A DNA stretch of 64,000 nucleotides from contig JAVZEV010000001.1 of the NCBI GenBank assembly GCA_038873195.1, positions 214,490 through 278,489 on the forward strand, read 5' to 3'. Position 1 is the first letter of the stretch, and each line of letters opens with the position of its first letter. The notes beneath the pieces are model-generated. The model did no database searches and had not been told where the DNA came from. It worked only from the letters and a program-made list of their open reading frames with translations. Source of the DNA: Candidatus Bathyarchaeia archaeon (lineage in GTDB: Archaea; Thermoproteota; Bathyarchaeia; Bathyarchaeales; Bathycorpusculaceae). Shown in pieces: positions 1 to 64,000 of the stretch. The translations under genes and the position numbers were made by a program.

Positions 1-1
1 T

Positions 2-550
2 ACAATTGAAAGTGTTTCCAAAGCCATAAAGGCTGCTCTCGGCGACCAAGTCTCAGTGACATCCGCCACGGCAGTGCTTAACACTCTTTCGAGCGTCTTT
101 TCAATCATAGAGCTTTTCTTGGCTGGGATTGCCGCAATCTCGCTTCTAGTAGCCGGCATAGGCATAATGAACATTATGATTGTTTCGTTAATGGAGCGCA
201 CACGTGAAATAGGCATTCTCAAAGCGTTGGGCATGAAAAGTCGTACGGTACTTCTTATTTTCTTGGGCGAATCCATAATAATTGGCTTGTTAGGCGCAGT
301 GATTGGCGTAGTGTCTGGCTGGGGCTTGGCGAATATAGTCGCATATGCCTTGAGTGGCGGAGGCTTCGGACTGAGAAATCAAGTCTCTCAAACCGGCAAT
401 TTTAACGCAATGTCAATTAACCCAGTTTTAACTCCAACCGTGACTATGCTTGCGTTAGCCTTCGGCGTAGGAGTCAGCGTAATCTTTGCGATTTATCCTG
501 CGTGGCGCGCTTCAAAACTTAAACCCGTAGAAGCTTTAAGGTATGAGTAA
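2..550 (+). CDS. ABC transporter permease, MacB/FtsX family (5' end outside window)
   Basis: C-terminal part of an integral-membrane permease of the MacB/FtsX type, which works with an ATPase to move substrates or lipoproteins outward or to transmit mechanical force. The frame is open from the first bases of the window, so the true start lies upstream. Visible are a transmembrane helix followed by the family signature around GIGIMNIMIVSLMERTREIG and ALGM, two further hydrophobic helices, and the characteristic end PAWRASKLKPVEALRYE. This final FtsX domain normally carries three or four helices, which matches. No ATPase partner is visible because upstream sequence is missing. Family assignment is firm; substrate cannot be told. 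Confidence 0.93.
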   Translation, partial: TIESVSKAIKAALGDQVSVTSATAVLNTLSSVFSIIELFLAGIAAISLLVAGIGIMNIMIVSLMERTREIGILKALGMKSRTVLLIFLGESIIIGLLGAVIGVVSGWGLANIVAYALSGGGFGLRNQVSQTGNFNAMSINPVLTPTVTMLALAFGVGVSVIFAIYPAWRASKLKPVEALRYE

Positions 551-581
551 GATAATTCTCTGAGCGTGTGAGGCTTCGGCT

Positions 582-1031
582 TTGGTGAAAAGGCTTTACC
601 CTAAGCAACCAATCGTCGGCGTCGGCGCAATAATAATCTGTGATGGCAAAATTTTGCTTGAGAAAAGAAAGGGTGAGCCTGGAAGGGGAAAATGGAGTAT
701 TCCAGGCGGTTTGGTGGAGCTGGGCGAGAGCGTAGAAGCGACTGTTGTTAGAGAGGTTAAGGAAGAAACGGGTTTAGATGTTGAAAAGCCAGAACAAATC
801 GACATTGTTGACAACATAACTAAAGATGCAAATGGAGAAATAAAATACCACTTTATAATACTTGATTATTTCGTGAAACTGAAAGGCGGAACGCTCACTG
901 TTGGAAGCGACGCAGACGAATTACAATGGGTCTCGTTGAATGAAGTGGAAAAGTATGATTTGACAAAAACTTTTAGGGCGTTTTTCCAAAGAAATAAACA
1001 GAAACTGGAAAAACTTAATTCATGTGTTTAA
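582..1031 (+). CDS. NUDIX hydrolase
   Basis: A 149-residue single-domain NUDIX hydrolase, the family that cleaves nucleoside diphosphates linked to another moiety. The NUDIX box G-x5-E-x7-R-E-x2-E-E-x-G is complete: GGLVELGESVEA, then REVKEETGLD, at about residues 41-66, with the metal-binding glutamates present. The form is typical of archaeal ADP-ribose pyrophosphatase or (d)NTP pyrophosphatase enzymes, but the substrate cannot be assigned by sight. Start is TTG at 582 or the adjacent GTG at 585. It lies 31 bp after the permease and is convergent with the cohesin gene. Confidence 0.93.
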   Translation: MVKRLYPKQPIVGVGAIIICDGKILLEKRKGEPGRGKWSIPGGLVELGESVEATVVREVKEETGLDVEKPEQIDIVDNITKDANGEIKYHFIILDYFVKLKGGTLTVGSDADELQWVSLNEVEKYDLTKTFRAFFQRNKQKLEKLNSCV

Positions 1032-1081
1032 GCTGTGGACATGTTTCAATTATTTTGAAGCTTTTCAAAAAATAGGGGAGT

Positions 1082-2137
1082 TTAAATGAAAGAAGTTGTT
1101 GATGGATTCACTACTTGATACCATGTTAATCTTTTTGTTTTCTTAAAATCTAACAAAGCTACTGTTAAAGCAAAGAAACCTAGAACTGCAGTTGCTGCCA
1201 AAATTAAGGGTGGGACTGAAGGAGAAAGGGGTGGAGCAGGAGGAGGTCCGCTTGGAATTTCTTTTCCGACAATCTCAATACTATAATTACCCTTATCATA
1301 TTCAAAGTATAGCGAAGTGTGCGTTGCGTTTTCACTAGCGGTATAAGATATGGGCGTTCCATTCAACTTAATCGTCCACTCTGATGGAATGCTACACATT
1401 AAGACCGATTTTGGAACATTAACTTGGCAGAACCAAGCGCTCTCGCTCATAATATTAAAGCTTATTTCTTTGTCGCCCATGCTGAAGCTTGTGCCGAATA
1501 CTCCCGAAACAGGCGATTGCTCAGCATTCTGTAACCCTTTTAGATTATTCACAATCTCCACCAAGTGATATGTTCCACTTAGAAAAACATTCAAGCTCTC
1601 TACAACCTCAAACTCGATATCTTCTAACTTTGAATTTAGCAATATTATATCAGTTAAGTGAAGCTCAGAAACACCTATTCCAATCGATTTAAAAGTCACG
1701 TACGCTAACTGTCCGCTTCCATTTACCCCTTGCACTGGTCCAAGAAGACAACAACCTCGGAAATACACTATGCCTAACATATTGTCCATGTCCTTATAAT
1801 GTTCCACGAAAATAGTCGGAGCCATGCTTCCATTCCTTAGGAAATCGCCTTCGTAAAAGCCTGTGCACTCCAAAATGTTCGGATTAAATGTGATGCCCGC
1901 CTGCCATGCATAAAGGTCTACTACGTTAGATATGTTAATGTTCACAGTAAGGCTCTCATTGGGCTCGGTTGTTTGAATTATTAATGGGTCAGTGAAAATT
2001 GTCGTATTTGACGTCTCTTCTGCAGTGACCGTGCTTGTATGCGTCTGCGAAGAAATAACTAGAAAAATGCAGAGAATTAAAGCACATAATTTTTCCATCA
2101 ACAGATTTGCCTTAACATGTCTTAACTTCTTTACCAT
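1082..2137 (-). CDS. Cohesin-domain surface protein, membrane anchored
   Basis: A 351-residue exported protein. An N-terminal hydrophobic signal segment (about residues 14-40) is followed by a cohesin-like beta-sandwich at about 45-190: NVVDLYAWQAGITFNPNILE, then EGDFLRNG, and VNGSGQLAYVTFKSIG-type strands that are the recognisable cohesin signature. A second small beta domain follows (about 205-300), then a proline-rich linker, one transmembrane helix (PPLILAATAVLGFFALTVAL) and a short basic cytoplasmic tail. Cohesins bind dockerin modules on other secreted proteins; archaeal examples are known. The gene ends 47 bp upstream of its probable regulator's coding end and shares a 14-bp upstream element with it. 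A dockerin protein lies at 58.8-61.6 kb. Cohesin assignment rests on motif reading. Confidence 0.8.
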   Translation of the reverse strand: MVKKLRHVKANLLMEKLCALILCIFLVISSQTHTSTVTAEETSNTTIFTDPLIIQTTEPNESLTVNINISNVVDLYAWQAGITFNPNILECTGFYEGDFLRNGSMAPTIFVEHYKDMDNMLGIVYFRGCCLLGPVQGVNGSGQLAYVTFKSIGIGVSELHLTDIILLNSKLEDIEFEVVESLNVFLSGTYHLVEIVNNLKGLQNAEQSPVSGVFGTSFSMGDKEISFNIMSESAWFCQVNVPKSVLMCSIPSEWTIKLNGTPISYTASENATHTSLYFEYDKGNYSIEIVGKEIPSGPPPAPPLSPSVPPLILAATAVLGFFALTVALLDFKKTKRLTWYQVVNPSTTSFI

Positions 2138-2184
2138 TTTTCTCTCATTCCTATTCTTTTTAAATTTCTTTCAGAAATTTTAAT

Positions 2185-2227
2185 CTACATATTCGAACGA
2201 TTTTTCGCGGTTATCGAACGGTCATTT
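2185..2227 (-). promoter_or_regulatory. Candidate operator upstream of cohesin gene (TCGAACGGTCATTT copy 1)
   Basis: The 14-bp sequence TCGAACGGTCATTT at 2214-2227 recurs exactly at 2744-2757. A second TTCGAACG occurs at 2192-2199. Both lie roughly 55-90 bp before the cohesin start, just upstream of an A/T-rich TATA-like stretch at about 2155-2172, although they overlap the 3' end of the regulator's coding region. Function as a binding site is inference from position and repetition. Confidence 0.45.
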
Positions 2228-2670
2228 TTGAATGAGGGCAAACTTAACCATGTTTTAACTGTGTCGTACCAGAAAATTCCTGAAGCCAAGACTCCTGGAA
2301 GTAAAGCAAGTATAACAGTTGGTGTGATGAGATTCCAGAATATTGACATGTAGAGTAGGCACATTATGGTGGTTATAGTTGCGTAAATAAGTGGTTTAGG
2401 TAACAGGAAACCATGAATGACAAAGAAGCGATTGATTAATTCAACTTTTGCGCCGTATTTGATTTTGTAGTTTCCATATAAATCTTTGGTCAGAATGTCT
2501 TCTTGCACCAATTTTTCAAGATGGTAATGGGCAGAGCTTGAGCTTGAAAAACCTAAGGCCCTCTGTATCTCTCTGACGCCGCAGCTTCGTCTTTTCTTGA
2601 GAAGATATAAATACACAAGTAGTGTGCTTTTTGAAATTTCTTCATACTTCTTTTCGCTATCAGAAGACAA
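2185..2670 (-). CDS. Winged-helix regulator with two C-terminal membrane helices
   Basis: A one-component regulator: an N-terminal winged helix-turn-helix (VREIQRALGFSSSSSAHYHL as recognition region) followed by two hydrophobic helices (around LIYATITTIMCLLYMSIF and ILALLPGVLASGIFWY), so DNA-binding and membrane insertion are in one chain. I place the start at TTG 2670 because AAGGTG lies 7 nt before it; an in-frame TTG at 2706 is also possible but falls inside a GAGGAGG run at the predicted transcription start. A TATA-like TTTTAATAAA lies near 2730-2739. It is paralogous to the gene at 58130-58588 (shared LLVYxYLL, GVREhQRALGFSS, HHLEKL-type blocks). It lies directly upstream of the cohesin gene, same strand. 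Confidence 0.85.
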   Translation of the reverse strand: MSSDSEKKYEEISKSTLLVYLYLLKKRRSCGVREIQRALGFSSSSSAHYHLEKLVQEDILTKDLYGNYKIKYGAKVELINRFFVIHGFLLPKPLIYATITTIMCLLYMSIFWNLITPTVILALLPGVLASGIFWYDTVKTWLSLPSFKNDRSITAKNRSNM

Positions 2671-2741
2671 TAGTGTACACCTTATTGTTGAACTGGGCCT
2701 CCTCAAAAATGTTATAGTGTATTAGTTTATTAAAACGATAC

Positions 2742-2770
2742 TTTCGAACGGTCATTTGAAATGTTCGAAC
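2742..2770 (-). promoter_or_regulatory. Candidate operator upstream of membrane-tethered regulator (copy 2)
   Basis: Second exact copy of TCGAACGGTCATTT (2744-2757), followed by GTTCGAAC at 2763-2770. It lies immediately before the TATA-like TTTTAATAAA of the regulator gene, the place where archaeal regulators often act on factor B/TBP recruitment. Matching sites before regulator and cohesin genes suggest common control. Confidence 0.45.
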
Positions 2771-3054
2771 ACGCAAAAAACTATGCAGATTAAGGCTTAA
2801 ATATGCCGTGTTCAAGATTTTTTGCGGTTTATCCAGTAATATTTTCTGGTTAATGTTCTAGGTCCGATTCGAAATTGTAGATTTTACTGATTCAAATTGT
2901 CGCTTCATAATCCTTTATAATCACTTTTGTTAGCTGATTTTGGAAACAATAGAGAACTTAAGAGTTGGAGAGGACACCCATACCCAAAAATGCGCATCTG
3001 TGTCCTCTTTCACTCTTTTTAGGGAGACGAAAAGTTAAGTTTGTAATGTGCATT
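2771..3054. other. Intergenic stretch with a 9-bp inverted repeat
   Basis: About 280 bp without a credible reading frame. The only notable structure is AGAGGACAC at 2969-2977 and its exact complement GTGTCCTCT at 3000-3008, separated by 22 nt and followed on the + strand by a T-run at 3016-3020. It could be a terminator-like hairpin between the herA end and the regulator promoter, or a small structured RNA. Confidence 0.4.
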
Positions 3055-4515
3055 TTAGTCGGCGTTTTTGAAGAAAAGCCGTGTTTCTCCCATTGTTTTC
3101 ACGTCTAAAGTCTTAACTTTGACGACCATTGGGAAATCTTTTACAACTTTTCCAAGCGTTAGGCAATAGTGTGGCGGCAAGTCTCTGGCGATGGATTTTA
3201 CTGTTTCTGCGTCTACGCGTGCTGCTCGTGAAACCACTTCTAAGTCGTGCTCGTTTGTAAAGTTGAAGAGGAATATGTTGTCTGCTTGGCGGTAAATGTT
3301 TTCACGGATCGTGTCCGGCTGGTTTGTTATGAAGGTTGTAAATATTCCGAAGTGGCGCATGCGTGTGACGATGTCGTCCCAGTAGGTTTCGCGAAGGTAA
3401 AGATGTGCTTCTTCAGCGAATAGAAAAGCCGCTTTAAGTTTCCAGCTTGTGAGTAATTCTACGAGTTTTCCTAGGACGTATTCGACGACTATTTGGCGGT
3501 CGATTGTTGATGTGTTGCGAAGGTTTATTATAATGGCTCCGCCGTGTTCTTTGGCTTTGAATAGGCATTCTTCTAGTAGCGTGGTTCCGCCTGTTTCGTC
3601 TGTGAAGAAGCCCGAGTTAACCAGTGCGTGGTAGCGTGAGAAAAGAGCATCGCGAACATGTTGGTTGCAGTGCCAGTTGCGGATGGCTTCGCCGAGCTCA
3701 TGCAATGTGAGCATGTCGCGTTCTTTGAGTGATTGCCATATGCGTCGGAATTCGCGGGCTGATGTGCCTGGCAAGTGAAGTGCGTGGATGAGTATACCTA
3801 GTAAGACTTGAAGGTTGAGTTGTTTTAGGGCTACTTTGAAGTTTTGTGCGGGTGTTAAGACGTGGATTTTGTCGTAGTAAGTGTTTCTTTTTCCGTCTGA
3901 TGTCATGCCTAGACTGTGGTATTCACCGTTTAGGTCGAAAACGACAACCGTTGCTCCATAGCCAATTAGATTCAGCATTAAAAGTTTGCTTAAGTGAGAT
4001 TTGCCTGTTTCTTTCTTGCCTGTTATAATGTTTAGTCTTCCGTCTAGTGATGAAGCGTCGATTGTTAATGGCGAGGCGTCTTTTGTGCTGCCCATGAGTA
4101 TTGGGAGTTTTCCGTCAACTTTCGCTAGTTTAAGCAGTGTTGGGATTGGGAGTTTTTTTATTGTTGATTGTGAACGGGACGGGAGCCAGCTACTGCTTGG
4201 TGTTAGGGTTTCGCCTTCTATTGTTGCGCGGATTTTGCAGACGAGTAAGCTTGCGTCTTGAATGTATGTGATGTGTGGCGCGATTTCCAGCGGGTCGAAG
4301 TCTTCGCCTTGGATGAGTTCTCCGCCGTCTGGCAAACTACGCAATAGCTCTTCTAAAACGCCTGGGATGCTTGCGAATTGCATGTCGATTACTTGTGCGA
4401 TTAGAGCTTTTCCGGCGTCTGCGTCTTCGACAAGCAAGTAGTCTCCTTTTTCAGCGGTTTCGTTTGGGAAGCTTAGGATTTGGAGGATGTTGCCTTCTTT
4501 TTTGTAGAGTTTCAT
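3055..4515 (-). CDS. herA: HerA-type hexameric DNA helicase/translocase
   Basis: A 486-residue HerA/FtsK-superfamily ATPase that with NurA resects DNA double-strand ends for homologous recombination. The N-terminal ~100 residues form the HAS-barrel type domain; the P-loop is GKKETGKSH near residue 170 and the Walker B is AFLFAEEAHL near residue 358, followed by an arginine-rich FITNQPDTIRENIYRQ segment typical of the family's C-terminal sensor region. It is downstream of nurA and overlaps it by 4 bp (ATGA), which is translational coupling and the conserved archaeal herA-nurA arrangement. Length is close to the usual ~500 residues. The mre11-rad50 genes that often accompany it are not in this window. 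Confidence 0.93.
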   Translation of the reverse strand: MKLYKKEGNILQILSFPNETAEKGDYLLVEDADAGKALIAQVIDMQFASIPGVLEELLRSLPDGGELIQGEDFDPLEIAPHITYIQDASLLVCKIRATIEGETLTPSSSWLPSRSQSTIKKLPIPTLLKLAKVDGKLPILMGSTKDASPLTIDASSLDGRLNIITGKKETGKSHLSKLLMLNLIGYGATVVVFDLNGEYHSLGMTSDGKRNTYYDKIHVLTPAQNFKVALKQLNLQVLLGILIHALHLPGTSAREFRRIWQSLKERDMLTLHELGEAIRNWHCNQHVRDALFSRYHALVNSGFFTDETGGTTLLEECLFKAKEHGGAIIINLRNTSTIDRQIVVEYVLGKLVELLTSWKLKAAFLFAEEAHLYLRETYWDDIVTRMRHFGIFTTFITNQPDTIRENIYRQADNIFLFNFTNEHDLEVVSRAARVDAETVKSIARDLPPHYCLTLGKVVKDFPMVVKVKTLDVKTMGETRLFFKNAD

Positions 4516-5516
4516 GCGTTTAGGTCTCCTTTGCCGTATGGTCCGAAGAGTAGGCGGTGCATGTCTGGACGGTTTACTATTTTGAGGTTGTAGTGGCGTG
4601 TGGTGAAGTGTTGCATGGCTATGACTTCGTTAGCTGTGAAAGTGCAGAGTATATGGGCTAAGCGTAGTGTTTCTGGATAGCTTTGTTGGAGGTGGTCGTT
4701 TCCTAAGAGTTTTTGGACTGCTTCTATTTTTTGTTCATAGGCTATTTCTTTGTCTATGTCAAGTCTGAATGCGTAGTTTCCGTTTGTTAGTTTTGCCACG
4801 TAAACTTCGCCTAAGAGCACCGTTGGCGGTTTTGGTTTTAATCCGTAAGTTTCCAGCATGTATGGCGGTGTGTGTGGTGGTAGGGCGTCTGTTATTAGGT
4901 AGCCATTTGCTCTTAGGTTTGTCATTTTTGAGAAGGCTAGGACTGTGTTGTTTCGTTTTCTTGCATTGTCTAATGTTTCTTTCATTAGTTGCGTGGGCGT
5001 ATCTGGAGTTCCTGCGGTTAGTGAACCGTCGAGTAGGATTAGGCTGTTTGTGAGGGTTTTTGTTAGTGTTGTTTGGAGCCATTTTTCGAGTAGGTTTGCG
5101 ATGCGGTTTGGCATTTGTGTGAGGTTTAGTGGATACGCGTGTATTGTGTTGTTTGTGTTGAGGTAGGCGTTTGCGAGTGTTTGGTAGAGTTGGCGTTTGT
5201 TTTCTTCTGTTATGTGGAATAGGAATGGTCCTAAGCGTGTGTAGTGGTAGTGTTTGTTTTGTTTCCAGACTGCTGCTCCTCTGACGGCTGCGATTATGCC
5301 TGTTGGGGTTTCGCCGATTTTTATGTTTGAGGTGTCTACTGCTGCTATTGTTGTTTGTGTACGGTTTGGTTTTAGCGTGATGGGTTTTGGGTTTAGTTGT
5401 ATTGTGTGGGTTTCTGTGTTGGGTTGTTGAATGGTTTGTTGATTTAGTTGAATGGTGTTGTTTTGGACGGTTTTTAGTGTGTGTAGGCTTAGTTGGATGA
5501 GGCGTTGGGGTAACAT
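4512..5516 (-). CDS. nurA: NurA-domain 5'-3' nuclease
   Basis: NurA nuclease, partner of HerA in end resection. Motif I with its catalytic aspartate is AAVDTSN (about residue 62 from this start), the second acidic motif is LILLDGSLTAGTPD, and the C-terminal DxxxHxLL-type region is present near PDMHRLLFGPYG. I choose ATG 5516 because the 22 residues encoded upstream of it (from an ATG at 5582) are low-complexity and contain the probable TATA element AATATAATTTT. The coding strand is unusually rich in A and C, giving many Thr, Asn and Gln residues. It overlaps herA by 4 bp and is transcribed divergently from the winged-helix gene at 5676. Confidence 0.9.
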   Translation of the reverse strand: MLPQRLIQLSLHTLKTVQNNTIQLNQQTIQQPNTETHTIQLNPKPITLKPNRTQTTIAAVDTSNIKIGETPTGIIAAVRGAAVWKQNKHYHYTRLGPFLFHITEENKRQLYQTLANAYLNTNNTIHAYPLNLTQMPNRIANLLEKWLQTTLTKTLTNSLILLDGSLTAGTPDTPTQLMKETLDNARKRNNTVLAFSKMTNLRANGYLITDALPPHTPPYMLETYGLKPKPPTVLLGEVYVAKLTNGNYAFRLDIDKEIAYEQKIEAVQKLLGNDHLQQSYPETLRLAHILCTFTANEVIAMQHFTTRHYNLKIVNRPDMHRLLFGPYGKGDLNA

Positions 5517-5596
5517 TGTGTCGGTGGTTGGGTGTGGAAAATTATATTTCTGTGTTGTTGTTATAGTGTGTTGTTGAATCACCTTGATTCACCAAT

Positions 5597-5651
5597 ACGC
5601 AATTGTTTGCGTAAGGTATATTTAAGTGTTGTGCATGAACAAGATGCACAA
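5597..5651 (+). promoter_or_regulatory. Promoter with two inverted repeats (possible autoregulation)
   Basis: ACGCAA-(4)-TTGCGT at 5597-5612 abuts the TATA-like GTATATTTAAG at 5616-5626. A second perfect inverted repeat, TTGTGCAT-(7)-ATGCACAA, spans 5629-5651, about where transcription should begin. Operator-like symmetry on both sides of a TATA box, before a gene that encodes a winged-helix protein, suggests autoregulation; the binding is inferred. Confidence 0.55.
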
Positions 5652-5675
5652 TACAATAAGCAACAAGGTGGAAAA

Positions 5676-6077
5676 TTGACAGAAACAAGCCAAAAACCAC
5701 CAATACGCGTAAAAATGAAAATAGGCGACGTGGAATTCGAAATAGAATGCCAAGAAGACCAGTTGCAAGCGACAGTGGATAAAATCCTTTCCACCGTAAC
5801 TGAGAAGCTGAAAGAGACATCGTTGATAAGCGAGCGGGTTCAAGCGCAACCGAGAGCAGAAACGTGCAAAACAGTCATTGAGAAACTCTGGAAGGAAGGA
5901 TGGTTCTCAACGCCTAAAGGTCTAAGTGAAGTGCACAGTGAAATGGCAAAGCGTGGCTTTCATTACGACCGAACTGCGGTGGCTCATGCGTTGATAGACT
6001 TAGTAAAAGATGGAATACTAACAAGAGAAGGAAAACCACGCAGATATCAATATGCACAGAAAAGGCCGCCGTCATGA
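5676..6077 (+). CDS. Small winged-helix protein of unknown function
   Basis: A 133-residue soluble protein. The N-terminal ~45 residues look like a short beta-alpha module (KMKIGDVEFEIECQEDQLQA) leading into a helix; residues about 65-133 look like a winged helix, with TVIEKLWKEGWFSTPKG, a helix GFHYDRTAVAHALIDLVKDG and a basic wing GKPRRYQYAQKR. The start is TTG 5676 with AAGGTGG 5 nt before it; an upstream in-frame ATG at 5532 would include the promoter and the inverted repeats and gives cysteine-rich nonsense. Divergent from nurA. I do not recognise a named family; a DNA-binding regulator is the likely role. Confidence 0.75.
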   Translation: MTETSQKPPIRVKMKIGDVEFEIECQEDQLQATVDKILSTVTEKLKETSLISERVQAQPRAETCKTVIEKLWKEGWFSTPKGLSEVHSEMAKRGFHYDRTAVAHALIDLVKDGILTREGKPRRYQYAQKRPPS

Positions 6078-6085
6078 TTTCATGA

Positions 6086-6347
6086 TTATTTTTTGGTTTG
6101 TTTTTGTTTGCATTCTTGGGCTATGACCATTGTGGATGTTAGGATGATGCTTGGCACTTTTCTTATTTTTTCGGATAGGAAATCTTCTAGTGCGTGGAGT
6201 TCTGGAACGGCGACTCTTGCTATTAAGTCGTATTCGCCATAGACTACACTTGCTGTTGTGACTTCTTTTTATTTTTGCAATTTGTTGGCAGGCTTCTCTT
6301 TCTCTGCCTGAGGCGACTTTGAATAGGATGTAGGCTTCTACTGTCAT
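6086..6347 (-). pseudogene. Lrp/AsnC C-terminal (RAM) domain protein, frameshifted
   Basis: Reading from ATG 6347 gives MTVEAYILFKVASGREREAC and on to IAKIK, then the frame breaks at an A-run (ATAAAAAGAA, near 6268-6277). Removing one A continues in frame as EVTTASVVYGEYDLIARVAV, then a helix ALEDFLSEKIRKV and strand PSIILTSTMVIAQE, ending at TAA 6086. That is a full ~86-residue stand-alone RAM (AsnC ligand-binding) domain, which in archaea binds amino acids without a DNA-binding part. A TATA-like TTTATAAAAC sits at 6387-6396 (read on the minus strand as GTTTTATAAA). Either a genuine frameshift or a homopolymer sequencing error; the well-preserved downstream part favours the latter. Confidence 0.75.
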
Positions 6348-6422
6348 GCTCCTTTCTTCCTCTATTGCTTTATTTTGTGGTTTGTGTTTATAAAACTTCA
6401 ATGAATAGTTAAGGCATGGTGG

Positions 6423-6824
6423 TTGAGCGTGCGTGTGTTGTTTGTGTGTTCTGGTAACGCGCATAGAAGCCCCTTAGCGGAGGCTTTGTTACGGAAGTTT
6501 AAGCCTGATTGGACGGTGGATTCTGCTGGTGTGCATGTGGCTATTCCTATAGCTGAAGAGGTTAAAGAGTATTTGGCGATGGAAGGTGCGGAGCAATTTT
6601 TGAAGAGTAAGCCAGAAAGCCTAGGCAGTAAGCGGTTAATGGAGTATGATGTTATCGTAGCAATGGAAGATAGGCATAAAGATTACGTGTTGAGCTTATG
6701 TCCAGAATGCAAAGACAAGATAATAGTGTGGAACATCAAAGACCCATACGGCATGAACAAAGAAGAAGCATGGAAAACTTATGAGCAAATCAGAGAAAAA
6801 GTCATAGAACTAACCAAGACATAA
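6423..6824 (+). CDS. Low-molecular-weight protein tyrosine phosphatase / arsenate reductase fold
   Basis: A 133-residue cytoplasmic enzyme. The phosphate-binding loop is VLFVCSGNAHRSPLAEALL at residues 5-23, with catalytic Cys and Arg in the C-x5-R-S arrangement. The general-acid aspartate is in the NIKDPYG motif near residue 105. The second cysteine usual in this loop (C-x-G-N-x-C-R-S) is replaced by histidine, so redox protection by a disulphide in the loop is not possible. Start is TTG 6423. No arsenic genes are near, so phosphatase activity is more likely than arsenate reduction, but substrate is unknown. Confidence 0.88.
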   Translation: MSVRVLFVCSGNAHRSPLAEALLRKFKPDWTVDSAGVHVAIPIAEEVKEYLAMEGAEQFLKSKPESLGSKRLMEYDVIVAMEDRHKDYVLSLCPECKDKIIVWNIKDPYGMNKEEAWKTYEQIREKVIELTKT

Positions 6825-6841
6825 TAGAGCTTTTCATTCTT

Positions 6842-7300
6842 TTACGGTTTCATAATCCATTTTTTACTTGTGATTTTGTTTGGTGTTATTGTGATTATTC
6901 TTACTGCTTCTAGCTCTTTTTCTCTATTTCTTCCCGGCTTGCTCATACATGTGTCAAAGTTTTCTGGAACGCGGTATTTGTCTATTAGCTTTTGCAGGTA
7001 AGGTATCATCTTCTCTTTGTCGCTGATAATCTCTGCTTTGCCAAACAATATCACACTCTTGAACATGGACGCATTCGACAACGCTTCATCCACTTCAAAA
7101 CACACATTCGCATTTCGCCTCAACGCATCCATCTTCAAACCCTTACTGCAAGTGTGAAAGAAAACCTTACCATTGGTATACCCAAAACCAACTGGCACAA
7201 CATAAGGCGTCCCATCCTCAAGCACCACACCCAACCTGCCAACACGCGCACAACACAAAAACTGCTCAACCTCTGTCAAACTCATCTCCTCTGCACACAT
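6842..7300 (-). CDS. Pyridoxamine 5'-phosphate oxidase-family FMN-binding protein
   Basis: A split-beta-barrel flavin-binding protein of the PNPOx-like superfamily. The opening MSLTEVEQFL, then ARVGRLGVVLEDGTPYVVPV, GFGYTNGKVFFHTCSKGLK and NVCFEVDEAL are the usual order of strands in this family, and ITPNKITSKKW closes the barrel. ATG at 7300 or 7285 is the likely start; the frame can be extended to 7381 but the added residues are cysteine-rich and lie against the dispersed repeat. Members reduce or bind F420/FMN-type cofactors or act in nitroimidazole-like reduction; the exact activity cannot be read here. Convergent with the phosphatase gene. Confidence 0.87.
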   Translation of the reverse strand: MCAEEMSLTEVEQFLCCARVGRLGVVLEDGTPYVVPVGFGYTNGKVFFHTCSKGLKMDALRRNANVCFEVDEALSNASMFKSVILFGKAEIISDKEKMIPYLQKLIDKYRVPENFDTCMSKPGRNREKELEAVRIITITPNKITSKKWIMKP

Positions 7301-7365
7301 AAACGACACCAACCAACCACACAAAACTCCACACAAATAAAGCCTACGCAACAACACACGACTAA

Positions 7366-7430
7366 ACACGTTAGAAGTCAAGGTTCAACCTATTTATAAG
7401 GGAGGGGCTATATTTCCACAACGCACATAA
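7366..7430 (+). repeat. Dispersed ~60-bp repeat, copy A
   Basis: Contains CGTTAGAAGTCAAGGTTCAA followed by the core CCTATTTATAAGGGAGG and GGCTATA (core 7389-7412). The left half matches copy B at 17883, the core also matches copies C and D. The core holds a TATA-like TATTTATAAG, but not every copy precedes a gene. Confidence 0.85.
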
Positions 7431-7549
7431 TTTCTCCTATAAAAATTGGAAAAGCAAACTTGACAAGCAAAATAGTTTAAAAAAGAAAACATGGAAAACA
7501 TAATAAGAAAATTCAATAATAAACAAAAAAGCCAGAAGGACAATAAAAA

Positions 7550-8845
7550 ATGTTTGAAGATTACACATCAAAAACTCCAACCTCAAAAAAATTACATGAA
7601 CGCGCCCAAAAAGTTCTCCCAGCAGGAGTTTCATACGGAATAAGATTTTTCGAACCATACCCATTCTACACCGCAAAAGCCAAAGGAAGCAAACTCTACG
7701 ACGTAGACGGAAACGAATACGTCGACTTCTGGCTCGGACACACCGCACTCATACTCGGACACAGTCCACCCAAAATCATAAACGCAGTGAAAAAACAATT
7801 AGAAAACGGAACCCACTATGGAACATGCCACGAACTAGAAATCACACTCGCAGAACAAATCAAAAAAATGGTTCCCAACGCCCAAATGACCCGCTTCACA
7901 AACTCCGGAACAGAAGCAAACATGTACGCCACACGACTCGCACGAGCATACACGGGCAAAAAGAAAATCGCAAAATTCGAAGGAGGATGGCACGGAGGCT
8001 ACGACGCACTTCACGTAGGCGTCAAACATCCCTTTGACATTCCAGAATCTGCCGGATTAACAGAAGGCGCAGTAAAAGACACCATTTGTTTACCCTTCAA
8101 CGACCTAGAAGGAGCAAAGAAAAAACTGAAAGACACGGAAGTCGCAGCCATCATCATCGAACCAATATTAGGCGCAGGCGGAGGGATTCCCGCCGAAAAA
8201 GAGTTTTTGAAAGGACTAAGAGAATTCTGCAACGAAAAAAACATACTATTAATCTTTGACGAAGTAATCACCGGATTCCGCTTAGCTCCAGGTGGTGCCC
8301 AACAATATTACGGCGTAAAAGCAGACTTGACAGTTTTCGGAAAAATTCTCGGAGGAGGTTTCCCGGTTGGCGCTTTCTGTGGACCACACGAAATCATGGA
8401 AAGAATAGATTCACGCATTTACGAACGCCCACATTTCTCATTTCACGGCGGAACATTCACGGCAAACCCGATAACCATGACAGCTGGCTTAACCACATTA
8501 AAAATCTTGGAAGATGGCCTTTCAATAGATAAGCTGAACAAGTTGGGAAACAAGATACGAGAACAATTAAGAGCAATCTTTGAAGCGCATGGCGTTGACG
8601 TGCAAGTTGTCGGCGCAAGCTCACTGTTCAACATTCATTTCACGCGAGAAACCGTCAAAGATGCCACTGCAGTGTTCAAGGCTGACAGAAAAAAGCTTGT
8701 TGAGTATGATTTAAAACTGATAGCTAATGGAATTTTCTTCTTGCCAGCACACACGGGAGCCCTCAGCACAGCTCACTCAAAGGCAGACGTAGAGAAACTG
8801 TTTGCAGAAACGGAAAAATACGCAAAACAAAACAAAGCTGCCTAA
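7550..8845 (+). CDS. hemL: Glutamate-1-semialdehyde 2,1-aminomutase-like class III aminotransferase
   Basis: A 431-residue PLP enzyme. Key features are NSGTEANMYATRLARAYTG (cofactor phosphate loop), EGGWHGGYDALHVGV, IIEPILGAGGGIP, FDEVITGFRLAPGGAQ with the cofactor aspartate, and FGKILGGGFPVGAFCG with the Schiff-base lysine. These fit HemL, which makes 5-aminolevulinate for tetrapyrroles, better than acetylornithine or GABA aminotransferases. No other tetrapyrrole genes are nearby, so a HemL paralogue acting on another amino-ketone is possible. AGAAGGACA lies 9-15 nt before the ATG. Repeat copy A lies about 130 bp upstream and could serve as a promoter. Confidence 0.87.
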   Translation: MFEDYTSKTPTSKKLHERAQKVLPAGVSYGIRFFEPYPFYTAKAKGSKLYDVDGNEYVDFWLGHTALILGHSPPKIINAVKKQLENGTHYGTCHELEITLAEQIKKMVPNAQMTRFTNSGTEANMYATRLARAYTGKKKIAKFEGGWHGGYDALHVGVKHPFDIPESAGLTEGAVKDTICLPFNDLEGAKKKLKDTEVAAIIIEPILGAGGGIPAEKEFLKGLREFCNEKNILLIFDEVITGFRLAPGGAQQYYGVKADLTVFGKILGGGFPVGAFCGPHEIMERIDSRIYERPHFSFHGGTFTANPITMTAGLTTLKILEDGLSIDKLNKLGNKIREQLRAIFEAHGVDVQVVGASSLFNIHFTRETVKDATAVFKADRKKLVEYDLKLIANGIFFLPAHTGALSTAHSKADVEKLFAETEKYAKQNKAA

Positions 8846-8853
8846 AAATTCCA

Positions 8854-9483
8854 TTAAATTCTGCCCTTTCGCATTTTAAGCATGTTTTCAGCCTTCTTAA
8901 GGTCAAGCAGAGTGTTAACATTAAAGAATGTTCTAAGTTCAGGGTCTAATTGCTGCAATACAAGCGTAGAAACAAAACGCACACCCTTCAGCTTATCCAC
9001 CATAGAGCGAATATTCACTTCATCCATTCTCAACGCATTTTCAGCAGCTTCCAAAGCCATTCTAGTCTGATATACCGCATGCAAAGGCTCTATGTAACCA
9101 TTCGGCCACCTCGGAATCACAGCCGACCTATTCACACACAACTCAAAAAGAAGAGAAAGAACATCTTTAGAAAGAAAAGGCATATCACATGGAAGAAGAA
9201 GAGAAAAATCTCCAGACGCCACTTTAAAACCTGATTTCGTGCCCACAAGCGGTCCATGCAATTCTCCATCGTCAACAACAACTTTCACACTCGAATCGAG
9301 AAGTTTTTTGTAGCTATCGGCTTGCAAACCAGAGCTAACAACAACTATCCGTTCTTCAATAACAGAAGAAACAGCATCCAAGACATGCTCCACAAGAGGT
9401 TTGCCTGCTAACTGCAGCAATCCCTTATCTTGTCCAAGCCTGCTTGAGAACCCGCCTGCGAGAATAATTGCTGACCTATTCAA
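8854..9483 (-). CDS. mobA: Molybdenum cofactor guanylyltransferase-like nucleotidyltransferase
   Basis: A 209-residue nucleotidyltransferase with the signature ILAGGFSSRLGQDKGLLQLAGKP split as a glycine-rich loop and conserved lysine, then DGELHGPLVGTKSGF and LLPCDMPFLSKDV with the metal-binding aspartate. These are MobA hallmarks: GTP plus Mo/W-molybdopterin gives the bis-MGD precursor. The wider family also contains MocA and sugar-phosphate nucleotidyltransferases, but the LxGKPLVEHV order fits MobA best. Convergent with hemL, 8 bp apart. No other cofactor genes are in the window. Confidence 0.85.
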   Translation of the reverse strand: MNRSAIILAGGFSSRLGQDKGLLQLAGKPLVEHVLDAVSSVIEERIVVVSSGLQADSYKKLLDSSVKVVVDDGELHGPLVGTKSGFKVASGDFSLLLPCDMPFLSKDVLSLLFELCVNRSAVIPRWPNGYIEPLHAVYQTRMALEAAENALRMDEVNIRSMVDKLKGVRFVSTLVLQQLDPELRTFFNVNTLLDLKKAENMLKMRKGRI

Positions 9484-9518
9484 AGGCTAGTCTCCAGTTT
9501 CTAATTGAATGATGCTTA

Positions 9519-9863
9519 TCAAGATTTTGTTAGCGACCTTACTGCTTCAGCGATAATGAACAAACCAATCAACACTATAATTGTCTCAAGCAATGGCAAT
9601 TTATATCCCATTAACCCTGCTCCACCAAAAGCAAACGCTATTATCCCGATAAACAAGCTGAACTTGCTCAAGCCCATTTCCATACTTGTTCTCGCGATAT
9701 TAAGCCCTATCAAAATCAAACCTGCCCCTAAAGCCACATAAGGCACAATATCTATAACATAATAGTTTGTCAGCGCCCAGCTTATACCAATGAGGACGAA
9801 AAACAAACCCCACGCCAGCGCTGTTAAAGCTACGTTCTTGTTCAAGCTTAAACACCCCATCAA
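9519..9863 (-). CDS. Small four-helix membrane protein
   Basis: A 114-residue protein consisting almost wholly of four hydrophobic segments (about residues 11-32, 36-55, 62-82 and 90-108), each separated by short loops, with a basic start and a charged end. No family recognised. It lies 35 bp after mobA on the same strand (upstream of it in transcription) but no shared function is implied. Confidence 0.65.
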   Translation of the reverse strand: MMGCLSLNKNVALTALAWGLFFVLIGISWALTNYYVIDIVPYVALGAGLILIGLNIARTSMEMGLSKFSLFIGIIAFAFGGAGLMGYKLPLLETIIVLIGLFIIAEAVRSLTKS

Positions 9864-10012
9864 ATGTTAACATGCAAAGCGGATATAAAATTATCGTGTT
9901 TTGTGTTGAATGTATGATAATAAATAAGTTCGGTGTATGAAATATTACGAGAACGGAATACAGTATATTACCAAACACAGAACTAATATATCCACCGAGA
10001 AGGGAGAAAACA

Positions 10013-10132
10013 ATGAACTCCGAAATCAAAGAACTAAACCGTCTAATATGCAAACAATGCGAGGAAAAAGAATACGAAAAGTGCAAAACCTGCAAAATCT
10101 ACCAATTAGTGAATAAAATAGCAGGACAATGA
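10013..10132 (+). CDS. 39-residue double-CxxC microprotein
   Basis: ATG 10013 to TGA 10132 encodes MNSEIKELNRLICKQCEEKE followed by YEKCKTCKIYQLVNKIAGQ. Two CxxC pairs (ICKQC and KCKTC) suggest a single zinc-binding knuckle between helices. AGAAGGGAG stands 6-14 nt before the ATG, and GTATATTA at about 9963 could be a TATA element. Convergent with the ParA-type gene, 4 bp apart. Function unknown. Confidence 0.65.
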   Translation: MNSEIKELNRLICKQCEEKEYEKCKTCKIYQLVNKIAGQ

Positions 10133-10136
10133 ACAC

Positions 10137-10913
10137 TTAAGGCATTTTATCTATTTTACTTGCTATTTCTTCCAAGATTTTCGTGAATGGATGTTCTGGT
10201 TTCTCTTGAGCAAAAATGATGTTTCCTTCCCCTTTTAAAATGTCACAGAAACAAGGAATAACTCCTAACAGAGGAACCATATACAAATCTTTAACCTTAG
10301 CTTGCATCGCCTCTTTTCCAGACTTTGAGACAACATCCTGCAAAACCTTATTCAGCACAATTTCCGTCTTCTTCTCGAATAAATCGTAAAGTTCCCGCAA
10401 CATGCGTCGAGTGCCATCAACATCAGACCTGTCAAAGGTTGTCGCTACAAGTACAATATCAGCGCCTACAATAGCATTTATAGAAGAGTACTGCAAGCCA
10501 GGACTTGTGTCAAAAATTAGATAGTCAAAGCCTTTATCATTTAAAAGAGAAGTTCTAAGAGATAATAGTCTTCCTAAAGCGCGCATTTCCCACTTCCTAT
10601 CTTTCGCGGTCATGTCTCTGATTGCTTCTGTTGTTGGATTAGCGAATCCTACAAAAAGCTTGCCGCCATTGTGAATTCTGTCGCTTAAGTCCACCAAGAC
10701 TTTGTCGATTTCACATGTTCCATTCAAATAATCGTTTAACCAATGTTCCGCCTTTTCAATCTTCAAGAGCGTGGCAAGGCTTGGAGCTCGAAAGTCAAGG
10801 TCAAACAGGCAAACTTTCTTTCCAAGCTTAACGAATGTTGCGGCCAAATTAACTGAAAGAAGAGTTTTCCCCGTTCCACCTTTATAGGAATGAACCGCAA
10901 TTATCTTGCCCAA
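10137..10913 (-). CDS. ParA/MinD-family ATPase
   Basis: A 258-residue deviant Walker A ATPase. KGGTGKTLLSVNLA at residues 11-24 is the deviant P-loop, FDLDFRAPSLATLL the A' motif, and DYLIFDTSPGLQYSSINAIV the Walker B region. No membrane-targeting amphipathic helix of the MinD type is evident at the C-terminus. It sits 3 bp downstream of a winged-helix gene, the arrangement of a ParA with its DNA-binding partner or of a positioning ATPase with an adaptor. Roles in plasmid, chromosome or protein-complex partition are all open. Confidence 0.9.
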   Translation of the reverse strand: MGKIIAVHSYKGGTGKTLLSVNLAATFVKLGKKVCLFDLDFRAPSLATLLKIEKAEHWLNDYLNGTCEIDKVLVDLSDRIHNGGKLFVGFANPTTEAIRDMTAKDRKWEMRALGRLLSLRTSLLNDKGFDYLIFDTSPGLQYSSINAIVGADIVLVATTFDRSDVDGTRRMLRELYDLFEKKTEIVLNKVLQDVVSKSGKEAMQAKVKDLYMVPLLGVIPCFCDILKGEGNIIFAQEKPEHPFTKILEEIASKIDKMP

Positions 10914-10916
10914 TGC

Positions 10917-11294
10917 TTACCCTCCTTGACTTTCTCTATCCACGTAGAAATACGCCTTTCGTCCTTTCCTTTCTTTCTTCAAGTACCCCATAATGACAAG
11001 CTGGTTAAGATACGCGCTTTCCACAGCTCTAGCTCTGTGCGTTTGTTGAGCTATCTCATCGGCTGTGGCACGTCCGAGCCTGCAAACGGTCATGGCTGTT
11101 TTTCTTAAGTGATCTGGCATGGAAAGTAAGGTCATAACGTCTAAGGGTGTTTCTGGAAGGGGTTGAATGTCCTTTCTGCCATGTTTTTGCAATTCAATCA
11201 TAACTTCCATTTTCTCGTTTAACCTTTCCAGATTTTCCCTGATTTTCTCAAGTACCTGTAAAGGTTTTTTCCCAAGAGATTCCTGTTTAGCCAC
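10917..11294 (-). CDS. Coiled-coil plus winged-helix protein, partner of ParA-type ATPase
   Basis: From GTG 11294 the product has a helical coiled-coil stretch (PLQVLEKIRENLERLNEKME at about residues 9-28) and a C-terminal winged helix (about 50-125) with LGRATADEIAQQTHRARAVE and a wing KKERKGRKAYFYVD. I prefer this GTG because AGGGGA lies 7-12 nt before it and a palindrome plus TATA-like sequence lie just upstream; an ATG at 11372 in the same frame lacks a ribosome-binding site. The 3-bp gap to the ATPase gene indicates one transcript. Likely the DNA-binding component of the pair. Confidence 0.72.
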   Translation of the reverse strand: MAKQESLGKKPLQVLEKIRENLERLNEKMEVMIELQKHGRKDIQPLPETPLDVMTLLSMPDHLRKTAMTVCRLGRATADEIAQQTHRARAVESAYLNQLVIMGYLKKERKGRKAYFYVDRESQGG

Positions 11295-11314
11295 GCTGGT
11301 TCCCCTATGTGTTT

Positions 11315-11345
11315 TACACGTGTACAATAGTTTAGAGCATAAAGC
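11315..11345 (-). promoter_or_regulatory. Promoter with perfect palindrome TACACGTGTA
   Basis: TACACGTGTA (11315-11324) is a perfect 10-bp palindrome 21-30 bp upstream of GTG 11294, and a TATA-like GCTTTATGC lies at about 11337-11345 on the minus strand. The layout is that of a repressible archaeal promoter, perhaps autoregulated by the winged-helix product. Inferred. Confidence 0.4.
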
Positions 11346-11590
11346 GTTTATTAAGTCTTGCGAAACATCCATAATGATTCTTAAAGTAAACGTCCACTAC
11401 TTACACTAAATGCCAAATTTTCTCCGCAATTCTCCTGAGATGTATAGGTGTATTGTAATACTGCCTAAAAATAATATATCCATCCACCTCTCATGAATTC
11501 AGAAATAAACAAACATCACCCTTTTTGGACAATTACCTACCAGCTCTCTAGAGCAAGTTTTCCTACCGACTATTCTTCCCATCAAAATAG

Positions 11591-11646
11591 GACCGACCGT
11601 TCAACCTATTTTTAGAGAGGCTATACCGTCCACAAAACGCAAAACC
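11591..11646 (+). repeat. Dispersed repeat, diverged copy F
   Basis: GTTCAACCTATTTTTAGAGA then GGCTATA and CACAAAACGCAAAACC; the same order of blocks as copies A-C with several substitutions and a shortened G-run. No gene follows within 150 bp on this strand. Confidence 0.55.
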
Positions 11647-11766
11647 ACACTAAACTACCCATTCACATTCAACTTCTAACATAAAGGTTCAACCATATTA
11701 CATGCAGACAAAACTGTGAAAGATGTGAAATACAAATATAAAAATGAAAGAAAAGAAATTTTATGG

Positions 11767-11943
11767 TCATGTTGGGTGAAGGCTTAAGCCGTACTGGACT
11801 GTTGTGCAGGCTGCGAATTGTTGCTCGTCAAGCGTAAAAGCCCAAACCCCAGCGGTCAAATACATAGAGGGGTCAGGATTAAACTCTTCAGGTGAAACAC
11901 TGAATAACATTGCCACAGGTTTTGTAGTAGCGGTCACAGCCAC
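11767..11943 (-). CDS. Possible 58-residue orphan protein
   Basis: GTG 11943, preceded by GAGGT 5 nt upstream, opens a frame of 58 codons to TGA at 11767. The protein has a plausible composition (VAMLFSVSPEEFNPDPSMYL, then AGVWAFTLDEQQFAA) and no low-complexity bias, but no family is recognised. It may be a small gene or the remnant of a larger one, since it lies within 750 bp of otherwise gene-poor DNA between two repeat copies. Confidence 0.4.
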   Translation of the reverse strand: MAVTATTKPVAMLFSVSPEEFNPDPSMYLTAGVWAFTLDEQQFAACTTVQYGLSLHPT

Positions 11944-12060
11944 ATAAACCTCTTAACAGTTAAAACATGGGTTGTCTTATTCTATGAAATTTATGCAATA
12001 ACAGAAATCGATACCTTTCCGAAAGGAGAAAGTCAATGGACAATCCACTAAAGTCCAGCC

Positions 12061-12118
12061 TGCATTTGAACCTATTTATAAGAGAGAGACTAAGTGTTTT
12101 CACATAACAAAACGTAAG
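12061..12118 (+). repeat. Dispersed repeat, diverged copy G
   Basis: GAACCTATTTATAAGAGAGA followed by CATAACAAAACG; keeps the TATA-like core but loses the run of G and the GGCTATA block. It faces the end of a minus-strand gene. Confidence 0.5.
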
Positions 12119-12124
12119 CGGTTT

Positions 12125-12271
12125 CTAGTCGTATCTTTTTAATTTCATCATTTTTCTGAAACTTTTAAGGTCTTGCGCTACGTTTCTGAGGAAATGTAGT
12201 TCTTCCATTGTCTTTTCGAATTTTAAGAATTCTTCGCGAATTTTTCGTATTACACGTTCGTTTTCGCTCAT
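12125..12271 (-). CDS. Small charged helical protein
   Basis: From ATG 12271 the 48-residue product MSENERVIRKIREEFLKFEK then TMEELHFLRNVAQDLKSF and a basic end KLKRYD is predicted to be one long amphipathic helix or coiled coil. In-frame ATGs at 12310 and 12337 would add a basic segment. No family recognised. A TATA-like TTTTTATAG near 12460 on this strand would imply a leader of about 170 nt. Confidence 0.5.
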   Translation of the reverse strand: MSENERVIRKIREEFLKFEKTMEELHFLRNVAQDLKSFRKMMKLKRYD

Positions 12272-12510
12272 TAGCTTATTCGCCTTAACGTTTTTGTGGA
12301 GGGCTTTCATTGTTTGTCGGCAAGTCCAACCAGCCACTTTCCGTCATCGAGGAGAAAGGAGAAGGCTTCGAAAAACGGAAAAACCGATTCTCGGCTGATT
12401 GTGGCTTAGCCTTCAACCTTAGCCCTCCAATTGCATCGTAAGACTTAAGACACAAGCCAGCTATAAAAAGATTACTGAATAAAAAGAACATACAAACATG
12501 AACGCATAAC

Positions 12511-13065
12511 TCAGCCGATAGCCAAAATACCTTCCAAAATCTTCTTTTCCGGTACATCCAACTGTTTCGCAAGCCACGTCTTCAAAAGAGAAGTATACTT
12601 CGGAAGCTCACCACTGTATGTTATTATCTGCCCATTCTTCAAAGCATCTGCCTGAAAACTCTTCTCAGCTTCGCGATATAGGAAAGACAAGGTTTCAGCT
12701 TGGTAAGCGAGCGTCAAGAAATCTTCCCACTGCTTGCAGCGCAGAATAACTGGCGGACCACGGGTTTCTCTGGCTTGGCGTGTTTCGGTTTTTTGTTCTT
12801 GAGGTGCTTGGATTGGCAGTTGGGGCGTCTCATGCGTGGTTGATAGGTAAGTGATTAAGTTTGCAATTTCATTCTGTAGAGTGGTTAATCTTTCTTCAAC
12901 CTTCTCTATCTTTCCACTAAACTCGCCCGCAGTGCCCAGTTTTTCAGCTATGTTGCCCAGCTCGCTTATCAAGCGGTCCAAGTCTTTCTCGTGTTCCTTC
13001 AGAACATTGACTATAAAGTCCAGTGCTTCTAAGGCTTCGTCTTTCGATGGAGCTTTTCTAGACAT
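12511..13065 (-). CDS. Coiled-coil protein of unknown function
   Basis: A 184-residue cytoplasmic protein. Residues 8-80 form a heptad-rich coiled coil, a proline/glutamine-rich linker covers about 85-110 (PQLPIQAPQEQKTETRQARE), and a compact C-terminal domain from about 112 to 184 begins VILRCKQWEDFLTLAYQAET and ends PEKKILEGILAIG. The start has AAGGGAGAAAG before it and a TATA-like TTTATAAAG at about 13100-13108. No known family. Position beside the ParA/winged-helix pair may be chance. Confidence 0.7.
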   Translation of the reverse strand: MSRKAPSKDEALEALDFIVNVLKEHEKDLDRLISELGNIAEKLGTAGEFSGKIEKVEERLTTLQNEIANLITYLSTTHETPQLPIQAPQEQKTETRQARETRGPPVILRCKQWEDFLTLAYQAETLSFLYREAEKSFQADALKNGQIITYSGELPKYTSLLKTWLAKQLDVPEKKILEGILAIG

Positions 13066-13398
13066 CGCTCTTTCTCCCTTTTCTTCAACCTATAATGTCC
13101 ATTCTTTATAAATAAACGTAGCGAATCCTCAAAACTTATCCATAGGAAGACGTATCCATACTTATTAAGAATAAAGTGCATGATGCTTGGCGTTAGGCAT
13201 GGTCTTTTTCCATGGTCTTATTCAAGCGGATATTGTTTCCATTTTCGTTTTTTGAATAGCTTTTTTCCGTTCATATCAATAGCATGTGCAAAAAACATTT
13301 TTAAAACAATTTTTGGGGTTAGCTATGCTTTCGCTGGTTGATGTCATGTTGTTTTTGTTGAAAACGAGAAAGAAAAAAATGGAATATGCGCGTGGAGA
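13066..13398. other. Intergenic, promoter only
   Basis: Holds the TATA-like element of the coiled-coil gene near 13100. The remainder is A/T-rich, with no supportable gene; an open frame running right into the antisense of the Kelch protein's proline-rich tail is an artefact. Confidence 0.6.
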
Positions 13399-14874
13399 CT
13401 ATTGGGTGGGAGGCTTTGGCGGAGGCGGTGTTTTCTTTCGAATCATCAATGCTATTGTGGCTATGCCGAGGACTATGGCGATTATTATTGCTCCAAGAAG
13501 GGCGTATGTCATCATGTCAAGTTTCTGTGTTAAACCATTTATTTTATCGGTTAGGTCTGAGTTTTGTTGCTGCAATTCTTGATAGAGTGGGTCTTCAGTC
13601 GTTGGAACATTAACCGTAACGGTGGCTACTGCTTCGTTTGACCATGCTCCAGAATTGTCTTTTACGCTAAAGTAGATTGTGTGGGTTCCCTTTGACAAGG
13701 TTGAAGTTTTGAACGTTGCAGTATTGCCAATCACCCCATCAATAGAGGACCTCCACTCGTAGGCAACAATTGAACCGTCGGAATCTGTGCCGTGCCCAGT
13801 GAATGTTATGTTTTCTCCAGTAACTATTGGATTTGGCGTTATAGAGTCAATGTAGGCTGTGGGTTTCACGTTTTCAGGTAGTATAATGGTTGCTTCTTCA
13901 TTTGCTTGAAGGTAAGCGCCATTGCATCCGCCTATCGCGTAGATTTTTCCGTTTTTGCCTACAGCAGCGCCTAGTTCTTTTCTCCGTGTTGGCAGGTAAG
14001 ACTCTTGCCAGGTTGGCGTGCTCCATGTGTCAGTTTTTGGGTCGTAAACTTCAACGCTGTCATAGAATGGTGCCTCATTATTACTATAGTCAGCTCCTCC
14101 ACCTATGATGTAGATTCTGTTGTCTGGTCCTAAAGCTACTCCAAATTCCAGTTTAGGTTTAGGCATTGCTGCTTTTTTAACCCATGTTCCAGTAGATGGA
14201 TTATAAGCTTCTACAACAGATAGCGCGGTTCCATTGTATCCTCCAAAAGCGTATATTAATCCGTCTGGACCTTTCACGACGCCTAGTTCACTTCTTCCTG
14301 TGGGCATCTGAGTGCCGTTGGTCCACGTGTCAGTGGAAGGGTCATATATCTGCGTGAGGTTGCTGTAATATAGTCCAACATTGTATGATTCACCGCCAAT
14401 CACATAGATTTTGCCATCGTTGCCTGTTGTAGCTCCGGCCATCCAAGCTCTGATAGGTATATCTGCTTTGGCTGTCCACGAGTTTGAGGTGGTATTGTAG
14501 GCTTGAACTGCGGCTATTTCATCACTGTCATCCCATCCACTGATTACATAAATTATTCCGTCGAGTCCTTTGGCAACTGCTGCTCCTCTAACTGCAATGG
14601 GCATCGGCGCTCGATTGCGCCATGTCTCTGTTACCGGGTCATACGCTTGAACAACATTCAATACAGAGCCACCAGCCCATCCGCCCATGACGTAAATTAG
14701 TCCATCATCTCCAGCTATTACCGCTGCTTGTGATCTTGCGGTTGGCATGTTGGTCTTTATTCTCCAGGATGGAGATGGCATTGTTTCTGCAAATCCTCGA
14801 TTAAATGGAACTAACCCAAGCATTAGAAGGCCGATAAGTATTCCAATACAAACAATCGGGTTTTTCAATTTCAA
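13399..14874 (-). CDS. Secreted Kelch-propeller protein with PKD domain and C-terminal membrane anchor
   Basis: A 491-residue surface protein. Signal peptide at residues 1-29 (hydrophobic VCIGILIGLLMLGLVPF). Six Kelch repeats follow from about 35 to 335, each with the GxIYVxGG strand and a ...YDPxTxTW closing strand, enough for one beta-propeller. A PKD-like Ig domain spans about 338-425 (ITPNPIVTGENITFTGHGTD, YEWRSSIDG). A short helix-rich linker with Q/L repeats leads to one transmembrane helix (ALLGAIIIAIVLGIATIALM) and a KKTPPPPKPP cytoplasmic end. Probable role in surface binding or adhesion; no enzymatic motif seen. Confidence 0.9.
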   Translation of the reverse strand: MKLKNPIVCIGILIGLLMLGLVPFNRGFAETMPSPSWRIKTNMPTARSQAAVIAGDDGLIYVMGGWAGGSVLNVVQAYDPVTETWRNRAPMPIAVRGAAVAKGLDGIIYVISGWDDSDEIAAVQAYNTTSNSWTAKADIPIRAWMAGATTGNDGKIYVIGGESYNVGLYYSNLTQIYDPSTDTWTNGTQMPTGRSELGVVKGPDGLIYAFGGYNGTALSVVEAYNPSTGTWVKKAAMPKPKLEFGVALGPDNRIYIIGGGADYSNNEAPFYDSVEVYDPKTDTWSTPTWQESYLPTRRKELGAAVGKNGKIYAIGGCNGAYLQANEEATIILPENVKPTAYIDSITPNPIVTGENITFTGHGTDSDGSIVAYEWRSSIDGVIGNTATFKTSTLSKGTHTIYFSVKDNSGAWSNEAVATVTVNVPTTEDPLYQELQQQNSDLTDKINGLTQKLDMMTYALLGAIIIAIVLGIATIALMIRKKTPPPPKPPTQ

Positions 14875-15105
14875 GCTGTCTAACTCCTTTTTTCAAAGCG
14901 TATGATATCTGATGAATCCTTTATAATTTTTTGGCAGTTCATAGATGCGAAAGCGCACGTATCCAAAATCGTTCTTTTGTTTTTTAAGCGTATTTTGACG
15001 CTTTCTCTCAAAAGCAAGATGTCAAACTTGTCTGGCATAAATTTCAAAAGTTGCTCTATTTTTGGCGAAAACGTGCGGGCAGATTTAAATTTGAAAAGGT
15101 GTTAC

Positions 15106-15207
15106 ATGATTTTCATGGAGCTCTACGAGAGGATTAAAATAGCGGTTTTCAAAAGAGTAGGATACCCACGGAGAGAGTTTCATGCAAAAAACATTACACT
15201 TCTCTGA
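15106..15207 (+). CDS. Possible 33-residue upstream ORF overlapping the glutamine synthetase-like gene
   Basis: ATG 15106 has AAGGTG 5 nt upstream and a TATA-like GATTTAAAT at about 15081-15089. The frame (MIFMELYERIKIAVFKRVGY and 13 more residues, ending at TGA 15207) overlaps the next start by 26 nt in another frame. It may be a leader peptide affecting translation of the synthetase, or simply chance. Confidence 0.3.
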   Translation: MIFMELYERIKIAVFKRVGYPRREFHAKNITLL

Positions 15208-16603
15208 AAAGGATGAAGTAGTCAAGTTTATAACCGAAAACAGCATCAAAATAGTAAATTTGTGCCACATTCCCGAAGATGGACGATTAAAAACTTTAAG
15301 TTTTTCAGCGAATGACTCTAACAGAATTTATAAAATTTTGGAGTTCGGCGAAAGAGTTGATGGTTCAAACCTTTTCTCTTTTATCGAGCCTGGAAAAAGT
15401 GATATTTACATTGTGCCAAGACTTGGCAAAACATTTTTGAATCCTTTTTCGCCTGCGCCCACTTTGAATATTCTCTGTGACTATTTGGATGAGCATGGTA
15501 AACCTTTGGATGTTGCCCCCAAAAACGTTTTGGCTAGGGCAGAAGAAAAATTGTATTCTTCAAGCGGTGTTACCTTGAAGGTTCTGGCTGAGCTAGAGTT
15601 TTACGCAATTTCCAAGTCAGAAGGCGATATACTTTTTCCAGGAGCGGCGGACAAAAATTATCATGAGTCTGCGCCTTTCGCGAAATTTGAAAGTCTAAGA
15701 AACGAGATTCTAGTTACGCTGGCTAACATTGGAATTGGCACGAAATATGGTCACAGCGAAGTTGGTTGGATGCTGAGTAAGGATAACATGCTCATGGAAC
15801 AGCAAGAAATAGAATTTTTGCCACAGAATCTAACGGACATGGCTGAATCAATCGCGATTGCAAAATGGGTAATCCGGAATACATGCGCGAAATATGGTGT
15901 CTCTGCTTCATTTTCGCCGAAAATAGCTTTGGAACATGCCGGAAACGGATTGCACATTCACTTGTGCGGGTTTAAAAATGGAGAAAACATAGTTGCGAAT
16001 CCAAACGGAACTTTAAGCGCAGACGCATTAAAAATGATTGGCGGAATACTGAAGTTTGCGCCAAGTCTTTCGGCTTTTGGAAATCCAACACCAGTATCAT
16101 ACTTACGTTTTGTCGCACGCAAAGAATCACCAATGAACATTTGCTGGAGCGCCCGCAACCGCCTCGCTTTAATTCGCATTCCATTGTGGTGGAGCTTCAA
16201 AAAAGGAAGCGTAGAAAAAGGTAACTGTCGAGAAACATTAGAGTACCGAGCACCAGACCCATTTGCAAACGCTTACTTGCTTTTTGCTGGAGTAGCAGTT
16301 GCAGTTAACTATGGACTGGAAAAATCCGAAGAAGTGTTGAAAATTGCTGAGACCTTGCACGTTGAAGCAGTAGGCAGCAAAAGAAAAAGGCTCAAAGTCT
16401 TGCCACGCTCATGCAATGAATCCGCCAAGCACCTACAAAAGGATAGACGCTTTTATGAAGCAAACGGCGTTTTTCCAAAAAAACTAGTCGACAAGACAAT
16501 AGAAAAACTGAGAGCTTACAAGGACAAAGATTTATGGAAAAACTTAGCAGACAAACCAGGCAAAATCGAGAACATGCTAAAGCAGTATCTGCATTACGGT
16601 TGA
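15182..16603 (+). CDS. Divergent glutamine synthetase-family ligase
   Basis: A 473-residue member of the glutamine synthetase superfamily, which makes amide bonds with ATP and ammonia or amines. N-terminal beta-grasp (about 20-100), then active-site motifs AELEFYAIS (metal glutamates, about 136-144), QQEIEFLPQN, HAGNGLHIHLCGF (ammonia/glutamate site), SARNRLALIRIPLWW and LEYRAPDPFANAYL. The usual GxNxYxRL and NRSA..RxP segments are altered and the adenylylation region is absent. GGAGAGAG precedes the ATG. It may be a gamma-glutamyl-amine ligase or another GlnA-like enzyme; a canonical ammonia-assimilating GlnA is less likely. Confidence 0.82.
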   Translation: MQKTLHFSEKDEVVKFITENSIKIVNLCHIPEDGRLKTLSFSANDSNRIYKILEFGERVDGSNLFSFIEPGKSDIYIVPRLGKTFLNPFSPAPTLNILCDYLDEHGKPLDVAPKNVLARAEEKLYSSSGVTLKVLAELEFYAISKSEGDILFPGAADKNYHESAPFAKFESLRNEILVTLANIGIGTKYGHSEVGWMLSKDNMLMEQQEIEFLPQNLTDMAESIAIAKWVIRNTCAKYGVSASFSPKIALEHAGNGLHIHLCGFKNGENIVANPNGTLSADALKMIGGILKFAPSLSAFGNPTPVSYLRFVARKESPMNICWSARNRLALIRIPLWWSFKKGSVEKGNCRETLEYRAPDPFANAYLLFAGVAVAVNYGLEKSEEVLKIAETLHVEAVGSKRKRLKVLPRSCNESAKHLQKDRRFYEANGVFPKKLVDKTIEKLRAYKDKDLWKNLADKPGKIENMLKQYLHYG

Positions 16604-16608
16604 GAAAC

Positions 16609-16620
16609 ACTTATAGCATA
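16609..16620 (+). promoter_or_regulatory. TATA-like element of tRNA-Ala
   Basis: ACTTATAGCATA about 25-33 bp before the mature 5' end at 16643, a normal spacing for an archaeal promoter serving a tRNA. Confidence 0.45.
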
Positions 16621-16642
16621 TCCAAAAATGTTACTCTAACAC

Positions 16643-16720
16643 GGGCGGGTAGATCAGCCTGGTATGATCGCCACGTTGGCATCGTGGAGGCCGCGGGTTC
16701 GAATCCCGCCCCGTCCACCA
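16643..16720 (+). tRNA. tRNA-Ala (GGC)
   Basis: Acceptor stem GGGCGGG pairs with CCCGTCC and includes the G3-U70 wobble that identifies alanine tRNAs. D stem GATC/GATC, anticodon stem CCACG/CGTGG with loop TTGGCAT (anticodon GGC), T stem GCGGG/CCCGC with loop TTCGAAT. Discriminator A at 16717 and CCA encoded at 16718-16720. No intron. Confidence 0.96.
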
Positions 16721-16828
16721 GATACAGCATTGGCACACCAGTCCTTTTATGAACGGTTTTTTAAACTTCCTTTCTGAAGTATAAAAAAGCTAAGTCTAAA
16801 GTTTTGTGAAACAAGAACAAAGGGTAAG

Positions 16829-16942
16829 TCACTTATGCTTGACTCTTCTTTTTGTCCTCGGTTTTAGCTTTAACTTTCTTACAACATCCACTTGTTCTGC
16901 TGGAAAATAGTATGGCAGGGTATTGTATGAGCTTGGAGGCAT
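16829..16942 (-). CDS. 37-residue basic microprotein
   Basis: ATG 16942 lies 8 nt after the stop of the membrane protein gene upstream, with GAGG 4-7 nt before it. The product begins MPPSSYNTLPYYFPAEQVDV and ends with a strongly basic KLKLKPRTKRRVKHK tail. The tight spacing and ribosome-binding site argue for a real coupled small gene. No family recognised. Confidence 0.5.
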   Translation of the reverse strand: MPPSSYNTLPYYFPAEQVDVVRKLKLKPRTKRRVKHK

Positions 16943-16949
16943 ATTCCTC

Positions 16950-17663
16950 TTAAACTTCTTTTTTGGCATAAACTCCAAAGATGTTAATGGAAGAGTTCTG
17001 CTTAAATTTTCGCGTGCGAAAATTACCTTGAAAGCTTGTAGAAAATAAACGCAATGTCAAGCATGCAAATCGTATATAACCACCCAAAAGGACGAACCAA
17101 AACTCAATTCCCCAGTATAGGCTTACTTGCCAAAACCATGTTAAAGTTAAAATCGCTATAATGATAAGGATAGCCCCACTCAATAGGGCAAGTTTTGGGT
17201 ATGGAAGAGATTTCCTAACTTCCAAAAGAGTAGCTCCCCAAACTAACATTCCAATATTCAGAATTGCCAAAAAGTTAGCAGTCATCCAAATATAGCTTCT
17301 CAAAAGGTAAAAGCTGGCAATTGAATAACACATCACTGCGAAGCCAGCAAGATGTAAAAAGCCACATAATAAGGCTATTACTGAGTTATACCTAATTCTT
17401 AATCCAAAGCAAGCAAAACTGCCAAGTAAGAATGAGGCTAAGAAAAAACCGTAAACAATAATGGAGTAAACTCCTGATTGAAAGAATATTCCGCTGATGG
17501 CACTTGAATAGCCATAACCAAGCCGATAACTAATCAAATTCAAAAGTACAAGTAAAAACCAAGTGAACCAGCCTAAGAAACCCGCAACACAGCCGATAAA
17601 GCCAACTCGAAAGAAAATCACACTTTTCGTATCCTTAGAGGACAATTTGAGACACACTATCAA
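16950..17663 (-). CDS. Six-helix integral membrane protein
   Basis: A 237-residue protein with about six hydrophobic helices (roughly residues 20-45, 55-88, 95-118, 126-146, 153-178 and 183-203) and a basic C-terminal tail of about 35 residues. No conserved charged pair or motif points to a transporter or enzyme family. It is followed closely by a 37-residue basic ORF, perhaps in one transcript. Confidence 0.65.
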   Translation of the reverse strand: MIVCLKLSSKDTKSVIFFRVGFIGCVAGFLGWFTWFLLVLLNLISYRLGYGYSSAISGIFFQSGVYSIIVYGFFLASFLLGSFACFGLRIRYNSVIALLCGFLHLAGFAVMCYSIASFYLLRSYIWMTANFLAILNIGMLVWGATLLEVRKSLPYPKLALLSGAILIIIAILTLTWFWQVSLYWGIEFWFVLLGGYIRFACLTLRLFSTSFQGNFRTRKFKQNSSINIFGVYAKKEV

Positions 17664-17979
17664 CTTGTATGTTCAACTATCTAGATAAACGTTTGCGGAA
17701 GCGCGCGGAATGTTTTAGATATATCAATTTCATTTTGCAGATTAAGAGAGCGCTTTGGAAGCTACACTTTCAAATATGCTTTATCTTAAATCCATTTAAG
17801 CCTCTCCAAGCCTTTCCACATATTCTCCGGGACGCCTAACTCTCGCATCTCAGAAGTCACATTACAGTTCCATAAACGCATAAAAACGTTAGAAGTCAAG
17901 GTTCAACCTATTTATAAGGGGGGCTATAACTTTCGCAGAGCACAAAAGAAAAGACAGTAAATAGGCATATCGTAATCGC
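17664..17979. other. Intergenic with repeat copy B and a possible 31-codon frame
   Basis: On the minus strand ATG 17881, at the edge of repeat B, opens 31 codons to TAA 17786 with a plausible protein-like end (MRELGVPENMWKGLERLKWI). No ribosome-binding site is clear, so I treat it as a possible gene fragment only. Nothing else is visible. Confidence 0.35.
17883..17950 (+). repeat. Dispersed ~60-bp repeat, copy B
   Basis: ACGTTAGAAGTCAAGGTTCA followed by ACCTATTTATAAGG, a G-run 2 nt shorter than in copy A, GGCTATA and GCAGAGCACAAAAG. The left part is identical to copy A over 29 bp. It faces the 3' end of a minus-strand gene, so it cannot be that gene's promoter. Confidence 0.85.
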
Positions 17980-18252
17980 TTATTGCTTATTTTTCTCTTC
18001 CTTTGCAATTAACCGCTTTAGCTTCTTCTCCATCTTTAACTCGTAAACATGCTCTTTTGGCGGTGCAGGCAAACTTCTTCTCTTAAAAAGCAAGTTAGGA
18101 GCAACAATGCGCCTTTCGCCGGTTTTAACTTCCACTTTTTCGCCGTAAACCTTATCCTCAAAAGGTTCTAAAGCTTCCACAATCCAGTTTCCTCGACTTT
18201 CCGCCAAAATCTTAACCTTATACTTTCCCTTGTAATATCGAACTTCACTCAT
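17980..18252 (-). CDS. Small conserved-looking beta-rich protein
   Basis: A 90-residue protein. Residues 5-60 alternate in a pattern of short strands (YYKGKYKVKILAESRGNWIV, then EKVEVKTGERRIVAPNLLF), resembling a small SH3/KOW-like barrel, followed by a basic helical tail KMEKKLKRLIAKEEKNK. Such size and charge suggest nucleic-acid or ribosome binding, but no named family is recognised. It lies 36 bp downstream of the desulforedoxin gene on the same strand. Confidence 0.65.
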   Translation of the reverse strand: MSEVRYYKGKYKVKILAESRGNWIVEALEPFEDKVYGEKVEVKTGERRIVAPNLLFKRRSLPAPPKEHVYELKMEKKLKRLIAKEEKNKQ

Positions 18253-18288
18253 ACGATTCGTCGCCCCTTTTTTCTCAGTGTCAATTAT

Positions 18289-18405
18289 CTACTTGACAAG
18301 TTTCATTGGTTTACCACAACAAACCAGCGTGCCCTTTCCGGCTTCCAAAACCTTGAGTTTATTACCACATATTTCACAGAGAAAAACCTCTCCAACCTTA
18401 GTCAT
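18289..18405 (-). CDS. Desulforedoxin-like iron protein
   Basis: ATG 18405 (GAGGTGA 8-14 nt upstream) to TAG 18289 encodes 38 residues: [20 protein letters not shown], then [18 protein letters not shown]. The C-x2-C near the start and the C-C pair later are the four ligands of a desulforedoxin Fe(Cys)4 site, the same fold that forms the N-terminal domain of some superoxide reductases. Likely an electron carrier in oxygen or redox defence; flavodoxin and cupin genes lie within 3 kb, without operon linkage. Confidence 0.88.
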
Positions 18406-18526
18406 TCATGTTTCACCTCGCACACAACACCTATTGTTCCTTTAAGTATTTATTTTCTAACACAACTAACAAACGCGAATAAGCGTAGGAAAAACAGTCA
18501 CAAAACATATTAGCTCTCTAAATAAC

Positions 18527-18727
18527 ATGATTATCATGAACTCATTAGGCCCAAGAGTAGCAGCAACAGTTATAATCGGTGTAGGTTGGCTGGCCTTCAT
18601 AGTGCTTTATCTCGCATTCTTCGCTGGCAGTTTCGACTTCTGGCAAAAACTAGCAATACTAATCGCTTCAGGAGCCATTGCATGCGGCATAGTAGCGCTC
18701 ATGTGGATAAAATGGATGCTCAAATGA
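18527..18727 (+). CDS. Two-helix small membrane protein
   Basis: A 66-residue protein with two hydrophobic helices (VAATVIIGVGWLAFIVLYLA and LAILIASGAIACGIVALMWI) joined by a short FDFWQK loop. Start could be ATG 18527 or ATG 18536. No family recognised. Confidence 0.6.
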   Translation: MIIMNSLGPRVAATVIIGVGWLAFIVLYLAFFAGSFDFWQKLAILIASGAIACGIVALMWIKWMLK

Positions 18728-18822
18728 CACACGCCAAAAGTCAAACCCTATACACAAATGAATAGGCTAAGTGCTGAGAGTTTATGAAGACAACATTTGA
18801 GCCATAATACTTGCAGAAATGC

Positions 18823-19239
18823 TTAAGCTTGAAGCACCCTTCTCAGCGCAGCTCTTATTCTCTCTATAATCTCATCATGCTCAATCATTATTCGCTGTGT
18901 TTCAGGCTTAGCTTCCACTGTAACGCTTACACGCCTATTATAGTCTTCAACACTCTTATTCGTTGCTGCAATAACCTCTTTCACCCAACTTATCTTCTCC
19001 TCCATGTCTTCAGGAGTCGCAACAAGCCTTAACGTGTCACCGATTAAGAAAAGCTTTCTATCCCAAAGATGCCTACTCGTCCGCCATTCTCTTTCGAAAA
19101 TGTCTTGCCAAACGTGATCTGGTTCTGAGTCCAGAGGAAGGTCAACGACATATGCGTTTGGAAAGTAATGATCTTTTCTAATGGTGATATTTTCGATTTT
19201 TAATGGTTCTTTAAGGTTGACTTCTTTAACGTTCACCAT
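18823..19239 (-). CDS. Uncharacterised soluble protein
   Basis: A 138-residue acidic-basic mixed protein. The N-terminal half contains strands and the unusual aromatic stretch DHVWQDIFEREWRTSRHLWD; the middle has RKLFLIGDTLRLVATPEDME and the C-terminal part is helical. I recognise no family and no catalytic motif. It is divergent from the membrane protein at 19463. Confidence 0.6.
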   Translation of the reverse strand: MVNVKEVNLKEPLKIENITIRKDHYFPNAYVVDLPLDSEPDHVWQDIFEREWRTSRHLWDRKLFLIGDTLRLVATPEDMEEKISWVKEVIAATNKSVEDYNRRVSVTVEAKPETQRIMIEHDEIIERIRAALRRVLQA

Positions 19240-19462
19240 TACGATTTCACTCTGTTTAATATTAATGATGCCTAGTTCACTTAAATCTTACCCAAAAAAC
19301 AAAACAAGAAAATTTAAGGCGAAAAAGACAAAATTCTCTCAAAAATATCCGCTTTTGACAATCTAACCGCTAAGAAAGAGGCAAATTAAACTCGAAGTTA
19401 AAAATTATTCAGCAAATCTTATATACATAGATAAAAGATGCTAATAGAAAAGAGGGAAAAAT

Positions 19463-19954
19463 TTGAAACCAAACTACATCGGCATCATCGCTGGAATACT
19501 AGCATTCATCAGCATAGCACTACCATGGTGGACAGTATCATACAGCGGAGCAGGAATTTCTCTATCATCCGACTTATACCTATACAATGTCGGAACAGTC
19601 TCAGGACTTACACTTGAAGCATGGTTCGTTTGGGCTGCTCTTGCTCTCATTATCATAGGCGGAATACTAGCAATAGTCGGCAGTATAATAGCAAAGGGAA
19701 AAACTATTCTACTTGGTGGCGGAATCCTTGCGTTGCTTTCAATAATAATTTTTGCAGTCGGCTTGCAAATGGAACTTTCACGACTAGGTGCACCATTCGG
19801 CTTGTTTTCTAGTTTTTCAGAAACCCTTGGAGAAATCACAGTGACTTACTCAACCTATCTGTCTTATGGATTCTGGATTGCTTTGGTCGCTGCAATAATA
19901 GCCTTTGTCTCCTTCATGAAATATCCCACAGAAGCTGCAGCGCCACCTAGTTAA
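19463..19954 (+). CDS. Four-helix membrane protein
   Basis: A 163-residue integral membrane protein with helices at about residues 5-24, 50-75, 78-100 and 130-152 and an extracellular loop of about 25 residues after the first helix. TTG 19463 is the start, with GAGGGA 7-12 nt upstream, and CTTATATACATAG at about 19419-19431 is a good TATA element. Proteins with this layout are common in archaea, without assigned role. Confidence 0.7.
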   Translation: MKPNYIGIIAGILAFISIALPWWTVSYSGAGISLSSDLYLYNVGTVSGLTLEAWFVWAALALIIIGGILAIVGSIIAKGKTILLGGGILALLSIIIFAVGLQMELSRLGAPFGLFSSFSETLGEITVTYSTYLSYGFWIALVAAIIAFVSFMKYPTEAAAPPS

Positions 19955-20002
19955 AAACAAAATTCCCCTTTTTCTTATTTAACCAGTGTATATAAGAAGT
20001 TT

Positions 20003-20407
20003 TTAGTTTGTGCTTGTTAGCATTTGTGATTTTTTAAGGTATAGATAAACGATTGATATGGCTGGAACAATTAAGCCGATAGCTGCAGTGTATTGGATTG
20101 TTAACCCCCAAATGTCAAAGGCTATAGTTGCGATGCTAACCATAATTATAGCCCAAAATCCCCATTTCTGTTTTGCCAAGAGACCGAAAGCAGCAATAAG
20201 CCCGCATATGCCTAAGAATAGAAACATCACAAACAATATCTGAGATGTTGTAGGAGAAATGGGCACGTCTAAAAACTTACCCATTCCTTCTGGCATTCCG
20301 GCGAATGCAAAATAGAGTCTGCCGATAGATTGAAGCAGCCACAGCGCACTTACCATAATGGTTCCTCGAGTTGGCAACCTTGAACCTTCAACTTTCTCCT
20401 TACCCAT
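20003..20407 (-). CDS. Four-helix membrane protein
   Basis: A 134-residue protein with four hydrophobic helices (about 18-36, 53-74, 80-100 and 103-124). It lies 6 bp downstream of the flavodoxin gene on the same strand, so both are probably co-transcribed. No family recognised; a flavodoxin-linked redox role would be speculation. Confidence 0.65.
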   Translation of the reverse strand: MGKEKVEGSRLPTRGTIMVSALWLLQSIGRLYFAFAGMPEGMGKFLDVPISPTTSQILFVMFLFLGICGLIAAFGLLAKQKWGFWAIIMVSIATIAFDIWGLTIQYTAAIGLIVPAISIVYLYLKKSQMLTSTN

Positions 20408-20413
20408 GCTCCA

Positions 20414-20881
20414 TCATCCACCTAGCTTAAGCTGAGCCGATATTTTTCGTCCAAACTCTCTGCATTTAGGCAACTCGCCTTCCACAATTGGGCCCTTCAT
20501 TCCCTGAACTTTTATTGATAAACCAGAAATTATCTGCTTTAATCCTGGCGCTTTTTCGTTTATTTGTTTCTCCATTTTCTTCACGGCTTTCTCAAAGTCT
20601 CCTCCCAAATACGTATCAAAAACAGCGAACTTTTTCCCTTGCAGCTGTAACTCGCCAAGCTTATCAATAAAGCCCTTTATGCCTCTTGTTGGTCCGCCAA
20701 AGTGGTTGGGGGAACCAATCAGAACAACATCATATGTTGGCACTTCTTTAAGGTCAACTTCTTTGAGTTCTCTAACTGCAACGTTTATTTTTTCAATCTC
20801 GTTCATGCCCTCAACAATTGCTTCTGCTACACGCTTAGTATTGCCATACTTCGACTCATAAACAACAAGCACTTTTACCAT
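20414..20881 (-). CDS. Flavodoxin
   Basis: A flavodoxin-fold electron carrier. The FMN phosphate loop is VYESKYGNTKRVAEAI just after the first strand, the second FMN loop is IGSPNHFGGPTRGIKGF and the third FDTYLGGDFEKAVKKME. ATG 20881 is chosen because AGGTG lies 7 nt upstream and the Rossmann strand begins at once; an in-frame start at 20908 would add nine hydrophobic residues. About 155 residues is normal for a short-chain flavodoxin. Probable partner of oxidoreductases in this anaerobe. Confidence 0.93.
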   Translation of the reverse strand: MVKVLVVYESKYGNTKRVAEAIVEGMNEIEKINVAVRELKEVDLKEVPTYDVVLIGSPNHFGGPTRGIKGFIDKLGELQLQGKKFAVFDTYLGGDFEKAVKKMEKQINEKAPGLKQIISGLSIKVQGMKGPIVEGELPKCREFGRKISAQLKLGG

Positions 20882-21301
20882 TACAACACCTACTATTACA
20901 TCAATCACATGAGCTTTAAGATTTATGCACTCTCAACACAAAAACTCAGAAGACAAAAACTTGAAACTGAAACCAAAAGCTGCCTGCAATTTGAAGTCAA
21001 TTTTTTGCTATTCTACGCTTACAAACGAGCGAGAATTAAGCGAATTTAACTTGGCGGAAATGGTGCGGGGGGCTAGGTTTATACTGTCGTTTAAAACTGT
21101 CAAATTCGTTCAAACGTATGCTGAACTAGCTAGTACACCGCGTCTAGGTCGAGTTTGTATCAGCGACAAGTGAAGACATCTCCCGTTATCCACTTTAACA
21201 TAGATATCTCCAAGAATAACGTAGCGAACAGACGCTTTTAAAGAAAGATTCTTCTATTGTCAATTAAAGATTAGTGAGTGCAATAAAAGAAAAAGAGGGA
21301 A
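20882..21301. other. Intergenic, nothing identified
   Basis: About 400 bp between the cupin and flavodoxin genes (both minus). No ribosome-binding site or coherent protein. A stretch at about 21060-21140 ending in CCCCCCGCACCA on the minus strand looks like a tRNA 3' end at first glance but has no T arm. Confidence 0.5.
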
Positions 21302-21589
21302 CTATTTCTTTAGTTCCACAACTAAGAGGTCAACATCGGTTTTTCCTATGTTCTCGACTTCGTGAGATTGGGCTTTGAAGAAGATTGCTTGACCAGCCTT
21401 GAGGTCGAAGACGTTCGCTTTTCCCGAAGTTGTGATTTTCAATTTGCCGCCTTTGAGAACATATACTACATGGTCAGGATGGCTGTGCATTGGTGCTTTG
21501 TCGCTTGGTTTAAACAGCGTGTCAACAACTCGCACTCGTTCGTTTTCCATAATCACCTTGCTTTCCATATTTTCACTTCTATTAGACAA
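21302..21589 (-). CDS. Single-domain cupin protein
   Basis: A 95-residue cupin. The metal-binding motif 1 is reduced to MHSHPDHVVYVLKGG (two histidines and the spacer), and motif 2 contains LKAGQAIFFKAQSHEVENIG with the third histidine. This small barrel may bind a metal and a small ligand; catalytic function cannot be assigned. Start TTG 21589, or ATG 21568 with a weak ribosome-binding site. Confidence 0.87.
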   Translation of the reverse strand: MSNRSENMESKVIMENERVRVVDTLFKPSDKAPMHSHPDHVVYVLKGGKLKITTSGKANVFDLKAGQAIFFKAQSHEVENIGKTDVDLLVVELKK

Positions 21590-21763
21590 GTTCTCTCTGT
21601 TCAGCTATAACTTTTCCGCACTTGCCTTGAATTTGGTTGGTTGGGGTAAAGTTTTATGCACACAAGGGCTAAGTTTTATCCCACACAGCAAATCATAGAT
21701 GCTTTGAAACTATAACGTTAGATTCCTAGAGGTTGACAGTTTAAACGCTCAAGCGAGATTTAG

Positions 21764-21848
21764 TGCGGGGGGTGGGATTTGAACCCACGAACCCCTACGG
21801 GATAGGCTCCTGAAGCCTACGCCTTTGGCCATGCTCGGCGACCCCCGC
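21764..21848 (-). tRNA. tRNA-Leu (CAG)
   Basis: Class II tRNA read on the minus strand. Acceptor stem GCGGGGG/CCCCCGC, discriminator A, anticodon stem TAGGC/GCCTA with loop TTCAGGA (anticodon CAG), a long variable arm TCCCGTAGGGGTTC and T arm GTGGG-TTCAAAT-CCCAC. CCA is not encoded (next bases CTA), unlike the tRNA-Ala in this window. Confidence 0.96.
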
Positions 21849-21919
21849 CTGCAAATGAAATGTTATATGAAAAGGTTTAAGAGTTACTATAGGCTTTTGC
21901 TAGAAACGGTGAAGTGTAG

Positions 21920-22081
21920 ATGCCTACGCATGGTTCGCTTTCAAAGGCTGGAAAAGTTAGGTCTCAAACTCCAAAGATTCAGCCTACGCCAAAGAAAAGC
22001 CCCAGCCCACGCTTTAGAAACAAGCGCAATTATGAGAAAAGACTGATTTTGCAGAGAAAACCTGGACAAAACTGGGTTTAA
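21920..22081 (+). CDS. rps30e: 30S ribosomal protein S30e
   Basis: ATG 21920 to TAA 22081 encodes 53 residues: [20 protein letters not shown], then a basic [17 protein letters not shown] and the conserved end KPGQNWV. These are the S30e (eS30) landmarks; the protein belongs to the small subunit of archaeal and eukaryotic ribosomes. GGTGAAG lies 7-13 nt before the ATG. It stands between tRNA-Leu (opposite strand) and repeat copy C, away from other ribosomal genes. Confidence 0.95.
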
Positions 22082-22109
22082 ACAATAGTTGAATTTCTAT
22101 CCCCCTAAG

Positions 22110-22176
22110 ACATTAGAACACGTGTCTCAACCTATTTATAAGGGAGGGGCTATAACCTCCGCACAGCACAAAAAAA
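22110..22176 (+). repeat. Dispersed ~60-bp repeat, copy C
   Basis: ACATTAGAACACGTGTCTCA followed by the intact core CCTATTTATAAGGGAGG (core 22131-22154), GGCTATA and GCACAGCACAAAA. It lies 100 bp before the amidohydrolase gene and might supply its promoter. Confidence 0.85.
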
Positions 22177-22245
22177 TAGACAAATAATTCTTGGTAGCGA
22201 GAAAGAACTAAACTTTTATTCGCTTTTCTAAACATACTTTGAAGC

Positions 22246-23814
22246 ATGCTGAAAGCTACGCTTGCAATTTTAAACGCTAAGATTATCACGTTAAACCAGA
22301 AACAGCCACACGCCGAAGCAGTAGCCATTCACAACAGAAAAATTGCTGCTGTAGGTTCAAACAAAGAAATTCGCAGATACATAGGCAACAAAACAGAAGT
22401 AATCGACGCAAAAAACAAAACAATCATTCCAGGACTCGTTGACTGCCATGTACACATGACAAGCTTCGGACAGTTCCTGCAAACCTTAGACCTTCGTGAT
22501 GTGCAATCTATAAAAGTGATGCAGCAGAAACTCAAAGACTATGCCGATAAGAACGCAGAGAAAAGTTGGATCTTGGGTGGCAGATGGGACCAAGAAAAAT
22601 TCGTTGAAAAACGCTTTCCAACACGCTGGGATTTAGACGCTGCAGTTGCAGACAAGCCTGTCTTTTTAACACGCATTTGTGGTCATATTGCAGTTGCCAA
22701 CACTAAGGCTTTGCAGTTGGCTGGAATAACTAAGGAAACTGTTGTTGAAGGCGGAAAAATAGACTTAGACGAAGCTGTTGGAGAACTTAATGGGATATTG
22801 CGTGAAAATGCAATGGACCTTGTCTGGAGAACCATTCCAAAACCAAGCCCAAAGCAACTTGAAGAAGCATGCATTATGGCATGCAAAAGGGCTGTCGAAG
22901 CTGGACTTACAGGTGCTCATTGGCTTCTAAATTCTGCCGAAGAAATGCGCATAATACAAAGGCTGTATGCTGAAGGAAAACTGCCTCTAAGAGTTTATTT
23001 GGGCTTTCCAGTAGACCTTTTAGACGAAATAATCAGTTTAGGCTTGCTCTCAGGCTTTGGAAATGACATGGTTAAAATAGGATTTGTAAAACTCTTCGCT
23101 GATGGCTCTTTGGGCGCACGAACTGCCGCTTTAAAGCAGCCTTATGCTGACAAGCCTGAAACGTGTGGCATTATGCTTTATTCGCAGAGGAAACTGAACC
23201 AGCTTGTTTTGAAAGCACACAAGGCTGGTTTGCAGTTGGCTGTTCACGCAATTGGTGATTGTGCTGTGGAAGCAGTTTTGAAGGCTTATGAAAAAGCTTT
23301 GCGTGCGTTTCCGCGTGCGAATCATAGGCATAGGATTGAGCATTGTTCGGTTCTTAATCCAAAACTGATTAGGCGCATGAAACGTTTGGGTTTAATAGCC
23401 TCTGTGCAGCCGCATTTTGTTGTTTCGGACTTTTGGGTTGTTGACCGCGTTGGCAACGTTAGAGCACGTTGGGTTTACCCGTTAAAGACGTTGATGAAAG
23501 AAGGATTAACTGTAGTTGCTGGTTCGGATTGTCCTGTGGAACCTATTAGTCCGTTGTTGGGGGTTTGGGCTGCTGTTGCTAGGAAGAGTTTTCCGGAAGA
23601 AAAGCTTAGTGTGGAGGAAGCGTTAAGAGTTTACACGGTGAATGCAGCTTTTGCTTCTTTTGACGAGGATAAAAGAGGGTTAATTGCGGTTGGGAAGTTT
23701 GCGGATTTGGTTGTTTTGTCTGATGATTTGTTTGATATTTCGCCTGAGGAGATTAGGAATGTGAAGGTGGAAATGGTGATTGTTAGTGGAAAGGTGGTTT
23801 ACGCGCGAAAGTAG
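22246..23814 (+). CDS. YtcJ-type metal-dependent amidohydrolase
   Basis: A 522-residue amidohydrolase-superfamily enzyme of the COG1574/YtcJ group. N-terminal beta-sandwich (ILNAKIITLNQ...), the metal motif GLVDCHVHMTSFGQ near residues 65-78, LGGRWDQEKF, the metal-site histidines in LAVHAIGDCAVEAVL and RIEHCSVL, a catalytic aspartate in VAGSDCPVEPISPLLG, and the closing sandwich GKFADLVVL. Hydrolyses an amide or related bond; substrate unknown for most of this family. Start ATG 22246. Confidence 0.9.
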   Translation: MLKATLAILNAKIITLNQKQPHAEAVAIHNRKIAAVGSNKEIRRYIGNKTEVIDAKNKTIIPGLVDCHVHMTSFGQFLQTLDLRDVQSIKVMQQKLKDYADKNAEKSWILGGRWDQEKFVEKRFPTRWDLDAAVADKPVFLTRICGHIAVANTKALQLAGITKETVVEGGKIDLDEAVGELNGILRENAMDLVWRTIPKPSPKQLEEACIMACKRAVEAGLTGAHWLLNSAEEMRIIQRLYAEGKLPLRVYLGFPVDLLDEIISLGLLSGFGNDMVKIGFVKLFADGSLGARTAALKQPYADKPETCGIMLYSQRKLNQLVLKAHKAGLQLAVHAIGDCAVEAVLKAYEKALRAFPRANHRHRIEHCSVLNPKLIRRMKRLGLIASVQPHFVVSDFWVVDRVGNVRARWVYPLKTLMKEGLTVVAGSDCPVEPISPLLGVWAAVARKSFPEEKLSVEEALRVYTVNAAFASFDEDKRGLIAVGKFADLVVLSDDLFDISPEEIRNVKVEMVIVSGKVVYARK

Positions 23815-23848
23815 CTTGCATGTTTAGTGTGGTTTATTTGTTTCTTTT

Positions 23849-25468
23849 ATGCATTTTAGTTTGGTTGTTGCGGGTTTGAGCGCGAACAAAGTCTTGAGGG
23901 AACTTGTTGACACCTTGATGCAGATGCCAAAGGTTACTAGTGGTGATGTTAATAGGGTTAAGATGCAAGTTGCTGCGAAGTATCAGCTTGACAAGGTGCC
24001 GTCGAATTCTGAAATTATCCGTTTGCTCAAGCCAGATGAGAAAGGTAAGTTGTTGCCAGTTCTGCGGAGAAAAGCTACACGCACAATTTCTGGCGTGACT
24101 GTTGTTGCTGTTATGACGAAGCCTTATGCATGTCCACAACCACAGCCTTGTGCTTATTGTCCTGGTGGTCCGGTTTTTGGTGTGCCACAAAGCTATACGG
24201 GTTTTGAGCCTGCTGCGATGCGTGGTTTGCAGCATGGGTTTGACCCGTTTTTGCAGGTTAAAAGTCGTGTTGAGCAGTTGCGGGCGATTGGGCATAGTGT
24301 GGATAAAGTGGAGTTGATTGTGATGGGTGGGACTTTTCCTGCTACGCCTTTGGAGTATCAGAAGTGGTTTATGCAGCGTTGTTTAGATGCTATTACAGAG
24401 AAGGAGTCTGCGAATCTTGAGAAAGCGAAAAAGAATGCGGAAACGAGTAGAATTCGTAATGTTGGCGTAACTGTAGAAACGCGCCCAGATTGGGCTAAGG
24501 AAGTGCATGTGGATAACATGCTTGGCATGGGCGTGACGCGTGTGGAGTTGGGTGTTCAGAATCCTGATGATGCGGTTTATCGTTTGGTTGGTAGGATGCA
24601 TAGTGTTGGGGATGTTGTGGATGCTACGCGGATAATGAAGGATGCTGGTTTGAAGGTTGCGTATCATTTGATGCCTGGAATGCCTGGTTCGGATTGGAAA
24701 CGGGATTTGGAGGTTTTTAGGAGGGTTTTTTCTGAATCTGCGTTTAAGCCTGATATGGTTAAGATTTACCCTTGTTTGGTTTTGAAGGGAACAAAAGCGT
24801 ATGAGTGGTATGTGAAGGGCGAGTATAAGCCATACACGAGTGAGGAAGCGGCTGAGCTTATTGTAGAAGTTAAGAAGATGGTGCCTTTTTGGGTTCGTGT
24901 TATGCGTGTTCAGCGGGATATTCCTGCTGGTCTGATTGTTGCTGGTGTTAAGCGTAGTAATTTGCGTCAGCTGGTTCAGGAGAAGCTTAAGGAACAGGGC
25001 ATTAGGTGTGGGTGTATTCGTTGTAGGGAGGTTGGGCATAGAATGTTGGTGGATGGTGTGAAGGCTGATGCTGACAATGTGAAAATATTGGTTAGGCGTT
25101 ATGCAGCGTCTGAGGGTGAGGAAGTATTTATTTCGGCTGAGGATGTGGAGAATGGCGTTCTGGTTGGGTATTTGCGTTTGCGTGTTCCATCAGCCAAAGC
25201 GCATAGACCAGAAATAAGGGCTGAGCCTTGCGCGGTTGTGCGTGAGTTGCATGTTTATGGACCATTAGTGCCCGTTGGAAAACGTTTTGCTAAAGCGTGG
25301 CAACATAAGGGTTATGGTGGTATATTGTTAAGTGAAGCTGAGCGTATAGCGAAGGAAGAGTATGGTTTTGAAAAGATTTTGGTTATCAGTGCTTTGGGAA
25401 CAAAGCGGTATTATATGCGGTTTGGCTACGACTATGAAGGCGCATACATGTCAAAAAGGCTGAAGTAA
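23849..25468 (+). CDS. elp3: Archaeal Elp3, tRNA wobble-uridine carboxymethyl synthase
   Basis: A 539-residue radical SAM-GNAT fusion. The iron-sulphur cluster cysteines lie in CPQPQPCAYCPGG near residues 92-104, followed by the SAM barrel (VETRPDWAK, GVTRVELGVQ), a short linker with CGCIRCREVG zinc cysteines, and a C-terminal acetyltransferase domain (EPCAVVRELHVYGPLVPVG, HKGYGGILLSEAERIA) ending GYDYEGAYMSKRLK. It adds the carboxymethyl group to U34 of tRNAs. The last 12 codons with stop are repeated at 62612-62650. The gene body is G/T-rich on this strand from about 24.1 to 25.0 kb. Confidence 0.95.
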   Translation: MHFSLVVAGLSANKVLRELVDTLMQMPKVTSGDVNRVKMQVAAKYQLDKVPSNSEIIRLLKPDEKGKLLPVLRRKATRTISGVTVVAVMTKPYACPQPQPCAYCPGGPVFGVPQSYTGFEPAAMRGLQHGFDPFLQVKSRVEQLRAIGHSVDKVELIVMGGTFPATPLEYQKWFMQRCLDAITEKESANLEKAKKNAETSRIRNVGVTVETRPDWAKEVHVDNMLGMGVTRVELGVQNPDDAVYRLVGRMHSVGDVVDATRIMKDAGLKVAYHLMPGMPGSDWKRDLEVFRRVFSESAFKPDMVKIYPCLVLKGTKAYEWYVKGEYKPYTSEEAAELIVEVKKMVPFWVRVMRVQRDIPAGLIVAGVKRSNLRQLVQEKLKEQGIRCGCIRCREVGHRMLVDGVKADADNVKILVRRYAASEGEEVFISAEDVENGVLVGYLRLRVPSAKAHRPEIRAEPCAVVRELHVYGPLVPVGKRFAKAWQHKGYGGILLSEAERIAKEEYGFEKILVISALGTKRYYMRFGYDYEGAYMSKRLK

Positions 25469-25540
25469 GTGTGTTTTTGTGCTCGGCAAAAGCTATAGCC
25501 CCTCTATAGAGTGAAATAACTATTGACTTTGTCGTTCTAG
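25430..25540 (-). repeat. Dispersed repeat copy E, joined to elp3 3' end
   Basis: Read on the minus strand, CTAGAACGACAAAGTCAATA leads to a diverged core (TATAGAGGGGCTATAGC) and GAGCACAAAAACAC, then the 3' end of elp3. The interval 25430-25540 aligns with 62612-62727 throughout, including 37 of 39 identical bases in the coding part. Confidence 0.75.
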
Positions 25541-25975
25541 CCAAGTGTCAAGTCATTTTGAAGTTTTCTATTGTTCTTAGCGTGCAAGATTGTCAGTAAT
25601 TTGGGTAGTAAATACCTCTGAGGCATAGGTGAACGCTGGTGGGTTGCCAGTGGCGCTGTTGTAGAGAGGTTATCTCTGAGGTGGGGTAGAGTTGGTGTTG
25701 TGATGTGTACTTGCCAGAGTCCGCATGCAGAAGTGGGTAGTTTTCCTTGAAGGAGCAGCTGTTTCATGACCTCAGGATGGTACTGCTTGGACGTTGCAAG
25801 GTTATGGTTAGTGGGTTGTATCCTTCGAAGTTAAGGTGAAGCGTGTTAGGAATTGTTGATACGAGAATTTTGTTTAAATGAATTGTTTTTTAACCGAGAT
25901 TGTTCCCTTCTACCATAAAAAGTAAAAGCTATGTGACTGAAAAAGGCTTGAGGTAAAATGCTTAAATAGGCTTCT
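25541..25975. other. G-rich intergenic stretch, no gene found
   Basis: About 430 bp. From 25570 to 25850 the + strand is rich in G and T with no sustained protein-like frame. I compared it by eye with SRP RNA and RNase P RNA landmarks and saw none. TGCTTAAATAGG at 25958-25969 is a likely TATA element for cysS. A structured RNA or a decayed gene is possible. Confidence 0.4.
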
Positions 25976-25999
25976 ATGCTATTTCTTTGGGAAACTCCG

Positions 26000-27424
26000 A
26001 TGAATACTTCAACTGAAAACATACACTTTTTCAACACTTTAACACGGAAAAAAGAAAAGTTTGTTCCTTTAGAGAAAGGCAAAGTGAAAATGTACACATG
26101 CGGACCCACAGTTTACGATTACGCACACATAGGCAATTTCCGCGCTTTCATCTTTGAAGACCTACTACGGCGATGGCTTGAATACCGCGGTTTCCAAGTA
26201 ACCCAGATCATGAACATCACAGACGTTGACGACAAAACAATAAAAGGCTCACGAAAAAAACAAATGCCAATAAAAGAATACACAGAATACTACACGAAAG
26301 CCTTCTTCGAAGACATAGAAGCTCTAAACATACAAAAAGCAACACTTTACCCAAAGGCCACAGAACATATCCCCGAGATGATATCCCTAATCAAGAAGCT
26401 TTTGGAGAAAGGCTACGCCTACAAAGGCGAAGACGGCTCCATCTATTACAGCATTTCAAAATTCAAAGACTATGGAAAACTTTCAAAAATCAAGATTGAA
26501 GAGCTCAAACCAGGCGCCAGAGTGAAAGTTGACGAGTACGAGAAAGAAGAAGCTCGCGATTTCGCATTATGGAAAGCGTGGGATGAAGAAGACGGCGACG
26601 TTTTCTGGGAAACTGAACTAGGCAAGGGAAGACCAGGATGGCACATTGAGTGTTCTGCAATGTCTATGAAATATCTTGGCGAAACATTTGACATTCATTG
26701 CGGCGGCGTGGACAACATGTTTCCGCATCATGAAAACGAAATCGCCCAGAGCGAAGCGGCAACAGGCAAAAAATTCGTTAATTACTGGCTTCACAACGAG
26801 CATTTGCTTGTTGAAGGCAAAAGAATGGCTAAGCGCTACGGCAACTATTACACTCTGCGGGACTTGTTAGCAAAAGGTTACAATCCCACGGCTATACGTT
26901 ACTTGTTAATGTCAACCCATTATCGTCAACAGTTAAACTTCACATTCGAAGGGTTAGAAGCAGCAAAAAACGCAGTAGACCGCCTAACAAGTTTCACGCA
27001 TAGGCTCTTGGATGCTGATGGAAAGGAAAGCGGAGAAAAAATAACGCAGCTAATGGCGCAAGTGCAGAAGAATTTCGAGGAAGCCATGGATGACGACTTA
27101 AACATAAGCGTCGCACTAGCCGCACTATTTGATTTTGTCAGAGAAGTCAACAAGCTCATGGATAATAATCTGCTCAGCAAGAAAGAAGCGGAAGAAGTCT
27201 ACAACCTAATGTTACGCTTCGACAAAGTCTTGGGAGTAATAGGCGAAGCCAAAAAAGAAGAAAAACTTCCCGAAGAAGCGGAAGAACTCATCCGCAAAAG
27301 AGAAGAAGCCAGAAAAGCCAAAGACTGGAAAACAGCCGACAAAATCCGAGATCAACTCAAAGCCATGGGCGTGATTATTGAAGATACACCTCAAGGCGTG
27401 AAATGGCGAATTGAAAAACACTAA
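26000..27424 (+). CDS. cysS: Cysteinyl-tRNA synthetase
   Basis: Class I synthetase of about 474 residues from ATG 26000 (ATG 25976 would add eight residues; with a TATA-like element at 25958 a nearly leaderless start at 26000 is likelier). Zinc and active-site landmarks are MYTCGPTVYDYAHIGN (HIGH-like), HIECSAMS, and HHENEIAQSEAATG. The second signature is GKRMAKRYGN in place of the usual KMSKSLGN, a divergent loop. The C-terminal helical bundle and anticodon region end with IEDTPQGVKWR, as in most bacterial and archaeal CysS. Confidence 0.95.
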   Translation: MNTSTENIHFFNTLTRKKEKFVPLEKGKVKMYTCGPTVYDYAHIGNFRAFIFEDLLRRWLEYRGFQVTQIMNITDVDDKTIKGSRKKQMPIKEYTEYYTKAFFEDIEALNIQKATLYPKATEHIPEMISLIKKLLEKGYAYKGEDGSIYYSISKFKDYGKLSKIKIEELKPGARVKVDEYEKEEARDFALWKAWDEEDGDVFWETELGKGRPGWHIECSAMSMKYLGETFDIHCGGVDNMFPHHENEIAQSEAATGKKFVNYWLHNEHLLVEGKRMAKRYGNYYTLRDLLAKGYNPTAIRYLLMSTHYRQQLNFTFEGLEAAKNAVDRLTSFTHRLLDADGKESGEKITQLMAQVQKNFEEAMDDDLNISVALAALFDFVREVNKLMDNNLLSKKEAEEVYNLMLRFDKVLGVIGEAKKEEKLPEEAEELIRKREEARKAKDWKTADKIRDQLKAMGVIIEDTPQGVKWRIEKH

Positions 27425-27446
27425 GCTTACATTTCTCAATTATGCT

Positions 27447-28238
27447 TTAAACTTTAGTTTTGGCGTGAATATTCCAATCATCCGTTGAATATTTTTCTTT
27501 ACAGAGCCTCTCTGCAAGTTCACGCTCATAAGGGGTCAGTTCACCTTCCAGTAGTGGAACTTTCAAAGCCTTCTCGAAGCCTTTAACCAACGCTTGGTAT
27601 GCTTCGTTTACTGAAACTTTCCTTTCAAGCTCCATCCTCAACGATGTTATCTTGTTCTTTGCCACATTCACAACCTGCATGCACGTTCTTGCCCAAGGGA
27701 CACGTAGAAAAGTGAACATTTTCTCCAAGTCAACATCCAAAAGCAAAGTGCCATGCTGCAAAACAACTCTGCTTTTATGAGACTGTGCACTTCCAGAAAT
27801 TTTCCTGCCTTTTACAGTAAGGTTTGGGCAGGTTTTCTCGTCGCCCGTGTTGAAGTCAGCGGTTACTCCAAGAATCTTTAAGGCTTCAACTATTCCCTCG
27901 TAGACTTTCGCATAAACAGCAGTTATGTCTTTGGCGTTTAAAGCGTCTTTTTTGGCGATTACGCTGTAGGTAATCTCGTCTTTAGCGTCGTGGTAGACCG
28001 TGCCGCCACCTGTTATTCGTCTAACCACGTCGACGCCATATTTTCTACAATTTTTCAAGTAAACCTCATTGCTAACATCTTGAAATTTGCCTATCGAAAC
28101 AGCGGAGGGATTCCAACAATAAAACCTTAAAGTGTTTGGAGCTAAGTTTCTGATTCTGGCAGTTAATATAGCCTCGTCAACAGCCATATTCATGAACGCA
28201 CAATGGGTTTCAAGCTTTAACAATCGCCACTTGTCCAT
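27447..28238 (-). CDS. lplA: Lipoate-protein ligase A-type protein
   Basis: A 263-residue member of the biotin/lipoate A/B ligase fold. Landmarks: MNMAVDEAIL near the start, WNPSAVSIGKFQ, the nucleotide/lipoyl-binding RRITGGGTVYHDAKDEITYS and VKGRKISGSAQSHKSRVVLQ with the catalytic lysine, then HGTLLLDVDL. ATG 28238 is preceded by GGAG 8 nt upstream. In archaea this part often needs a separate C-terminal accessory subunit (LplB), which is not visible here. It lipoylates E2 or H proteins. Convergent with cysS. Confidence 0.92.
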   Translation of the reverse strand: MDKWRLLKLETHCAFMNMAVDEAILTARIRNLAPNTLRFYCWNPSAVSIGKFQDVSNEVYLKNCRKYGVDVVRRITGGGTVYHDAKDEITYSVIAKKDALNAKDITAVYAKVYEGIVEALKILGVTADFNTGDEKTCPNLTVKGRKISGSAQSHKSRVVLQHGTLLLDVDLEKMFTFLRVPWARTCMQVVNVAKNKITSLRMELERKVSVNEAYQALVKGFEKALKVPLLEGELTPYERELAERLCKEKYSTDDWNIHAKTKV

Positions 28239-28372
28239 TTGCAAGTCTCCGCTGCTTTATTTCCCTAATGCTTAGATGATTAATTTTTATGTTTTGTCTG
28301 TTTGAGCTTCTCAATAAATTATGAGTTTTATCTGCAAAATTTTTTGATGCTATGGCAATTTTGCATGTTACA

Positions 28373-28385
28373 GTTTAAATATTAG
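28373..28385 (+). promoter_or_regulatory. Promoter of rpsL-rpsG
   Basis: GTTTAAATATTAG lies about 37-49 bp before the S12 ATG at 28422, with AAGGGA at 28407-28412 as ribosome-binding site. Confidence 0.55.
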
Positions 28386-28421
28386 TGTTGTGATTACTCG
28401 TAGCGAAGGGAAAAACTAAGT

Positions 28422-28862
28422 ATGGGTTCAAAATCGCCTAAAGGCGAATTCGCCGCAAGAAAACTCACAGAAAAACGGAACAAGTTCCGTTGGAGTAGCA
28501 TGTACTATAAACGTCGAATGCTAATGCTGGACGTTAAAGCAGACCCGCTTGAAGGCGCACCCATGGCACGCGGCATAGTTCTTGAAAAAGTAGGTGTAGA
28601 AAGCAAGCAGCCTAACAGTGCCATACGCAAATGCGTTAGAACCCAACTCATAAAGAATGGACGGTCAATAACTGCTTTTCTGCCCGGAGACGGCGCATTA
28701 AATGTTGTCGACGAACATGACGAGGTAATTGTTGAAGGCATCGGCGGTTCACGTGGAAGAAGCATGGGAGACATTCCCGGTGTGCGCTGGAAAGTAATAA
28801 TGGTTAATGGTGTCTCATTAAACGAGCTTGTTTACGGAAGAAAGCAGAAACCTGCACGGTGA
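28422..28862 (+). CDS. rpsL: 30S ribosomal protein S12
   Basis: 146 residues, uS12 of archaeal length. Conserved [34 protein letters not shown] and [18 protein letters not shown] are the decoding-centre segments. First gene of an S12-S7 pair; overlaps S7 by 4 bp (GTGA). The L30e and NusA-like genes that often precede it in archaea are absent, replaced upstream by a lipoate ligase. Confidence 0.98.
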
Positions 28863-29455
28863 TAACGTTGAGCCAGAAGCAACAAGAAGAGAAGGAAATT
28901 AAATTTTTTGAGAAATGGAGTTACAAAGACATTCAGGTTAAGGATTTAGGTTTACAACGGTATATTTCTTTGAAACCGCTTGTTGTTCCGCACAGTATGG
29001 GAAGACATGAACACACGCGTTTTCGCAAAGCAAATGTCAACATAGTTGAACGTTTAGTAAACAATTTGATGCGTCCGGGAAAAAACGCGGGCAAAAAAGC
29101 GAAAGCCATGAACATCGTAAAACACGCGTTTGAAATCATCCATTTACGCACAGGCAAAAATCCAATAGAAGTGCTTGTGCGGGCTGTGGAGAATTCTGCG
29201 CCTTGCGAAGACACGACACGCATCAGCTACGGCGGAATAGTTTACCACTTATCAGTAGACATCGCTCCACAAAGACGCGTAGACTTAGCCTTAAGAAACA
29301 TTTGCGAAGGAGCAAGACAAGCGTCGATAAACAATCCGCGTTCAATAGAAGAATGCCTTGCAGAGGAGCTTATTTTGGCTGCGAACCATGACATGAAAAG
29401 CTACGCGGTGTCGAAACGTCACGAAACAGAAAGAGTAGCCCAAGCATCAAGATAG
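28859..29455 (+). CDS. rpsG: 30S ribosomal protein S7
   Basis: 198 residues, uS7. Start GTG 28859 overlaps the S12 stop, giving translational coupling; TTG 28868 is an alternative. Conserved blocks are [60 protein letters not shown] and the long C-terminal end [18 protein letters not shown]. It nucleates the 3' domain of 16S rRNA. EF-2, which commonly follows, is not here. Confidence 0.98.
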
Positions 29456-29473
29456 CAACATGGACGCTTTTAA

Positions 29474-30649
29474 TTATTTTAGATGAATCTCAACGATGTC
29501 TCCGTCTTCCAAAACAAACGATGCTCCTACCTTTTGTGGACTAAAAGTAAGGCGTTTCGCCCAAATTTTCGCAAAGTAAAAGTTTTCTTTGAAGTCGCTG
29601 TGAATGTTTTTGGCTAAATCGTAAACTGTTGCGCCCTTTTTTAAGACGAAGGGCTTCGTGGAATAGTCTTTCACGTTCGGCTCTTTAGTGTAAACCCGTA
29701 TAATCTCAAGTGTCTTGAATAAAGTTTCACCTAACTTGTCTAAGCCGTATCCATTGTTGCACGAGACTGCAAGAATTGGCAGTTTTTCGCCCACATAAGC
29801 CCTTAAAAACATGAGATTTTCTTCTGCTCCAGCCAAGTCAATCTTGTTCGCAACAACAACCGCCGGCTTATACACAGTATTCTCAAAAATGGCATCTTCA
29901 ACCTCATCAAGCGTAGCTTCGCCCGAAATCTTCACTACAGCGTCTCCAATCCGATAGCTTTTCAGAAGTTCCTCAACATCACGGAAACTACAGTCAACAA
30001 GCCTACCAAAAACAATTATCCGCAAACCAGCACCCATAAACTTCCGCTCAATCTCCACCTTCGCCTTGGGTTTGCTAACGAGAATCCGCGCTTTCTCTAA
30101 CTCGCCCAAAACAAGAGACAACTGCTCCACGGGGTTCTGCGACAAATCCACCATCAAAACTAATCCATCAGCGTTTCGTGCCAAAGCTAAAGTTTGAAGC
30201 CCCCACGCTCTACCTTCTGCAGAACCTTCCATCAACGCTGGCGCTTCCAAAAGCTGAAATTGAACATCCTCAAAATTCATTATTCCAGGAACAGGCTCTC
30301 GCGTGGTGTAAGGCGCCGCTGAAACTTCAACTTTCGAGTTTGTAACTGCACCAAGCAAACTGCTTCTCCCGACATTCGTCACGCCCAAAAGCACAATTTG
30401 AGCCGCGCCTTCCTTCTCTATAAAATATTTCGGTCCGCCCTTTCCAGCACGCTTTCGCTTCTTCTCTTCCATTTCCTTGCGCATCACTGCAATCTGTTTT
30501 TTTATTTGACCCCGAAGCTTCAAAGTGCCCTTGTGCTTCGGAACTAAGCTTAGAAACTCTTGCATTCGCTGAAGCCTTTCCCGTGAGTTCTTTGTAGCTT
30601 CAACCTCTGCCCATTTCTTTTTTGCGTCAGGAGGCAAATTTGTCGGCAT
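29474..30649 (-). CDS. DRG/Obg-type GTPase with TGS domain and atypical G motifs
   Basis: A 391-residue GTPase related to the DRG family, which associates with ribosomes. N-terminal ~80 residues are a basic coiled helix-turn-helix; the G domain starts at VLLGVTNVGRSSLLGAV, where the P-loop lysine is replaced by arginine. The usual DxPG of G3 reads LEAPALMEGS, while G4 VVANKIDLAG is normal. The C-terminal TGS domain (about 320-391) contains FVLKKGATVYDLAKNIHSDF and ends with FVLEDGDIVEIH. Altered G1 and G3 suggest reduced or regulated GTP hydrolysis. Convergent with S7. Confidence 0.92.
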   Translation of the reverse strand: MPTNLPPDAKKKWAEVEATKNSRERLQRMQEFLSLVPKHKGTLKLRGQIKKQIAVMRKEMEEKKRKRAGKGGPKYFIEKEGAAQIVLLGVTNVGRSSLLGAVTNSKVEVSAAPYTTREPVPGIMNFEDVQFQLLEAPALMEGSAEGRAWGLQTLALARNADGLVLMVDLSQNPVEQLSLVLGELEKARILVSKPKAKVEIERKFMGAGLRIIVFGRLVDCSFRDVEELLKSYRIGDAVVKISGEATLDEVEDAIFENTVYKPAVVVANKIDLAGAEENLMFLRAYVGEKLPILAVSCNNGYGLDKLGETLFKTLEIIRVYTKEPNVKDYSTKPFVLKKGATVYDLAKNIHSDFKENFYFAKIWAKRLTFSPQKVGASFVLEDGDIVEIHLK

Positions 30650-30810
30650 AAACCAAACGCGTCCAATACTGATTTCGAAATTTTACTCTAATATTTGTTT
30701 CCACAACATCATACTCATCAAGCCGCAGTATCATAAAAAGATTAAAATAATTGAATGAACAGTTGTGTAAACGAATTCACTAAAATTTAGAGGAGAAAAA
30801 TTAAAAATAA

Positions 30811-30815
30811 GGAGG
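30811..30815 (+). promoter_or_regulatory. Strong ribosome-binding site of EF-1A
   Basis: GGAGG 7 nt before ATG 30823, one of the strongest Shine-Dalgarno matches in the window, as expected for a highly expressed gene. Confidence 0.7.
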
Positions 30816-30822
30816 AAAAAGA

Positions 30823-32127
<1,305 letters not shown>

Positions 32128-32253
32128 AATTTCTTTTCTTCTATTTTTATATTTGTATTTCACATTTTTCATAGTTTCTCGTGTTATGCTCAAGTTTTAT
32201 CAATAAGTAACCCTAAGTTCTCATGTGACGCCTTTAAAAAGAGAGTTGGTGCT

Positions 32254-32964
32254 ATGTCTGGAACTGAAACGTTGCTTCCATATTTGAAGGAAAAGAAAAC
32301 CGAAGAGCAAGAACAGCCAACAATAATTGTTGACAGTCGCGAGGCGAATACGGCGGCAAAAATTGTTAAAGGTCTTAGGGAACGCGGTGTCAACGTTAAA
32401 ATTGAAACTTTAGAGAAAGGCGACTACATTTTATCTGATATGTGTGCTGTGGAAAGAAAAACTGTTCAAGACTTTGTCTATACGCTTACTAGGCGTTACC
32501 TTTTCGAGCAATTGTTTAAGCTGAAAGAGGTTTATCCTAAATCGTTAATCGTTTTGGAAGGGTATCTGCCAATAATTTACAAGTTCAGCCGAATCCAGCC
32601 GGTTTCGGTTTGGGGCGCCATGTTTAACCTCGCAAAAAACGGCATAGCCATGGTCAATACAACCTCATACAAGGAAACAGTGGATTTTCTATACGTTGCC
32701 GCCCGCCAAGAGCAAATAGTTGAAAAAAGGCATCCAACGATTCATCCAATCAAAAAGTGCGAAACAATAGAAGATGCTCAAATATACTTGATTGCAAGTT
32801 TGCCACTGGTTGGAAGAGAAAAAGCCATATCGATCCTCAAGACCTACCAGACACCCCTAAACGCGCTGATAAATGTGGACGATTGGCCTAAAACAGTATA
32901 TGGACTTGGACCAGTAATAAGCGGCAAAGTTAAAGAAGTGCTAAACACTCCTTTCAGAGGGTGA
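32254..32964 (+). CDS. ERCC4/XPF-type structure-specific nuclease
   Basis: A 236-residue archaeal XPF without helicase part. The nuclease core has IIVDSREANTAAKIV, then GDYILSDMCAVERKTVQDFV (the GDx(n)ERKx3D signature, catalytic Glu/Arg/Lys present), and LIVLEGYLP. The last ~60 residues (AQIYLIASLPLVGREKAISI, YGLGPVISGKVKEVL) form the tandem helix-hairpin-helix that binds DNA. It cuts 3' flaps or branched DNA, normally with PCNA. A further small gene follows after 9 bp. Confidence 0.93.
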   Translation: MSGTETLLPYLKEKKTEEQEQPTIIVDSREANTAAKIVKGLRERGVNVKIETLEKGDYILSDMCAVERKTVQDFVYTLTRRYLFEQLFKLKEVYPKSLIVLEGYLPIIYKFSRIQPVSVWGAMFNLAKNGIAMVNTTSYKETVDFLYVAARQEQIVEKRHPTIHPIKKCETIEDAQIYLIASLPLVGREKAISILKTYQTPLNALINVDDWPKTVYGLGPVISGKVKEVLNTPFRG

Positions 32965-32973
32965 AAAAGCAAT

Positions 32974-33321
32974 ATGGACGTGGAAGTTTCTCCGACGCGA
33001 AAAGTCAGCATACTAGGCTTAGATAAACGCTCAGTCAACGACATCGTATGGTGCGCCACAACATTCGGCGCGAATAGGCTTTACTGGATAGACGGATATG
33101 TTTTATGCTTGGAAGTTTACGAGAAATCCTTCGAGCATGAGCTGAAGAAGAAAGAATTTCCAATAAGCCAAATCTGCTACGCGAAATTTCCGAAATACGA
33201 GAAAATCTACGAAGTGGAAAAGAGCCTTCAGCTTCCAATAGTTAACGTTTCAGACATGAAAATCTTCAAGAGCATTCTTGAAGCAATTTTGAAAAATGAA
33301 AACGAAAACGAGCAAAAATAG
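32974..33321 (+). CDS. Uncharacterised protein linked to XPF-type nuclease
   Basis: A 115-residue soluble protein, 9 bp after the nuclease gene and presumably on the same transcript. Recognisable stretches: RKVSILGLDKRSVNDIVWCA, then ANRLYWIDGYVLCLEVYEKS and YAKFPKYEKIYEVEKSLQLP. It looks like a mixed alpha-beta domain, with a charged E/N/K tail. No family recognised; a nuclease accessory role is inferred only from position. Confidence 0.6.
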   Translation: MDVEVSPTRKVSILGLDKRSVNDIVWCATTFGANRLYWIDGYVLCLEVYEKSFEHELKKKEFPISQICYAKFPKYEKIYEVEKSLQLPIVNVSDMKIFKSILEAILKNENENEQK

Positions 33322-33336
33322 AACGGTCGAAGCCGC

Positions 33337-33954
33337 TTAAAGTTTTGGCTTATATTTCTGTACGTATTCGTAGCCAAGTTTGAATGCTTTAATGTTCGTG
33401 TCTAAATGTTTGGTGGGCACAAGCTCTTTCAAAGCTTCTATGATGCTTTCGTCTTTTACTGGCATCTTTTTCGTGGCAGCTAAAGCGCCGATTAACACGA
33501 CGTTTTCTGTTAGGATGTTTCCGGCTTCTTTCGCTAGTTTTGCAGCTTCTACGATGATGATGTTTTTTGTGAAACTGCAAATTTTGTTGATTATTTCTTT
33601 CAAGCTTGGGTATTCCATCTTTTTCGCGGTGAGTTCGGTTGGCGTAATCCGTTCATCACTCATTATAACTGTTGTCTTTTCCGAAGCGAGATTCACACTG
33701 CGTAGAGTCTCTAAAGGCTCAAATCCTAAAAGTACATCTGCTTTTCCATCTAGAAACGTGGAAGCCAAAACGTTTTCTCCAATTCTCACGTTGGAAACTA
33801 CTGCTCCGCCTCTCTGCGCCATCCCGTGAATCTCGCTTACTCGAACATTCAACCCTTCTTTGAGAGCTGCTGTTCCAAGAATCTCCGCTGCTAGAAGTAT
33901 GCCTTGTCCGCCCACTCCAGTCAAAACAATGTTGAATTCCTTCATTTCCAACAC
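33337..33954 (-). CDS. iorB: Indolepyruvate ferredoxin oxidoreductase, beta subunit
   Basis: 205 residues, gamma-type domain of the 2-oxoacid:ferredoxin oxidoreductase family. The opening NIVLTGVGGQGILLAAEILG, then VRVSEIHGMAQRGGAVVSNV and ADVLLGFEPLETLR are the IorB landmarks. GTG 33954 or ATG 33945 starts it, 4 bp after the iorA stop. With IorA it oxidatively decarboxylates arylpyruvates from aromatic amino acids to aryl-acetyl-CoA, reducing ferredoxin. Located next to a tryptophanase-like gene. Confidence 0.96.
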   Translation of the reverse strand: MLEMKEFNIVLTGVGGQGILLAAEILGTAALKEGLNVRVSEIHGMAQRGGAVVSNVRIGENVLASTFLDGKADVLLGFEPLETLRSVNLASEKTTVIMSDERITPTELTAKKMEYPSLKEIINKICSFTKNIIIVEAAKLAKEAGNILTENVVLIGALAATKKMPVKDESIIEALKELVPTKHLDTNIKAFKLGYEYVQKYKPKL

Positions 33955-33958
33955 TTCT

Positions 33959-35842
33959 TTAACCTATCTCCTCACATTTTATAGCTTGGTATGGACAAAC
34001 CGAAGCGCATAACCCGCACCCAATACAAAGAGCCTCGTTAATGCCCGCTTTTCCATCTACCAAAACCAAAGCTGGACAACCCAACAATTTAATGCATGCC
34101 ATACAATTCGTGCATTCCTCGGTTATTTTGCAAACCATTATTTTTGCGCCCTTGCGTCTCCTATCTCTAACCACCATTAAGGCACAAGGAGAACGAAAAA
34201 CAACAACGGAAGGACCGGAATGTTGTAAGGCTTCCTTCAAAACTGCCGTTGCCTCTTTAACTTTGAATGGGTTAACAACTCTGACGTATTTTACGCCGCA
34301 TCCTTCAGCGACTTTTTCAATTAGCACTTTTTCTGTTGGAACGCCCATGCCTGTCACGCCGGTTCCTGGGTGTGGCTGATGTCCTGTCATCGCGGTTGTT
34401 TGGTTGTCTAAAACTGCTAAGGTTATTTTGTGGTTGTTGTAGACGGCGTTGATTAATCCTGGAATGGCTGCGTGGAAAAATGTTGAATCGCCAATAATTC
34501 CAATAGTGTCTTTTCCTGTCACTTTGTTTATGCCCTGCGCCATGCTCACGCTTGAGCCCATACACAAGAAGCCATCACCAATGCTTAGTGGCGGCGCAAA
34601 TCCTAAAGCGTAGCAGCCTATGTCGTTTGGATAAACTGCTTTGCCATCAGTGGCTTTCTTTATCACGTAGAATGAGGCTCTGTGAGGGCATCCAGCGCAT
34701 AAGATTGGCGGTCTACGCGGCAAATCCTTCAAAACTTCAGCATATTTCTTATCAATCTCTTCAAAGTTTATTGGCAATTTTCTTCTTGTTATCTTTGCTA
34801 AGCCAACCACTACTGTACGTGTAGAAAGTTCGCCGTCTCTTGGAAAATACGGCGTACTCATTTTCCCATAAATTTTCACGTTTGGAGCGTAATCCTTAGC
34901 TATGGCTTTAACTTGCATTTCCAGATAAGGCTCAAGCTCTTCAACAACAACGATTTTCTTGTGTTTCTTCAAGAAAGCTCCTATCAGCTTTTCTGGCAGT
35001 GGATGCGTCATGCCTAGTTTGAGGACGCTGGCGTCTAAATCTAACGCGTCTATAGCTTCAATGGCGTAGTTGAACGCTGCACTTGCAGAGATTACGCCAA
35101 GCTTGCCGCTTTTACTTTTGCGTATTATGGTGTTATATTGTAATGTTTCGCTGAGTTCCTTAGCCTTCTCCGCTTTCTTCAGTAGAACAGTATGCATTGG
35201 TCTGGAATTTGCTGGAACCAAATTCATGCGTTTTATGTCTCTGACAAATTCGCCTTTGAGGTTTGGCTTCGTAAGCTTGCCGTAAATTACTGGTCCACGT
35301 GTGTGACTTACACGAGTCATGGTTCTAAGCAAAACTGGAAGCTCTAATTTTTCTGAAATTTCAACCGCGGAAACTGTCATGTCTTTGGCTTCTTGAGCAT
35401 TTGAAGGCTCCAAACATGGAAGATTCGCAAGCAAAGCGTAAAAACGGTTATCTTGCTCGTTCTGGGAACTGTAACATTCTGGGTCGTCTGCCGTGACAAT
35501 TACGCATCCGCCTTTTACACCCATATACGCCAACGTCACAAGCGCGTCTGCAGCAACATTCAATCCTACATGCTTCATTGCAGAAAGCGACCGCACACCA
35601 CAGTTTGCAGTTGCCGCAGCAACTTCTACGGCAACCATCTCGTTAATTGAATACTCCATATAAACGCCCGCTTCAGCCGCAATTTCACTGATCGAATCCG
35701 CTATTTCAGACGCCGGCGTGCCAGGATAAGTGGTTACCACGCTTATGCCAGCTTCTAAGATTCCTCTGGCTATCGCTTCGTTGCCAAGCAAAAGCGCCCG
35801 TTTATTTGGCGCATCTTGCAATAGTAAACGTGAATCAGGCAA
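33959..35842 (-). CDS. iorA: Indolepyruvate ferredoxin oxidoreductase, alpha subunit
   Basis: 627 residues. N-terminal pyrimidine-binding half starts with LLGNEAIARGILEAGISVVT and YPGTPASEI; the C-terminal half has the thiamine diphosphate motif GDSTFFHAAIPGLINAVYN; the end is a two-cluster ferredoxin domain with CTNCMACIKLLGC and CIGCGLCASVCPYQAI. Start TTG 35842 with GGAG 8 nt upstream. The cluster-1 spacing (C-x2-C-x2-C-x4-C) is a little unusual, as is typical of IorA. Cotranscribed with iorB. Confidence 0.96.
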   Translation of the reverse strand: MPDSRLLLQDAPNKRALLLGNEAIARGILEAGISVVTTYPGTPASEIADSISEIAAEAGVYMEYSINEMVAVEVAAATANCGVRSLSAMKHVGLNVAADALVTLAYMGVKGGCVIVTADDPECYSSQNEQDNRFYALLANLPCLEPSNAQEAKDMTVSAVEISEKLELPVLLRTMTRVSHTRGPVIYGKLTKPNLKGEFVRDIKRMNLVPANSRPMHTVLLKKAEKAKELSETLQYNTIIRKSKSGKLGVISASAAFNYAIEAIDALDLDASVLKLGMTHPLPEKLIGAFLKKHKKIVVVEELEPYLEMQVKAIAKDYAPNVKIYGKMSTPYFPRDGELSTRTVVVGLAKITRRKLPINFEEIDKKYAEVLKDLPRRPPILCAGCPHRASFYVIKKATDGKAVYPNDIGCYALGFAPPLSIGDGFLCMGSSVSMAQGINKVTGKDTIGIIGDSTFFHAAIPGLINAVYNNHKITLAVLDNQTTAMTGHQPHPGTGVTGMGVPTEKVLIEKVAEGCGVKYVRVVNPFKVKEATAVLKEALQHSGPSVVVFRSPCALMVVRDRRRKGAKIMVCKITEECTNCMACIKLLGCPALVLVDGKAGINEALCIGCGLCASVCPYQAIKCEEIG

Positions 35843-35991
35843 ACATTTTCTCCTCAGCTCGTGTAGAAGTCGTTCATTCTTTTGGCTTCAAATATAACTT
35901 TTGGTGATTCAACGCGAAAAGCAATCTTGAACCGAAAGAATTATTAAAACGCGATTAGGATACACAGCTTTCATTCGTGAGGTTTGTCATC

Positions 35992-37437
35992 ATGTCCATA
36001 AAATTGTCTAATGGAAAAGAAATCCCGATTGAAATGCACAAGACGCGGATGGTGCAAAAAATTTCTTTGCCGCCAGTTGACCAGCGCCTCAAAGCCATAG
36101 AAGAGGCGGGCTACAACACTTTCCAGCTTAAGACTAAAGACGTGTTTCTCGACATGCTCACTGACAGTGGCGTAAACGCGATGAGTGACAACCAATACGC
36201 TGCCATGATGCGGGTTGACGACGCCTACGCAGGCAGCATGACCTTTTACGAGTTCGCAGACGCAGTAAAAGACGTTTTAGGATACAAATACGTGATGAAT
36301 GTTCACCAAGGAAGAGCCGCGGAACATTTAATCTCCAAAGTGTTCGCGAAACCCGGCGACGTGGTTCCGACAAACTATCATTTTACTACAACTAAGGTTC
36401 ACATTGAATTGACTGGTGGAGCCGCATGCTTAGAAATTTACTATGATGAAGCGTTGAAAACGGAAAGCACTAACCCGTTTAAGGGCAACATGGACCCACA
36501 AAAACTGAAAAACGTGATTAAAAAGTATGGAAAAGAAAAAGTAGCTTACGTGCGCATGGAAGCAACAACTAACCTTCTTGGCGGTCAACCATTCTCAATG
36601 CAGAATCTCAAGGAAATCAAACAAATCTGTAAGGAGCACGGCTTAATCCTCGTTTTAGACGGAAGCCTAATCAGCGAAAACGCCTATTTAATAAAGCAAC
36701 GCGAAAAAGGCTACGAAAACAAAACAGTCGCGGAAATAGTCAAAGAAATGTGCAGTTACGCTGATATTTTCTACATGAGTGGAAGGAAAAACACGTGCGT
36801 CAGAGGCGGCTGCATAGCAACAAACAATAAGGAACTGTTTGAAAAGTTGCAGCCTTGGCTTCCAGTTTACGAAGGCTTCTTCACTTACGGCGGAATGTCT
36901 CAAAGGGAAGTCGCCGCCATGGCTGTAGGAATGCGCGAGATGGTAGACTTAGAAATGGCTGGCTGTGCAATAGAACAAATAAAATACTTTGTAAATAGAC
37001 TGAAGGAAACCGGAATTCCAGTAGTTACACCTCCAGGCGGGTTGGCTTGCCACTTGGACGCAAAGAAGTTTTTGCCGCACATTCCTCAATCAGAGTATCC
37101 AGCTGGCGCGTTGACTGCTGCGCTTTACATTGTTTCGGGCATTCGGAGCATGGAAAGAGGCACAATTTCGATGGAAAGAGACAAGGATGGAAAGGAAGTC
37201 TTCGCTGATTTGGAATTGACGAGGCTTGCGCTTCCAAGAAGAGTCTACACCATATCACACATTGAATACGCGGTGGATAGGATAAACTGGCTTTATAAGC
37301 ATAGAAACTTAGTGAAAGGCTTAAAATTCGTTTTTGAACCACCAGTGTTGCGTTTCTTCCTTGGAAAACTAGAAGCTTTAGACAACTGGGGAAGAAACTT
37401 AGCTGAAGTATGCAAAAAAGAAATAGGCGACCACTAA
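35992..37437 (+). CDS. Beta-eliminating lyase of the tryptophanase/tyrosine phenol-lyase family
   Basis: About 481 residues from ATG 35992 (GTGAGG 9-14 nt upstream). PLP enzyme of fold type I: MSDNQYAAMMRVDDAYAGSM substrate region, VMNVHQGRAAEHLISKVF, LVLDGSLISENAYL (cofactor aspartate) and FYMSGRKNTCVRGGCIATN with the Schiff-base lysine. Converts tryptophan or tyrosine to indole or phenol plus pyruvate and ammonia; which one cannot be settled by eye. Divergent from iorAB (about 150 bp), so both aromatic amino-acid routes may be regulated together. Confidence 0.9.
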   Translation: MSIKLSNGKEIPIEMHKTRMVQKISLPPVDQRLKAIEEAGYNTFQLKTKDVFLDMLTDSGVNAMSDNQYAAMMRVDDAYAGSMTFYEFADAVKDVLGYKYVMNVHQGRAAEHLISKVFAKPGDVVPTNYHFTTTKVHIELTGGAACLEIYYDEALKTESTNPFKGNMDPQKLKNVIKKYGKEKVAYVRMEATTNLLGGQPFSMQNLKEIKQICKEHGLILVLDGSLISENAYLIKQREKGYENKTVAEIVKEMCSYADIFYMSGRKNTCVRGGCIATNNKELFEKLQPWLPVYEGFFTYGGMSQREVAAMAVGMREMVDLEMAGCAIEQIKYFVNRLKETGIPVVTPPGGLACHLDAKKFLPHIPQSEYPAGALTAALYIVSGIRSMERGTISMERDKDGKEVFADLELTRLALPRRVYTISHIEYAVDRINWLYKHRNLVKGLKFVFEPPVLRFFLGKLEALDNWGRNLAEVCKKEIGDH

Positions 37438-37773
37438 ACTCTTTCCAACACTATTCTTTTTTTAACGTCAAACTGGCATCGCTCTTTTTATTTATATTCA
37501 AATTTGCTAGTGGTTATTTTTCTGTTTGTAGTTTAACTTGCTACTACTTTGGTTTCCTATGAGATATCCTATGGAATATTCTGTAGAATGTTTTTTGAAG
37601 AAGCCGAAAAAGAAGGGTGATTTGTTGGAGTTTTCTTTTTGGTGGTGTTTTGGGAATGTGTTATTTTACTTTTTGATTCTTCTATATGTGGGTTCCATAA
37701 GTCTTATATGGGTTAACTGCACAATTGTATTCATTGCTAATGCTGCGCCATTGTCGAAGGCAAAGGCGATTCC
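37438..37773. other. Intergenic, possible small membrane ORF
   Basis: An open frame from ATG 37538 or 37559 to 37825 would encode a short protein with one hydrophobic segment, but it overlaps the next gene by 52 bp and has no ribosome-binding site. CTTATATGGG at about 37703-37712 could be a TATA element for that gene. I support neither as a gene. Confidence 0.4.
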
Positions 37774-38838
37774 ATGGAGATTCCAAACTTTAAAACTTGG
37801 AAAACTGTGGTTTTGTTGTCGATAATAGTGGTGCCGGTGGGTTTGTTTGTGACGTTTAAATTGACAGAGAGAACAAGCGAGCCGCAGACAATAGCTGAGA
37901 CAGCAACGTTGGAACCGGTTAGGTGGGAATTTGAAAGACCCGCGTACACTGCTGGGGTTACAGAGAATCTTGAGTGGGAGAATCTTACGGCGGCTTTTTG
38001 TGGCAGCGATTATCTTATGAGTTCGAGGGTGACGATTTATACTTGCGTTGGAGATTGGGATGGCGCTTGGGATTCTCCATTTGGTGGCCAAGTTCTTTGG
38101 ATAAGCGTCTCAGCAAACATCTCCCTTCCAAGCGGTTATATTACCTATGGAAATGTAAGCTTCCTGGAAGATCGTGAAAAATCCTCAAAAATATCCTTTT
38201 ATAGTTTTCAGCGCAGCCTTAACGACTATGACAATATGACCTTTACGTTTAGCTGGCTTTCCCCAGTCAGCTACGCCCACGGTCTGCGGGGAAAACAAAA
38301 GGCTTACTTCAACATGATAGGCCTAAACGCGCCGAGAGAGGCAAGTTTCTGGAGAATCTTCTATTGGATCCTTTACAGTCCATATAATCAAACTCACACT
38401 TTGAAAATAGACATCCAATTTACATATTTTAATGGCACGGTCTACAAGAGGGTTATTCAGCCTTTCGTGCTGAAGGTTTTTCCGGATGACAACAACAGTT
38501 TCGAAACTGCAGAAGAATTAAGCGTAAACCAAACCCGCAGAGCCTACATAGAATACTATAGTCTTGGCAATGACATTGTGGATTACTATAAAGTTTGGCT
38601 ACAAAAAGGTACCACAGCAAACTTTCAACTAAACTATCTTGACAAAGCAGGAATAGAAATGTATGTTTACAGCCCAAAAAAGCAAATTGAAGCATGCCTT
38701 GTCTGCCGTGTAAATGAAACATTAAGTCAACTAACATTGAACATCGAAGAAACAGGCTGGTGGTATATAAAAATTGATGCAGGCTCAGCCGAATTCATAT
38801 ACACTGTTACAGTTACAACGCAAAGTGATGAAGCGTGA
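37774..38838 (+). CDS. Membrane-anchored surface protein with PPC-like C-terminal domain
   Basis: A 354-residue exported protein with an N-terminal signal anchor (WKTVVLLSIIVVPVGLFVTF) and a long extracellular part. Residues about 240-350 (NSFETAEELSVNQTRRAYIE, VDYYKVWLQKGTTANFQLNY, TGWWYIKIDAG) follow the pattern of the bacterial pre-peptidase C-terminal (PPC) beta-sandwich domain. The preceding region is beta-rich with many Asn-x-Ser/Thr sequons. No catalytic motif. Role at the cell surface unknown. Confidence 0.75.
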   Translation: MEIPNFKTWKTVVLLSIIVVPVGLFVTFKLTERTSEPQTIAETATLEPVRWEFERPAYTAGVTENLEWENLTAAFCGSDYLMSSRVTIYTCVGDWDGAWDSPFGGQVLWISVSANISLPSGYITYGNVSFLEDREKSSKISFYSFQRSLNDYDNMTFTFSWLSPVSYAHGLRGKQKAYFNMIGLNAPREASFWRIFYWILYSPYNQTHTLKIDIQFTYFNGTVYKRVIQPFVLKVFPDDNNSFETAEELSVNQTRRAYIEYYSLGNDIVDYYKVWLQKGTTANFQLNYLDKAGIEMYVYSPKKQIEACLVCRVNETLSQLTLNIEETGWWYIKIDAGSAEFIYTVTVTTQSDEA

Positions 38839-39018
38839 AAAGTCGCCATAGAATATCTGCCTTTACTATAATCAACCTTTCTAATGCCATACCCAACTAG
38901 TCAAATACAAGCCTACATCTTCACAATCGAAGGATGCAACATGCTAAAACAATAAAACCACAGACTGCCACCTTTTTATCTTGTTTGACAAAATAAACAA
39001 AAGAATGAGGATAAATGT

Positions 39019-39801
39019 TTATTTGCCTTTGAATGTTGGTTTTCTTTTCTCTGTAAACGCCGCAACGCCTTCTTGCAAGTCTTCTGTCGACGCAACCACA
39101 CCGAAGCCTTCCCGTTCCAAAGCCAACGCAGCATCCAAGCTTATCTCTGAACCCTTATTGATTAATGCTTTAGCAACCTTAAGCGCTACAGGAGCTTTTG
39201 ACGCTAACTCCAAAGCAAATTGCCTCACAGTTTCTCGAAACTTGTCAGCGGGAACAACCATGTTCACAATACCAAGCTGCTCAGCCGTTTTTGCATCAAT
39301 CATCTTTCCAGTATAGACCAGTTCTTTGGCTTTTCCAACACCCACCAAACGCGTAAGCCGCTGCGTTCCACCCCAACCAGGAATCAAGCCAATATTGATT
39401 TCTGTTTGTCCCATCCTAGAGTTTTCCGAAGCAATACGCAAGTCGCATGACATGGCAACTTCTAAGCCGCCGCCCAAAGCGTAACCGTTTATTGCGGCTA
39501 TGACGGGTTTTTCCAAATTTTCAAATGCAAGACAGAGTTTTTCACCCATCAAAGAAAGCTCTCTCGCTTTCAACGCGTTCATGCCCTTCATGGCTTTAAT
39601 GTCCGCGCCCGCTGAGAACGCTTTTTCGCCGGCGCCAGTTAACACAACAACGCGCACATTCTCGTCATTTCGAGCGTCTTCTACAGCTTGCAAAACCTCT
39701 TCTACAACTTCTCTGCTGAACGCGTTTAATGCTTCCGGACGGTTTAAGGTGATTGTGGCTACGCCTTCACTTTTCTCGTAAATTATAAGTTTAAACTCCA
39801 T
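39019..39801 (-). CDS. Enoyl-CoA hydratase/crotonase family protein
   Basis: 260 residues from ATG 39801. Crotonase landmarks: ALNAFSREVVEEVLQAV, the oxyanion-hole AFSAGADIKAM and NGYALGGGLEVAMSCDLRIA, and the catalytic glutamates near GQTEINIGLIPGWGGTQRL. Both E residues expected for hydratase (MGQTEINIG and LIPGWGG context) appear present. Hydrates crotonyl-CoA-type intermediates. Follows a 3-hydroxyacyl-CoA dehydrogenase gene on the same strand, giving a two-step beta-oxidation or butyrate-type module. Confidence 0.94.
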   Translation of the reverse strand: MEFKLIIYEKSEGVATITLNRPEALNAFSREVVEEVLQAVEDARNDENVRVVVLTGAGEKAFSAGADIKAMKGMNALKARELSLMGEKLCLAFENLEKPVIAAINGYALGGGLEVAMSCDLRIASENSRMGQTEINIGLIPGWGGTQRLTRLVGVGKAKELVYTGKMIDAKTAEQLGIVNMVVPADKFRETVRQFALELASKAPVALKVAKALINKGSEISLDAALALEREGFGVVASTEDLQEGVAAFTEKRKPTFKGK

Positions 39802-39815
39802 TTTTGCATGCACTC

Positions 39816-40676
39816 CTATTTTTGTGTCCAATCGTAGAAGCCCTTACCAGTTTTTCTTCCAAGCAACTGCGCTTTAACCATCTGCTTCAATCCAGTGTGT
39901 GGATGAAACTTCGGGTCTATTTCCTTCTCCAAAATTTCCGCGATTGCCAATGTCGTGTCCGCCCCTATGTAATCCAAAAGCATCAGCGGTCCCATGGGCC
40001 AGTTTAAGCCCAGCCTTATGGCTTTGTCTATGTCATCTCTGTCAGCCACGCCTTCCCAGTATAAGGCGACTGCCTCGTTTAAGGCTGGAATTAATATACG
40101 GTTCACGATGAAGCCGGGACAATCTTTCTTGACTAGAACGGTTTCTTTTCCCATTTTCTGCGCAACCGCAAGCACTGTTTGTATGGTTTCCTCGGAAGTT
40201 TTTGCGCCTTTAATGACCTCGATGAGCTTCATTAGTTGTGGCGGGTTGAAGAAGTGCATTCCGCAGACTTTTTCTGGACGTTTGGTTGTTGAGCCCAATT
40301 CGGTTATGCTTATTGACGAAGTGTTTGAGGCAATTATTGCATGGGATGGCGCGTATTGGTCCACTTCGCGGTATGTGGCTTTTTTGAGTTCAACATTTTC
40401 TGTCACTGCTTCAATAATAAGGTCCACATCAGAAACTGCTTTTTTCAAGTCCACCGTAGGGTGTATTCTGCCAAGGATTTCGTTGACTTGCGCTTCTGTT
40501 AGTTGCCCTTTTGCTTGGAACTTTTGTAGGCTAGTTTTTATCATTTGCATGCCGTTGTCTACGAAGCGTTGTTCAATGTCACGCAAGTTTACTTCGTATC
40601 CGGACTGCGCGGCTACTTGACATATGCCGTGTCCCATTAAACCCGCGCCTAAAACTGCGATTTTCTTAACTTCCAT
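39816..40676 (-). CDS. 3-Hydroxyacyl-CoA (3-hydroxybutyryl-CoA) dehydrogenase
   Basis: 286 residues from ATG 40676, preceded by AGGTGA 7 nt upstream; longer starts to 40739 are possible. NAD-binding VLGAGLMGHGICQVAAQSGY, then ASNTSSISITELGS, CGMHFFNPPQLMKLIEVI and the catalytic histidine region, VLVKKDCPGFIVNRILIPAL, and a C-terminal GLNWPMGPLMLLDYIGAD dimer segment. Interconverts 3-hydroxyacyl- and 3-ketoacyl-CoA. It is 14 bp upstream of the crotonase and cotranscribed. Confidence 0.95.
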   Translation of the reverse strand: MEVKKIAVLGAGLMGHGICQVAAQSGYEVNLRDIEQRFVDNGMQMIKTSLQKFQAKGQLTEAQVNEILGRIHPTVDLKKAVSDVDLIIEAVTENVELKKATYREVDQYAPSHAIIASNTSSISITELGSTTKRPEKVCGMHFFNPPQLMKLIEVIKGAKTSEETIQTVLAVAQKMGKETVLVKKDCPGFIVNRILIPALNEAVALYWEGVADRDDIDKAIRLGLNWPMGPLMLLDYIGADTTLAIAEILEKEIDPKFHPHTGLKQMVKAQLLGRKTGKGFYDWTQK

Positions 40677-40862
40677 AACATTTTCACCTTTCATGTTTGA
40701 GAAATATTTGCTGGTTGTTTTGTTAAAAAGGTTTTTCAAACAAAAACGGAATATTTAAGCGTCAACGCGCAAGTTTTCGCGTAAGTTAGAGCATCTACGT
40801 CCTTAGATTTTCTGGTGGAAAAGCTAAAATTTTCAAGCACCATTTGTTTTGTTAGTGTTATT

Positions 40863-41738
40863 ATGGCGAACCACATGGCGATTGGCAAGTCTAAAATGAA
40901 TTCATACGTGAAAGACGGCAAAGCTTTAGTTAGCAAAGTAAGCGGTACCGCAAATGTTAAGGAAAGCATTTTGAAAGCTGTAAACTTGATTGGCGGCTTC
41001 AACAAAGCCATTAAAAAAGGCGATGATGTTCTTTTGAAGCCTAATTTTAACACTGCTGACCCTCCGCCTGCATCCAGCGACCCAGAATTTGTTAAGGCAG
41101 TTATTGAATTGTTGTTTGAGCATGGTGCTGGAAAGGTTGTTGTTGGCGAGTCTTCTATGTTTTCGCTTCACACGAGAAACGTGTTCAAGGAAACTGGAAT
41201 GCTAAGTAAGGCAGAAGAAGCAGGTGCTGAGTTGGTATTTTTTGACGAAGGCAGATGGGTTAAAGTCCCCACGGGCGGCAAATGCCTCAAAACAGTCAGT
41301 TTACCCGAAACTGCATTGAATGCAACGAAACTTGTTTACGTGTGCTGTATGAAAGCGCATAAGTTTGCAAAGTTCACTTTGAGCTTAAAATTGGCTGTTG
41401 GTTTTATGAAGCCGAGCGAGCGGATGCTTTTGCACATGAGGCATTTGGAAGAGAAAATTGCTGATTTGAACCTTGTTGTGCGTCCAAGCCTAATAATAAT
41501 GGATGGAAGAAAGTGTTTCATAAATGGTGGACCAGCATGTGGCGAACTTCGAGAACCAAACATTGTGCTTGCTTCTGGCGACAGAGTAGCCATCGATGTT
41601 GAAGCATTAAGAATTATTGAAGGCTACGAGGGCGCTAGTCTGAAAGAAGACCCGTGGAGTTATACACAAATACATAGAGCCGTGGAGCTTGGGTTGGGCG
41701 TTAAGAACGAGCAGGAATACGCGGTTATAAGCGAATAG
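40863..41738 (+). CDS. DUF362 family protein
   Basis: About 291 residues. DUF362 landmarks are GDDVLLKPNFNTADPPPASS, VVGESSMFSLHTRNVF, LVYVCCMKAHKFAKFTLSLK and LIIMDGRKCFINGGP, ending with a region for Asp-based metal or substrate binding. The ferredoxin domain found in many DUF362 proteins is not present. Function of the family is unsettled; some members act in flavin or iron-sulphur chemistry. GTG 40815, ATG 40863 and ATG 40896 are all possible starts. Confidence 0.85.
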   Translation: MANHMAIGKSKMNSYVKDGKALVSKVSGTANVKESILKAVNLIGGFNKAIKKGDDVLLKPNFNTADPPPASSDPEFVKAVIELLFEHGAGKVVVGESSMFSLHTRNVFKETGMLSKAEEAGAELVFFDEGRWVKVPTGGKCLKTVSLPETALNATKLVYVCCMKAHKFAKFTLSLKLAVGFMKPSERMLLHMRHLEEKIADLNLVVRPSLIIMDGRKCFINGGPACGELREPNIVLASGDRVAIDVEALRIIEGYEGASLKEDPWSYTQIHRAVELGLGVKNEQEYAVISE

Positions 41739-41741
41739 AAA

Positions 41742-42296
41742 TCATAAACCTATTTCAGACGCTACCGCTTTCAGTCCGTTAAGCGCAATCTCAAAAAACT
41801 TCTCTCTCGGAATCCCAATTTCTTCGCAGACAAGTATACGTTCTCTTTCAGCCCCTCTCGCAAAATCCTTGTCCTTAAACTTTTTCGCAACAGTCTCCAC
41901 TTTTACGTCCGCCACCTTCTTCGACGGCATTACTAAGGCACATGCAACCAGCAACCCCGAAATTGCATCACTGGCAATTAACGCCTTCTCCATCTTTGTC
42001 TCAGGCATAACACCAGTATAGCGAAAGTTGTGCGCCTTAATAGCCTTAATAAGCTCTTCTGGAACGAGCCCTTTGAGAATTTGTTCAGTTAGCAGACTAT
42101 GCGTTTCTGGTGTCGCTTCAGTCTTTTCATAGTCAATGTCATGTAGCAATCCTATAAGTGCCCATTGCTCTTCATCTTCGCCCAAATATTTCGCTATACC
42201 CCGCATTATGGCTTCAACTGCAAGCATATGAAAGAAAACATTCTTTTTTGAAACATTATTGTTAACTAGCTTAAGCGCTTCGTTTCGAGTTAACAT
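41742..42296 (-). CDS. HD-domain phosphohydrolase
   Basis: 184 residues. The HD signature is FHMLAVEAIM, LLHDIDYEK (His-Asp pair) and AHNFRY in the proper order, with DAISGLLVACALV as the distal aspartate helix. These metal-dependent phosphohydrolases act on nucleotides or second messengers; no GGDEF or RelA partners are seen. Convergent with the DUF362 gene, 3 bp apart. Confidence 0.9.
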   Translation of the reverse strand: MLTRNEALKLVNNNVSKKNVFFHMLAVEAIMRGIAKYLGEDEEQWALIGLLHDIDYEKTEATPETHSLLTEQILKGLVPEELIKAIKAHNFRYTGVMPETKMEKALIASDAISGLLVACALVMPSKKVADVKVETVAKKFKDKDFARGAERERILVCEEIGIPREKFFEIALNGLKAVASEIGL

Positions 42297-42415
42297 AACA
42301 TCACATTAACCCTAATTTAAACATTTCAAAAGAAAAGAAGCATGAAGTAATATATAACAAGATTGCAGATTTTCTTAGATATAAAAGAGTTTCATGCAAT
42401 AAAGATATATGTCTC

Positions 42416-42802
42416 GTGAATGCACATAAATTAGTGAACATGGATCTAAATCTTGAATCATGGAAGAAAATAGGCATAGTTGTTCTATGCATATTTATTT
42501 TTGATGTTCTCATTGTTCTTTTTACGAGCGGAAGCTCTTTCTGGGGAAACAAACCCGCAAAAGTTGTTTTCAGCGACTTACTTTTCTTTGAGGGAATAAT
42601 AGTCTTTGGAATAGGCGCTTTAATCGCATCCGGCTATTCAGCGCTACGCATGGAACGTTGGCAATCTCTGTACGCAAGTCCTGGCGGATATGCAGATTAT
42701 TTAAGGGAGCAACGTAAAAAGCAAGTTTCCTTTGGAATAGTCTGCATGTTTGTTGGAGCGTTATTAGTGCTTTTGGCTGTTGCGGTCTTATATTTAGGTT
42801 GA
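42416..42802 (+). CDS. Three-helix membrane protein
   Basis: 128 residues with hydrophobic helices at about 19-37, 57-79 and 105-126, and a cytoplasmic loop GGYADYLREQRKKQ between helices two and three. Start GTG 42416 or ATG 42440. No family recognised. Confidence 0.65.
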   Translation: MNAHKLVNMDLNLESWKKIGIVVLCIFIFDVLIVLFTSGSSFWGNKPAKVVFSDLLFFEGIIVFGIGALIASGYSALRMERWQSLYASPGGYADYLREQRKKQVSFGIVCMFVGALLVLLAVAVLYLG

Positions 42803-42858
42803 TTTCTGGGCATTGCTTGGTGCTTTTTACTATAGCTAAAGAGTGTTAGGGTGTTGTG

Positions 42859-43767
42859 TTATTCAAACTCACCATATATTTGGTTAGGCGCAAGAATATC
42901 CGGATGTCTCTTTTTTAGGAGAAGACGTGCTGCATAACACAGGTGACACGCATCAGCGTAAGCTTCCTCATGTGATAAACCGAACTTTTCAACCAAAGCT
43001 ACAGGACCGCCTCGAACCAGAGGCTCAAGGATTGGATTGTCGTAGGGGTTGTATTCTTCAATTATTTTTGCGAAGGGCTTTTGCCAAGCGTTGCCGATTG
43101 AGATGCCTTGACAAACGTGTACGTATCCGAAGGGGTCTATGTGTACTCTTTCTTGGTTAGCGAAGTTTTCATATGGGCATTTAGTGAATTCATGCCAAGG
43201 CTTTAGGACTACATTTTGTGGCAGTTTTGAAAATGCTCTGCCTTTATACATTAACTCGCATAAATCAACTTTTGCCCCTTCAATCTCTTTCGGGCACGGT
43301 TTCGTGGCGTGTGGGTCTTTGATGGCAAGTATGTCTGCTTTCATTTGTAGCGTATGCGCTGCTTTTACAGCGTTTCTTACTGTTTCAGTTTCCCAGTTTT
43401 CTCCATGGTAAAGGTCACTGCTTAAGGTTAGCTCAACATTTTTGATTTTTGCTATTGGCTGCAACCATTCCACAGCGTCGTCTATACACGTAGCCCAGTA
43501 ACAGTTTGAAAGAATTTCAACGCGAAAACCAAGTTCTGCAGCTTCTGAAGCCGCTTTGACCATTATAGGGTGGTATAGGAAGGGTTCACCGCCTTCTATG
43601 GCGACGTAGTTTACGGTTTGTAGCTTTTTTGCTTCTGCCAAGATGTTTCTGATTTGTTCAAGTGTGAAGGTACCTTTTGCTTTGGGGCTTCCCCAGACAA
43701 AACAGTGGTCACATTCTAGGTCGCATTTGTAAGTGAGAAGAAAATGAACTCCTTTTAAACTCAACAA
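42859..43767 (-). CDS. Radical SAM protein with SPASM-like cysteine-rich C-terminus
   Basis: 302 residues. The cluster motif is LLTYKCDLECDHCFVWG (C-x3-C-x2-C) near residues 10-26, followed by the GGEPFLYHPIM SAM motif. C-terminal cysteines (EFTKCPYENF, VHVCQGISIG, ADACHLCYAA) could bind an auxiliary cluster as in SPASM or twitch proteins, which modify peptides or proteins. Neither a precursor peptide nor other maturation genes is evident nearby, so the substrate is unknown. Confidence 0.88.
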   Translation of the reverse strand: MLSLKGVHFLLTYKCDLECDHCFVWGSPKAKGTFTLEQIRNILAEAKKLQTVNYVAIEGGEPFLYHPIMVKAASEAAELGFRVEILSNCYWATCIDDAVEWLQPIAKIKNVELTLSSDLYHGENWETETVRNAVKAAHTLQMKADILAIKDPHATKPCPKEIEGAKVDLCELMYKGRAFSKLPQNVVLKPWHEFTKCPYENFANQERVHIDPFGYVHVCQGISIGNAWQKPFAKIIEEYNPYDNPILEPLVRGGPVALVEKFGLSHEEAYADACHLCYAARLLLKKRHPDILAPNQIYGEFE

Positions 43768-43903
43768 TTACACCAATTAGAGTTTAACATGGTAGAATAT
43801 GTAAATCTTGCCGAAAAGCGTTTGTTGTGAAGATGGAAATATAGGCAAAATATATAATTGCGGTTGGATTCCTTTTGCTTTCAATGTTAGGTGTAAAGCA
43901 TTA

Positions 43904-44959
43904 ATGACTTTGACAAAGCCTAAAATCACTTGGAAAAACATTGTTTTGCCAGCAGCAGGTCTATTGGCTTTTTTTCTGTATCTGTATTTCTTTAATGTGG
44001 ATATTCCAGAAATAATTGCAATTGCTCAGCGTATTGATGTTTCTGTTTATTTTTTGGCGATTGTGACGGTTTTGTTTGAGACGTTTTTCTTTTCTTTGTC
44101 GTGGTATTTTTTGGTCACGTTTCTTTCGGTGAAGCTTTCCATTGTGAGGGCTTTCATGTATGTTTGGTATGGAATTTACATTGACATAATCATTCCTGCA
44201 GAGTCGATAAGTGGAGAAGTTTCAAGAGTCTACCTAATTGAGAGAGAACAGAACGGAACCACTGGAAAAGTTGTTGCTTCTGTTGTTGTTCAGAGACTCA
44301 TGGGTATGGCTGTCAACATCATAAGTCTGCTTCTAGGTATAAGCGTCCTAGTATTGCAAGAACGCGTTAGTGGGGTCCTAATCAACCTAACGTTACTGTT
44401 GACCGCTGTAATTACTATTTTTCTTGTATTGCTGATTCTTTTGTGTTTTAAGGAGACGTGGACGCTGAAGATTGTTGAAGGCGGAATAAGACTAATTGAG
44501 TTTTTGACTCGTGGGCACTGGAAACTTACAAGAATAAAGGATGAAGTGACAAAAATGACTAGAATGTTTCACGGGTCAATCAAAGAGTACGGTCATGCGC
44601 CTAAAAGCCTTTCTCTATCCTTAGTCTTTAACGTTTTATCGTGGCTTTCCAGTTTCGGAGTAGCCTATCTCGTGTTTTTATCCATGCATTTCCCGATTAG
44701 TTGGAGCGTGATAGTTGTTACATGTTCAATAATTGTCGCCATTCAATCCATTCCTTTGGGCGTTCCGTTTGAGGCTGGGCTTCCAGAAATAACGATGGCG
44801 TCACTTTTTCAATGGCTAACCCCTAATATGACGATGGACATCGCGGCAACCGCAACAATCTTAATACGTATTCTAACTGTTTGGCTCAGGTTTTTCATAG
44901 GGTTCGCCGTGCAGCAGTGGCTTGAAATTAAAGCAATAACAACGAAAAAGATGACCTAA
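43904..44959 (+). CDS. Lysylphosphatidylglycerol synthase/AglD-like (UPF0104) membrane flippase
   Basis: About 351 residues from ATG 43904 with about eight transmembrane helices. The family signature is IIPAESISGEVSRVYLIERE near residues 90-110 (P-x-x-x-x-G-E-x-x-R), plus VVASVVVQRLMGMAV and a C-terminal PLGVPFEAGLPEITM. In archaea relatives such as AglD act in lipid-linked glycan or dolichol handling. An upstream GTG-type extension to 43808 gives a cysteine-rich non-conserved stretch and is not used. rimI follows with no gap. Confidence 0.82.
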   Translation: MTLTKPKITWKNIVLPAAGLLAFFLYLYFFNVDIPEIIAIAQRIDVSVYFLAIVTVLFETFFFSLSWYFLVTFLSVKLSIVRAFMYVWYGIYIDIIIPAESISGEVSRVYLIEREQNGTTGKVVASVVVQRLMGMAVNIISLLLGISVLVLQERVSGVLINLTLLLTAVITIFLVLLILLCFKETWTLKIVEGGIRLIEFLTRGHWKLTRIKDEVTKMTRMFHGSIKEYGHAPKSLSLSLVFNVLSWLSSFGVAYLVFLSMHFPISWSVIVVTCSIIVAIQSIPLGVPFEAGLPEITMASLFQWLTPNMTMDIAATATILIRILTVWLRFFIGFAVQQWLEIKAITTKKMT

Positions 44960-45412
44960 ATGGAAGTCACAATAGAAGACGCGTCAATCCAACACTTAGA
45001 TAGGCTATATGAAATCGAAATGGAATGCTTCGACAAAGAAGCCTTTACAAAACAGCAAATTGCCGATTTACTAACAGATTACAATTCTGTAGGTTTGGTT
45101 GCAAAAATAAACGGCAAGATAGTCGGCTTCGTCATAGGAATGTTATACGTGGAAAGAACAGCATTGGCAGGACATATTTTAACAATAGACGTTTCAACCG
45201 TCTACCGAAAAAAAGGAATAGCACAAAAACTTTTACATGAACTTGAAAAAATCTTCAAGGAAAAAGGTGCTAAAACATGCCATCTTGAAGTACGCGAAGA
45301 CAATATCGCCGCGTTGAGGCTTTATCAGAAGCTTGGATACAAGAAAGTTGCGCGTCTCAAAGGCTATTATAAAGATGCAAATGGAATATACCTAAGAAAG
45401 AGCTTAACCTAA
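44960..45412 (+). CDS. rimI: Archaeal N-alpha-acetyltransferase (RimI-like)
   Basis: 150 residues, GNAT fold. Acetyl-CoA loop VSTVYRKKGIAQKLLHELEK, then HLEVREDNIAALRLYQKLGY and VARLKGYYKDANGIYL are the RimI/Naa10 landmarks. In archaea this enzyme acetylates N-termini of many proteins. Its start abuts the previous stop codon. Overlaps the convergent DUF296 gene by 9 bp. Confidence 0.93.
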   Translation: MEVTIEDASIQHLDRLYEIEMECFDKEAFTKQQIADLLTDYNSVGLVAKINGKIVGFVIGMLYVERTALAGHILTIDVSTVYRKKGIAQKLLHELEKIFKEKGAKTCHLEVREDNIAALRLYQKLGYKKVARLKGYYKDANGIYLRKSLT

Positions 45413-45829
45413 CTTTAACAGATTCAGCTTTGTTTTTTCGTCAAAGACTCTCTGTAAGTTCACTCCAGCGCCCTCAATTATCACAAGCTCCACTGTGGCG
45501 CCAACATGAGAATCCTTCATCAAATGTCCGCCATAAGCTCTGCCTTCCTCATCTGAAACAACCAGATGCGCATGAACTATTATCTCGCCTTTTTCATTAA
45601 CAGCGATGTTTCCCATACCCGAGGCAATTTCTAATGGGCCATCCAATCGAATAGACTTGTATTGTCCTTCTTTGTAATATCCCAGCACTGCATCTTTTAA
45701 GCTTCCAATAAAGATGAGAACTCCAGCTTTTACACCGCTTTCTTCCACTCGCTTCTTTATGGCTTCAGCTAAATCCTCATCTTCCAGTATGCGCGAAAAA
45801 TAAATTTTTCCAACTTGTCCCTTAAGCAT
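45404..45829 (-). CDS. DUF296/PCC-domain protein
   Basis: 141 residues from ATG 45829 (GGTGGAG upstream; ATG 45841 also in frame). The plant-and-prokaryote-conserved (PCC) domain is complete: GVLIFIGSLKDAVLGYYKEG, then GMGNIAVNEKGEIIVHAHLV and AYGGHLMKDSHVGATVEL with its histidine cluster. Prokaryotic members are trimeric and may bind nucleic acid or metals; function unknown. Confidence 0.9.
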   Translation of the reverse strand: MLKGQVGKIYFSRILEDEDLAEAIKKRVEESGVKAGVLIFIGSLKDAVLGYYKEGQYKSIRLDGPLEIASGMGNIAVNEKGEIIVHAHLVVSDEEGRAYGGHLMKDSHVGATVELVIIEGAGVNLQRVFDEKTKLNLLKLG

Positions 45830-45922
45830 ATTCTCCACCATTTCTAGGCTTGTTTATTTTAGGGTTCTTCTTTTGTGTTTTGGTGTTTCTAAAGGTTTTG
45901 AGCGCAAACCCTAAAAGGCTCA

Positions 45923-46216
45923 ATGCCTAAGATTATTGGTTGTGAAGGCAATTTGACTGGGAGAAAGAGTAGCGACACGCAAGGCTTAGTTAGGGCTATT
46001 GTAGTTTTACTTCGCAACACCACTTGGCGATGCGGAAGACTAGAACGCTCAATAGTTAACCACCTGCACAAAAGAACTGCGGGATTTGGAAAACCTGAAA
46101 TGCCCGTGAAAGACATGCTTCAAACTTTCCAAGTGACAGGCAAAAAGAAGAACGAATTTTTAGACGCGATTAGGCGGTTGGAAAGAAGGAATATAATAAG
46201 AATCTTGAAGTTCTGA
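45923..46216 (+). CDS. Small uncharacterised protein, possible helix-turn-helix
   Basis: 97 residues, basic. RAIVVLLRNTTWRCGRLERS and KKNEFLDAIRRLERRNIIRI could form two helix pairs of a small winged or helical DNA-binding fold. No family recognised. Start ATG 45923 with a weak upstream AAAAGG. Confidence 0.6.
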   Translation: MPKIIGCEGNLTGRKSSDTQGLVRAIVVLLRNTTWRCGRLERSIVNHLHKRTAGFGKPEMPVKDMLQTFQVTGKKKNEFLDAIRRLERRNIIRILKF

Positions 46217-46256
46217 CCATCCGTAAACTTAAATACTATTAGAAAAGCCCTTTTTT

Positions 46257-46709
46257 CTAGGATTTTTCCAAGAGTTCCTTTGCGTTTGCAATCCATTTTT
46301 CAGTGATTTTTGGCGAAATCTTCAGTTTTGCGCCTAAATCGTTTGCTGAAGCCTTAGCTAAGTCTTCAACAGTGTGTATTCCTAAGGCTTTTAATTGTGC
46401 TGCTCTCTTTTCTTTGATGCCTTTTACCGTTGTAAGCTCGATTTTTGGTGGTGCCACTTCGACAACCGTTTCGGGTTTTGTCTCTTGCACAACCTCCGTA
46501 GTAGCCGATACTTGTGGCGGTGGTGGAGCTTCGATGGTCGCGGCTCTTGCTTTTGGTCTTAGCGTATAGCCTAACCCTAAGAATAGAAGACCGAATACTG
46601 CTGTAGTTACAGCTGACAGCTCTCTTAATTCAAATGGATAGACGGCGAATATTCCGGTCACAATGAACAATATTATTGCTACTCCGTAAAGGGCGTAATC
46701 TGAACGCAT
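46257..46709 (-). CDS. Membrane protein with cytoplasmic helix-hairpin-helix domain
   Basis: 150 residues. Two hydrophobic helices at about residues 7-25 and 33-50, a linker rich in Pro/Glu, then a C-terminal helix-hairpin-helix type domain (VKGIKEKRAAQLKALGIHTV, DLAKASANDLGAKLKISPKI) like those in DUF4332 or ribosomal S13-type helices. Membrane-tethered HhH proteins are common in archaea and may bind DNA at the membrane; role unknown. Confidence 0.8.
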   Translation of the reverse strand: MRSDYALYGVAIILFIVTGIFAVYPFELRELSAVTTAVFGLLFLGLGYTLRPKARAATIEAPPPPQVSATTEVVQETKPETVVEVAPPKIELTTVKGIKEKRAAQLKALGIHTVEDLAKASANDLGAKLKISPKITEKWIANAKELLEKS

Positions 46710-46825
46710 ACTAGTCTTCTCCCTAACCCTCTATGTTCTATGGATTGGTTTAAATAATTTTCTGAATTTTAAAAGGTGAAAAATGGAAATTTTGTTGTTT
46801 TTTTGTCTTTCTGCCCGTTTCAGCC

Positions 46826-48211
46826 TTACTGCTTAAGCAGTTTCTCTTCTGGCGGCGGTTTCTTTATTAATCCCTCTTTCATCAGCAACTTCACGGATTC
46901 TCTGGCATTTTGAATTATCGCAACTGCTCTTTCGTAGAGCTCTTGCTTGCTGGGTTTGACTCGTGCTACGCCTTGTTCAATGGATTTTAATGCGCATGCC
47001 ACCGCTTCTCTTGGGAAAACTTCCCATTCTTCCATTCTTGGCAAAATGTCTTCTTCATGCATTCCCCGTTCTTCAGCGAACTTTGCAAGTTCTTGAGCAG
47101 CTGCAATACACATGTCATCTGTGACTGTTTTCGCCTTCACGTCCAAGACTCCTCGGAAGATGGCTGGAAAACCGAGGCTATTGTTGACTTGATTTGGAAA
47201 GTCGCTTCTGCCTGTGGCTACTATTCGTGCTCCTGCTTCTTTTGCTTCCCATGGCCATATTTCTGGTATTGGGTTTGCGCAAGCAAAAATTATTGCATCG
47301 TCAGCCATTGTTTTAACCCATTCGGGTTTTATTGTGCCGGGTCCTGGTTTTGATGCGGCTACCACTGCGTCTGCGTCTTTGAAGGCTTCGGCTATGTCGC
47401 CTTTTCTGCCTTCAGCGTTTGTTTTTTGGGAAAGCTCGTATTTCCATGGGTCTTCTTCTTTTGTTATGTCCTTTCTGCCTGGGTAGATTATGCCTTTGGT
47501 GTCGACTAGTAAGATGTTGCCTGGTTTGATTCCCCATCTTATTAGGACGTAGGCGGTTCTGAGGTTGGCTGAGCCAGCGCCCACGAGGGTTATGAGGCTT
47601 TCTTTTGGTTTTTTGCCTACTATTTTGAAGGCGTTCATTAAGCCAGCCAATATTACTGTGGCTGTGCCTTGCTGGTCGTCATGCCAAACGGGAATTTGCA
47701 GGCGTTCTCTAGCTTTTTCTAGAACGTAGAAACATTTCGGTTTCTCTATATCTTCCAGGTTTATGCCGCCAAAGGTTGGCTCGATGAGTTCGCATGCGCG
47801 GACTATCTCGTCTTGATCTTTAGTTTTTAGGCACACCGGGAAAGCGTCCACGCCGCCGAGATACTTGAATAGTAGAGCTTTGCCTTCCATTACTGGCATG
47901 GCTGCTTCTGGACCGATGTCGCCTAAGCCTAAAACGCGGGTGCCATCGGACACTACAGCCACGTAGTTCCAGCGGTTTGTAAGTTCGAATGATTTGTCCT
48001 TATCGGCTTGAATTTCTTTGCATGCTGCTGCTACGCCGGGCGTGTACCATATTGCGAAGTCATCTGGGCTTGCAACGGCGCATTTTGGCATGATTTGGAC
48101 TTTTCCGCTGTAGAATTTGTGTAAGGGTGGAGCTAATTGGGAGGGTTTTTTGGCTTTAGCTAGCAGTTCTTCCACGGTTAGTTTTCTTCTTTCTTCTTTT
48201 GGTTTAGACAT
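46826..48211 (-). CDS. NAD(P)-dependent malic enzyme
   Basis: 461 residues. Landmarks: KPSQLAPPLHKFYSGKVQIM, YTPGVAAACKEI, VVSDGTRVLGLGDIGPEAAM, the catalytic lysine in FGGINLEDIEKPKCF, VWHDDQQGTATVILAGL and the Rossmann TLVGAGSANLRTAYVLI. Decarboxylates malate to pyruvate with NAD(P)H production, or runs in reverse. The C-terminus has a short extra helical part EDILPRMEEWEVFP. No PEP- or pyruvate-metabolising partner genes are adjacent. Confidence 0.96.
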   Translation of the reverse strand: MSKPKEERRKLTVEELLAKAKKPSQLAPPLHKFYSGKVQIMPKCAVASPDDFAIWYTPGVAAACKEIQADKDKSFELTNRWNYVAVVSDGTRVLGLGDIGPEAAMPVMEGKALLFKYLGGVDAFPVCLKTKDQDEIVRACELIEPTFGGINLEDIEKPKCFYVLEKARERLQIPVWHDDQQGTATVILAGLMNAFKIVGKKPKESLITLVGAGSANLRTAYVLIRWGIKPGNILLVDTKGIIYPGRKDITKEEDPWKYELSQKTNAEGRKGDIAEAFKDADAVVAASKPGPGTIKPEWVKTMADDAIIFACANPIPEIWPWEAKEAGARIVATGRSDFPNQVNNSLGFPAIFRGVLDVKAKTVTDDMCIAAAQELAKFAEERGMHEEDILPRMEEWEVFPREAVACALKSIEQGVARVKPSKQELYERAVAIIQNARESVKLLMKEGLIKKPPPEEKLLKQ

Positions 48212-48423
48212 TTTATCATCCTCTTTGAATGAGATGTTGTTGTGTTTTAAAAACTGGTTTTAAAGGTTGCGGTTGATTTTATAATGAAGTATTACACGAA
48301 TTGCGCATTTGCGCATGCCCTTTGAGTGTAGGCTGATTATTTTAGATAAGTATTTGTAGGTCATAAAACTTAACTTTAAACTTGTCATGCTTTTTAACAT
48401 TCTCTAATTGAATAAATCATTGG

Positions 48424-49185
48424 GTGCACCTCGTGTCATCAGTTTACAAGATTACCTTGATACTGCTTACTGGTTTAATAGTGCTGTTTGCGTTTCAAGC
48501 ATATTATCCTGCGTTTATTTACGTGTTTTCAAATAGTTTTCTCGCTATAATAGCCGGCGTAGCAGTTGTATGCTCGGGGTTTTCTCTGCAAAAATACTGG
48601 CACAAGGCTAAGGAGCAGTTTTCAATTGTTTGGCTTTTCTTCACGTTAGGATTATTCCTTTGGTTTGTTGGAGAAGCCATACGAGTTGGTTATACGCTTG
48701 TGTGGAACGTGGAGATGCCTTATCCGTCTCTGGCTGATGTTTTTTGGTTGGGTGGTTGCATACCGTTATTTATTGCGTTATACTTGTATGTTGAAATTTT
48801 CAAATCAGTACTTTCTCGTGGAATATTAACTGCTTCTATGACGGTTACTTTAGGCTTGGCTCTTTTCGTCTCCGTAAGCGTGATAACTCCAGTTGTTAGA
48901 ACGGAAGATGCGGTTACAAGAATTGTGGGTTTTCTTTATCCCATATTGGACATGGCGTTGTTGTCTATGGCTTTTTTGGGTCTCTTAATTTTTCTTAAAG
49001 GAAGCCTTGGCAAATCGTGGGCGTTTATCTGTTCTGGCGTGCTCTTGAACGCGTGGGCTGACGTGCTTTTTAGCTACACAGAATTGCGAAGAACCTATTA
49101 TGCGGGGCATCCGATAGAACTGCTCTATGCGGTGTCATATGTGTTCTTTTTACTGGCATTCTACATACACGTAAAGGAGCTTTAG
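48424..49185 (+). CDS. Seven-helix membrane protein, sensor-like
   Basis: 253 residues with about seven evenly spaced hydrophobic helices and an aromatic-rich loop VWNVEMPYPSLADVFWLGGC, a layout seen in membrane-sensor (MASE-like) parts of archaeal histidine kinases, here without any kinase or output domain. GTG 48424 or GTG 48433 starts it. It is followed 12 bp later by a small NitrOD5-like gene, which suggests a sensor-effector pair. Confidence 0.65.
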   Translation: MHLVSSVYKITLILLTGLIVLFAFQAYYPAFIYVFSNSFLAIIAGVAVVCSGFSLQKYWHKAKEQFSIVWLFFTLGLFLWFVGEAIRVGYTLVWNVEMPYPSLADVFWLGGCIPLFIALYLYVEIFKSVLSRGILTASMTVTLGLALFVSVSVITPVVRTEDAVTRIVGFLYPILDMALLSMAFLGLLIFLKGSLGKSWAFICSGVLLNAWADVLFSYTELRRTYYAGHPIELLYAVSYVFFLLAFYIHVKEL

Positions 49186-49197
49186 GAGAAATAACCC

Positions 49198-49563
49198 TTG
49201 ACTGAAGACTCCACTAATTTCAAACGCCTTCTGTTCGAAGCTGTCGATGAAGGCTTATTAGTGCTCGGAAAAAGCGGAAGAGATGCAGTTTATTTTCATC
49301 TGGAAAGTTTGTATTCGCTGAGGAAAGAAGATGTTCTTGAAAAACCTGACGTTTTTGTTGAAAGTTTAAGAAAGATTTTTGGGATGGGCGCTGGAGTAAT
49401 CGAAAAAGCAATTTTGAAAAGTCTTTATGAGAAGCTTGGTTTGGATTACAAAGAAGATAAAAATTGGGATTTTGCAGCATACTTGAACGAGGCAAAAAAC
49501 GCAGTTAGAAGGAATCCCACAGAGATTGTAGAAGTTTCCGGTACTAGTGGAATTCTCTCTTAA
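49198..49563 (+). CDS. NitrOD5-like small domain protein
   Basis: 121 residues. FKRLLFEAVDEGLLVLGKSG, then DAVYFHLESLYSLRKEDVLE and LRKIFGMGAGVIEKAILKSL follow the NitrOD5-type helical pattern seen fused to archaeal signalling proteins. Start TTG 49198 with AGGAGA upstream. Coupled to the seven-helix protein gene; likely a signalling partner, but function is not established. Confidence 0.7.
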   Translation: MTEDSTNFKRLLFEAVDEGLLVLGKSGRDAVYFHLESLYSLRKEDVLEKPDVFVESLRKIFGMGAGVIEKAILKSLYEKLGLDYKEDKNWDFAAYLNEAKNAVRRNPTEIVEVSGTSGILS

Positions 49564-49572
49564 TTAGCATAT

Positions 49573-50364
49573 TCACAGTTTTCTTGCCTTCAACCCTAAA
49601 AGAACATGTTGTGTTCTTTGGAAGCCTATTTTCTCGTATACGCGCCTTGCTGGAATATTGTCCTCTGCGACCCAAAGAACAGCGTCTTTGCCTAAGTTGA
49701 GTATTTCTTTTACGATGGCGGAGACTACTGAAGTTGCGAGCCCTTTTCCTCTTGAAAACTCAACCGTGTATACACCTCTGATGAGCGCCATTGTGTCTAA
49801 TATTTCTGAAGTAGTTGCGGTAGATGCTAACGTGCAGTTGTCGTATGCACCGTAGGCTATGCCTCTTTCTATGGCGTCTTTTATTCTGTTTGCCCATTCT
49901 TCTCCAAAATTCTTTGCTACTTCTTTAAGGTCTTCTATATCCAATTTTTTGACTTTATGCTGAATTGACGGCTTGAAAGTTTTTACGGTTGCTTTCATGA
50001 TTAGATATGCGGTGATTTTGTCCTTGCTTGCTTTGTCAGTTGGCTTTATTGGTTCAAAGAGCTTTCTTACGATTGTGAGATGGTGAGGTTCTATAACGAA
50101 TGTTGGTTCGCTTAAGGCAACATATTGTATGAGCTTGTCTATGCTTTCTACTGTTCCATGAGTGTGAATTATTCTCTTGTCAAATTCAAAAAGATAACCA
50201 CGCACTTCATGATTTTCAGTGGCGGTCCAAATTTGAGTTTTGTTTCTATCGTATCTTAAGTCACAGATTGTGAAGACATGTCGAATCTCGTCTTTTTGAA
50301 GAAACCTTAAGAAATCTTCTCCGTTCGACTTTTCAAGTCTAGCTGTCTTCAATTCGGTTGACAT
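49573..50364 (-). CDS. GNAT-family acetyltransferase with extended N-terminal domain
   Basis: 263 residues. The C-terminal half has the acetyl-CoA motif VEFSRGKGLATSVVSAIVKE and VAEDNIPARRVYEKIGFQR, the N-terminal half (LRFLQKDEIRHVFTICDLRY, FVIEPHHLTIVRKLFEPI) resembles the first lobe of tandem-GNAT-type proteins. Substrate unknown. Convergent with the preceding gene, 9 bp apart. Confidence 0.88.
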   Translation of the reverse strand: MSTELKTARLEKSNGEDFLRFLQKDEIRHVFTICDLRYDRNKTQIWTATENHEVRGYLFEFDKRIIHTHGTVESIDKLIQYVALSEPTFVIEPHHLTIVRKLFEPIKPTDKASKDKITAYLIMKATVKTFKPSIQHKVKKLDIEDLKEVAKNFGEEWANRIKDAIERGIAYGAYDNCTLASTATTSEILDTMALIRGVYTVEFSRGKGLATSVVSAIVKEILNLGKDAVLWVAEDNIPARRVYEKIGFQRTQHVLLGLKARKL

Positions 50365-50450
50365 CTCGTTTCAATGGAAACTAAACTCACACGTAATTGT
50401 TAAAAGAAGAAAACATTTGGGAAATTTTCTTTACGTTGCAGACAAAGCGT

Positions 50451-50927
50451 TTAGTATCGTCTTTGTCTGTAGCCGCCTCTCCTTTCTCGTCCGCCAAAGT
50501 CCCTTCTGCCGCGTCCTCTGAAGGGGCGTCTTGGTTGCTCATAGACTTTCGTTGACAGATTATTTTCTGTGTTAACTTCGCTTGCTAATGCTTCTTTTGC
50601 AACTTCCAACGTGCCGTATCTGCCAACGTTTAGTCGCATGTTACCTTTGAACAGTGTGATGTAGCCGTTTCCAACGGTTATTGTGTCGCCTTCGTTGATT
50701 TTTTCGATGTTATCGTCCCATAATGTCAAGTATACGCATCCTGTTTCGTCGCCCACTAACGCATCGCACACGCGGTGTGGCGCGCCGTCTCTGCCTGCTG
50801 CTATGTTTCTGATTTCGCTTTTGGAGACAACTTTTGCTGTGACGTTTACTGCTCTTGAGGCGGGAGTTAATTCGCCTACTTTCACGTCTACGGGTTGTTT
50901 AGGTCCTGAAAAACCTTCAACTGCCAA
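50451..50927 (-). CDS. OB-fold single-stranded DNA/RNA-binding protein with RG-rich tail
   Basis: 158 residues. A single OB fold at about 12-105: VNVTAKVVSKSEIRNI, CDALVGDETGCVYLTLWDDN, INEGDTITVGNGYITLFKG, MRLNVGRYGTLEV, matching SOSS-B/RPA-like archaeal SSBs. The tail PFRGRGRRDFGGRERRGGYR is an arginine-glycine-rich nucleic-acid-binding end. Start TTG 50927 with AAGGTG upstream. Protects single strands in replication or repair. Confidence 0.92.
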   Translation of the reverse strand: MAVEGFSGPKQPVDVKVGELTPASRAVNVTAKVVSKSEIRNIAAGRDGAPHRVCDALVGDETGCVYLTLWDDNIEKINEGDTITVGNGYITLFKGNMRLNVGRYGTLEVAKEALASEVNTENNLSTKVYEQPRRPFRGRGRRDFGGRERRGGYRQRRY

Positions 50928-51103
50928 ATTTTTTCAACACCTTATATTTTGACAAAACACATAACATTACATTGACTCTTAAGGCTTGCGGTTATGTTTT
51001 TTTCTGATGTTAAAGTATTGAGGCGTAATTATTAGGTTTTGTCGTGTGTTGGGATTCATAAGTTATAAGTTAAAGTATAGTCTCTTGATATTCACGATAG
51101 AAA

Positions 51104-51343
51104 ATGAAAGCCACCGCAAACATCAACCGCCGAATTCGCATGCTCTTCCACACGTTAGGCTTAAGCTGCCTAGGCGGCGCAATATTCTTGCAAGTGCTGG
51201 TTTTCGCAGATATCGCAAACCGTGGATATTTTATGGCGGTGGAAAAGAATCCTGCAATCTTAACGTTCGAGATTATCCTAACAGCGTTTGCGCTTATCTA
51301 CTTCATATACATATATCAACGTTTTATACGCTCAATAAGATGA
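51104..51343 (+). CDS. Two-helix small membrane protein
   Basis: 79 residues with hydrophobic helices LGLSCLGGAIFLQVLVFADI and LTFEIILTAFALIYFIYIYQ and basic ends. No family recognised. Confidence 0.55.
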   Translation: MKATANINRRIRMLFHTLGLSCLGGAIFLQVLVFADIANRGYFMAVEKNPAILTFEIILTAFALIYFIYIYQRFIRSIR

Positions 51344-51468
51344 ACAAGTTTCAACTTAATTTTTGAAGCTTTTCTCTAGTTTCTGCAAGGCTACAAGGAA
51401 ATGATGATAAACCTTAAATTGTCATCCATAAAACTCAATCATTAATTCCTTTGTTAGGTCGTGAAAAA

Positions 51469-52155
51469 ATGAAAAAACTCAAACATTTAACAACAGTCAT
51501 AATTATCTTGACTTTCGCACCGACATTTGCTCGTAGTTCAGCAGTGCAGTCGGCAACTGACTTGCAGATGTTTTTCTCAGAAGAGTATGTCGGTATTTCA
51601 ATAATGATAAACGCGACGCAGAAAACTCTCCCAAGCGAAAATGTAACAGTTCACCTATGGGTCAAGTGCACATCTGCCAACGTTAAAATTGACTATTTAA
51701 ACTTTACAGTTTATGGCTTCTTAAAGGGAGAAGAACAAATTCCGCTGAACACCACGAGTATACTAATGGATGAGTCTTTATCCTTTGATGAAACAAGAGA
51801 ATACCATTATGACATTCTAATACCTCACGACATTTGGAGCGCAACTTTCGGCGAATTACGCCTCAGTTATGCAATCGCAGACGACTCTTACAAACGAAAT
51901 GCAGGTTTTCCAATGACGATTGTTGAAAATACCTATCTAAGTGAGATTGAGCAACAACTTGCAAGTTTGAATGAGACTTATCAACAGTTAAGCAATAATT
52001 ATACAAGCCTTCAGCAAGACTACGAGTCACTTAAAGGAAACTTAGGTCAGCTTGAGAGCACACGACAAGCAGTAATCGCTTTGGCGGTTGTCACCATTTT
52101 CTTTGTAGCCACAACCGTCTACTTGATTATGCGAAAGCCAAAACAGACGTGGTAG
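51469..52155 (+). CDS. Exported coiled-coil protein with C-terminal membrane anchor
   Basis: From ATG 51469 about 228 residues: a signal peptide (TVIIILTFAPTFARSSAV), a beta-rich extracellular domain with several N-linked sequons, a coiled coil at about 165-200 (EIEQQLASLNETYQQLSNNY), and one C-terminal helix (VIALAVVTIFFVATTVYLIM) with basic cytoplasmic end. Same plan as the other surface proteins here. GTG/TTG starts up to 51451 are possible. Function unknown. Confidence 0.75.
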   Translation: MKKLKHLTTVIIILTFAPTFARSSAVQSATDLQMFFSEEYVGISIMINATQKTLPSENVTVHLWVKCTSANVKIDYLNFTVYGFLKGEEQIPLNTTSILMDESLSFDETREYHYDILIPHDIWSATFGELRLSYAIADDSYKRNAGFPMTIVENTYLSEIEQQLASLNETYQQLSNNYTSLQQDYESLKGNLGQLESTRQAVIALAVVTIFFVATTVYLIMRKPKQTW

Positions 52156-52172
52156 CTTCTTACTTCCTCATT

Positions 52173-53516
52173 TTATTTTTTGTGCAATTTTTGTGCAGCG
52201 ATGAATGTTAAACCCTTTTTGGTTAGGGCCTTAGCCGTTCGGTTCACAGCATCGTGCTTGTCCAAATAGTTGCGAAGCAGTTTTGGCATCAACCCTTTTT
52301 CAAGAATATCCTTTTTTGGAATGAAATAGTCCAAAATGTCTGACGGGTGGTCTCTGGTCTTCTCGATTTCTGGGTCTCCGCCTTCATGTTTGGCACTGAT
52401 GTTTTTGACGTGGTCTGCCAACTCCACTAACTCATTAAGTCGGTCGTATGGTTGCCTAACAATGCTCTTGTAGGCTTCGGTTATGTGGTGTTCGATGCGA
52501 ACAATGTCCTCGAAATCGAAGGCTTTTCGAACATAAGCTGAAAGCTCAATTGTCTCGTTGTTGACAGAGTTTGAAAGGTTAAAACCAATAAGCGGTGTTG
52601 TGCCATCATTTCGACTCAGAAGCTTCGCAGTTAACAGAGTCCACAAAATCGAATAAGGATTATCGTTGCCTAAAAACACGGAAATCTTGAATTCAACGTC
52701 AACGCCAAGTTTGTGCAGCAAATACCCCAAAAGAACAGTACCCGAATTCGTGTTCAAAACTTGCTGCACACCATACTCAGTATAATAGTAAAGCAGTTCG
52801 TCAACCCACTTCAAAGCGTACTCATTTGGAGCGCCAACACCACCAAAATAACCCGTAATAGTTTCCGGTCCGCTCAAGTGAACATTTACTGGTTTGCCGT
52901 CTGGCCCTGGCATGGTTCCTTTTGTGTCAAGTGTTTCCACGAATGAAGCTCCTATGATTTGCATTGCCGCCATAGTTGCGAGCACGTCATCATCTTCCAC
53001 TTGCTCTTTCATGTTACGAACGCGTATGTATCTGCCAGGCATGAGGTCTTGCTGTTTTATTGCGTATTTTGCCTCTTCAATCAGCCATGGGAAAAAGTTG
53101 AAAGCACTAATTTCTAAAGTCACCGCGAAAGAATCGTCAAACTTCGTTGAATCCACTTTCTTTCCCAAAATTTTTCTTCTATACTCGGGAATGCTTATGA
53201 AGGAGTTTTTATCTCGCTGCTTAATCAGCCATTCAAGGTCCTTAACAAAAGGCGACTTCTTTTTCTCCAGACGCCCCATTAGGTTTTCAAGCTTACGGGA
53301 CTCCTTAGCCTTACGGTTAATCTCCTCCACACCGCCATATTTTTCAACAATCTTAAACAGACCATTCGTAAGGGGATTATCCTTTCTAAGTAAGAACTCG
53401 TTAATTTCTTTCAAATTTTCCTCGTTTATTCGCAATCTTTCCCGAATCTTATCCAAAATAGACACTTCCGAACAATCGTTAGTCTTCAGAGGCTCTCGTA
53501 ATTTAAGCATTTTCAC
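52173..53516 (-). CDS. Large uncharacterised enzyme-like protein
   Basis: 447 residues, soluble, no signal or membrane segment. The middle (VNVHLSGPETITGYFGGVGA, LLYYYTEYGVQQVLNTNSGT, VDVEFKISVFLGNDNPYSIL, GTTPLIGFNLSNSVNNETIE) reads like beta-alpha units of a barrel, with acidic and asparagine residues well placed for catalysis, and the last 90 residues are helical with DHPSDILDYFIPKKDILEKG. Archaeal-type PEP carboxylase was considered because of size, but its opening signature is absent. I do not recognise the family. It overlaps the upstream surface-protein gene by 14 bp. Confidence 0.75.
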   Translation of the reverse strand: MKMLKLREPLKTNDCSEVSILDKIRERLRINEENLKEINEFLLRKDNPLTNGLFKIVEKYGGVEEINRKAKESRKLENLMGRLEKKKSPFVKDLEWLIKQRDKNSFISIPEYRRKILGKKVDSTKFDDSFAVTLEISAFNFFPWLIEEAKYAIKQQDLMPGRYIRVRNMKEQVEDDDVLATMAAMQIIGASFVETLDTKGTMPGPDGKPVNVHLSGPETITGYFGGVGAPNEYALKWVDELLYYYTEYGVQQVLNTNSGTVLLGYLLHKLGVDVEFKISVFLGNDNPYSILWTLLTAKLLSRNDGTTPLIGFNLSNSVNNETIELSAYVRKAFDFEDIVRIEHHITEAYKSIVRQPYDRLNELVELADHVKNISAKHEGGDPEIEKTRDHPSDILDYFIPKKDILEKGLMPKLLRNYLDKHDAVNRTAKALTKKGLTFIAAQKLHKK

Positions 53517-54435
53517 TAAAACTGAAAAATTGCGTATCTGTTGGCGGCGCAGGTGGTGGAGGTGGAGGCTCTTCTGGAGGAGGTGCAGGCGCCGAAGGTT
53601 CCTCGCCTATTGTTGGTGGTTTTTCAAGTGCTAGTTTTTCTGCTTTTTTCTTACGGTAAACGTGGACTGCAAGGTATATGAGTGCAGCTACTACGAGGAT
53701 GAGTGCTGAGTATATGCCCGTTGTTAAAGCGTAAGTGAAGTAAGTAAAACGTACATTTGACGTGTTATACGTGAGAACTATATTATAAGAAAGCGTTTTT
53801 GTAGAACCCGATTCCACGTAATTAACCGTCCAATATTGCCTATCTTCCAACATGAGCCCAGTTTCACGGTCATATATTATCTCAAGCTTTCCATAATAAT
53901 CAGCGGGTATTATACTTCCATAGAGTGTGACGTTTTGGGAACAGTTAAATTCCACGTCATGCGCCGCCAACGTGTTGAAGAACATCCCTCCATAACACCT
54001 CAAGCCAGAGTCAGCCAAAGTAACCGTCCCATTCAAAATGTTTAGCACATCTCCAGCTGTATGCTCCTCGCCAATCCACAAATCAAAGTATTCACCGTGA
54101 GGCGGAATTTCCGGCGTAGGCAAAAGTTCCTTTACAAAAATTGCTGAGCGGTTGATTAAGCTTACATAAAATGTCATTGAAGTTGAGACTATTCCCCCGG
54201 TCCTAATTGTTTCTGTAACTTCAATATATGTTGCATTAACAATGTTGCTAGTGCTCAGCACAAGTTGTCCTTGTGCAGAGCCATATCCTGGAATGTTTAC
54301 AGTATAGGAATACTCGGCACGCAAAAACGGAAAGGGTACGCTTTGTCTTTCTATGACAAGTGCGTAGGGAAGAAGCGCCACTATGAGAATTTCTGAGAGA
54401 ACAATGATGAATATGAAGATTTTACTGCGGGACAT
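53503..54435 (-). CDS. Membrane-anchored surface protein with proline-rich cytoplasmic tail
   Basis: 310 residues. An N-terminal hydrophobic helix (IFIFIIVLSEILIVALLPYA), a beta-rich extracellular domain with sequons (about 35-230), a C-terminal transmembrane helix (IYSALILVVAALIYLAVHVY), then a cytoplasmic tail EEPSAPAPPPEEPPPPPPAP. The tail resembles those of the Kelch (KKTPPPPKPP) and cohesin proteins. No enzymatic motif. Its stop overlaps the start of the next gene. Confidence 0.78.
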   Translation of the reverse strand: MSRSKIFIFIIVLSEILIVALLPYALVIERQSVPFPFLRAEYSYTVNIPGYGSAQGQLVLSTSNIVNATYIEVTETIRTGGIVSTSMTFYVSLINRSAIFVKELLPTPEIPPHGEYFDLWIGEEHTAGDVLNILNGTVTLADSGLRCYGGMFFNTLAAHDVEFNCSQNVTLYGSIIPADYYGKLEIIYDRETGLMLEDRQYWTVNYVESGSTKTLSYNIVLTYNTSNVRFTYFTYALTTGIYSALILVVAALIYLAVHVYRKKKAEKLALEKPPTIGEEPSAPAPPPEEPPPPPPAPPTDTQFFSFSENA

Positions 54436-54556
54436 CTGGCGCCTATCTCATCGTAATTAAAACGTTACTTCTTACGTGCAGAAAAAGTTTACCCAAAAAT
54501 TAGCTTCAATTAAAACTTAGCAAATCGCAATGGTATACGCTTCTTTTCAAAGCTTA

Positions 54557-54575
54557 AATGATATAAATGCATGGT
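54557..54575 (+). promoter_or_regulatory. TATA element of DapA-Fae fusion gene
   Basis: ATGATATAAATGC, with TATA-like GATATAAA about 35-40 bp before ATG 54599, and TAGGTGACG at 54583-54591 as a ribosome-binding site. Confidence 0.55.
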
Positions 54576-54598
54576 TAACTAGTAGGTGACGATAAACC

Positions 54599-56077
54599 AT
54601 GTTTAAACCCGAAGGAATCCTACCTGCTTTAGTCACACCATTCACGGATGATGGAACAGCGGTTGATGAAGAAAGACTGCGCGCTTTAGTTAACCACTGC
54701 ATAGAATTAGGCGTTCATGGGGTCGTCCCATGCGGCACCACAGGCGAATTTGTCAACATGACAACAGAAGAGAAAAAACAAGTCATAAAAACCGTCGTCG
54801 ACGAAGTCAACGGCAAGGTCAAAGTTGTTGCTGGAACAGGCGCAAGCGGAACAGACAAAGCTTTAGAAATGACAAAATACGCGAAAGATGTGGGCGCCGA
54901 CGCTGTTTTAATCGTAACCCCTTTCTATTTGAAGCCTGCAGATCGTGGAATCTATGAACATTACGATACAATAGCAAGCAAAGCTGACATGCCAATAATT
55001 CTCTACAATATTCCACAATGCACAGGCTTACCGTTGCCTTGGCAAATGGTTGAAGACTTGGCTCAAATCCCAAACATAGTAGGCGTAAAAGACAGCAGCG
55101 GACAACTAAGCTTCATATTGGCAGTGCTGGAAAAAGTCAGAGACAAAATAAACGTCTTATGCGGACACGACGAAGTAGTTGTGGCAGCATTAGCCGCAGG
55201 ATGCAGTGGAGCGATTCTTGCAAGCGCAAACGTGATACCTGACATTTGGGTGCAAGTCTACAATCACATTAGAAACGGCGAGTTGCAAAAAGCCCGCGAA
55301 CTCCAATATAAAGTGCAGAAAATAGCCAGAATAATCGCTGGAAGCGGAGCAGTGGGTACAAAAGAAGCGTTAAACATGATGAAAATCAAAGTAGGACCAG
55401 TCCGAAAGCCATTAAGCGTAGGCGGCGAGTTAACCTACGAAGCAAGAGAAGAATTACGCTTAGATTTAGAAAAAATAGGAAAAATAAAGCCTAAAGCAGT
55501 AACGTTCGAAGTCGCCGAAAAACCAATAGAACAACGCTTCATGGCAGTAAACATAACGCCAGACGTAATAAAAGACTTCAAACTACGCGTCGGTGAAGCC
55601 TTAGCAGGAGGAGGCGCAGAAGTAGCCCACATAGACCTTATCATCGGAAAAAGCGACGGCCCAGTTGGCGAAGCTTTTGCAAAGGCTAAAGCAGCACCAA
55701 CACCAGGACATGAGCCACTATTAGCCATTTTGGAGCCAAATCTCTCCGTGAAACCGGTGACGCTTATCGTTCCAACAGTTACCATTACAAGCATGCGTCA
55801 AGCGAGCATGGTTTACGGTCCAGCTCAAACAGCAGTTGCTAAGGCAGTGATTGACAGTGTCGCAGATGGAACTATTCCAAAAGAAGCAGTTGACGACTTG
55901 ATTATCATCGCGAACGTGTTTGTGCATCCCACAGCCGTTGACAGACAAAGAGTTTACATAAACAATTACAAAGCCATGCGCCACGCAATCCGCAAAGCGA
56001 TAGAAGGCAGACCCAACATTGACGAATTAATAGAGAACAAAGACCGCTCGAAACACCCATTCAAATACACACCATAG
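54599..56077 (+). CDS. Fusion of DapA-superfamily aldolase and formaldehyde-activating enzyme (Fae)
   Basis: 492 residues, two enzymes in one chain. Residues 1-295 are a DapA/N-acetylneuraminate-lyase barrel: VPCGTTGEF (44-51), YNIP with Tyr136, and the Schiff-base Lys164 in GVKDSSG. The arginine that binds the semialdehyde carboxylate in true dihydrodipicolinate synthases (SRTG) is replaced here by Cys (QCTG), so lysine synthesis is unlikely. From about 318 to 492 comes a whole Fae: VGEALAGGGAEVAHIDLIIG with catalytic His344, GHEPLLAILEPNLSVKP, YGPAQTAVAKAVIDSVADG and the end KHPFKYTP. Fae condenses formaldehyde with tetrahydromethanopterin. Usual fusions are Fae-Hps; this pairing implies an aldolase that makes or uses formaldehyde, such as 4-hydroxy-2-oxobutanoate to pyruvate plus formaldehyde. 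The trmI start is 10 bp later. Confidence 0.93.
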   Translation: MFKPEGILPALVTPFTDDGTAVDEERLRALVNHCIELGVHGVVPCGTTGEFVNMTTEEKKQVIKTVVDEVNGKVKVVAGTGASGTDKALEMTKYAKDVGADAVLIVTPFYLKPADRGIYEHYDTIASKADMPIILYNIPQCTGLPLPWQMVEDLAQIPNIVGVKDSSGQLSFILAVLEKVRDKINVLCGHDEVVVAALAAGCSGAILASANVIPDIWVQVYNHIRNGELQKARELQYKVQKIARIIAGSGAVGTKEALNMMKIKVGPVRKPLSVGGELTYEAREELRLDLEKIGKIKPKAVTFEVAEKPIEQRFMAVNITPDVIKDFKLRVGEALAGGGAEVAHIDLIIGKSDGPVGEAFAKAKAAPTPGHEPLLAILEPNLSVKPVTLIVPTVTITSMRQASMVYGPAQTAVAKAVIDSVADGTIPKEAVDDLIIIANVFVHPTAVDRQRVYINNYKAMRHAIRKAIEGRPNIDELIENKDRSKHPFKYTP

Positions 56078-56087
56078 TGAATGAAAA

Positions 56088-56888
56088 TTGACAAAACAGA
56101 AAATACGCGAAGGCGACTACATACTCCTCTACTTAAACCAACGAAAAACTTACATGATTAAAGTTGAAGCTGGCAAAACTTTCCACACGCACAAGGGCTT
56201 CATAAAATTTGACGACTTAATCGGCAAAGAATACGGCACGACAATTATCAGCAGTTTGGGCATTGAATTCATAGTGTTGAAGCCTCTTCTCCGCGATTTC
56301 ATAATGAAGTCAGCTAGGCAAACACAGATAACCTATCCGAAAGACATTGCCTTAATAGTAATGTTCAGCGGGATAGGGCCTGGAAGCCGTGTCGTAGAAG
56401 CTGGAACTGGCACTGGTGCATTAACAACAGCCCTAGCGCATTATGTTAAGCCAGAAGGCAAAGTTTACAGCTACGAAATCCGCGAAGAATTCATAAAAAC
56501 TGCAGAGAAAAACCTAACACGCGCTGGTTTAATCGACTTTGTGGAATTAAAAAACAAAGATGTAACCGCTGGCATAGACGAAAACGATGTAGACACTTTG
56601 ATTCTTGATTTAGCCACTCCATGGCTTGTTATTCCCCATGCGTATAACGCACTGAAACCTTGTGGAACACTAGTCTCGTTCAGCCCAACAATTGACCAAG
56701 TAGTCAAAACCGCTGAAGCCTTAAAGGAAAATTACTTCGTAGACACAGAAACCATAGAATGCCTAATGCGGGGAATGCAGACTGAAAGGGGTAAAACAAG
56801 ACCGCAAACTCTGATGACAGCGCACACGGGATACATAACATTCGCCAGAAAAATAATTCGCCATTTTGACACTTCAACAAAAGAATAA
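56088..56888 (+). CDS. trmI: tRNA (adenine-N1)-methyltransferase, TrmI type
   Basis: 266 residues. An N-terminal small beta domain (KIREGDYILLYLNQRKTYMI) precedes the SAM-binding domain with VVEAGTGTGALTTALAHYV, VYSYEIREEFIKTAEKNLTR, and LDLATPWLVIPHAYNALKPC (catalytic/substrate loop). Methylates A57/A58 in the T loop of archaeal tRNAs. Start TTG 56088, 10 bp after the DapA-Fae stop, so the two may share a transcript although functionally unrelated. Confidence 0.94.
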   Translation: MTKQKIREGDYILLYLNQRKTYMIKVEAGKTFHTHKGFIKFDDLIGKEYGTTIISSLGIEFIVLKPLLRDFIMKSARQTQITYPKDIALIVMFSGIGPGSRVVEAGTGTGALTTALAHYVKPEGKVYSYEIREEFIKTAEKNLTRAGLIDFVELKNKDVTAGIDENDVDTLILDLATPWLVIPHAYNALKPCGTLVSFSPTIDQVVKTAEALKENYFVDTETIECLMRGMQTERGKTRPQTLMTAHTGYITFARKIIRHFDTSTKE

Positions 56889-56971
56889 GCAATCACTTAT
56901 CGCTAAATTTCTATTCACTTATTCTTATCTTAACACAGTGTCAAAAAAGAAAAAATAGGAGATTCTGTGGA

Positions 56972-57700
56972 TTATGTCGCTTCTTTTTTAGTGGTTTGCT
57001 TTGAACCTTTCAACACGTTTTTCCACACTGGTATAATTCCTCTGTTAAACAGCAACACTATTCCAAGCGAAACAAAGCATAACGGCAAGACAACTATTAG
57101 CCCTTGAGCAATCCACAACATGCTTGCAGAAAGAATCTTGACGACAGGTTCTAACGAAGCGCCTACATTAACATCTGAAGGTTTCTTCTCTTTCAAGTTT
57201 ATTGTAATTGATGAAAACTCTTCTTCTGGCGTAATGTCTGACGCGTTTACTGTTTCAACGCTGATGTTTATGTAAGTTACTGTTCCATTCGAGTCAATTA
57301 TTGCTCTCGCGTTAAACGTGAAGGATGTCACATTCGCAGGAGGAATTTTGCAAAGCATCTGTCCACTCCACGCGTCGTTTTGGTAAGTCATGCGTAAGGA
57401 TTTTACGTAGCCATCTTTTTCGTCAGCAAGAACAGTAAGCCTATCAACCGCGTCTTCAAACGCGCCTTTTTCTAGTTCGCCCTCTATGGTTTCTGTAATC
57501 ACTTGATACTGTGTCTGCGATGTTGGAGAGACGCTCTGAATACTGCTTAAATCCTTCCCAGTGTTCGCACTGCGTAAGTACAATGACGCAGAATGCTGCT
57601 GTACTTGTCTCGTATTAAGATAAATAGTCAGAAGCAAAACAGACGTGCATAAGACTACTGCGGCAGCAATTTCCTTCTTTCTTATCAACATATTTAACAC
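56972..57700 (-). CDS. Membrane protein with DUF4349-like extracellular domain
   Basis: 242 residues. An N-terminal anchor (IAAAVVLCTSVLLLTIYLN), an extracellular domain with EDAVDRLTVLADEKDGYVKS, RMTYQNDAWSGQMLCKIPPA and SDITPEEEFSSITINLKEKK in the order of DUF4349 proteins, and a second helix (IAQGLIVVLPLCFVSLGIVLL) before a basic tail. DUF4349 proteins are surface-exposed, role unknown. Start TTG 57700 or ATG 57691. Confidence 0.8.
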   Translation of the reverse strand: MLNMLIRKKEIAAAVVLCTSVLLLTIYLNTRQVQQHSASLYLRSANTGKDLSSIQSVSPTSQTQYQVITETIEGELEKGAFEDAVDRLTVLADEKDGYVKSLRMTYQNDAWSGQMLCKIPPANVTSFTFNARAIIDSNGTVTYINISVETVNASDITPEEEFSSITINLKEKKPSDVNVGASLEPVVKILSASMLWIAQGLIVVLPLCFVSLGIVLLFNRGIIPVWKNVLKGSKQTTKKEAT

Positions 57701-57764
57701 CAGAATAACATAATAGGCGCCTAATTGCTATAATGCTACGTTTCAGAACATTATTGTACTAAAT

Positions 57765-58055
57765 CTAGTACGGTGGCCTAAACGTTGGGAGTTCGTGGTG
57801 AGGTGTTCTCCGCTTAAACAATATGTACACAATCAATGCTACTACAAAACTTATGACTAAGACTTCAACGTCTGCGTGAGAATATGTAGGCGTACTTGCA
57901 CGTATGCCTTCCAGTGCTCTCAACGATTTGGAAAATAAATATGCTTCTGCATCTGTATGTGTCGGTGTTATCTTTGCAAACGTAATTAGCGGAACCAACG
58001 TCATTAACAGTCCAAGAACCACTGCGGTTATTATGTAAAGCAGCACTTTTCTCAT
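57765..58055 (-). CDS. Small two-helix exported protein
   Basis: 96 residues: an N-terminal hydrophobic helix (VLLYIITAVVLGLLMTLVPL), a short extracellular stretch, a second helix (VEVLVISFVVALIVYILFKR) and a C-terminal tail HHELPTFRPPY. It lies 74 bp downstream of the regulator at 58130 on the same strand and may belong to that unit. No family recognised. Confidence 0.65.
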   Translation of the reverse strand: MRKVLLYIITAVVLGLLMTLVPLITFAKITPTHTDAEAYLFSKSLRALEGIRASTPTYSHADVEVLVISFVVALIVYILFKRRTPHHELPTFRPPY

Positions 58056-58129
58056 TCAAGAGGCCTCCACAAACAGTAATACATTCATAAGTCTTTTAAT
58101 TCTACATTTTAGAACAGCATGGTAAACGC

Positions 58130-58588
58130 TCATAACGGTCTAGCCCTCCACAACCGAACAGTCTCAACCCACAGAATCACAGTGGCGATTAAACCAAACA
58201 TTACGGTGTAAAAACTGGGGGTTATCTGGCTTATCACACAGATGGCTAAATAAGCAGCAAGCATAGTAGAAAAAAAGACAGAATAAAAGAGATATCTAGG
58301 CACAAGAAAGCGACCCATACGTGTGAAGAAACGCAAAATTCCCACTTTCACCTCTTCTTCTAACACATATTCGCCTGTTCCTTTTTTGTTAACAAGCCCT
58401 AACTCTTGCAGTTTCTCAAGATGATGCACTGCTATGCTGGGACTAGAAAAGCCTAAAGCACGCTGAACCTCCCGAACGCCAACCATGTGGTTAGGCTGCT
58501 GCAGCAGATACCAGTAAACAAGAAGAGTTTTACCTTTCAATTCAGACTCCAAGAACGCCAAATTAAATTCATGTGGAGCCTTTGACAT
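58130..58588 (-). CDS. Winged-helix regulator with two C-terminal membrane helices (paralogue)
   Basis: 152 residues from ATG 58588. Winged helix (TLLVYWYLLQQPNHMVGVRE, VQRALGFSSPSIAVHHLEKL) at about 18-75 and two transmembrane helices at 103-122 and 127-147 (AAYLAICVISQITPSF-type and IATVILWVETVRL). An ATG at 58639 in frame would include the TATA-like TTTTAAATACA (about 58620-58630), so 58588 is preferred. Paralogue of the regulator at 2185-2670. It is divergent from the dockerin protein (58775), sharing a 190-bp control region. Confidence 0.87.
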   Translation of the reverse strand: MSKAPHEFNLAFLESELKGKTLLVYWYLLQQPNHMVGVREVQRALGFSSPSIAVHHLEKLQELGLVNKKGTGEYVLEEEVKVGILRFFTRMGRFLVPRYLFYSVFFSTMLAAYLAICVISQITPSFYTVMFGLIATVILWVETVRLWRARPL

Positions 58589-58774
58589 TAAGCATCGCCT
58601 ATCAGCATTAATAAAATATGTATTTAAAAGCCTAATCAAGGCGCCCCTTGAGTGGTTCTGAATGCTGTACTAATGATTGGTATAAAATAGATTAAACGTA
58701 TTTATCAATAGAATAATTGAGGAGTAGCATTAATTTAACCGATTCGCTCATTAAAATGATAGGAGAGAGGGGGT
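58589..58774. promoter_or_regulatory. Divergent control region between regulator and dockerin gene
   Basis: About 186 bp. On the minus strand a TATA-like TTTTAAATACA serves the regulator; on the plus strand GGAGAGAGGGGGT at 58761-58773 is a strong ribosome-binding site for the 945-residue protein. The TCGAACGGTCATTT element seen in the cohesin module is not present here. Confidence 0.45.
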
Positions 58775-61612
58775 ATGTTTAACAAAATATCTTCAGTTAT
58801 TTTGTGCATATTATTATTCACCGGCATTTTTGTTATGGCGACAAATTTTCATTCAGTAATAGCATGGATTGGAACTGTTTACATTAGGGCAGATGGCGCT
58901 ATAGAACCGGCTGATGCACCAATATTACGTGACGGAGATGTCTATATCCTAATTGGCAATATCACTAGCAATGCCGACGGAATTGTTATAGAAAGAGACG
59001 ACATGAAGTTAGACGGGGCTGGTTGCATAGTTCAAGGAAACGGTGAAGTCCATAAAGCAGGAGTGCTCCTTGTTGCTAGACACAACGTAACAATAACAAA
59101 CATGGAGATCACGAAATTCTATTATGGTATCCGACTTGACATTTGCCAAAACTGCAGCATCATTGGAAACAACCTACATCAAACAATGCTTTATGGCAAA
59201 GCTAACATTGACCTTGTTGATTCGTCCTACAACACTATAGTTGGAAACAACCTAACAGATAATTGGATAGGCATCGGACTTCATGCGTCAAACTATAATG
59301 TTATTCGCGAAAACAATGTAACAAAACACTCCGCGGGCATTTATTTACAGTCTTCTTATAACAATTCAATTCACCACAACAGCTTTTTATTCAATGATAA
59401 CCAAGTCGATATTTACGACTCAGCAAATGCTTGGGACGATAATTACCCATCCGGCGGCAACTTGTGGAGTGATTATTGGGGCGTGGATTCGTACAGTGGT
59501 GTTTATCAAAACGAGACAAGAAGCGATGGAATAGGCGACACGCCACGCATAATAGACGAAAACAACATAGACCGCTATCCTTTGGTTTATCCTCGAGACC
59601 CATGCGAACAGCAAATAGTCTCTCTTGTTAACGGTTCAAGAGCCTACAACCACGATTTAGAGTTAGAGAACATGGCACTTGAACATTATGCCTTCCGTTC
59701 AGGCGGGTCTGCTGGTGCAAACGAAACTGTATACTGGATTAAAGAAAAATTCGAAAGCTTTGGATTAGAAGCATGGCTTGAACCTTTTGAATTTACAACT
59801 TGGGACGTGACGAGTAAGCCTTCTCTCGTGATTGATGATGATGGAAATCCAAATACAACTTATGACCAAACTGTTCTTAGTTCTTTTCAATGCGAACATT
59901 ACAGTTGGCCAACTTCTCCAAATGGAGCCTTTGCTGATCTTGTGATTTTACCTCTGCCTGAGGCAGCAAGTTATTTTGAAATAGGTGTGAATCCAATTAA
60001 CACAACCGCATGGAACGCTATAAACACCACAGGGAAGATAGTATTGATTGGAAGAGAAGTTCGTTGGAGTTCTAGTTGGCATAATACATACAGAAATAAG
60101 TTGACGGCGCAACCGCCAGCCGCAATCGTTCACACGTGGTGGTATGAATGGATGTCATTCACACCTCCCATGTACAGTTCTGCCGGCGGACGCCCGATAA
60201 GCTCCTTTGGAGACTATTATTGGGATTTGGGCATTCCTGTAGGTTCTGTAAACTATGAAGATGGCTTATGGATTCGAAATAGAGAAAGTGGCATAGATGT
60301 CTCTGCGAACGTTTCCATCAATTCAGTTATTGGTATGGGCACTCATTATAATGTTGTTGGAAGAATTAAAGGCTACATAGACCCGGATAAAATGATAATT
60401 ATTTCCGGTCACTATGACACTGTTATGTGTGCGGGCTTCTGTGATAACGGTGCGGGAACTGCGGGGGTAATAGAGCTTGCAAAAGTTTTTGCTGATGCTG
60501 TTGCAAGCGGCGTCTATAAACCCGCATATACTCTTCTGTTTGTAGCTTTTGCAAGTGAGGAGCTTTATCTGGTAGGCTCGATAAACTATGTGAAACAGCA
60601 CAAAAGCGACATGGCAAATATTAAGGCAGTTATTAATTTGGATTGCATAGGTAGTGATGAGTTTCGAGTTACCGAAACTGAGCCGGTGAACGGTTTTGAT
60701 TTGGACCAAGTTGTGTTGGAAGCTGCTTTGGAACTTGGTGTATCTGGTGAATTGGAATCGCCGGGTGGTTCCGATCAGGAGACCTTTAGAAACCCATTGT
60801 GGGCCAACAGCATTTATTATCAATATTGGGGTTTAGATGCAAACATTTCTGATGCGACACCAATTCCGTCCAGTGTCTTGCTGATTTCATTTCCTCTTCT
60901 CTATAATGACGCTTGGTACATGGGCAGCCCCGGCTGGATTCACACAGAATATGACAATTCAACTTCAACGTTGACACTAAACTGGGTTGAAGCTGTGGAT
61001 CTTGAAAAGCACATTCAAATAGCCGCGCTTACAACAGTACGTATTTCACCTAATGTTCCTCCATTGCCTCGTAACATCGCCTTAACAAGCGTTAAACCTA
61101 GTAAAACTGTTTCTGGGCAATCCTTCTTGATGCAAATTAAAGTAACGATAGAGAATCAAGGAGGATACATAGAATATGTAAATGTCACAGCGTATGCAAA
61201 CGCTACAGTTATCGCGACACTCGTGAATATTGTTGTCGCTAATGGAACCTCAGTTACAGTTGCTATCACATGGAACACTACAGAATTTGAAAAAGGCAAT
61301 TACACCATACGGGCTTACGCTTGGCCTTTTCCAGACGAAACCTCCACAACAGACAATAACTGCACATTCAATGGCTTTGTTTTAATAACGCTTCCTGGCG
61401 ATGTTGATGGTGATTTTAAAGTGAAGATGGATGATATAGTGCTTATTGTTGGTGCTTTCGGGTCAACGCTTAGAGCAGACGGATGGTACTGGCACACGCC
61501 ACCCTGCATACTATGTCCCCATAATCCAAACTACGACGTAGACGGAAACAGCAAAGTAGACATGGGCGACATAATTATTGCATGTGATAACTTCGGAAAA
61601 ACTTATCTATGA
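58775..61612 (+). CDS. Secreted NosD-repeat / M28 peptidase / CARDB / dockerin protein
   Basis: 945 residues, exported (signal peptide VILCILLFTGIFVMATNFHS, residues 10-29). Residues 40-280 are a right-handed beta-helix of the NosD/CASH type (NVTITNMEITKFYYGIRLDI, NCSIIGNNLHQ, NTIVGNNLTDNWIGIGLHAS). Residues about 285-720 are an M28 zinc aminopeptidase with a PA insert: metal ligands in SGHYDTVMC, CDNGAGTAGVIEL, FVAFASEELYLVGS and NLDCIGSDE, and histidine in GWIHTEYDN. A CARDB-type Ig domain covers 755-860. The end is a dockerin with two EF-hand-like loops (DVDGDFKVKMDD and DVDGNSKVDMGD). Likely digests peptides on or off the cell while docked on a cohesin, such as that at 1082-2137. Confidence 0.92.
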   Translation: MFNKISSVILCILLFTGIFVMATNFHSVIAWIGTVYIRADGAIEPADAPILRDGDVYILIGNITSNADGIVIERDDMKLDGAGCIVQGNGEVHKAGVLLVARHNVTITNMEITKFYYGIRLDICQNCSIIGNNLHQTMLYGKANIDLVDSSYNTIVGNNLTDNWIGIGLHASNYNVIRENNVTKHSAGIYLQSSYNNSIHHNSFLFNDNQVDIYDSANAWDDNYPSGGNLWSDYWGVDSYSGVYQNETRSDGIGDTPRIIDENNIDRYPLVYPRDPCEQQIVSLVNGSRAYNHDLELENMALEHYAFRSGGSAGANETVYWIKEKFESFGLEAWLEPFEFTTWDVTSKPSLVIDDDGNPNTTYDQTVLSSFQCEHYSWPTSPNGAFADLVILPLPEAASYFEIGVNPINTTAWNAINTTGKIVLIGREVRWSSSWHNTYRNKLTAQPPAAIVHTWWYEWMSFTPPMYSSAGGRPISSFGDYYWDLGIPVGSVNYEDGLWIRNRESGIDVSANVSINSVIGMGTHYNVVGRIKGYIDPDKMIIISGHYDTVMCAGFCDNGAGTAGVIELAKVFADAVASGVYKPAYTLLFVAFASEELYLVGSINYVKQHKSDMANIKAVINLDCIGSDEFRVTETEPVNGFDLDQVVLEAALELGVSGELESPGGSDQETFRNPLWANSIYYQYWGLDANISDATPIPSSVLLISFPLLYNDAWYMGSPGWIHTEYDNSTSTLTLNWVEAVDLEKHIQIAALTTVRISPNVPPLPRNIALTSVKPSKTVSGQSFLMQIKVTIENQGGYIEYVNVTAYANATVIATLVNIVVANGTSVTVAITWNTTEFEKGNYTIRAYAWPFPDETSTTDNNCTFNGFVLITLPGDVDGDFKVKMDDIVLIVGAFGSTLRADGWYWHTPPCILCPHNPNYDVDGNSKVDMGDIIIACDNFGKTYL

Positions 61613-61740
61613 TATCTCGCGCGATTGTGAAATTCAATTGAATGCCGTCCGAGTAACTCTGAGATTTCATCCGCTTATATTGTCAAGCTAATGCCTTCTC
61701 ATCATCCGGCAACAAAAATATTAGGAGGGCAAAAATAAAA
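61613..61740. other. Intergenic, ribosome-binding site for a short ORF
   Basis: AGGAGGG at 61723-61729 lies 11 nt before ATG 61741. Nothing else is visible between the dockerin gene and that ORF. Confidence 0.4.
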
Positions 61741-61839
61741 ATGTTCTTCAGTTATGCCATATTTCTTGTTGGAACTGGTTTGGCATATGTTTTTCAGATT
61801 AAGACTTGTCTATTTATGGATGGGCTATCCTTCTTCTAA
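61741..61839 (+). CDS. Possible 32-residue membrane microprotein
   Basis: ATG 61741 (AGGAGGG upstream) to TAA 61839 encodes MFFSYAIFLVGTGLAYVFQI and 12 further residues, one hydrophobic helix. The ribosome-binding site is strong but its spacing is long; no homologue is known to me. Given as a candidate only. Confidence 0.35.
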   Translation: MFFSYAIFLVGTGLAYVFQIKTCLFMDGLSFF

Positions 61840-61948
61840 GGCTGCAAAGGGATAGTCAGGAATGTGGATTTTGAATTCATATTTTCTGTTCATAAGACAG
61901 TTAAATACCCATAGCCTATTTGTGTGCATAATCGTTGGAGGAAACTCC

Positions 61949-62131
61949 TTGAAACATAACATAACGCCAAAACAAAGAAAAGAACTACAAGCAAAAATGG
62001 CTAAGGTTTTCAAAGAAAACATGAAAGGGCTTCGGACAGAATTGCAAAAAATATTGGTAGATGATATGGTCACCGCTTTCCAAAATAGAATAAACGTGTT
62101 AAACAGAGCACAAGCAAAAAGAAGCTACTAA
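61949..62131 (+). CDS. 60-residue helical basic protein
   Basis: TTG 61949 with GGAGG 6-10 nt upstream; earlier ATG 61862 in frame would add a hydrophobic non-conserved stretch and is not used. The product ITPKQRKELQAKMAKVFKEN, MKGLRTELQKILVDDMVTAF, QNRINVLNRAQAKRSY is a pair of long helices rich in Lys and Arg. No family recognised; nucleic-acid association is plausible. Confidence 0.6.
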   Translation: MKHNITPKQRKELQAKMAKVFKENMKGLRTELQKILVDDMVTAFQNRINVLNRAQAKRSY

Positions 62132-62218
62132 TGGGGACTAAAGAGGAAAAAGACGTAGTTTGAATCCATAAAAGCTTTATATAAAAAGGGTGAAAATATC
62201 GCCAAGAGGTTTAGGATA

Positions 62219-62512
62219 ATGAGACGATCCAAACTTGAAATGTATATTGACATCCTTAAGGTGCTTGCCCACCGCGGCCCGTTAAAGCTAACGCATATTA
62301 TGTACAAGGCTAATGTTAATTGCAGCGTGCTGAAGCAATATTTAGACTTCTTAATAAAACAGCAACTTGTCGAAGAACGCACAATCGGAAAGCGCAGAGT
62401 TGTCTACGCCATAACACAAAGAGGCATTACAGTGCTCAAGTATTTCCGCGAACTCAAGCAAGTCTTGCCAATTGTTGAAGAATTAAGAAACAGAGCACCT
62501 GTACCATACTAA
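62219..62512 (+). CDS. SSO10a-like winged-helix DNA-binding protein
   Basis: 97 residues. RSKLEMYIDILKVLAHRGPL, LTHIMYKANVNCSVLKQYLD, FLIKQQLVEERTIGKRRVVY and a C-terminal helix GITVLKYFRELKQVLP form the winged helix plus coiled coil of the SSO10a family, abundant archaeal DNA-binding proteins. A TATA-like TTTATATAAAAAG at about 62174-62186 is well placed before ATG 62219. Confidence 0.92.
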   Translation: MRRSKLEMYIDILKVLAHRGPLKLTHIMYKANVNCSVLKQYLDFLIKQQLVEERTIGKRRVVYAITQRGITVLKYFRELKQVLPIVEELRNRAPVPY

Positions 62513-62611
62513 CCATCTTAAATTTTTTAACTACAATAGTTTTCATCAAATTGTATATTTCTGAAAACATAGAATATAGCTTGTTCTTTTATCGTTTTTT
62601 GGCTTGGTCTT

Positions 62612-62650
62612 GACTATGAAGGCGCATACATGTCAAAAAAGCTAAAGTAA
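62612..62650 (+). pseudogene. Fragment of elp3 3' end (last 12 codons and stop)
   Basis: Matches 25430-25468 at 37 of 39 positions: DYEGAYMSKKLK-stop versus DYEGAYMSKRLK-stop. The codon frame is intact but there is no start or upstream elp3 sequence beyond a possible TTTGGCT. The match continues downstream into repeat copy D. Confidence 0.85.
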
Positions 62651-62728
62651 ACGTGTAGTTTTACGCTTGACAAAGACTAGCCCCTCCCTTATAAATAGGT
62701 TGAAACAACTATTGACTCTACCGTTCTA
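62651..62728 (-). repeat. Dispersed repeat copy D (linked to elp3 fragment)
   Basis: Read on the minus strand: TAGAACGGTAGAGTCAATAG, TTGTTTCAACC, the full core CCTATTTATAAGGGAGG (core 62678-62699), then GGCTAGTCTTTGTCAAGCG. The left half matches copy E (AGTCAATAGTT), and the core matches copies A and C. It ends about 90 bp before gatD but points away from it. Confidence 0.85.
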
Positions 62729-62819
62729 TGATGCTTGCCCTTTCCAATGTTTGTGCATGCGATAAAGTTAAACACAATAACCGCTCTCTCTACCAATTGA
62801 AACCTTGGAGAATTCGGAA

Positions 62820-64000
62820 ATGAGTAGAGAAGAAGAGTCTTCTGGCTACAAAGGTGAAGCATTAGATGCTATCAGAAAGATAGGTGCTGAGATAGGCGAT
62901 GTAATCCGTATAACACGAAATGATGAAGTCTATGAAGGCATACTTATTCCACGTTCTGAATATGGAGACGAAAAGCACATCGTAATAAAATTGAAAAGTG
63001 GCTACAACATTGGCGTCCGCATAACACCCGACGCAAAAATAGAACGAATAGGCAAAGGCGCAAAACCCACATTCGTCCCGCCAGCGCCACCAGAACAAAA
63101 CCCACAACTGCCACGCGTAGCCATAATAAGCACAGGTGGAACCATCGCTAGCCGCGTTGACTACAGAACAGGCGCAGTACGCCCAGCCTTAACAGCAAGC
63201 GACCTCTACAGCGTCGTTCCAGAACTCGCCAACATAGCACGCATAGACGCGCACATACTCTTCAGCCTTTTCAGCGAAAACATCACGCCAAAACATTGGA
63301 CAGAAACTGCAGAAGCCACCGCCAAACAAATTTCTGAAGGCGTTGACGGCATCGTAATAGCCCACGGCACAGACACAATGGGCTACACAGCTGCAGCCCT
63401 AAGCTTCGCACTGCAAAACTTGCCCGTTCCAGTAATCCTCGTAGGCTCGCAACGTTCAGCAGACCGCCCAAGCTCAGACGCAGCAACCAACCTCATCGGC
63501 GCAGTAACCGCAGCCGCAAACGCTCCATTCGCCGAAGTCTCAATAGCAATGCACGAAACAACATCAGACGACAGCATAATACTCCATAAAGGAACGAAAG
63601 TCAGAAAATGCCACACAAGCAGAAGAGACACTTTCAAATCAGTCAACACAACGCCACTAGCACGTGTACAAGACCAAAAAATAACCATGTTAACAGAAAA
63701 TTACCAAAAACGCGACTCAACAAACAAATTAATGCTAAAACCAAAATTCAACGAAAAAGTCGCACTGGTCAAATTTTACCCGGGAATGAACCCCGCTTTA
63801 ATCGATTATTACGTGGATAACGAATACAAAGGAATCGTTCTGGAAGGAACAGGCTTAGGACACGTTGGAAAATACTGTTTCAATGCCATACGAAACGCCA
63901 TAAAACATGACGTCGTAGTTGCCATGACTTCACAATGTATCTGGGGACGCGTAAACATGAACGTCTACGATTCAGGACGCGACCTACTCGCCCTAGGCGT
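62820..64000 (+). CDS. gatD: Glu-tRNA(Gln) amidotransferase subunit D (3' end outside window)
   Basis: First 393 codons of GatD. An N-terminal Sm-like domain (IGDVIRITRNDEVYEGILIP, YNIGVRITPDAKIERIGKG) leads to an L-asparaginase-type core: VAIISTGGTIASRVDY (nucleophile Thr), then IVIAHGTDTMGYTAAALSFA and ILVGSQRSADRPSSDAATN, with the catalytic Thr-Asp pair and lysine of the asparaginase fold. It supplies ammonia to GatE for making Gln-tRNA(Gln) in archaea that lack glutaminyl-tRNA synthetase. ATG 62820 has TTGGAGAA about 9 nt upstream. The reading frame is open to the last base. Confidence 0.95.
   Translation, partial: MSREEESSGYKGEALDAIRKIGAEIGDVIRITRNDEVYEGILIPRSEYGDEKHIVIKLKSGYNIGVRITPDAKIERIGKGAKPTFVPPAPPEQNPQLPRVAIISTGGTIASRVDYRTGAVRPALTASDLYSVVPELANIARIDAHILFSLFSENITPKHWTETAEATAKQISEGVDGIVIAHGTDTMGYTAAALSFALQNLPVPVILVGSQRSADRPSSDAATNLIGAVTAAANAPFAEVSIAMHETTSDDSIILHKGTKVRKCHTSRRDTFKSVNTTPLARVQDQKITMLTENYQKRDSTNKLMLKPKFNEKVALVKFYPGMNPALIDYYVDNEYKGIVLEGTGLGHVGKYCFNAIRNAIKHDVVVAMTSQCIWGRVNMNVYDSGRDLLALG

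Follow-up and report, generated by a model that had tools for sequence, protein, structure and literature searches.

Cohesin and dockerin genes beside related regulators

The window, the whole stretch of DNA analysed here, comprises 64,000 nucleotides of a 1.63-Mb genome in two contigs (G000:C1:214490-278489). It contains a cohesin gene and a dockerin gene, each adjoined by one of two related regulator genes, an arrangement that was pointed out in an initial annotation and that is confirmed as a whole by our analysis.

The cohesin gene (1082-2137, minus strand) encodes a surface protein of 351 residues, with an N-terminal hydrophobic signal, a cohesin domain (residues ~45-174), a second domain (~204-294), a proline-rich linker and a C-terminal transmembrane (TM) segment; hydropathy analysis places TM segments at residues 12 and 304. 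The protein passes the curated Pfam cut-off for cohesins (PF00963, 25.4 bits, cut-off 24.1). A family profile of 25 domains, recruited by phmmer with the cohesin domain of the window itself, had 34 matches among PDB sequences at E ≤ 0.1, chiefly to cellulosomal cohesins. The top match was a cohesin of a cellulosomal scaffoldin (3l8q, 3.7e-15), an entry labelled COHESIN (2xdh) followed at 1.7e-4, and the few matches under other names (NagJ) ranked last. The domain thus scores inside the cohesins in both comparisons, as the initial annotation had assumed. Outside the genus, the closest homologue is the cohesin protein of locus L166 (44%, see below), and residues ~211-300 have homologous stretches in many other proteins of related genomes. 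We propose that this protein is a putative docking site for dockerins.

The dockerin gene (58775-61612, plus strand) encodes a protein of 945 residues, in which Pfam recognizes NosD β-helix, M28 peptidase and CARDB regions, the first two in agreement with the initial annotation. The assignment of the dockerin itself (~61397-61603, plus strand) stands on two tandem calcium-binding EF-hand loops of the form DxDx(D/N)...D, separated by a longer insert, and on a profile built from dockerins of this genome, which recovers the two halves (27.8 and 11.9 bits). Scanned on its own, the tail stays under the cut-off of the Pfam profile for type I dockerins (PF00404; 16.6 bits, cut-off 22.9).

Both regulators are encoded on the minus strand. 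The first (2185-2670, 161 residues) precedes the cohesin gene in the same direction with a gap of 47 bp, and the second (58130-58588, 152 residues) is divergent from the dockerin gene. Their open frames reach to 2706 and 58639, the starts given in the ORF list, where 2670 and 58588 are the likelier starts; gene starts throughout are the first ATG, GTG or TTG. The two proteins are paralogous, as had been claimed (41% identity over 138 residues, E = 6e-27), and an AlphaFold2 model of regulator 2185 (mean pLDDT 82) bears out the proposed architecture of a winged helix followed by two C-terminal membrane helices. In this model, the N-terminal winged-helix part joins almost directly onto a TM helix (residues 92-110), which is connected by a short turn to a second helix (117-143), followed by a third (145-159). 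Searches for known relatives yielded only weak matches to LexA, ArsR and IclR helix-turn-helix (HTH) families in Pfam, all of them under the cut-off, and a best Foldseek match at E 0.018; a regulator profile had no match among PDB sequences at E ≤ 0.01.

Orthologues of regulator 58130 are found in many genera with 60-90% identity. Regulator 2185 sits on a long branch, and no sister group could be assigned to it with support. Its last ~16 residues (2185-2230) form a tail that is encoded by an operator-like repeat; the tail is shared with the orthologue in G001, a second genome of the same genus, and absent from the other rows of our regulator alignment (A4).

Downstream of regulator 58130 follow a small protein with two TM helices (57765-58055, minus strand, 96 residues), whose homologue usually follows regulators of this type, and, as third gene of the operon, a DUF4349 membrane or surface protein (56972-57700, minus strand, 242 residues; PF14257 above cut-off).

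Genome context

The two modules lie 56 kb apart in the window, as had been noted, and about 16 kb apart in G001, where both are present (regulators 97.5% and 91% identical, cohesin protein 88%, dockerin protein 91%). Further, G001 joins the counterpart of the window's 62219 gene to that of its 10917 gene, and so do other genera (e.g. L056, L057, L060-L064, L067). From this spacing and shared gene order we conclude that the 56-kb separation is not ancestral and results from a local rearrangement of the window. The gene order around orthologues of regulator 58130 is kept in many genera, and the dockerin enzyme is found upstream of them only in the genus of the window.

Within the window, the cohesin and the dockerin gene are indeed the only ones of their kind, as the initial annotation had it. 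This uniqueness does not extend to the genome, in which profile searches and the stretches examined revealed at least 10 cohesin and at least 11 dockerin ORFs. The window and three further clusters (L101-L103) together contain 10 cohesin and 8 dockerin ORFs, with both domains in 4 ORFs; two further dockerin ORFs are located at C1:847-850 kb and another, above the Pfam cut-off, at C1:797532. In L102 (2112-13546, G000:C1:80.1-91.5 kb), a run of seven co-directional cohesin and dockerin genes has the appearance of a small archaeal scaffold cluster. One of its proteins combines three cohesins with a dockerin (L102 5863-7872), where the cohesin protein of the window has a single cohesin, and four of its cohesin proteins have a TM segment at the C-terminus. 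One of the ORFs near 847 kb (L321 5105-6283, G000:C1:847.1-848.3 kb) ends in a dockerin tail that is near-identical to the tail of the 58775 protein and thereby points to recent copying or gene conversion.

The regulator family and its partner genes

A profile search detected regulator homologues in 55 of 60 related genomes, and the family is present in 113 of 200 genomes sampled across the phylum Thermoproteota, with up to 10 members per genome. The nearest regulator loci in named genomes belong to Candidatus Bathyarchaeota/Bathyarchaeia, where the small two-TM gene also comes first. We assembled a set of 120 regulator ORFs from 117 fetched loci and the window, omitting the near-identical G056 and some fragments.

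For 46 of 116 regulators, the immediate downstream neighbor is co-directional and of surface type, against 36 of 736 control genes at the same loci (Fisher p = 1.4e-22, the loci being related and thus not 116 independent events). The surface and TM classes used here follow a simple hydropathy rule, which errs in places: it assigns a tetrapyrrole methylase (L166 5053-5868) to the surface type and L057 9062-10879 to the soluble class. Of the surface partners in a co-directional run with the regulator, 37 of 60 fall into a single homology cluster, and all four members of it that we scanned are PF09826 β-propellers (E 1.2e-150 or better). The module most often takes the form of a regulator followed by such a β-propeller (L051 6957-9337 and relatives), and most regulators of this clade bear TGTTCTAAAAATTGGACTTATAAG or a close variant in their own promoter (26 sites used). 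Partners unrelated to the propeller cluster comprise cohesin, DUF4349, laminin-G-like, PQQ propeller and SBP_bac_5 proteins and one unassigned group. In the 58130-type clade, the small two-TM protein comes first, and several distant genomes of the phylum have a TM gene of similar size. This variety is already evident in the genome of the window, where three regulators lead to a β-propeller (C1:816890, L051), to the small protein 57765 and the DUF4349 protein (regulator 58130) and to the cohesin protein (regulator 2185), respectively.

The initial annotation had seen in the two regulators a related pair flanking complementary cohesin and dockerin partners, and had named random placement of the family beside unrelated genes as the observation that would speak against this. 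Cohesin and dockerin ORFs are enriched within two genes of a regulator when all genes are counted (8/438, against 4/959 further off, p = 0.012). Among surface-type genes, their share is 6/102 near and 4/63 far from regulators, i.e. without an excess near regulators. Since they are thus found near regulators only at the share that is general to surface genes, and since most partners are other surface proteins, β-propellers above all, we rejected the notion of a dedicated cohesin/dockerin regulator family. The placement is nevertheless not random, as it favors genes of surface proteins.

A promoter element upstream of partner genes

Upstream of the partner genes, and sometimes of a divergent surface gene, we found an element of 24 bp, consisting of a GTNCNAA half-site, the trinucleotide TAG and a TATA box. 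Its matrix was trained on 90 regulator-partner gaps outside G000 and G001, of which 55 were retained. A dyad that may serve as an operator upstream of the element was read by eye only.

In leave-one-out scoring, 55 of the 90 gaps reached a score of at least 12, in comparison to 4 of 449 control gaps (both outside the window's genus), although these numbers must be read with the origin of the matrix in mind: its seed was a consensus read by eye in data that included the window, for which leave-one-out scoring and the hold-out of the genus are only a partial remedy. The remaining 35 gaps lack the element. Outside the window's genus, its occurrence also depends on the type and orientation of the neighboring gene. 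Surface-type genes adjacent to a regulator in an orientation that it could control (downstream and co-directional, or upstream and divergent) have it in 35 of 49 cases, adjacent surface-type genes in other orientations in 2 of 20 and surface-type genes at least four genes away in 4 of 49; soluble genes never have it, be they adjacent (0/37) or distant (0/493). Among divergent genes, which were absent from the training set, the element lies upstream of 4 of 7 surface-type genes and of 2 of 34 others (p = 0.0055 for divergent against far surface genes).

In the window, the four highest-scoring matches on both strands precede exactly the four genes that flank the two regulators. They lie between regulator 58130 and the small protein (58093-58116, minus strand, 30.9 bits), upstream of the dockerin gene (58666-58689, plus strand, 21.6 bits), upstream of the DUF4349 gene (57727-57750, minus strand, 16.9 bits) and, as the weakest of the four, upstream of the cohesin gene (2176-2199, minus strand, 13.4 bits). 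Forty Markov-shuffled windows had on average 0.275 matches with scores of at least 13.3, compared to the 4 observed. A weaker match, of rank 11, is located in front of regulator 2185 itself (2727-2750, minus strand, 6.4 bits). The fifth-best match (46734-46757, plus strand, 12.6) has no gene on its strand and may be due to chance or to an unannotated small gene. In G001, the cohesin site has the same score (L053 8501) and the dockerin site scores 27.8, differing at three positions from that of the window, with wider divergence in the surrounding intergenic region; as both genomes belong to one genus, their agreement is not independent.

On the cohesin side, the boxes read GTTCGAA, and the longer pattern TTCGA-N14-CGTTCGAA has one copy in the last codons of regulator 2185 just before the cohesin gene (2192-2218, minus strand) and another in the promoter region of the regulator (2743-2769, minus strand). 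These are the only two exact copies in the whole genome, and both are also present in G001. A looser search with one mismatch gave 8 strand matches, equal in practice to the 7 obtained with a reversed control, and we therefore rejected a genome-wide regulon of regulator 2185 defined by this pattern. The dockerin-side element has the box GTACTAA, and given this difference, the two regulators may well not control each other's targets.

Beyond the genus, the best evidence that a cohesin and a dockerin gene can be controlled jointly by such regulators comes from L166 (G015:C109). There, a regulator of the family is divergent from a dockerin gene, which is followed by a cohesin gene; both carry the element (27.5 and 26.6, respectively), and the stretches preceding them are near-identical over about 40 bp. 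In L152, a second dockerin gene is divergent from a regulator and has the element with a score of 13.3. In L057 and L125, where a dockerin ORF is found within two genes of a regulator (in L057 also a cohesin ORF), the element is absent. The occurrence of the element upstream of both the cohesin and the dockerin gene of the window, together with its recurrence in the sister species and in L166, supports that part of the initial annotation which held these surface genes to be signal-controlled.

Proposed membrane-tethered control of neighboring surface genes

Taken together, the two regulators and the promoter signal shared with their neighboring genes suggest that a type of switch for surface proteins is widespread. 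The reading we prefer, with a probability of roughly two in three, is that the regulators form a family of membrane-tethered one-component proteins, each of which would control a small local set of membrane or surface genes. The winged helix would be located at the inner face of the membrane, followed by the two membrane helices with almost no loop on the outside, and the regulator, while held by the membrane, would bind the half-sites abutting the TATA box in the promoters of its neighbors. For regulator 58130, the predicted set comprises the small membrane protein, the DUF4349 protein and the dockerin enzyme; for regulator 2185, it would be the cohesin protein and, more weakly, the regulator itself, so that the cohesin protein would display a docking site on the cell under control of the regulator. 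Since the regulators have no outside domain, the signal is likely sensed in the membrane or through a partner, and would most likely be the state of the membrane or the membrane and surface proteins encoded alongside. By analogy with the archaeal regulator ArnR (see below), we weakly favor activation over repression.

The initial annotation went further and took the window's cohesin protein and dockerin enzyme for mutual partners in a split docking system, switched together by the two regulators. The element of the family does precede both genes, the modules are only 16 kb apart in G001, and L166 combines a regulator with dockerin and cohesin genes that have almost the same element. We nonetheless consider this model quite unlikely, and the mutual pairing is not borne out. 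With at least 10 cohesin and at least 11 dockerin ORFs, including the cluster with the three-cohesin-plus-dockerin protein, the genome has other candidate partners; a near-identical dockerin tail is found on another of its proteins (L321); and the difference between the GTTCGAA and GTACTAA boxes argues against joint switching. Homologues of the M28-dockerin protein exist in G012 (61% over residues 275-760, with no dockerin tail seen) and G015 (52% over 278-943), and neither has a family regulator or the element nearby, which led us to reject a conserved pair of regulator and M28-dockerin enzyme; instead, the enzyme seems to have come under the element within the window's genus. The other 12 cohesin and dockerin ORFs of clusters L101-L103, the scaffold cluster in L102 included, have no element scoring 6 or more, and we therefore also rejected a regulon spanning the cohesin and dockerin clusters of the genome.

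This last observation also bears on a different explanation of the element, namely that it marks a promoter class of surface genes read by another factor, such as a TFB variant, with the regulators being adjacent for some other reason. That the element contains a TATA box and precedes 4 of 49 surface-type genes at a distance of four or more genes from a regulator would fit such a class. Neither its absence from the 12 cohesin and dockerin ORFs just mentioned nor its dependence on orientation next to regulators (35/49 against 2/20) is expected from it, and we regard this explanation as unlikely. Finally, cohesin and dockerin genes might adjoin members of a common regulator family by mere chance, without any functional link. 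A single genome may contain up to 10 regulators of this family, and cohesin and dockerin genes are no commoner among near than among far surface genes. As each of the four genes flanking the regulators is preceded by one of the window's four best matches and the element recurs in L166 and L152, chance is already disfavored and appears highly improbable.

Comparison with known systems

Membrane-bound one-component regulators are known from Sulfolobus acidocaldarius, where ArnR and ArnR1 are involved in the control of cell-surface structures (PMC6396743). They resemble our regulators by description in having an N-terminal HTH domain and two C-terminal TM helices, and target binding by ArnR requires both members of a pair of TCGA-type boxes, which lie upstream of the TATA box. 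They differ in that the HTH domain and the TM helices of ArnR are separated by HAMP-like and sensor regions, of which our model contains hardly anything, and in that ArnR targets archaellum and pili, whereas the predicted targets here are neighboring surface proteins. More generally, the combination of a DNA-binding domain and at least one TM region in a single chain, as seen in our model, places the regulators among the transmembrane transcription regulators (TTRs), a known class that is common in archaea (PMC10269533). The portion of the TTR survey we had access to makes no mention of Bathyarchae-, cohesin, dockerin or propeller and gives no rule for operators or partners, whereas the regulators described here come with an element and a partner pattern.

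Archaeal proteins with cohesin and dockerin domains have been described in ANME, including surface proteins and scaffoldin-like proteins that combine a dockerin with several cohesins, similar to those found here, and their role is described as unclear (PMC9012536). The part of this account that we consulted contains nothing on regulation; here, two such genes have a regulator-linked promoter element. In the cellulosome of Clostridium thermocellum, the expression of cohesin and dockerin proteins is also tuned by membrane-spanning sensors (SigI/RsgI). This is an analogy only, SigI/RsgI being a bacterial sigma factor with its anti-sigma factor, in contrast to the one-piece predicted DNA-binding proteins described here.

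Our literature searches, in which subscription papers and preprints are poorly covered, found no account of the regulator family, the element or the link to cohesins, which is weak evidence for their novelty. They also returned nothing on PF09826 in connection with β-propellers, and the wider propeller literature was of no use. The ways in which Bathyarchaeia and other uncultured archaea sense their environment and change their surface are little known. The regulator family, together with its readable promoter element, would offer a direct and testable link from a membrane regulator to named surface proteins, which can be sought by sequence in culturable relatives.

On a larger scale, one may tentatively imagine phylum-wide surface switches in the Thermoproteota, a reading we hold at somewhat less than even odds. 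Each regulator would then have its own operator-marked and exchangeable set of surface proteins (β-propellers, DUF4349 proteins, lectin-like domains, cohesins, dockerin enzymes), with new ones recruited by relocation. If so, a lineage could bring surface proteins, among them a cohesin with its dockerin cargo as in L166, under control from the membrane through relocation of their genes to the side of a regulator.

One clade of regulators departs from the standard pattern. In L157, L158, L160 and L161, the regulators have in common a surface partner of 380-400 residues, which gave no Pfam match at 0.1 for L158 and only weak ones for L160. The gaps in this clade lack the standard element and contain a different repeated pattern, TTTAAAA, so that the clade seems to use another signal.

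Follow-up and report, generated by a model that had tools for sequence, protein, structure and literature searches.

The window, the whole 64,000-nucleotide stretch of DNA that was analyzed, comes from a Bathyarchaeia genome (G000) and carries a gene encoding two enzymes in one chain, an aldolase of the DapA superfamily followed by a formaldehyde-activating enzyme (Fae). The fusion gene, the residues in it that bear on function, and the genes on either side are as follows (positions are those of the window).

52173..53516, minus strand: conserved divergent neighbor, 447 amino acids as called, adjoining the fusion in most loci where the flank is long enough
54599..56077, plus strand: fusion gene, DapA-superfamily aldolase plus Fae, 492 amino acids, single frame with Pfam DHDPS and Fae domains, kept in 47 of 163 class genomes
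54608..55471, plus strand: aldolase domain, residues 4 to 291, predicted TIM barrel (Pfam, AlphaFold model, fold and sequence matches)
55004..55006, plus strand: Tyr136, catalytic tyrosine (49/49 fusion proteins)
55019..55021, plus strand: Cys141, in place of the carboxylate-binding Arg of DHDPS (Cys, Val, Ala, or Leu in fusions)
55088..55090, plus strand: Lys164, Schiff-base lysine (49/49 fusion proteins)
55502..55579, plus strand: linker, residues 302 to 327, low confidence (pLDDT < 50) and poorly conserved
55589..56062, plus strand: Fae domain, residues 331 to 488 (Pfam Fae, TIGR03126 above cutoff, aligned to 1y5y)
55628..55630, plus strand: His344, equivalent of Fae His17 (49/49 fusion proteins)
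55775..55777, plus strand: Thr393, the same in all fusions, where canonical Fae has Lys66 (Fae-Hps and Methylobacterium extorquens Fae also have Lys)
56088..56888, plus strand: tRNA methyltransferase (GCD14/TrmI-like), just downstream of the fusion and its neighbor in about half of the loci

The fusion gene is one uninterrupted frame opening with ATG, and Tyr136 (in a YNIP motif), Lys164, the QCTG motif, and His344 all lie where the first-pass annotation of the sequence had placed them. Pfam assigned DHDPS to residues 4 to 291 (1.7e-82) and Fae to residues 331 to 488 (1.5e-63) and found no Hps (OMP decarboxylase-family) domain in the protein; the NCBIfam models dapA and one_C_fae each scored above their cutoffs. 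The AlphaFold model (mean pLDDT, 84.8) consists of a TIM barrel, a disordered linker, and a Fae fold. A sequencing or assembly join had been suspected near base 55500, but that position is a real linker, and the architecture recurs in many independently assembled Bathyarchaeia metagenome-assembled genomes at 51 to 97% identity, which rules out an assembly artifact as the source of the fusion. The dN/dS ratio between relatives is about 0.02 to 0.05 in the aldolase half and the Fae half alike, and the protein is under strong purifying selection in both domains. The usual assembly is a tetramer for DapA proteins and a pentamer for Fae. Because the linker is predicted to be disordered, a fixed tunnel linking the active sites lacks support, as does the earlier suggestion that the chain operates without free formaldehyde.

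Among 163 Bathyarchaeia genomes that were each at least 85% complete, full-length fusions were found in 47, representing 37 of 78 genera; two of these fusions ran off the end of a contig and one had a premature stop. Approximately 49 Bathyarchaeia contigs carried the fusion. Another genome of the same genus as the window's has it at 97% identity, and in a phylum-level draw the full-length fusions among the matches listed were all inside the class. Scanning the genomes of named species yielded 49 loci at 51 to 90% identity, nearly all of them fusions and all but one archaeal (Bathyarchaeota, one member of the Thermoproteota, and one uncultured archaeon); the single nonarchaeal locus was a DapA homolog without Fae from the Desulfobacterales. 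The joined architecture is thus widespread and is present in related genomes. One genome contained two tandem fusion genes (L172; G467:C91:30054-32967). The first-pass annotation knew of no description of the fusion, and full-text literature searches, which covered main texts and may have passed over an unreported listing, found no mention of Fae with a DapA-superfamily aldolase. Nor was the fusion mentioned in the main text of a survey of archaeal fusions (PMC11237513). The joining of Fae to the Hps aldolase is already known, whereas no case of its joining to a DapA-superfamily aldolase turned up in the literature searched.

The N-terminal half has the hallmarks of the DapA superfamily of class I pyruvate aldolases, namely, the DHDPS fold, the Schiff-base lysine, the tyrosine, and a GTTGE motif. 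Its closest solved sequences and folds are those of DHDPS (2yxg), and Foldseek matched this half to DHDPS enzymes with target-normalized TM-scores of at least 0.9; human 4-hydroxy-2-oxoglutarate aldolase (3s5n/3s5o) was within the first 50 Foldseek matches and among the best fold matches. Thr48, Glu50, Tyr110, Tyr136, and Lys164 are invariant across 49 distinct fusion sequences, and, judged by catalytic residues, the aldolase and Fae active sites are both intact in all 49 proteins. Position 141 never holds the Arg of DHDPS in any of them, whereas the most similar stand-alone homologs checked keep the Arg in a YNNPGRTG or YNNPDRTG motif. The replacement of this carboxylate-binding Arg by small residues in all fusions fits a small uncharged aldehyde as the acceptor. 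A search of genome G000 with the Asd family (PF02774) gave no match, and aspartate semialdehyde is therefore not the acceptor. Because the Arg is replaced and the genome has no Asd, the fusion is not a lysine pathway enzyme here, in agreement with the first-pass view that a role in lysine synthesis was unlikely.

The C-terminal half is a member of the Fae family, with a Fae domain that includes the catalytic His17 equivalent, and the equivalents of Asp19 and Gln83 are also retained. Asp19, Leu48, Lys66, Thr68, and Gln83 are presumably the residues of Fae that contact its substrates (positions according to UniProt); the window's fusion protein has the equivalents of Asp19, Leu48, Thr68, and Gln83, but Lys66 is replaced by Thr in all fusions. 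Compared with M. extorquens Fae and Bathyarchaeial Fae-Hps, all or nearly all fusions are changed at five positions (A363, E372, L378, T393, and H462). A check for hps elsewhere, which had been recommended, located a separate Fae-Hps gene in the same genome (L003:1219-2688; 489 amino acids), whose product is extended at the N terminus by about 95 residues, helix-turn-helix-like by eye.

Across loci, fusion neighborhoods contained no conserved metabolic operon apart from one uncharacterized gene (52173-53516), which has no Pfam or NCBIfam family match. Where there was enough flank and the fusion was at least 70% identical, most loci had this gene beside the fusion, usually in divergent orientation, with 67 to 83% identity between neighbors; at a distant locus (L074), it is directly downstream of the fusion in the same direction. 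Some relatives have stop codons upstream of about residue 18, which suggests that its true start is further in than called. The predicted fold, from a model of limited confidence, is TIM-barrel-like with a helical N-terminal domain, and a structure search gave nothing beyond generic TIM-barrel matches of low TM-score. The protein, as conserved as the fusion, is a possible new enzyme family. The tRNA methyltransferase on the other side is probably not part of the fusion's function. In one genome (G064; locus L079), three frameshifts break the fusion and one breaks the neighbor, with the flanking genes intact; this genome carries asd, hom, thrB, and thrC. In another (G461), which has homoserine dehydrogenase, the fusion is interrupted by a premature TGA. 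Both of the broken fusion genes that were seen are thus in genomes with homoserine dehydrogenase, although sequencing errors may be an alternative cause of either break.

The fusion and homoserine dehydrogenase are mutually exclusive with few exceptions. The dehydrogenase was present in 4 of 47 fusion genomes compared to 96 of 116 others; at the class level, 4 of the 163 genomes had both, 43 had the fusion alone, 96 had the dehydrogenase alone, and 20 had neither (Fisher P values of 2e-19 by genome and 4e-9 by genus, which take no account of shared ancestry, a factor that inflates the association). Switches between the two were seen within families f1, f4, f8, and f17. In family f4, genus g37 has the fusion without the dehydrogenase and genus g38 has the reverse; in family f1, the dehydrogenase is missing from 21 of 23 fusion genomes and present in 59 of the 68 genomes lacking a full-length fusion. 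An intact fusion together with homoserine dehydrogenase occurred in G045, G048, and G499, with listed contamination of 8% for G045 and 5% for G499. Asd is missing from 21 of 23 fusion genomes in family f1, and canonical ThrB and ThrC are, with few exceptions, missing as well, which leaves the use of homoserine there unexplained. The missing Asd, homoserine dehydrogenase, ThrB, and ThrC can be read in two ways: either the fusion supplies homoserine (or a later product) or these organisms are auxotrophs in which the enzyme is catabolic.

A ThrC-like pyridoxal phosphate protein (L119:9659-10768, minus strand) was found in all fusion genomes of family f1. Its best solved matches are threonine synthases, yet the NSxNPxR motif, which we take to bind phosphohomoserine in ThrC, has been replaced, and a different substrate is therefore probable. 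The protein is missing from several fusion families, and at the class level its distribution matches that of the fusion only partly; together with the loss of the motif, this makes it an unconvincing candidate for the missing threonine synthase. Replacement of SHMT by the fusion was ruled out, as SHMT is present with and without it. In the window, positions 33337-37437 hold an indolepyruvate:ferredoxin oxidoreductase alpha gene and a beta-like gene, with a tryptophanase-like gene nearby by eye; these genes point to amino acid fermentation, which is compatible with auxotrophy, and amino acid fermentation genes occur both in the window and in the sampled genome regions.

We tentatively favor a two-headed enzyme that would catalyze pyruvate + CH2=H4MPT <-> 4-hydroxy-2-oxobutanoate (HOB) + H4MPT, most likely toward HOB, in a homoserine branch with the neighbor as partner. 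The N-terminal class I (Schiff-base) aldolase would interconvert formaldehyde plus pyruvate and HOB, an activity that we infer from the fusion, the active site, and the gene content pattern, and the Fae domain would exchange formaldehyde with methylene-tetrahydromethanopterin; the net hydroxymethyl transfer would be analogous to that of Fae-Hps. In the cell, an aminotransferase would then convert HOB to homoserine, the HOB route would stand in for Asd plus homoserine dehydrogenase, and the uncharacterized neighbor would be the probable second enzyme of the route. The standard free energy for the reaction of H4MPT with formaldehyde is near -20 kJ/mol. At this value, the coupled reaction is close to reversible, and concentrations therefore decide its direction. 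Synthesis is favored, with modest confidence, because of the homoserine dehydrogenase exclusion and the joint decay of fusion and neighbor; against it stand the loss of ThrB and ThrC, the Lys66-to-Thr change in Fae, and possible auxotrophy with catabolic use. A pyruvate aldolase has been reported to form 2-keto-4-hydroxybutyrate (HOB) from pyruvate and formaldehyde in vitro (K, ~250 M-1), feeding homoserine and threonine (PMC3439479), and these steps recur in an engineered synthetic homoserine cycle, where the aldolase is an unrelated one (PMC8879981). The formaldehyde and HOB chemistry put forward in the first-pass annotation is accordingly sound, but the direction given there, cleavage of an amino-acid-derived oxoacid, fares less well, since the homoserine dehydrogenase exclusion is at least as suggestive of synthesis. 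The broader proposal, that the fusion and an orphan TIM-barrel-like partner form a natural homoserine branch pathway from pyruvate and methanopterin-bound C1 via HOB that replaces the aspartate-semialdehyde/homoserine dehydrogenase route in much of the Bathyarchaeia, is somewhat less probable than the explanation favored here.

The reverse reaction comes close behind on the strength of the missing ThrB and ThrC and the fermentative gene content, though it too is on balance rather unlikely: scavenged amino or sugar acids would yield HOB or a similar 4-hydroxy-2-oxoacid, the aldolase would split this into pyruvate and formaldehyde, Fae would pass the latter to the methanopterin C1 pathway, and the genomes would be those of auxotrophic peptide fermenters. 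The joint loss of Asd, homoserine dehydrogenase, ThrB, and ThrC in family f1 fusion genomes and the indolepyruvate:ferredoxin oxidoreductase and other fermentation genes agree with cleavage, which was also the direction first proposed for this gene, and the vertebrate HOB aldolase activity is catabolic (Lane et al. 1971, as cited in PMC3439479). However, HOB is uncommon as a catabolite, and regaining homoserine and threonine genes gives no obvious reason to drop a catabolic enzyme, yet both fusion and neighbor are broken in G064. A little less probable again is another aldehyde substrate (e.g., glyceraldehyde, glycolaldehyde, or glyoxylate, as in KDG and 4-hydroxy-2-oxoglutarate aldolases), with Fae as a scavenger or with a shifted substrate or an assembly role. 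Acceptors are many across the DapA superfamily, 4-hydroxy-2-oxoglutarate aldolase is among the closest fold matches, and Lys66, kept in the same genome's Fae-Hps, has become Thr alongside four more fusion-specific changes; but the His17, Asp19, and Gln83 equivalents persist, selection on the Fae half is strong, and, with Fae as the fusion partner, formaldehyde is the metabolite that the two domains would most naturally share.

The remaining two possibilities assign the aldolase to known biosynthetic pathways. Formation of ketopantoate from 2-oxoisovalerate and a C1 unit, in place of PanB in coenzyme A synthesis, would suit a genome without PanB that has pantoate-kinase-like and CoaD-like genes by eye (L132). 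It is nevertheless very improbable: PanB does not track the fusion, being missing from nearly all family f1 genomes regardless of fusion and present in five fusion genomes. Least probable of all is an ordinary lysine pathway DHDPS with Fae as a passenger domain; the protein scores above the NCBIfam dapA cutoff, but the Arg is missing in all fusions, and 21 of 23 family f1 fusion genomes have no Asd and hence no aspartate semialdehyde.

Like the archaeal Fae-Hps, the fusion joins Fae to a formaldehyde-handling aldolase in one chain; in contrast to it, the partner is an N-terminal DapA-superfamily Schiff-base aldolase instead of Hps, Fae is C-terminal, and Lys66 is replaced by Thr. With DapA, it shares the fold, GTTGE, the Tyr, and the Schiff-base Lys but not the Arg for aspartate semialdehyde or a genome with Asd, and it has Fae attached. 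4-Hydroxy-2-oxoglutarate aldolase (HOGA, with the HOB aldolase activity of vertebrates) is also a DapA-superfamily pyruvate aldolase without the DHDPS Arg (about 31% identity by structure alignment), but it has no Fae and its physiological acceptor is glyoxylate. The synthetic homoserine cycle (HOB aldolase plus HOB aminotransferase in Escherichia coli) shares the proposed chemistry of pyruvate + formaldehyde -> HOB -> homoserine but is engineered, using an unrelated class II aldolase (RhmA/YfaU) without Fae coupling. As fusion genomes nearly always lack homoserine dehydrogenase, the fusion may, judging from sequence, represent a naturally occurring form of a route from formaldehyde to amino acids that is otherwise known only from laboratory designs.

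The Bathyarchaeia are an uncultured class of archaea that is abundant worldwide, and in them the fusion joins a pyruvate aldolase and an enzyme that carries formaldehyde in a single chain; annotation pipelines would label the protein DapA. If HOB is made, the enzyme would represent the natural equivalent of a one-carbon assimilation step known from design and would account for how many Bathyarchaeia cope without homoserine dehydrogenase; if HOB is cleaved, it would be a new entry for amino acid carbon into the methanopterin pathway. In either direction, two conserved proteins, one of them without a known family, acquire a function that can be tested.
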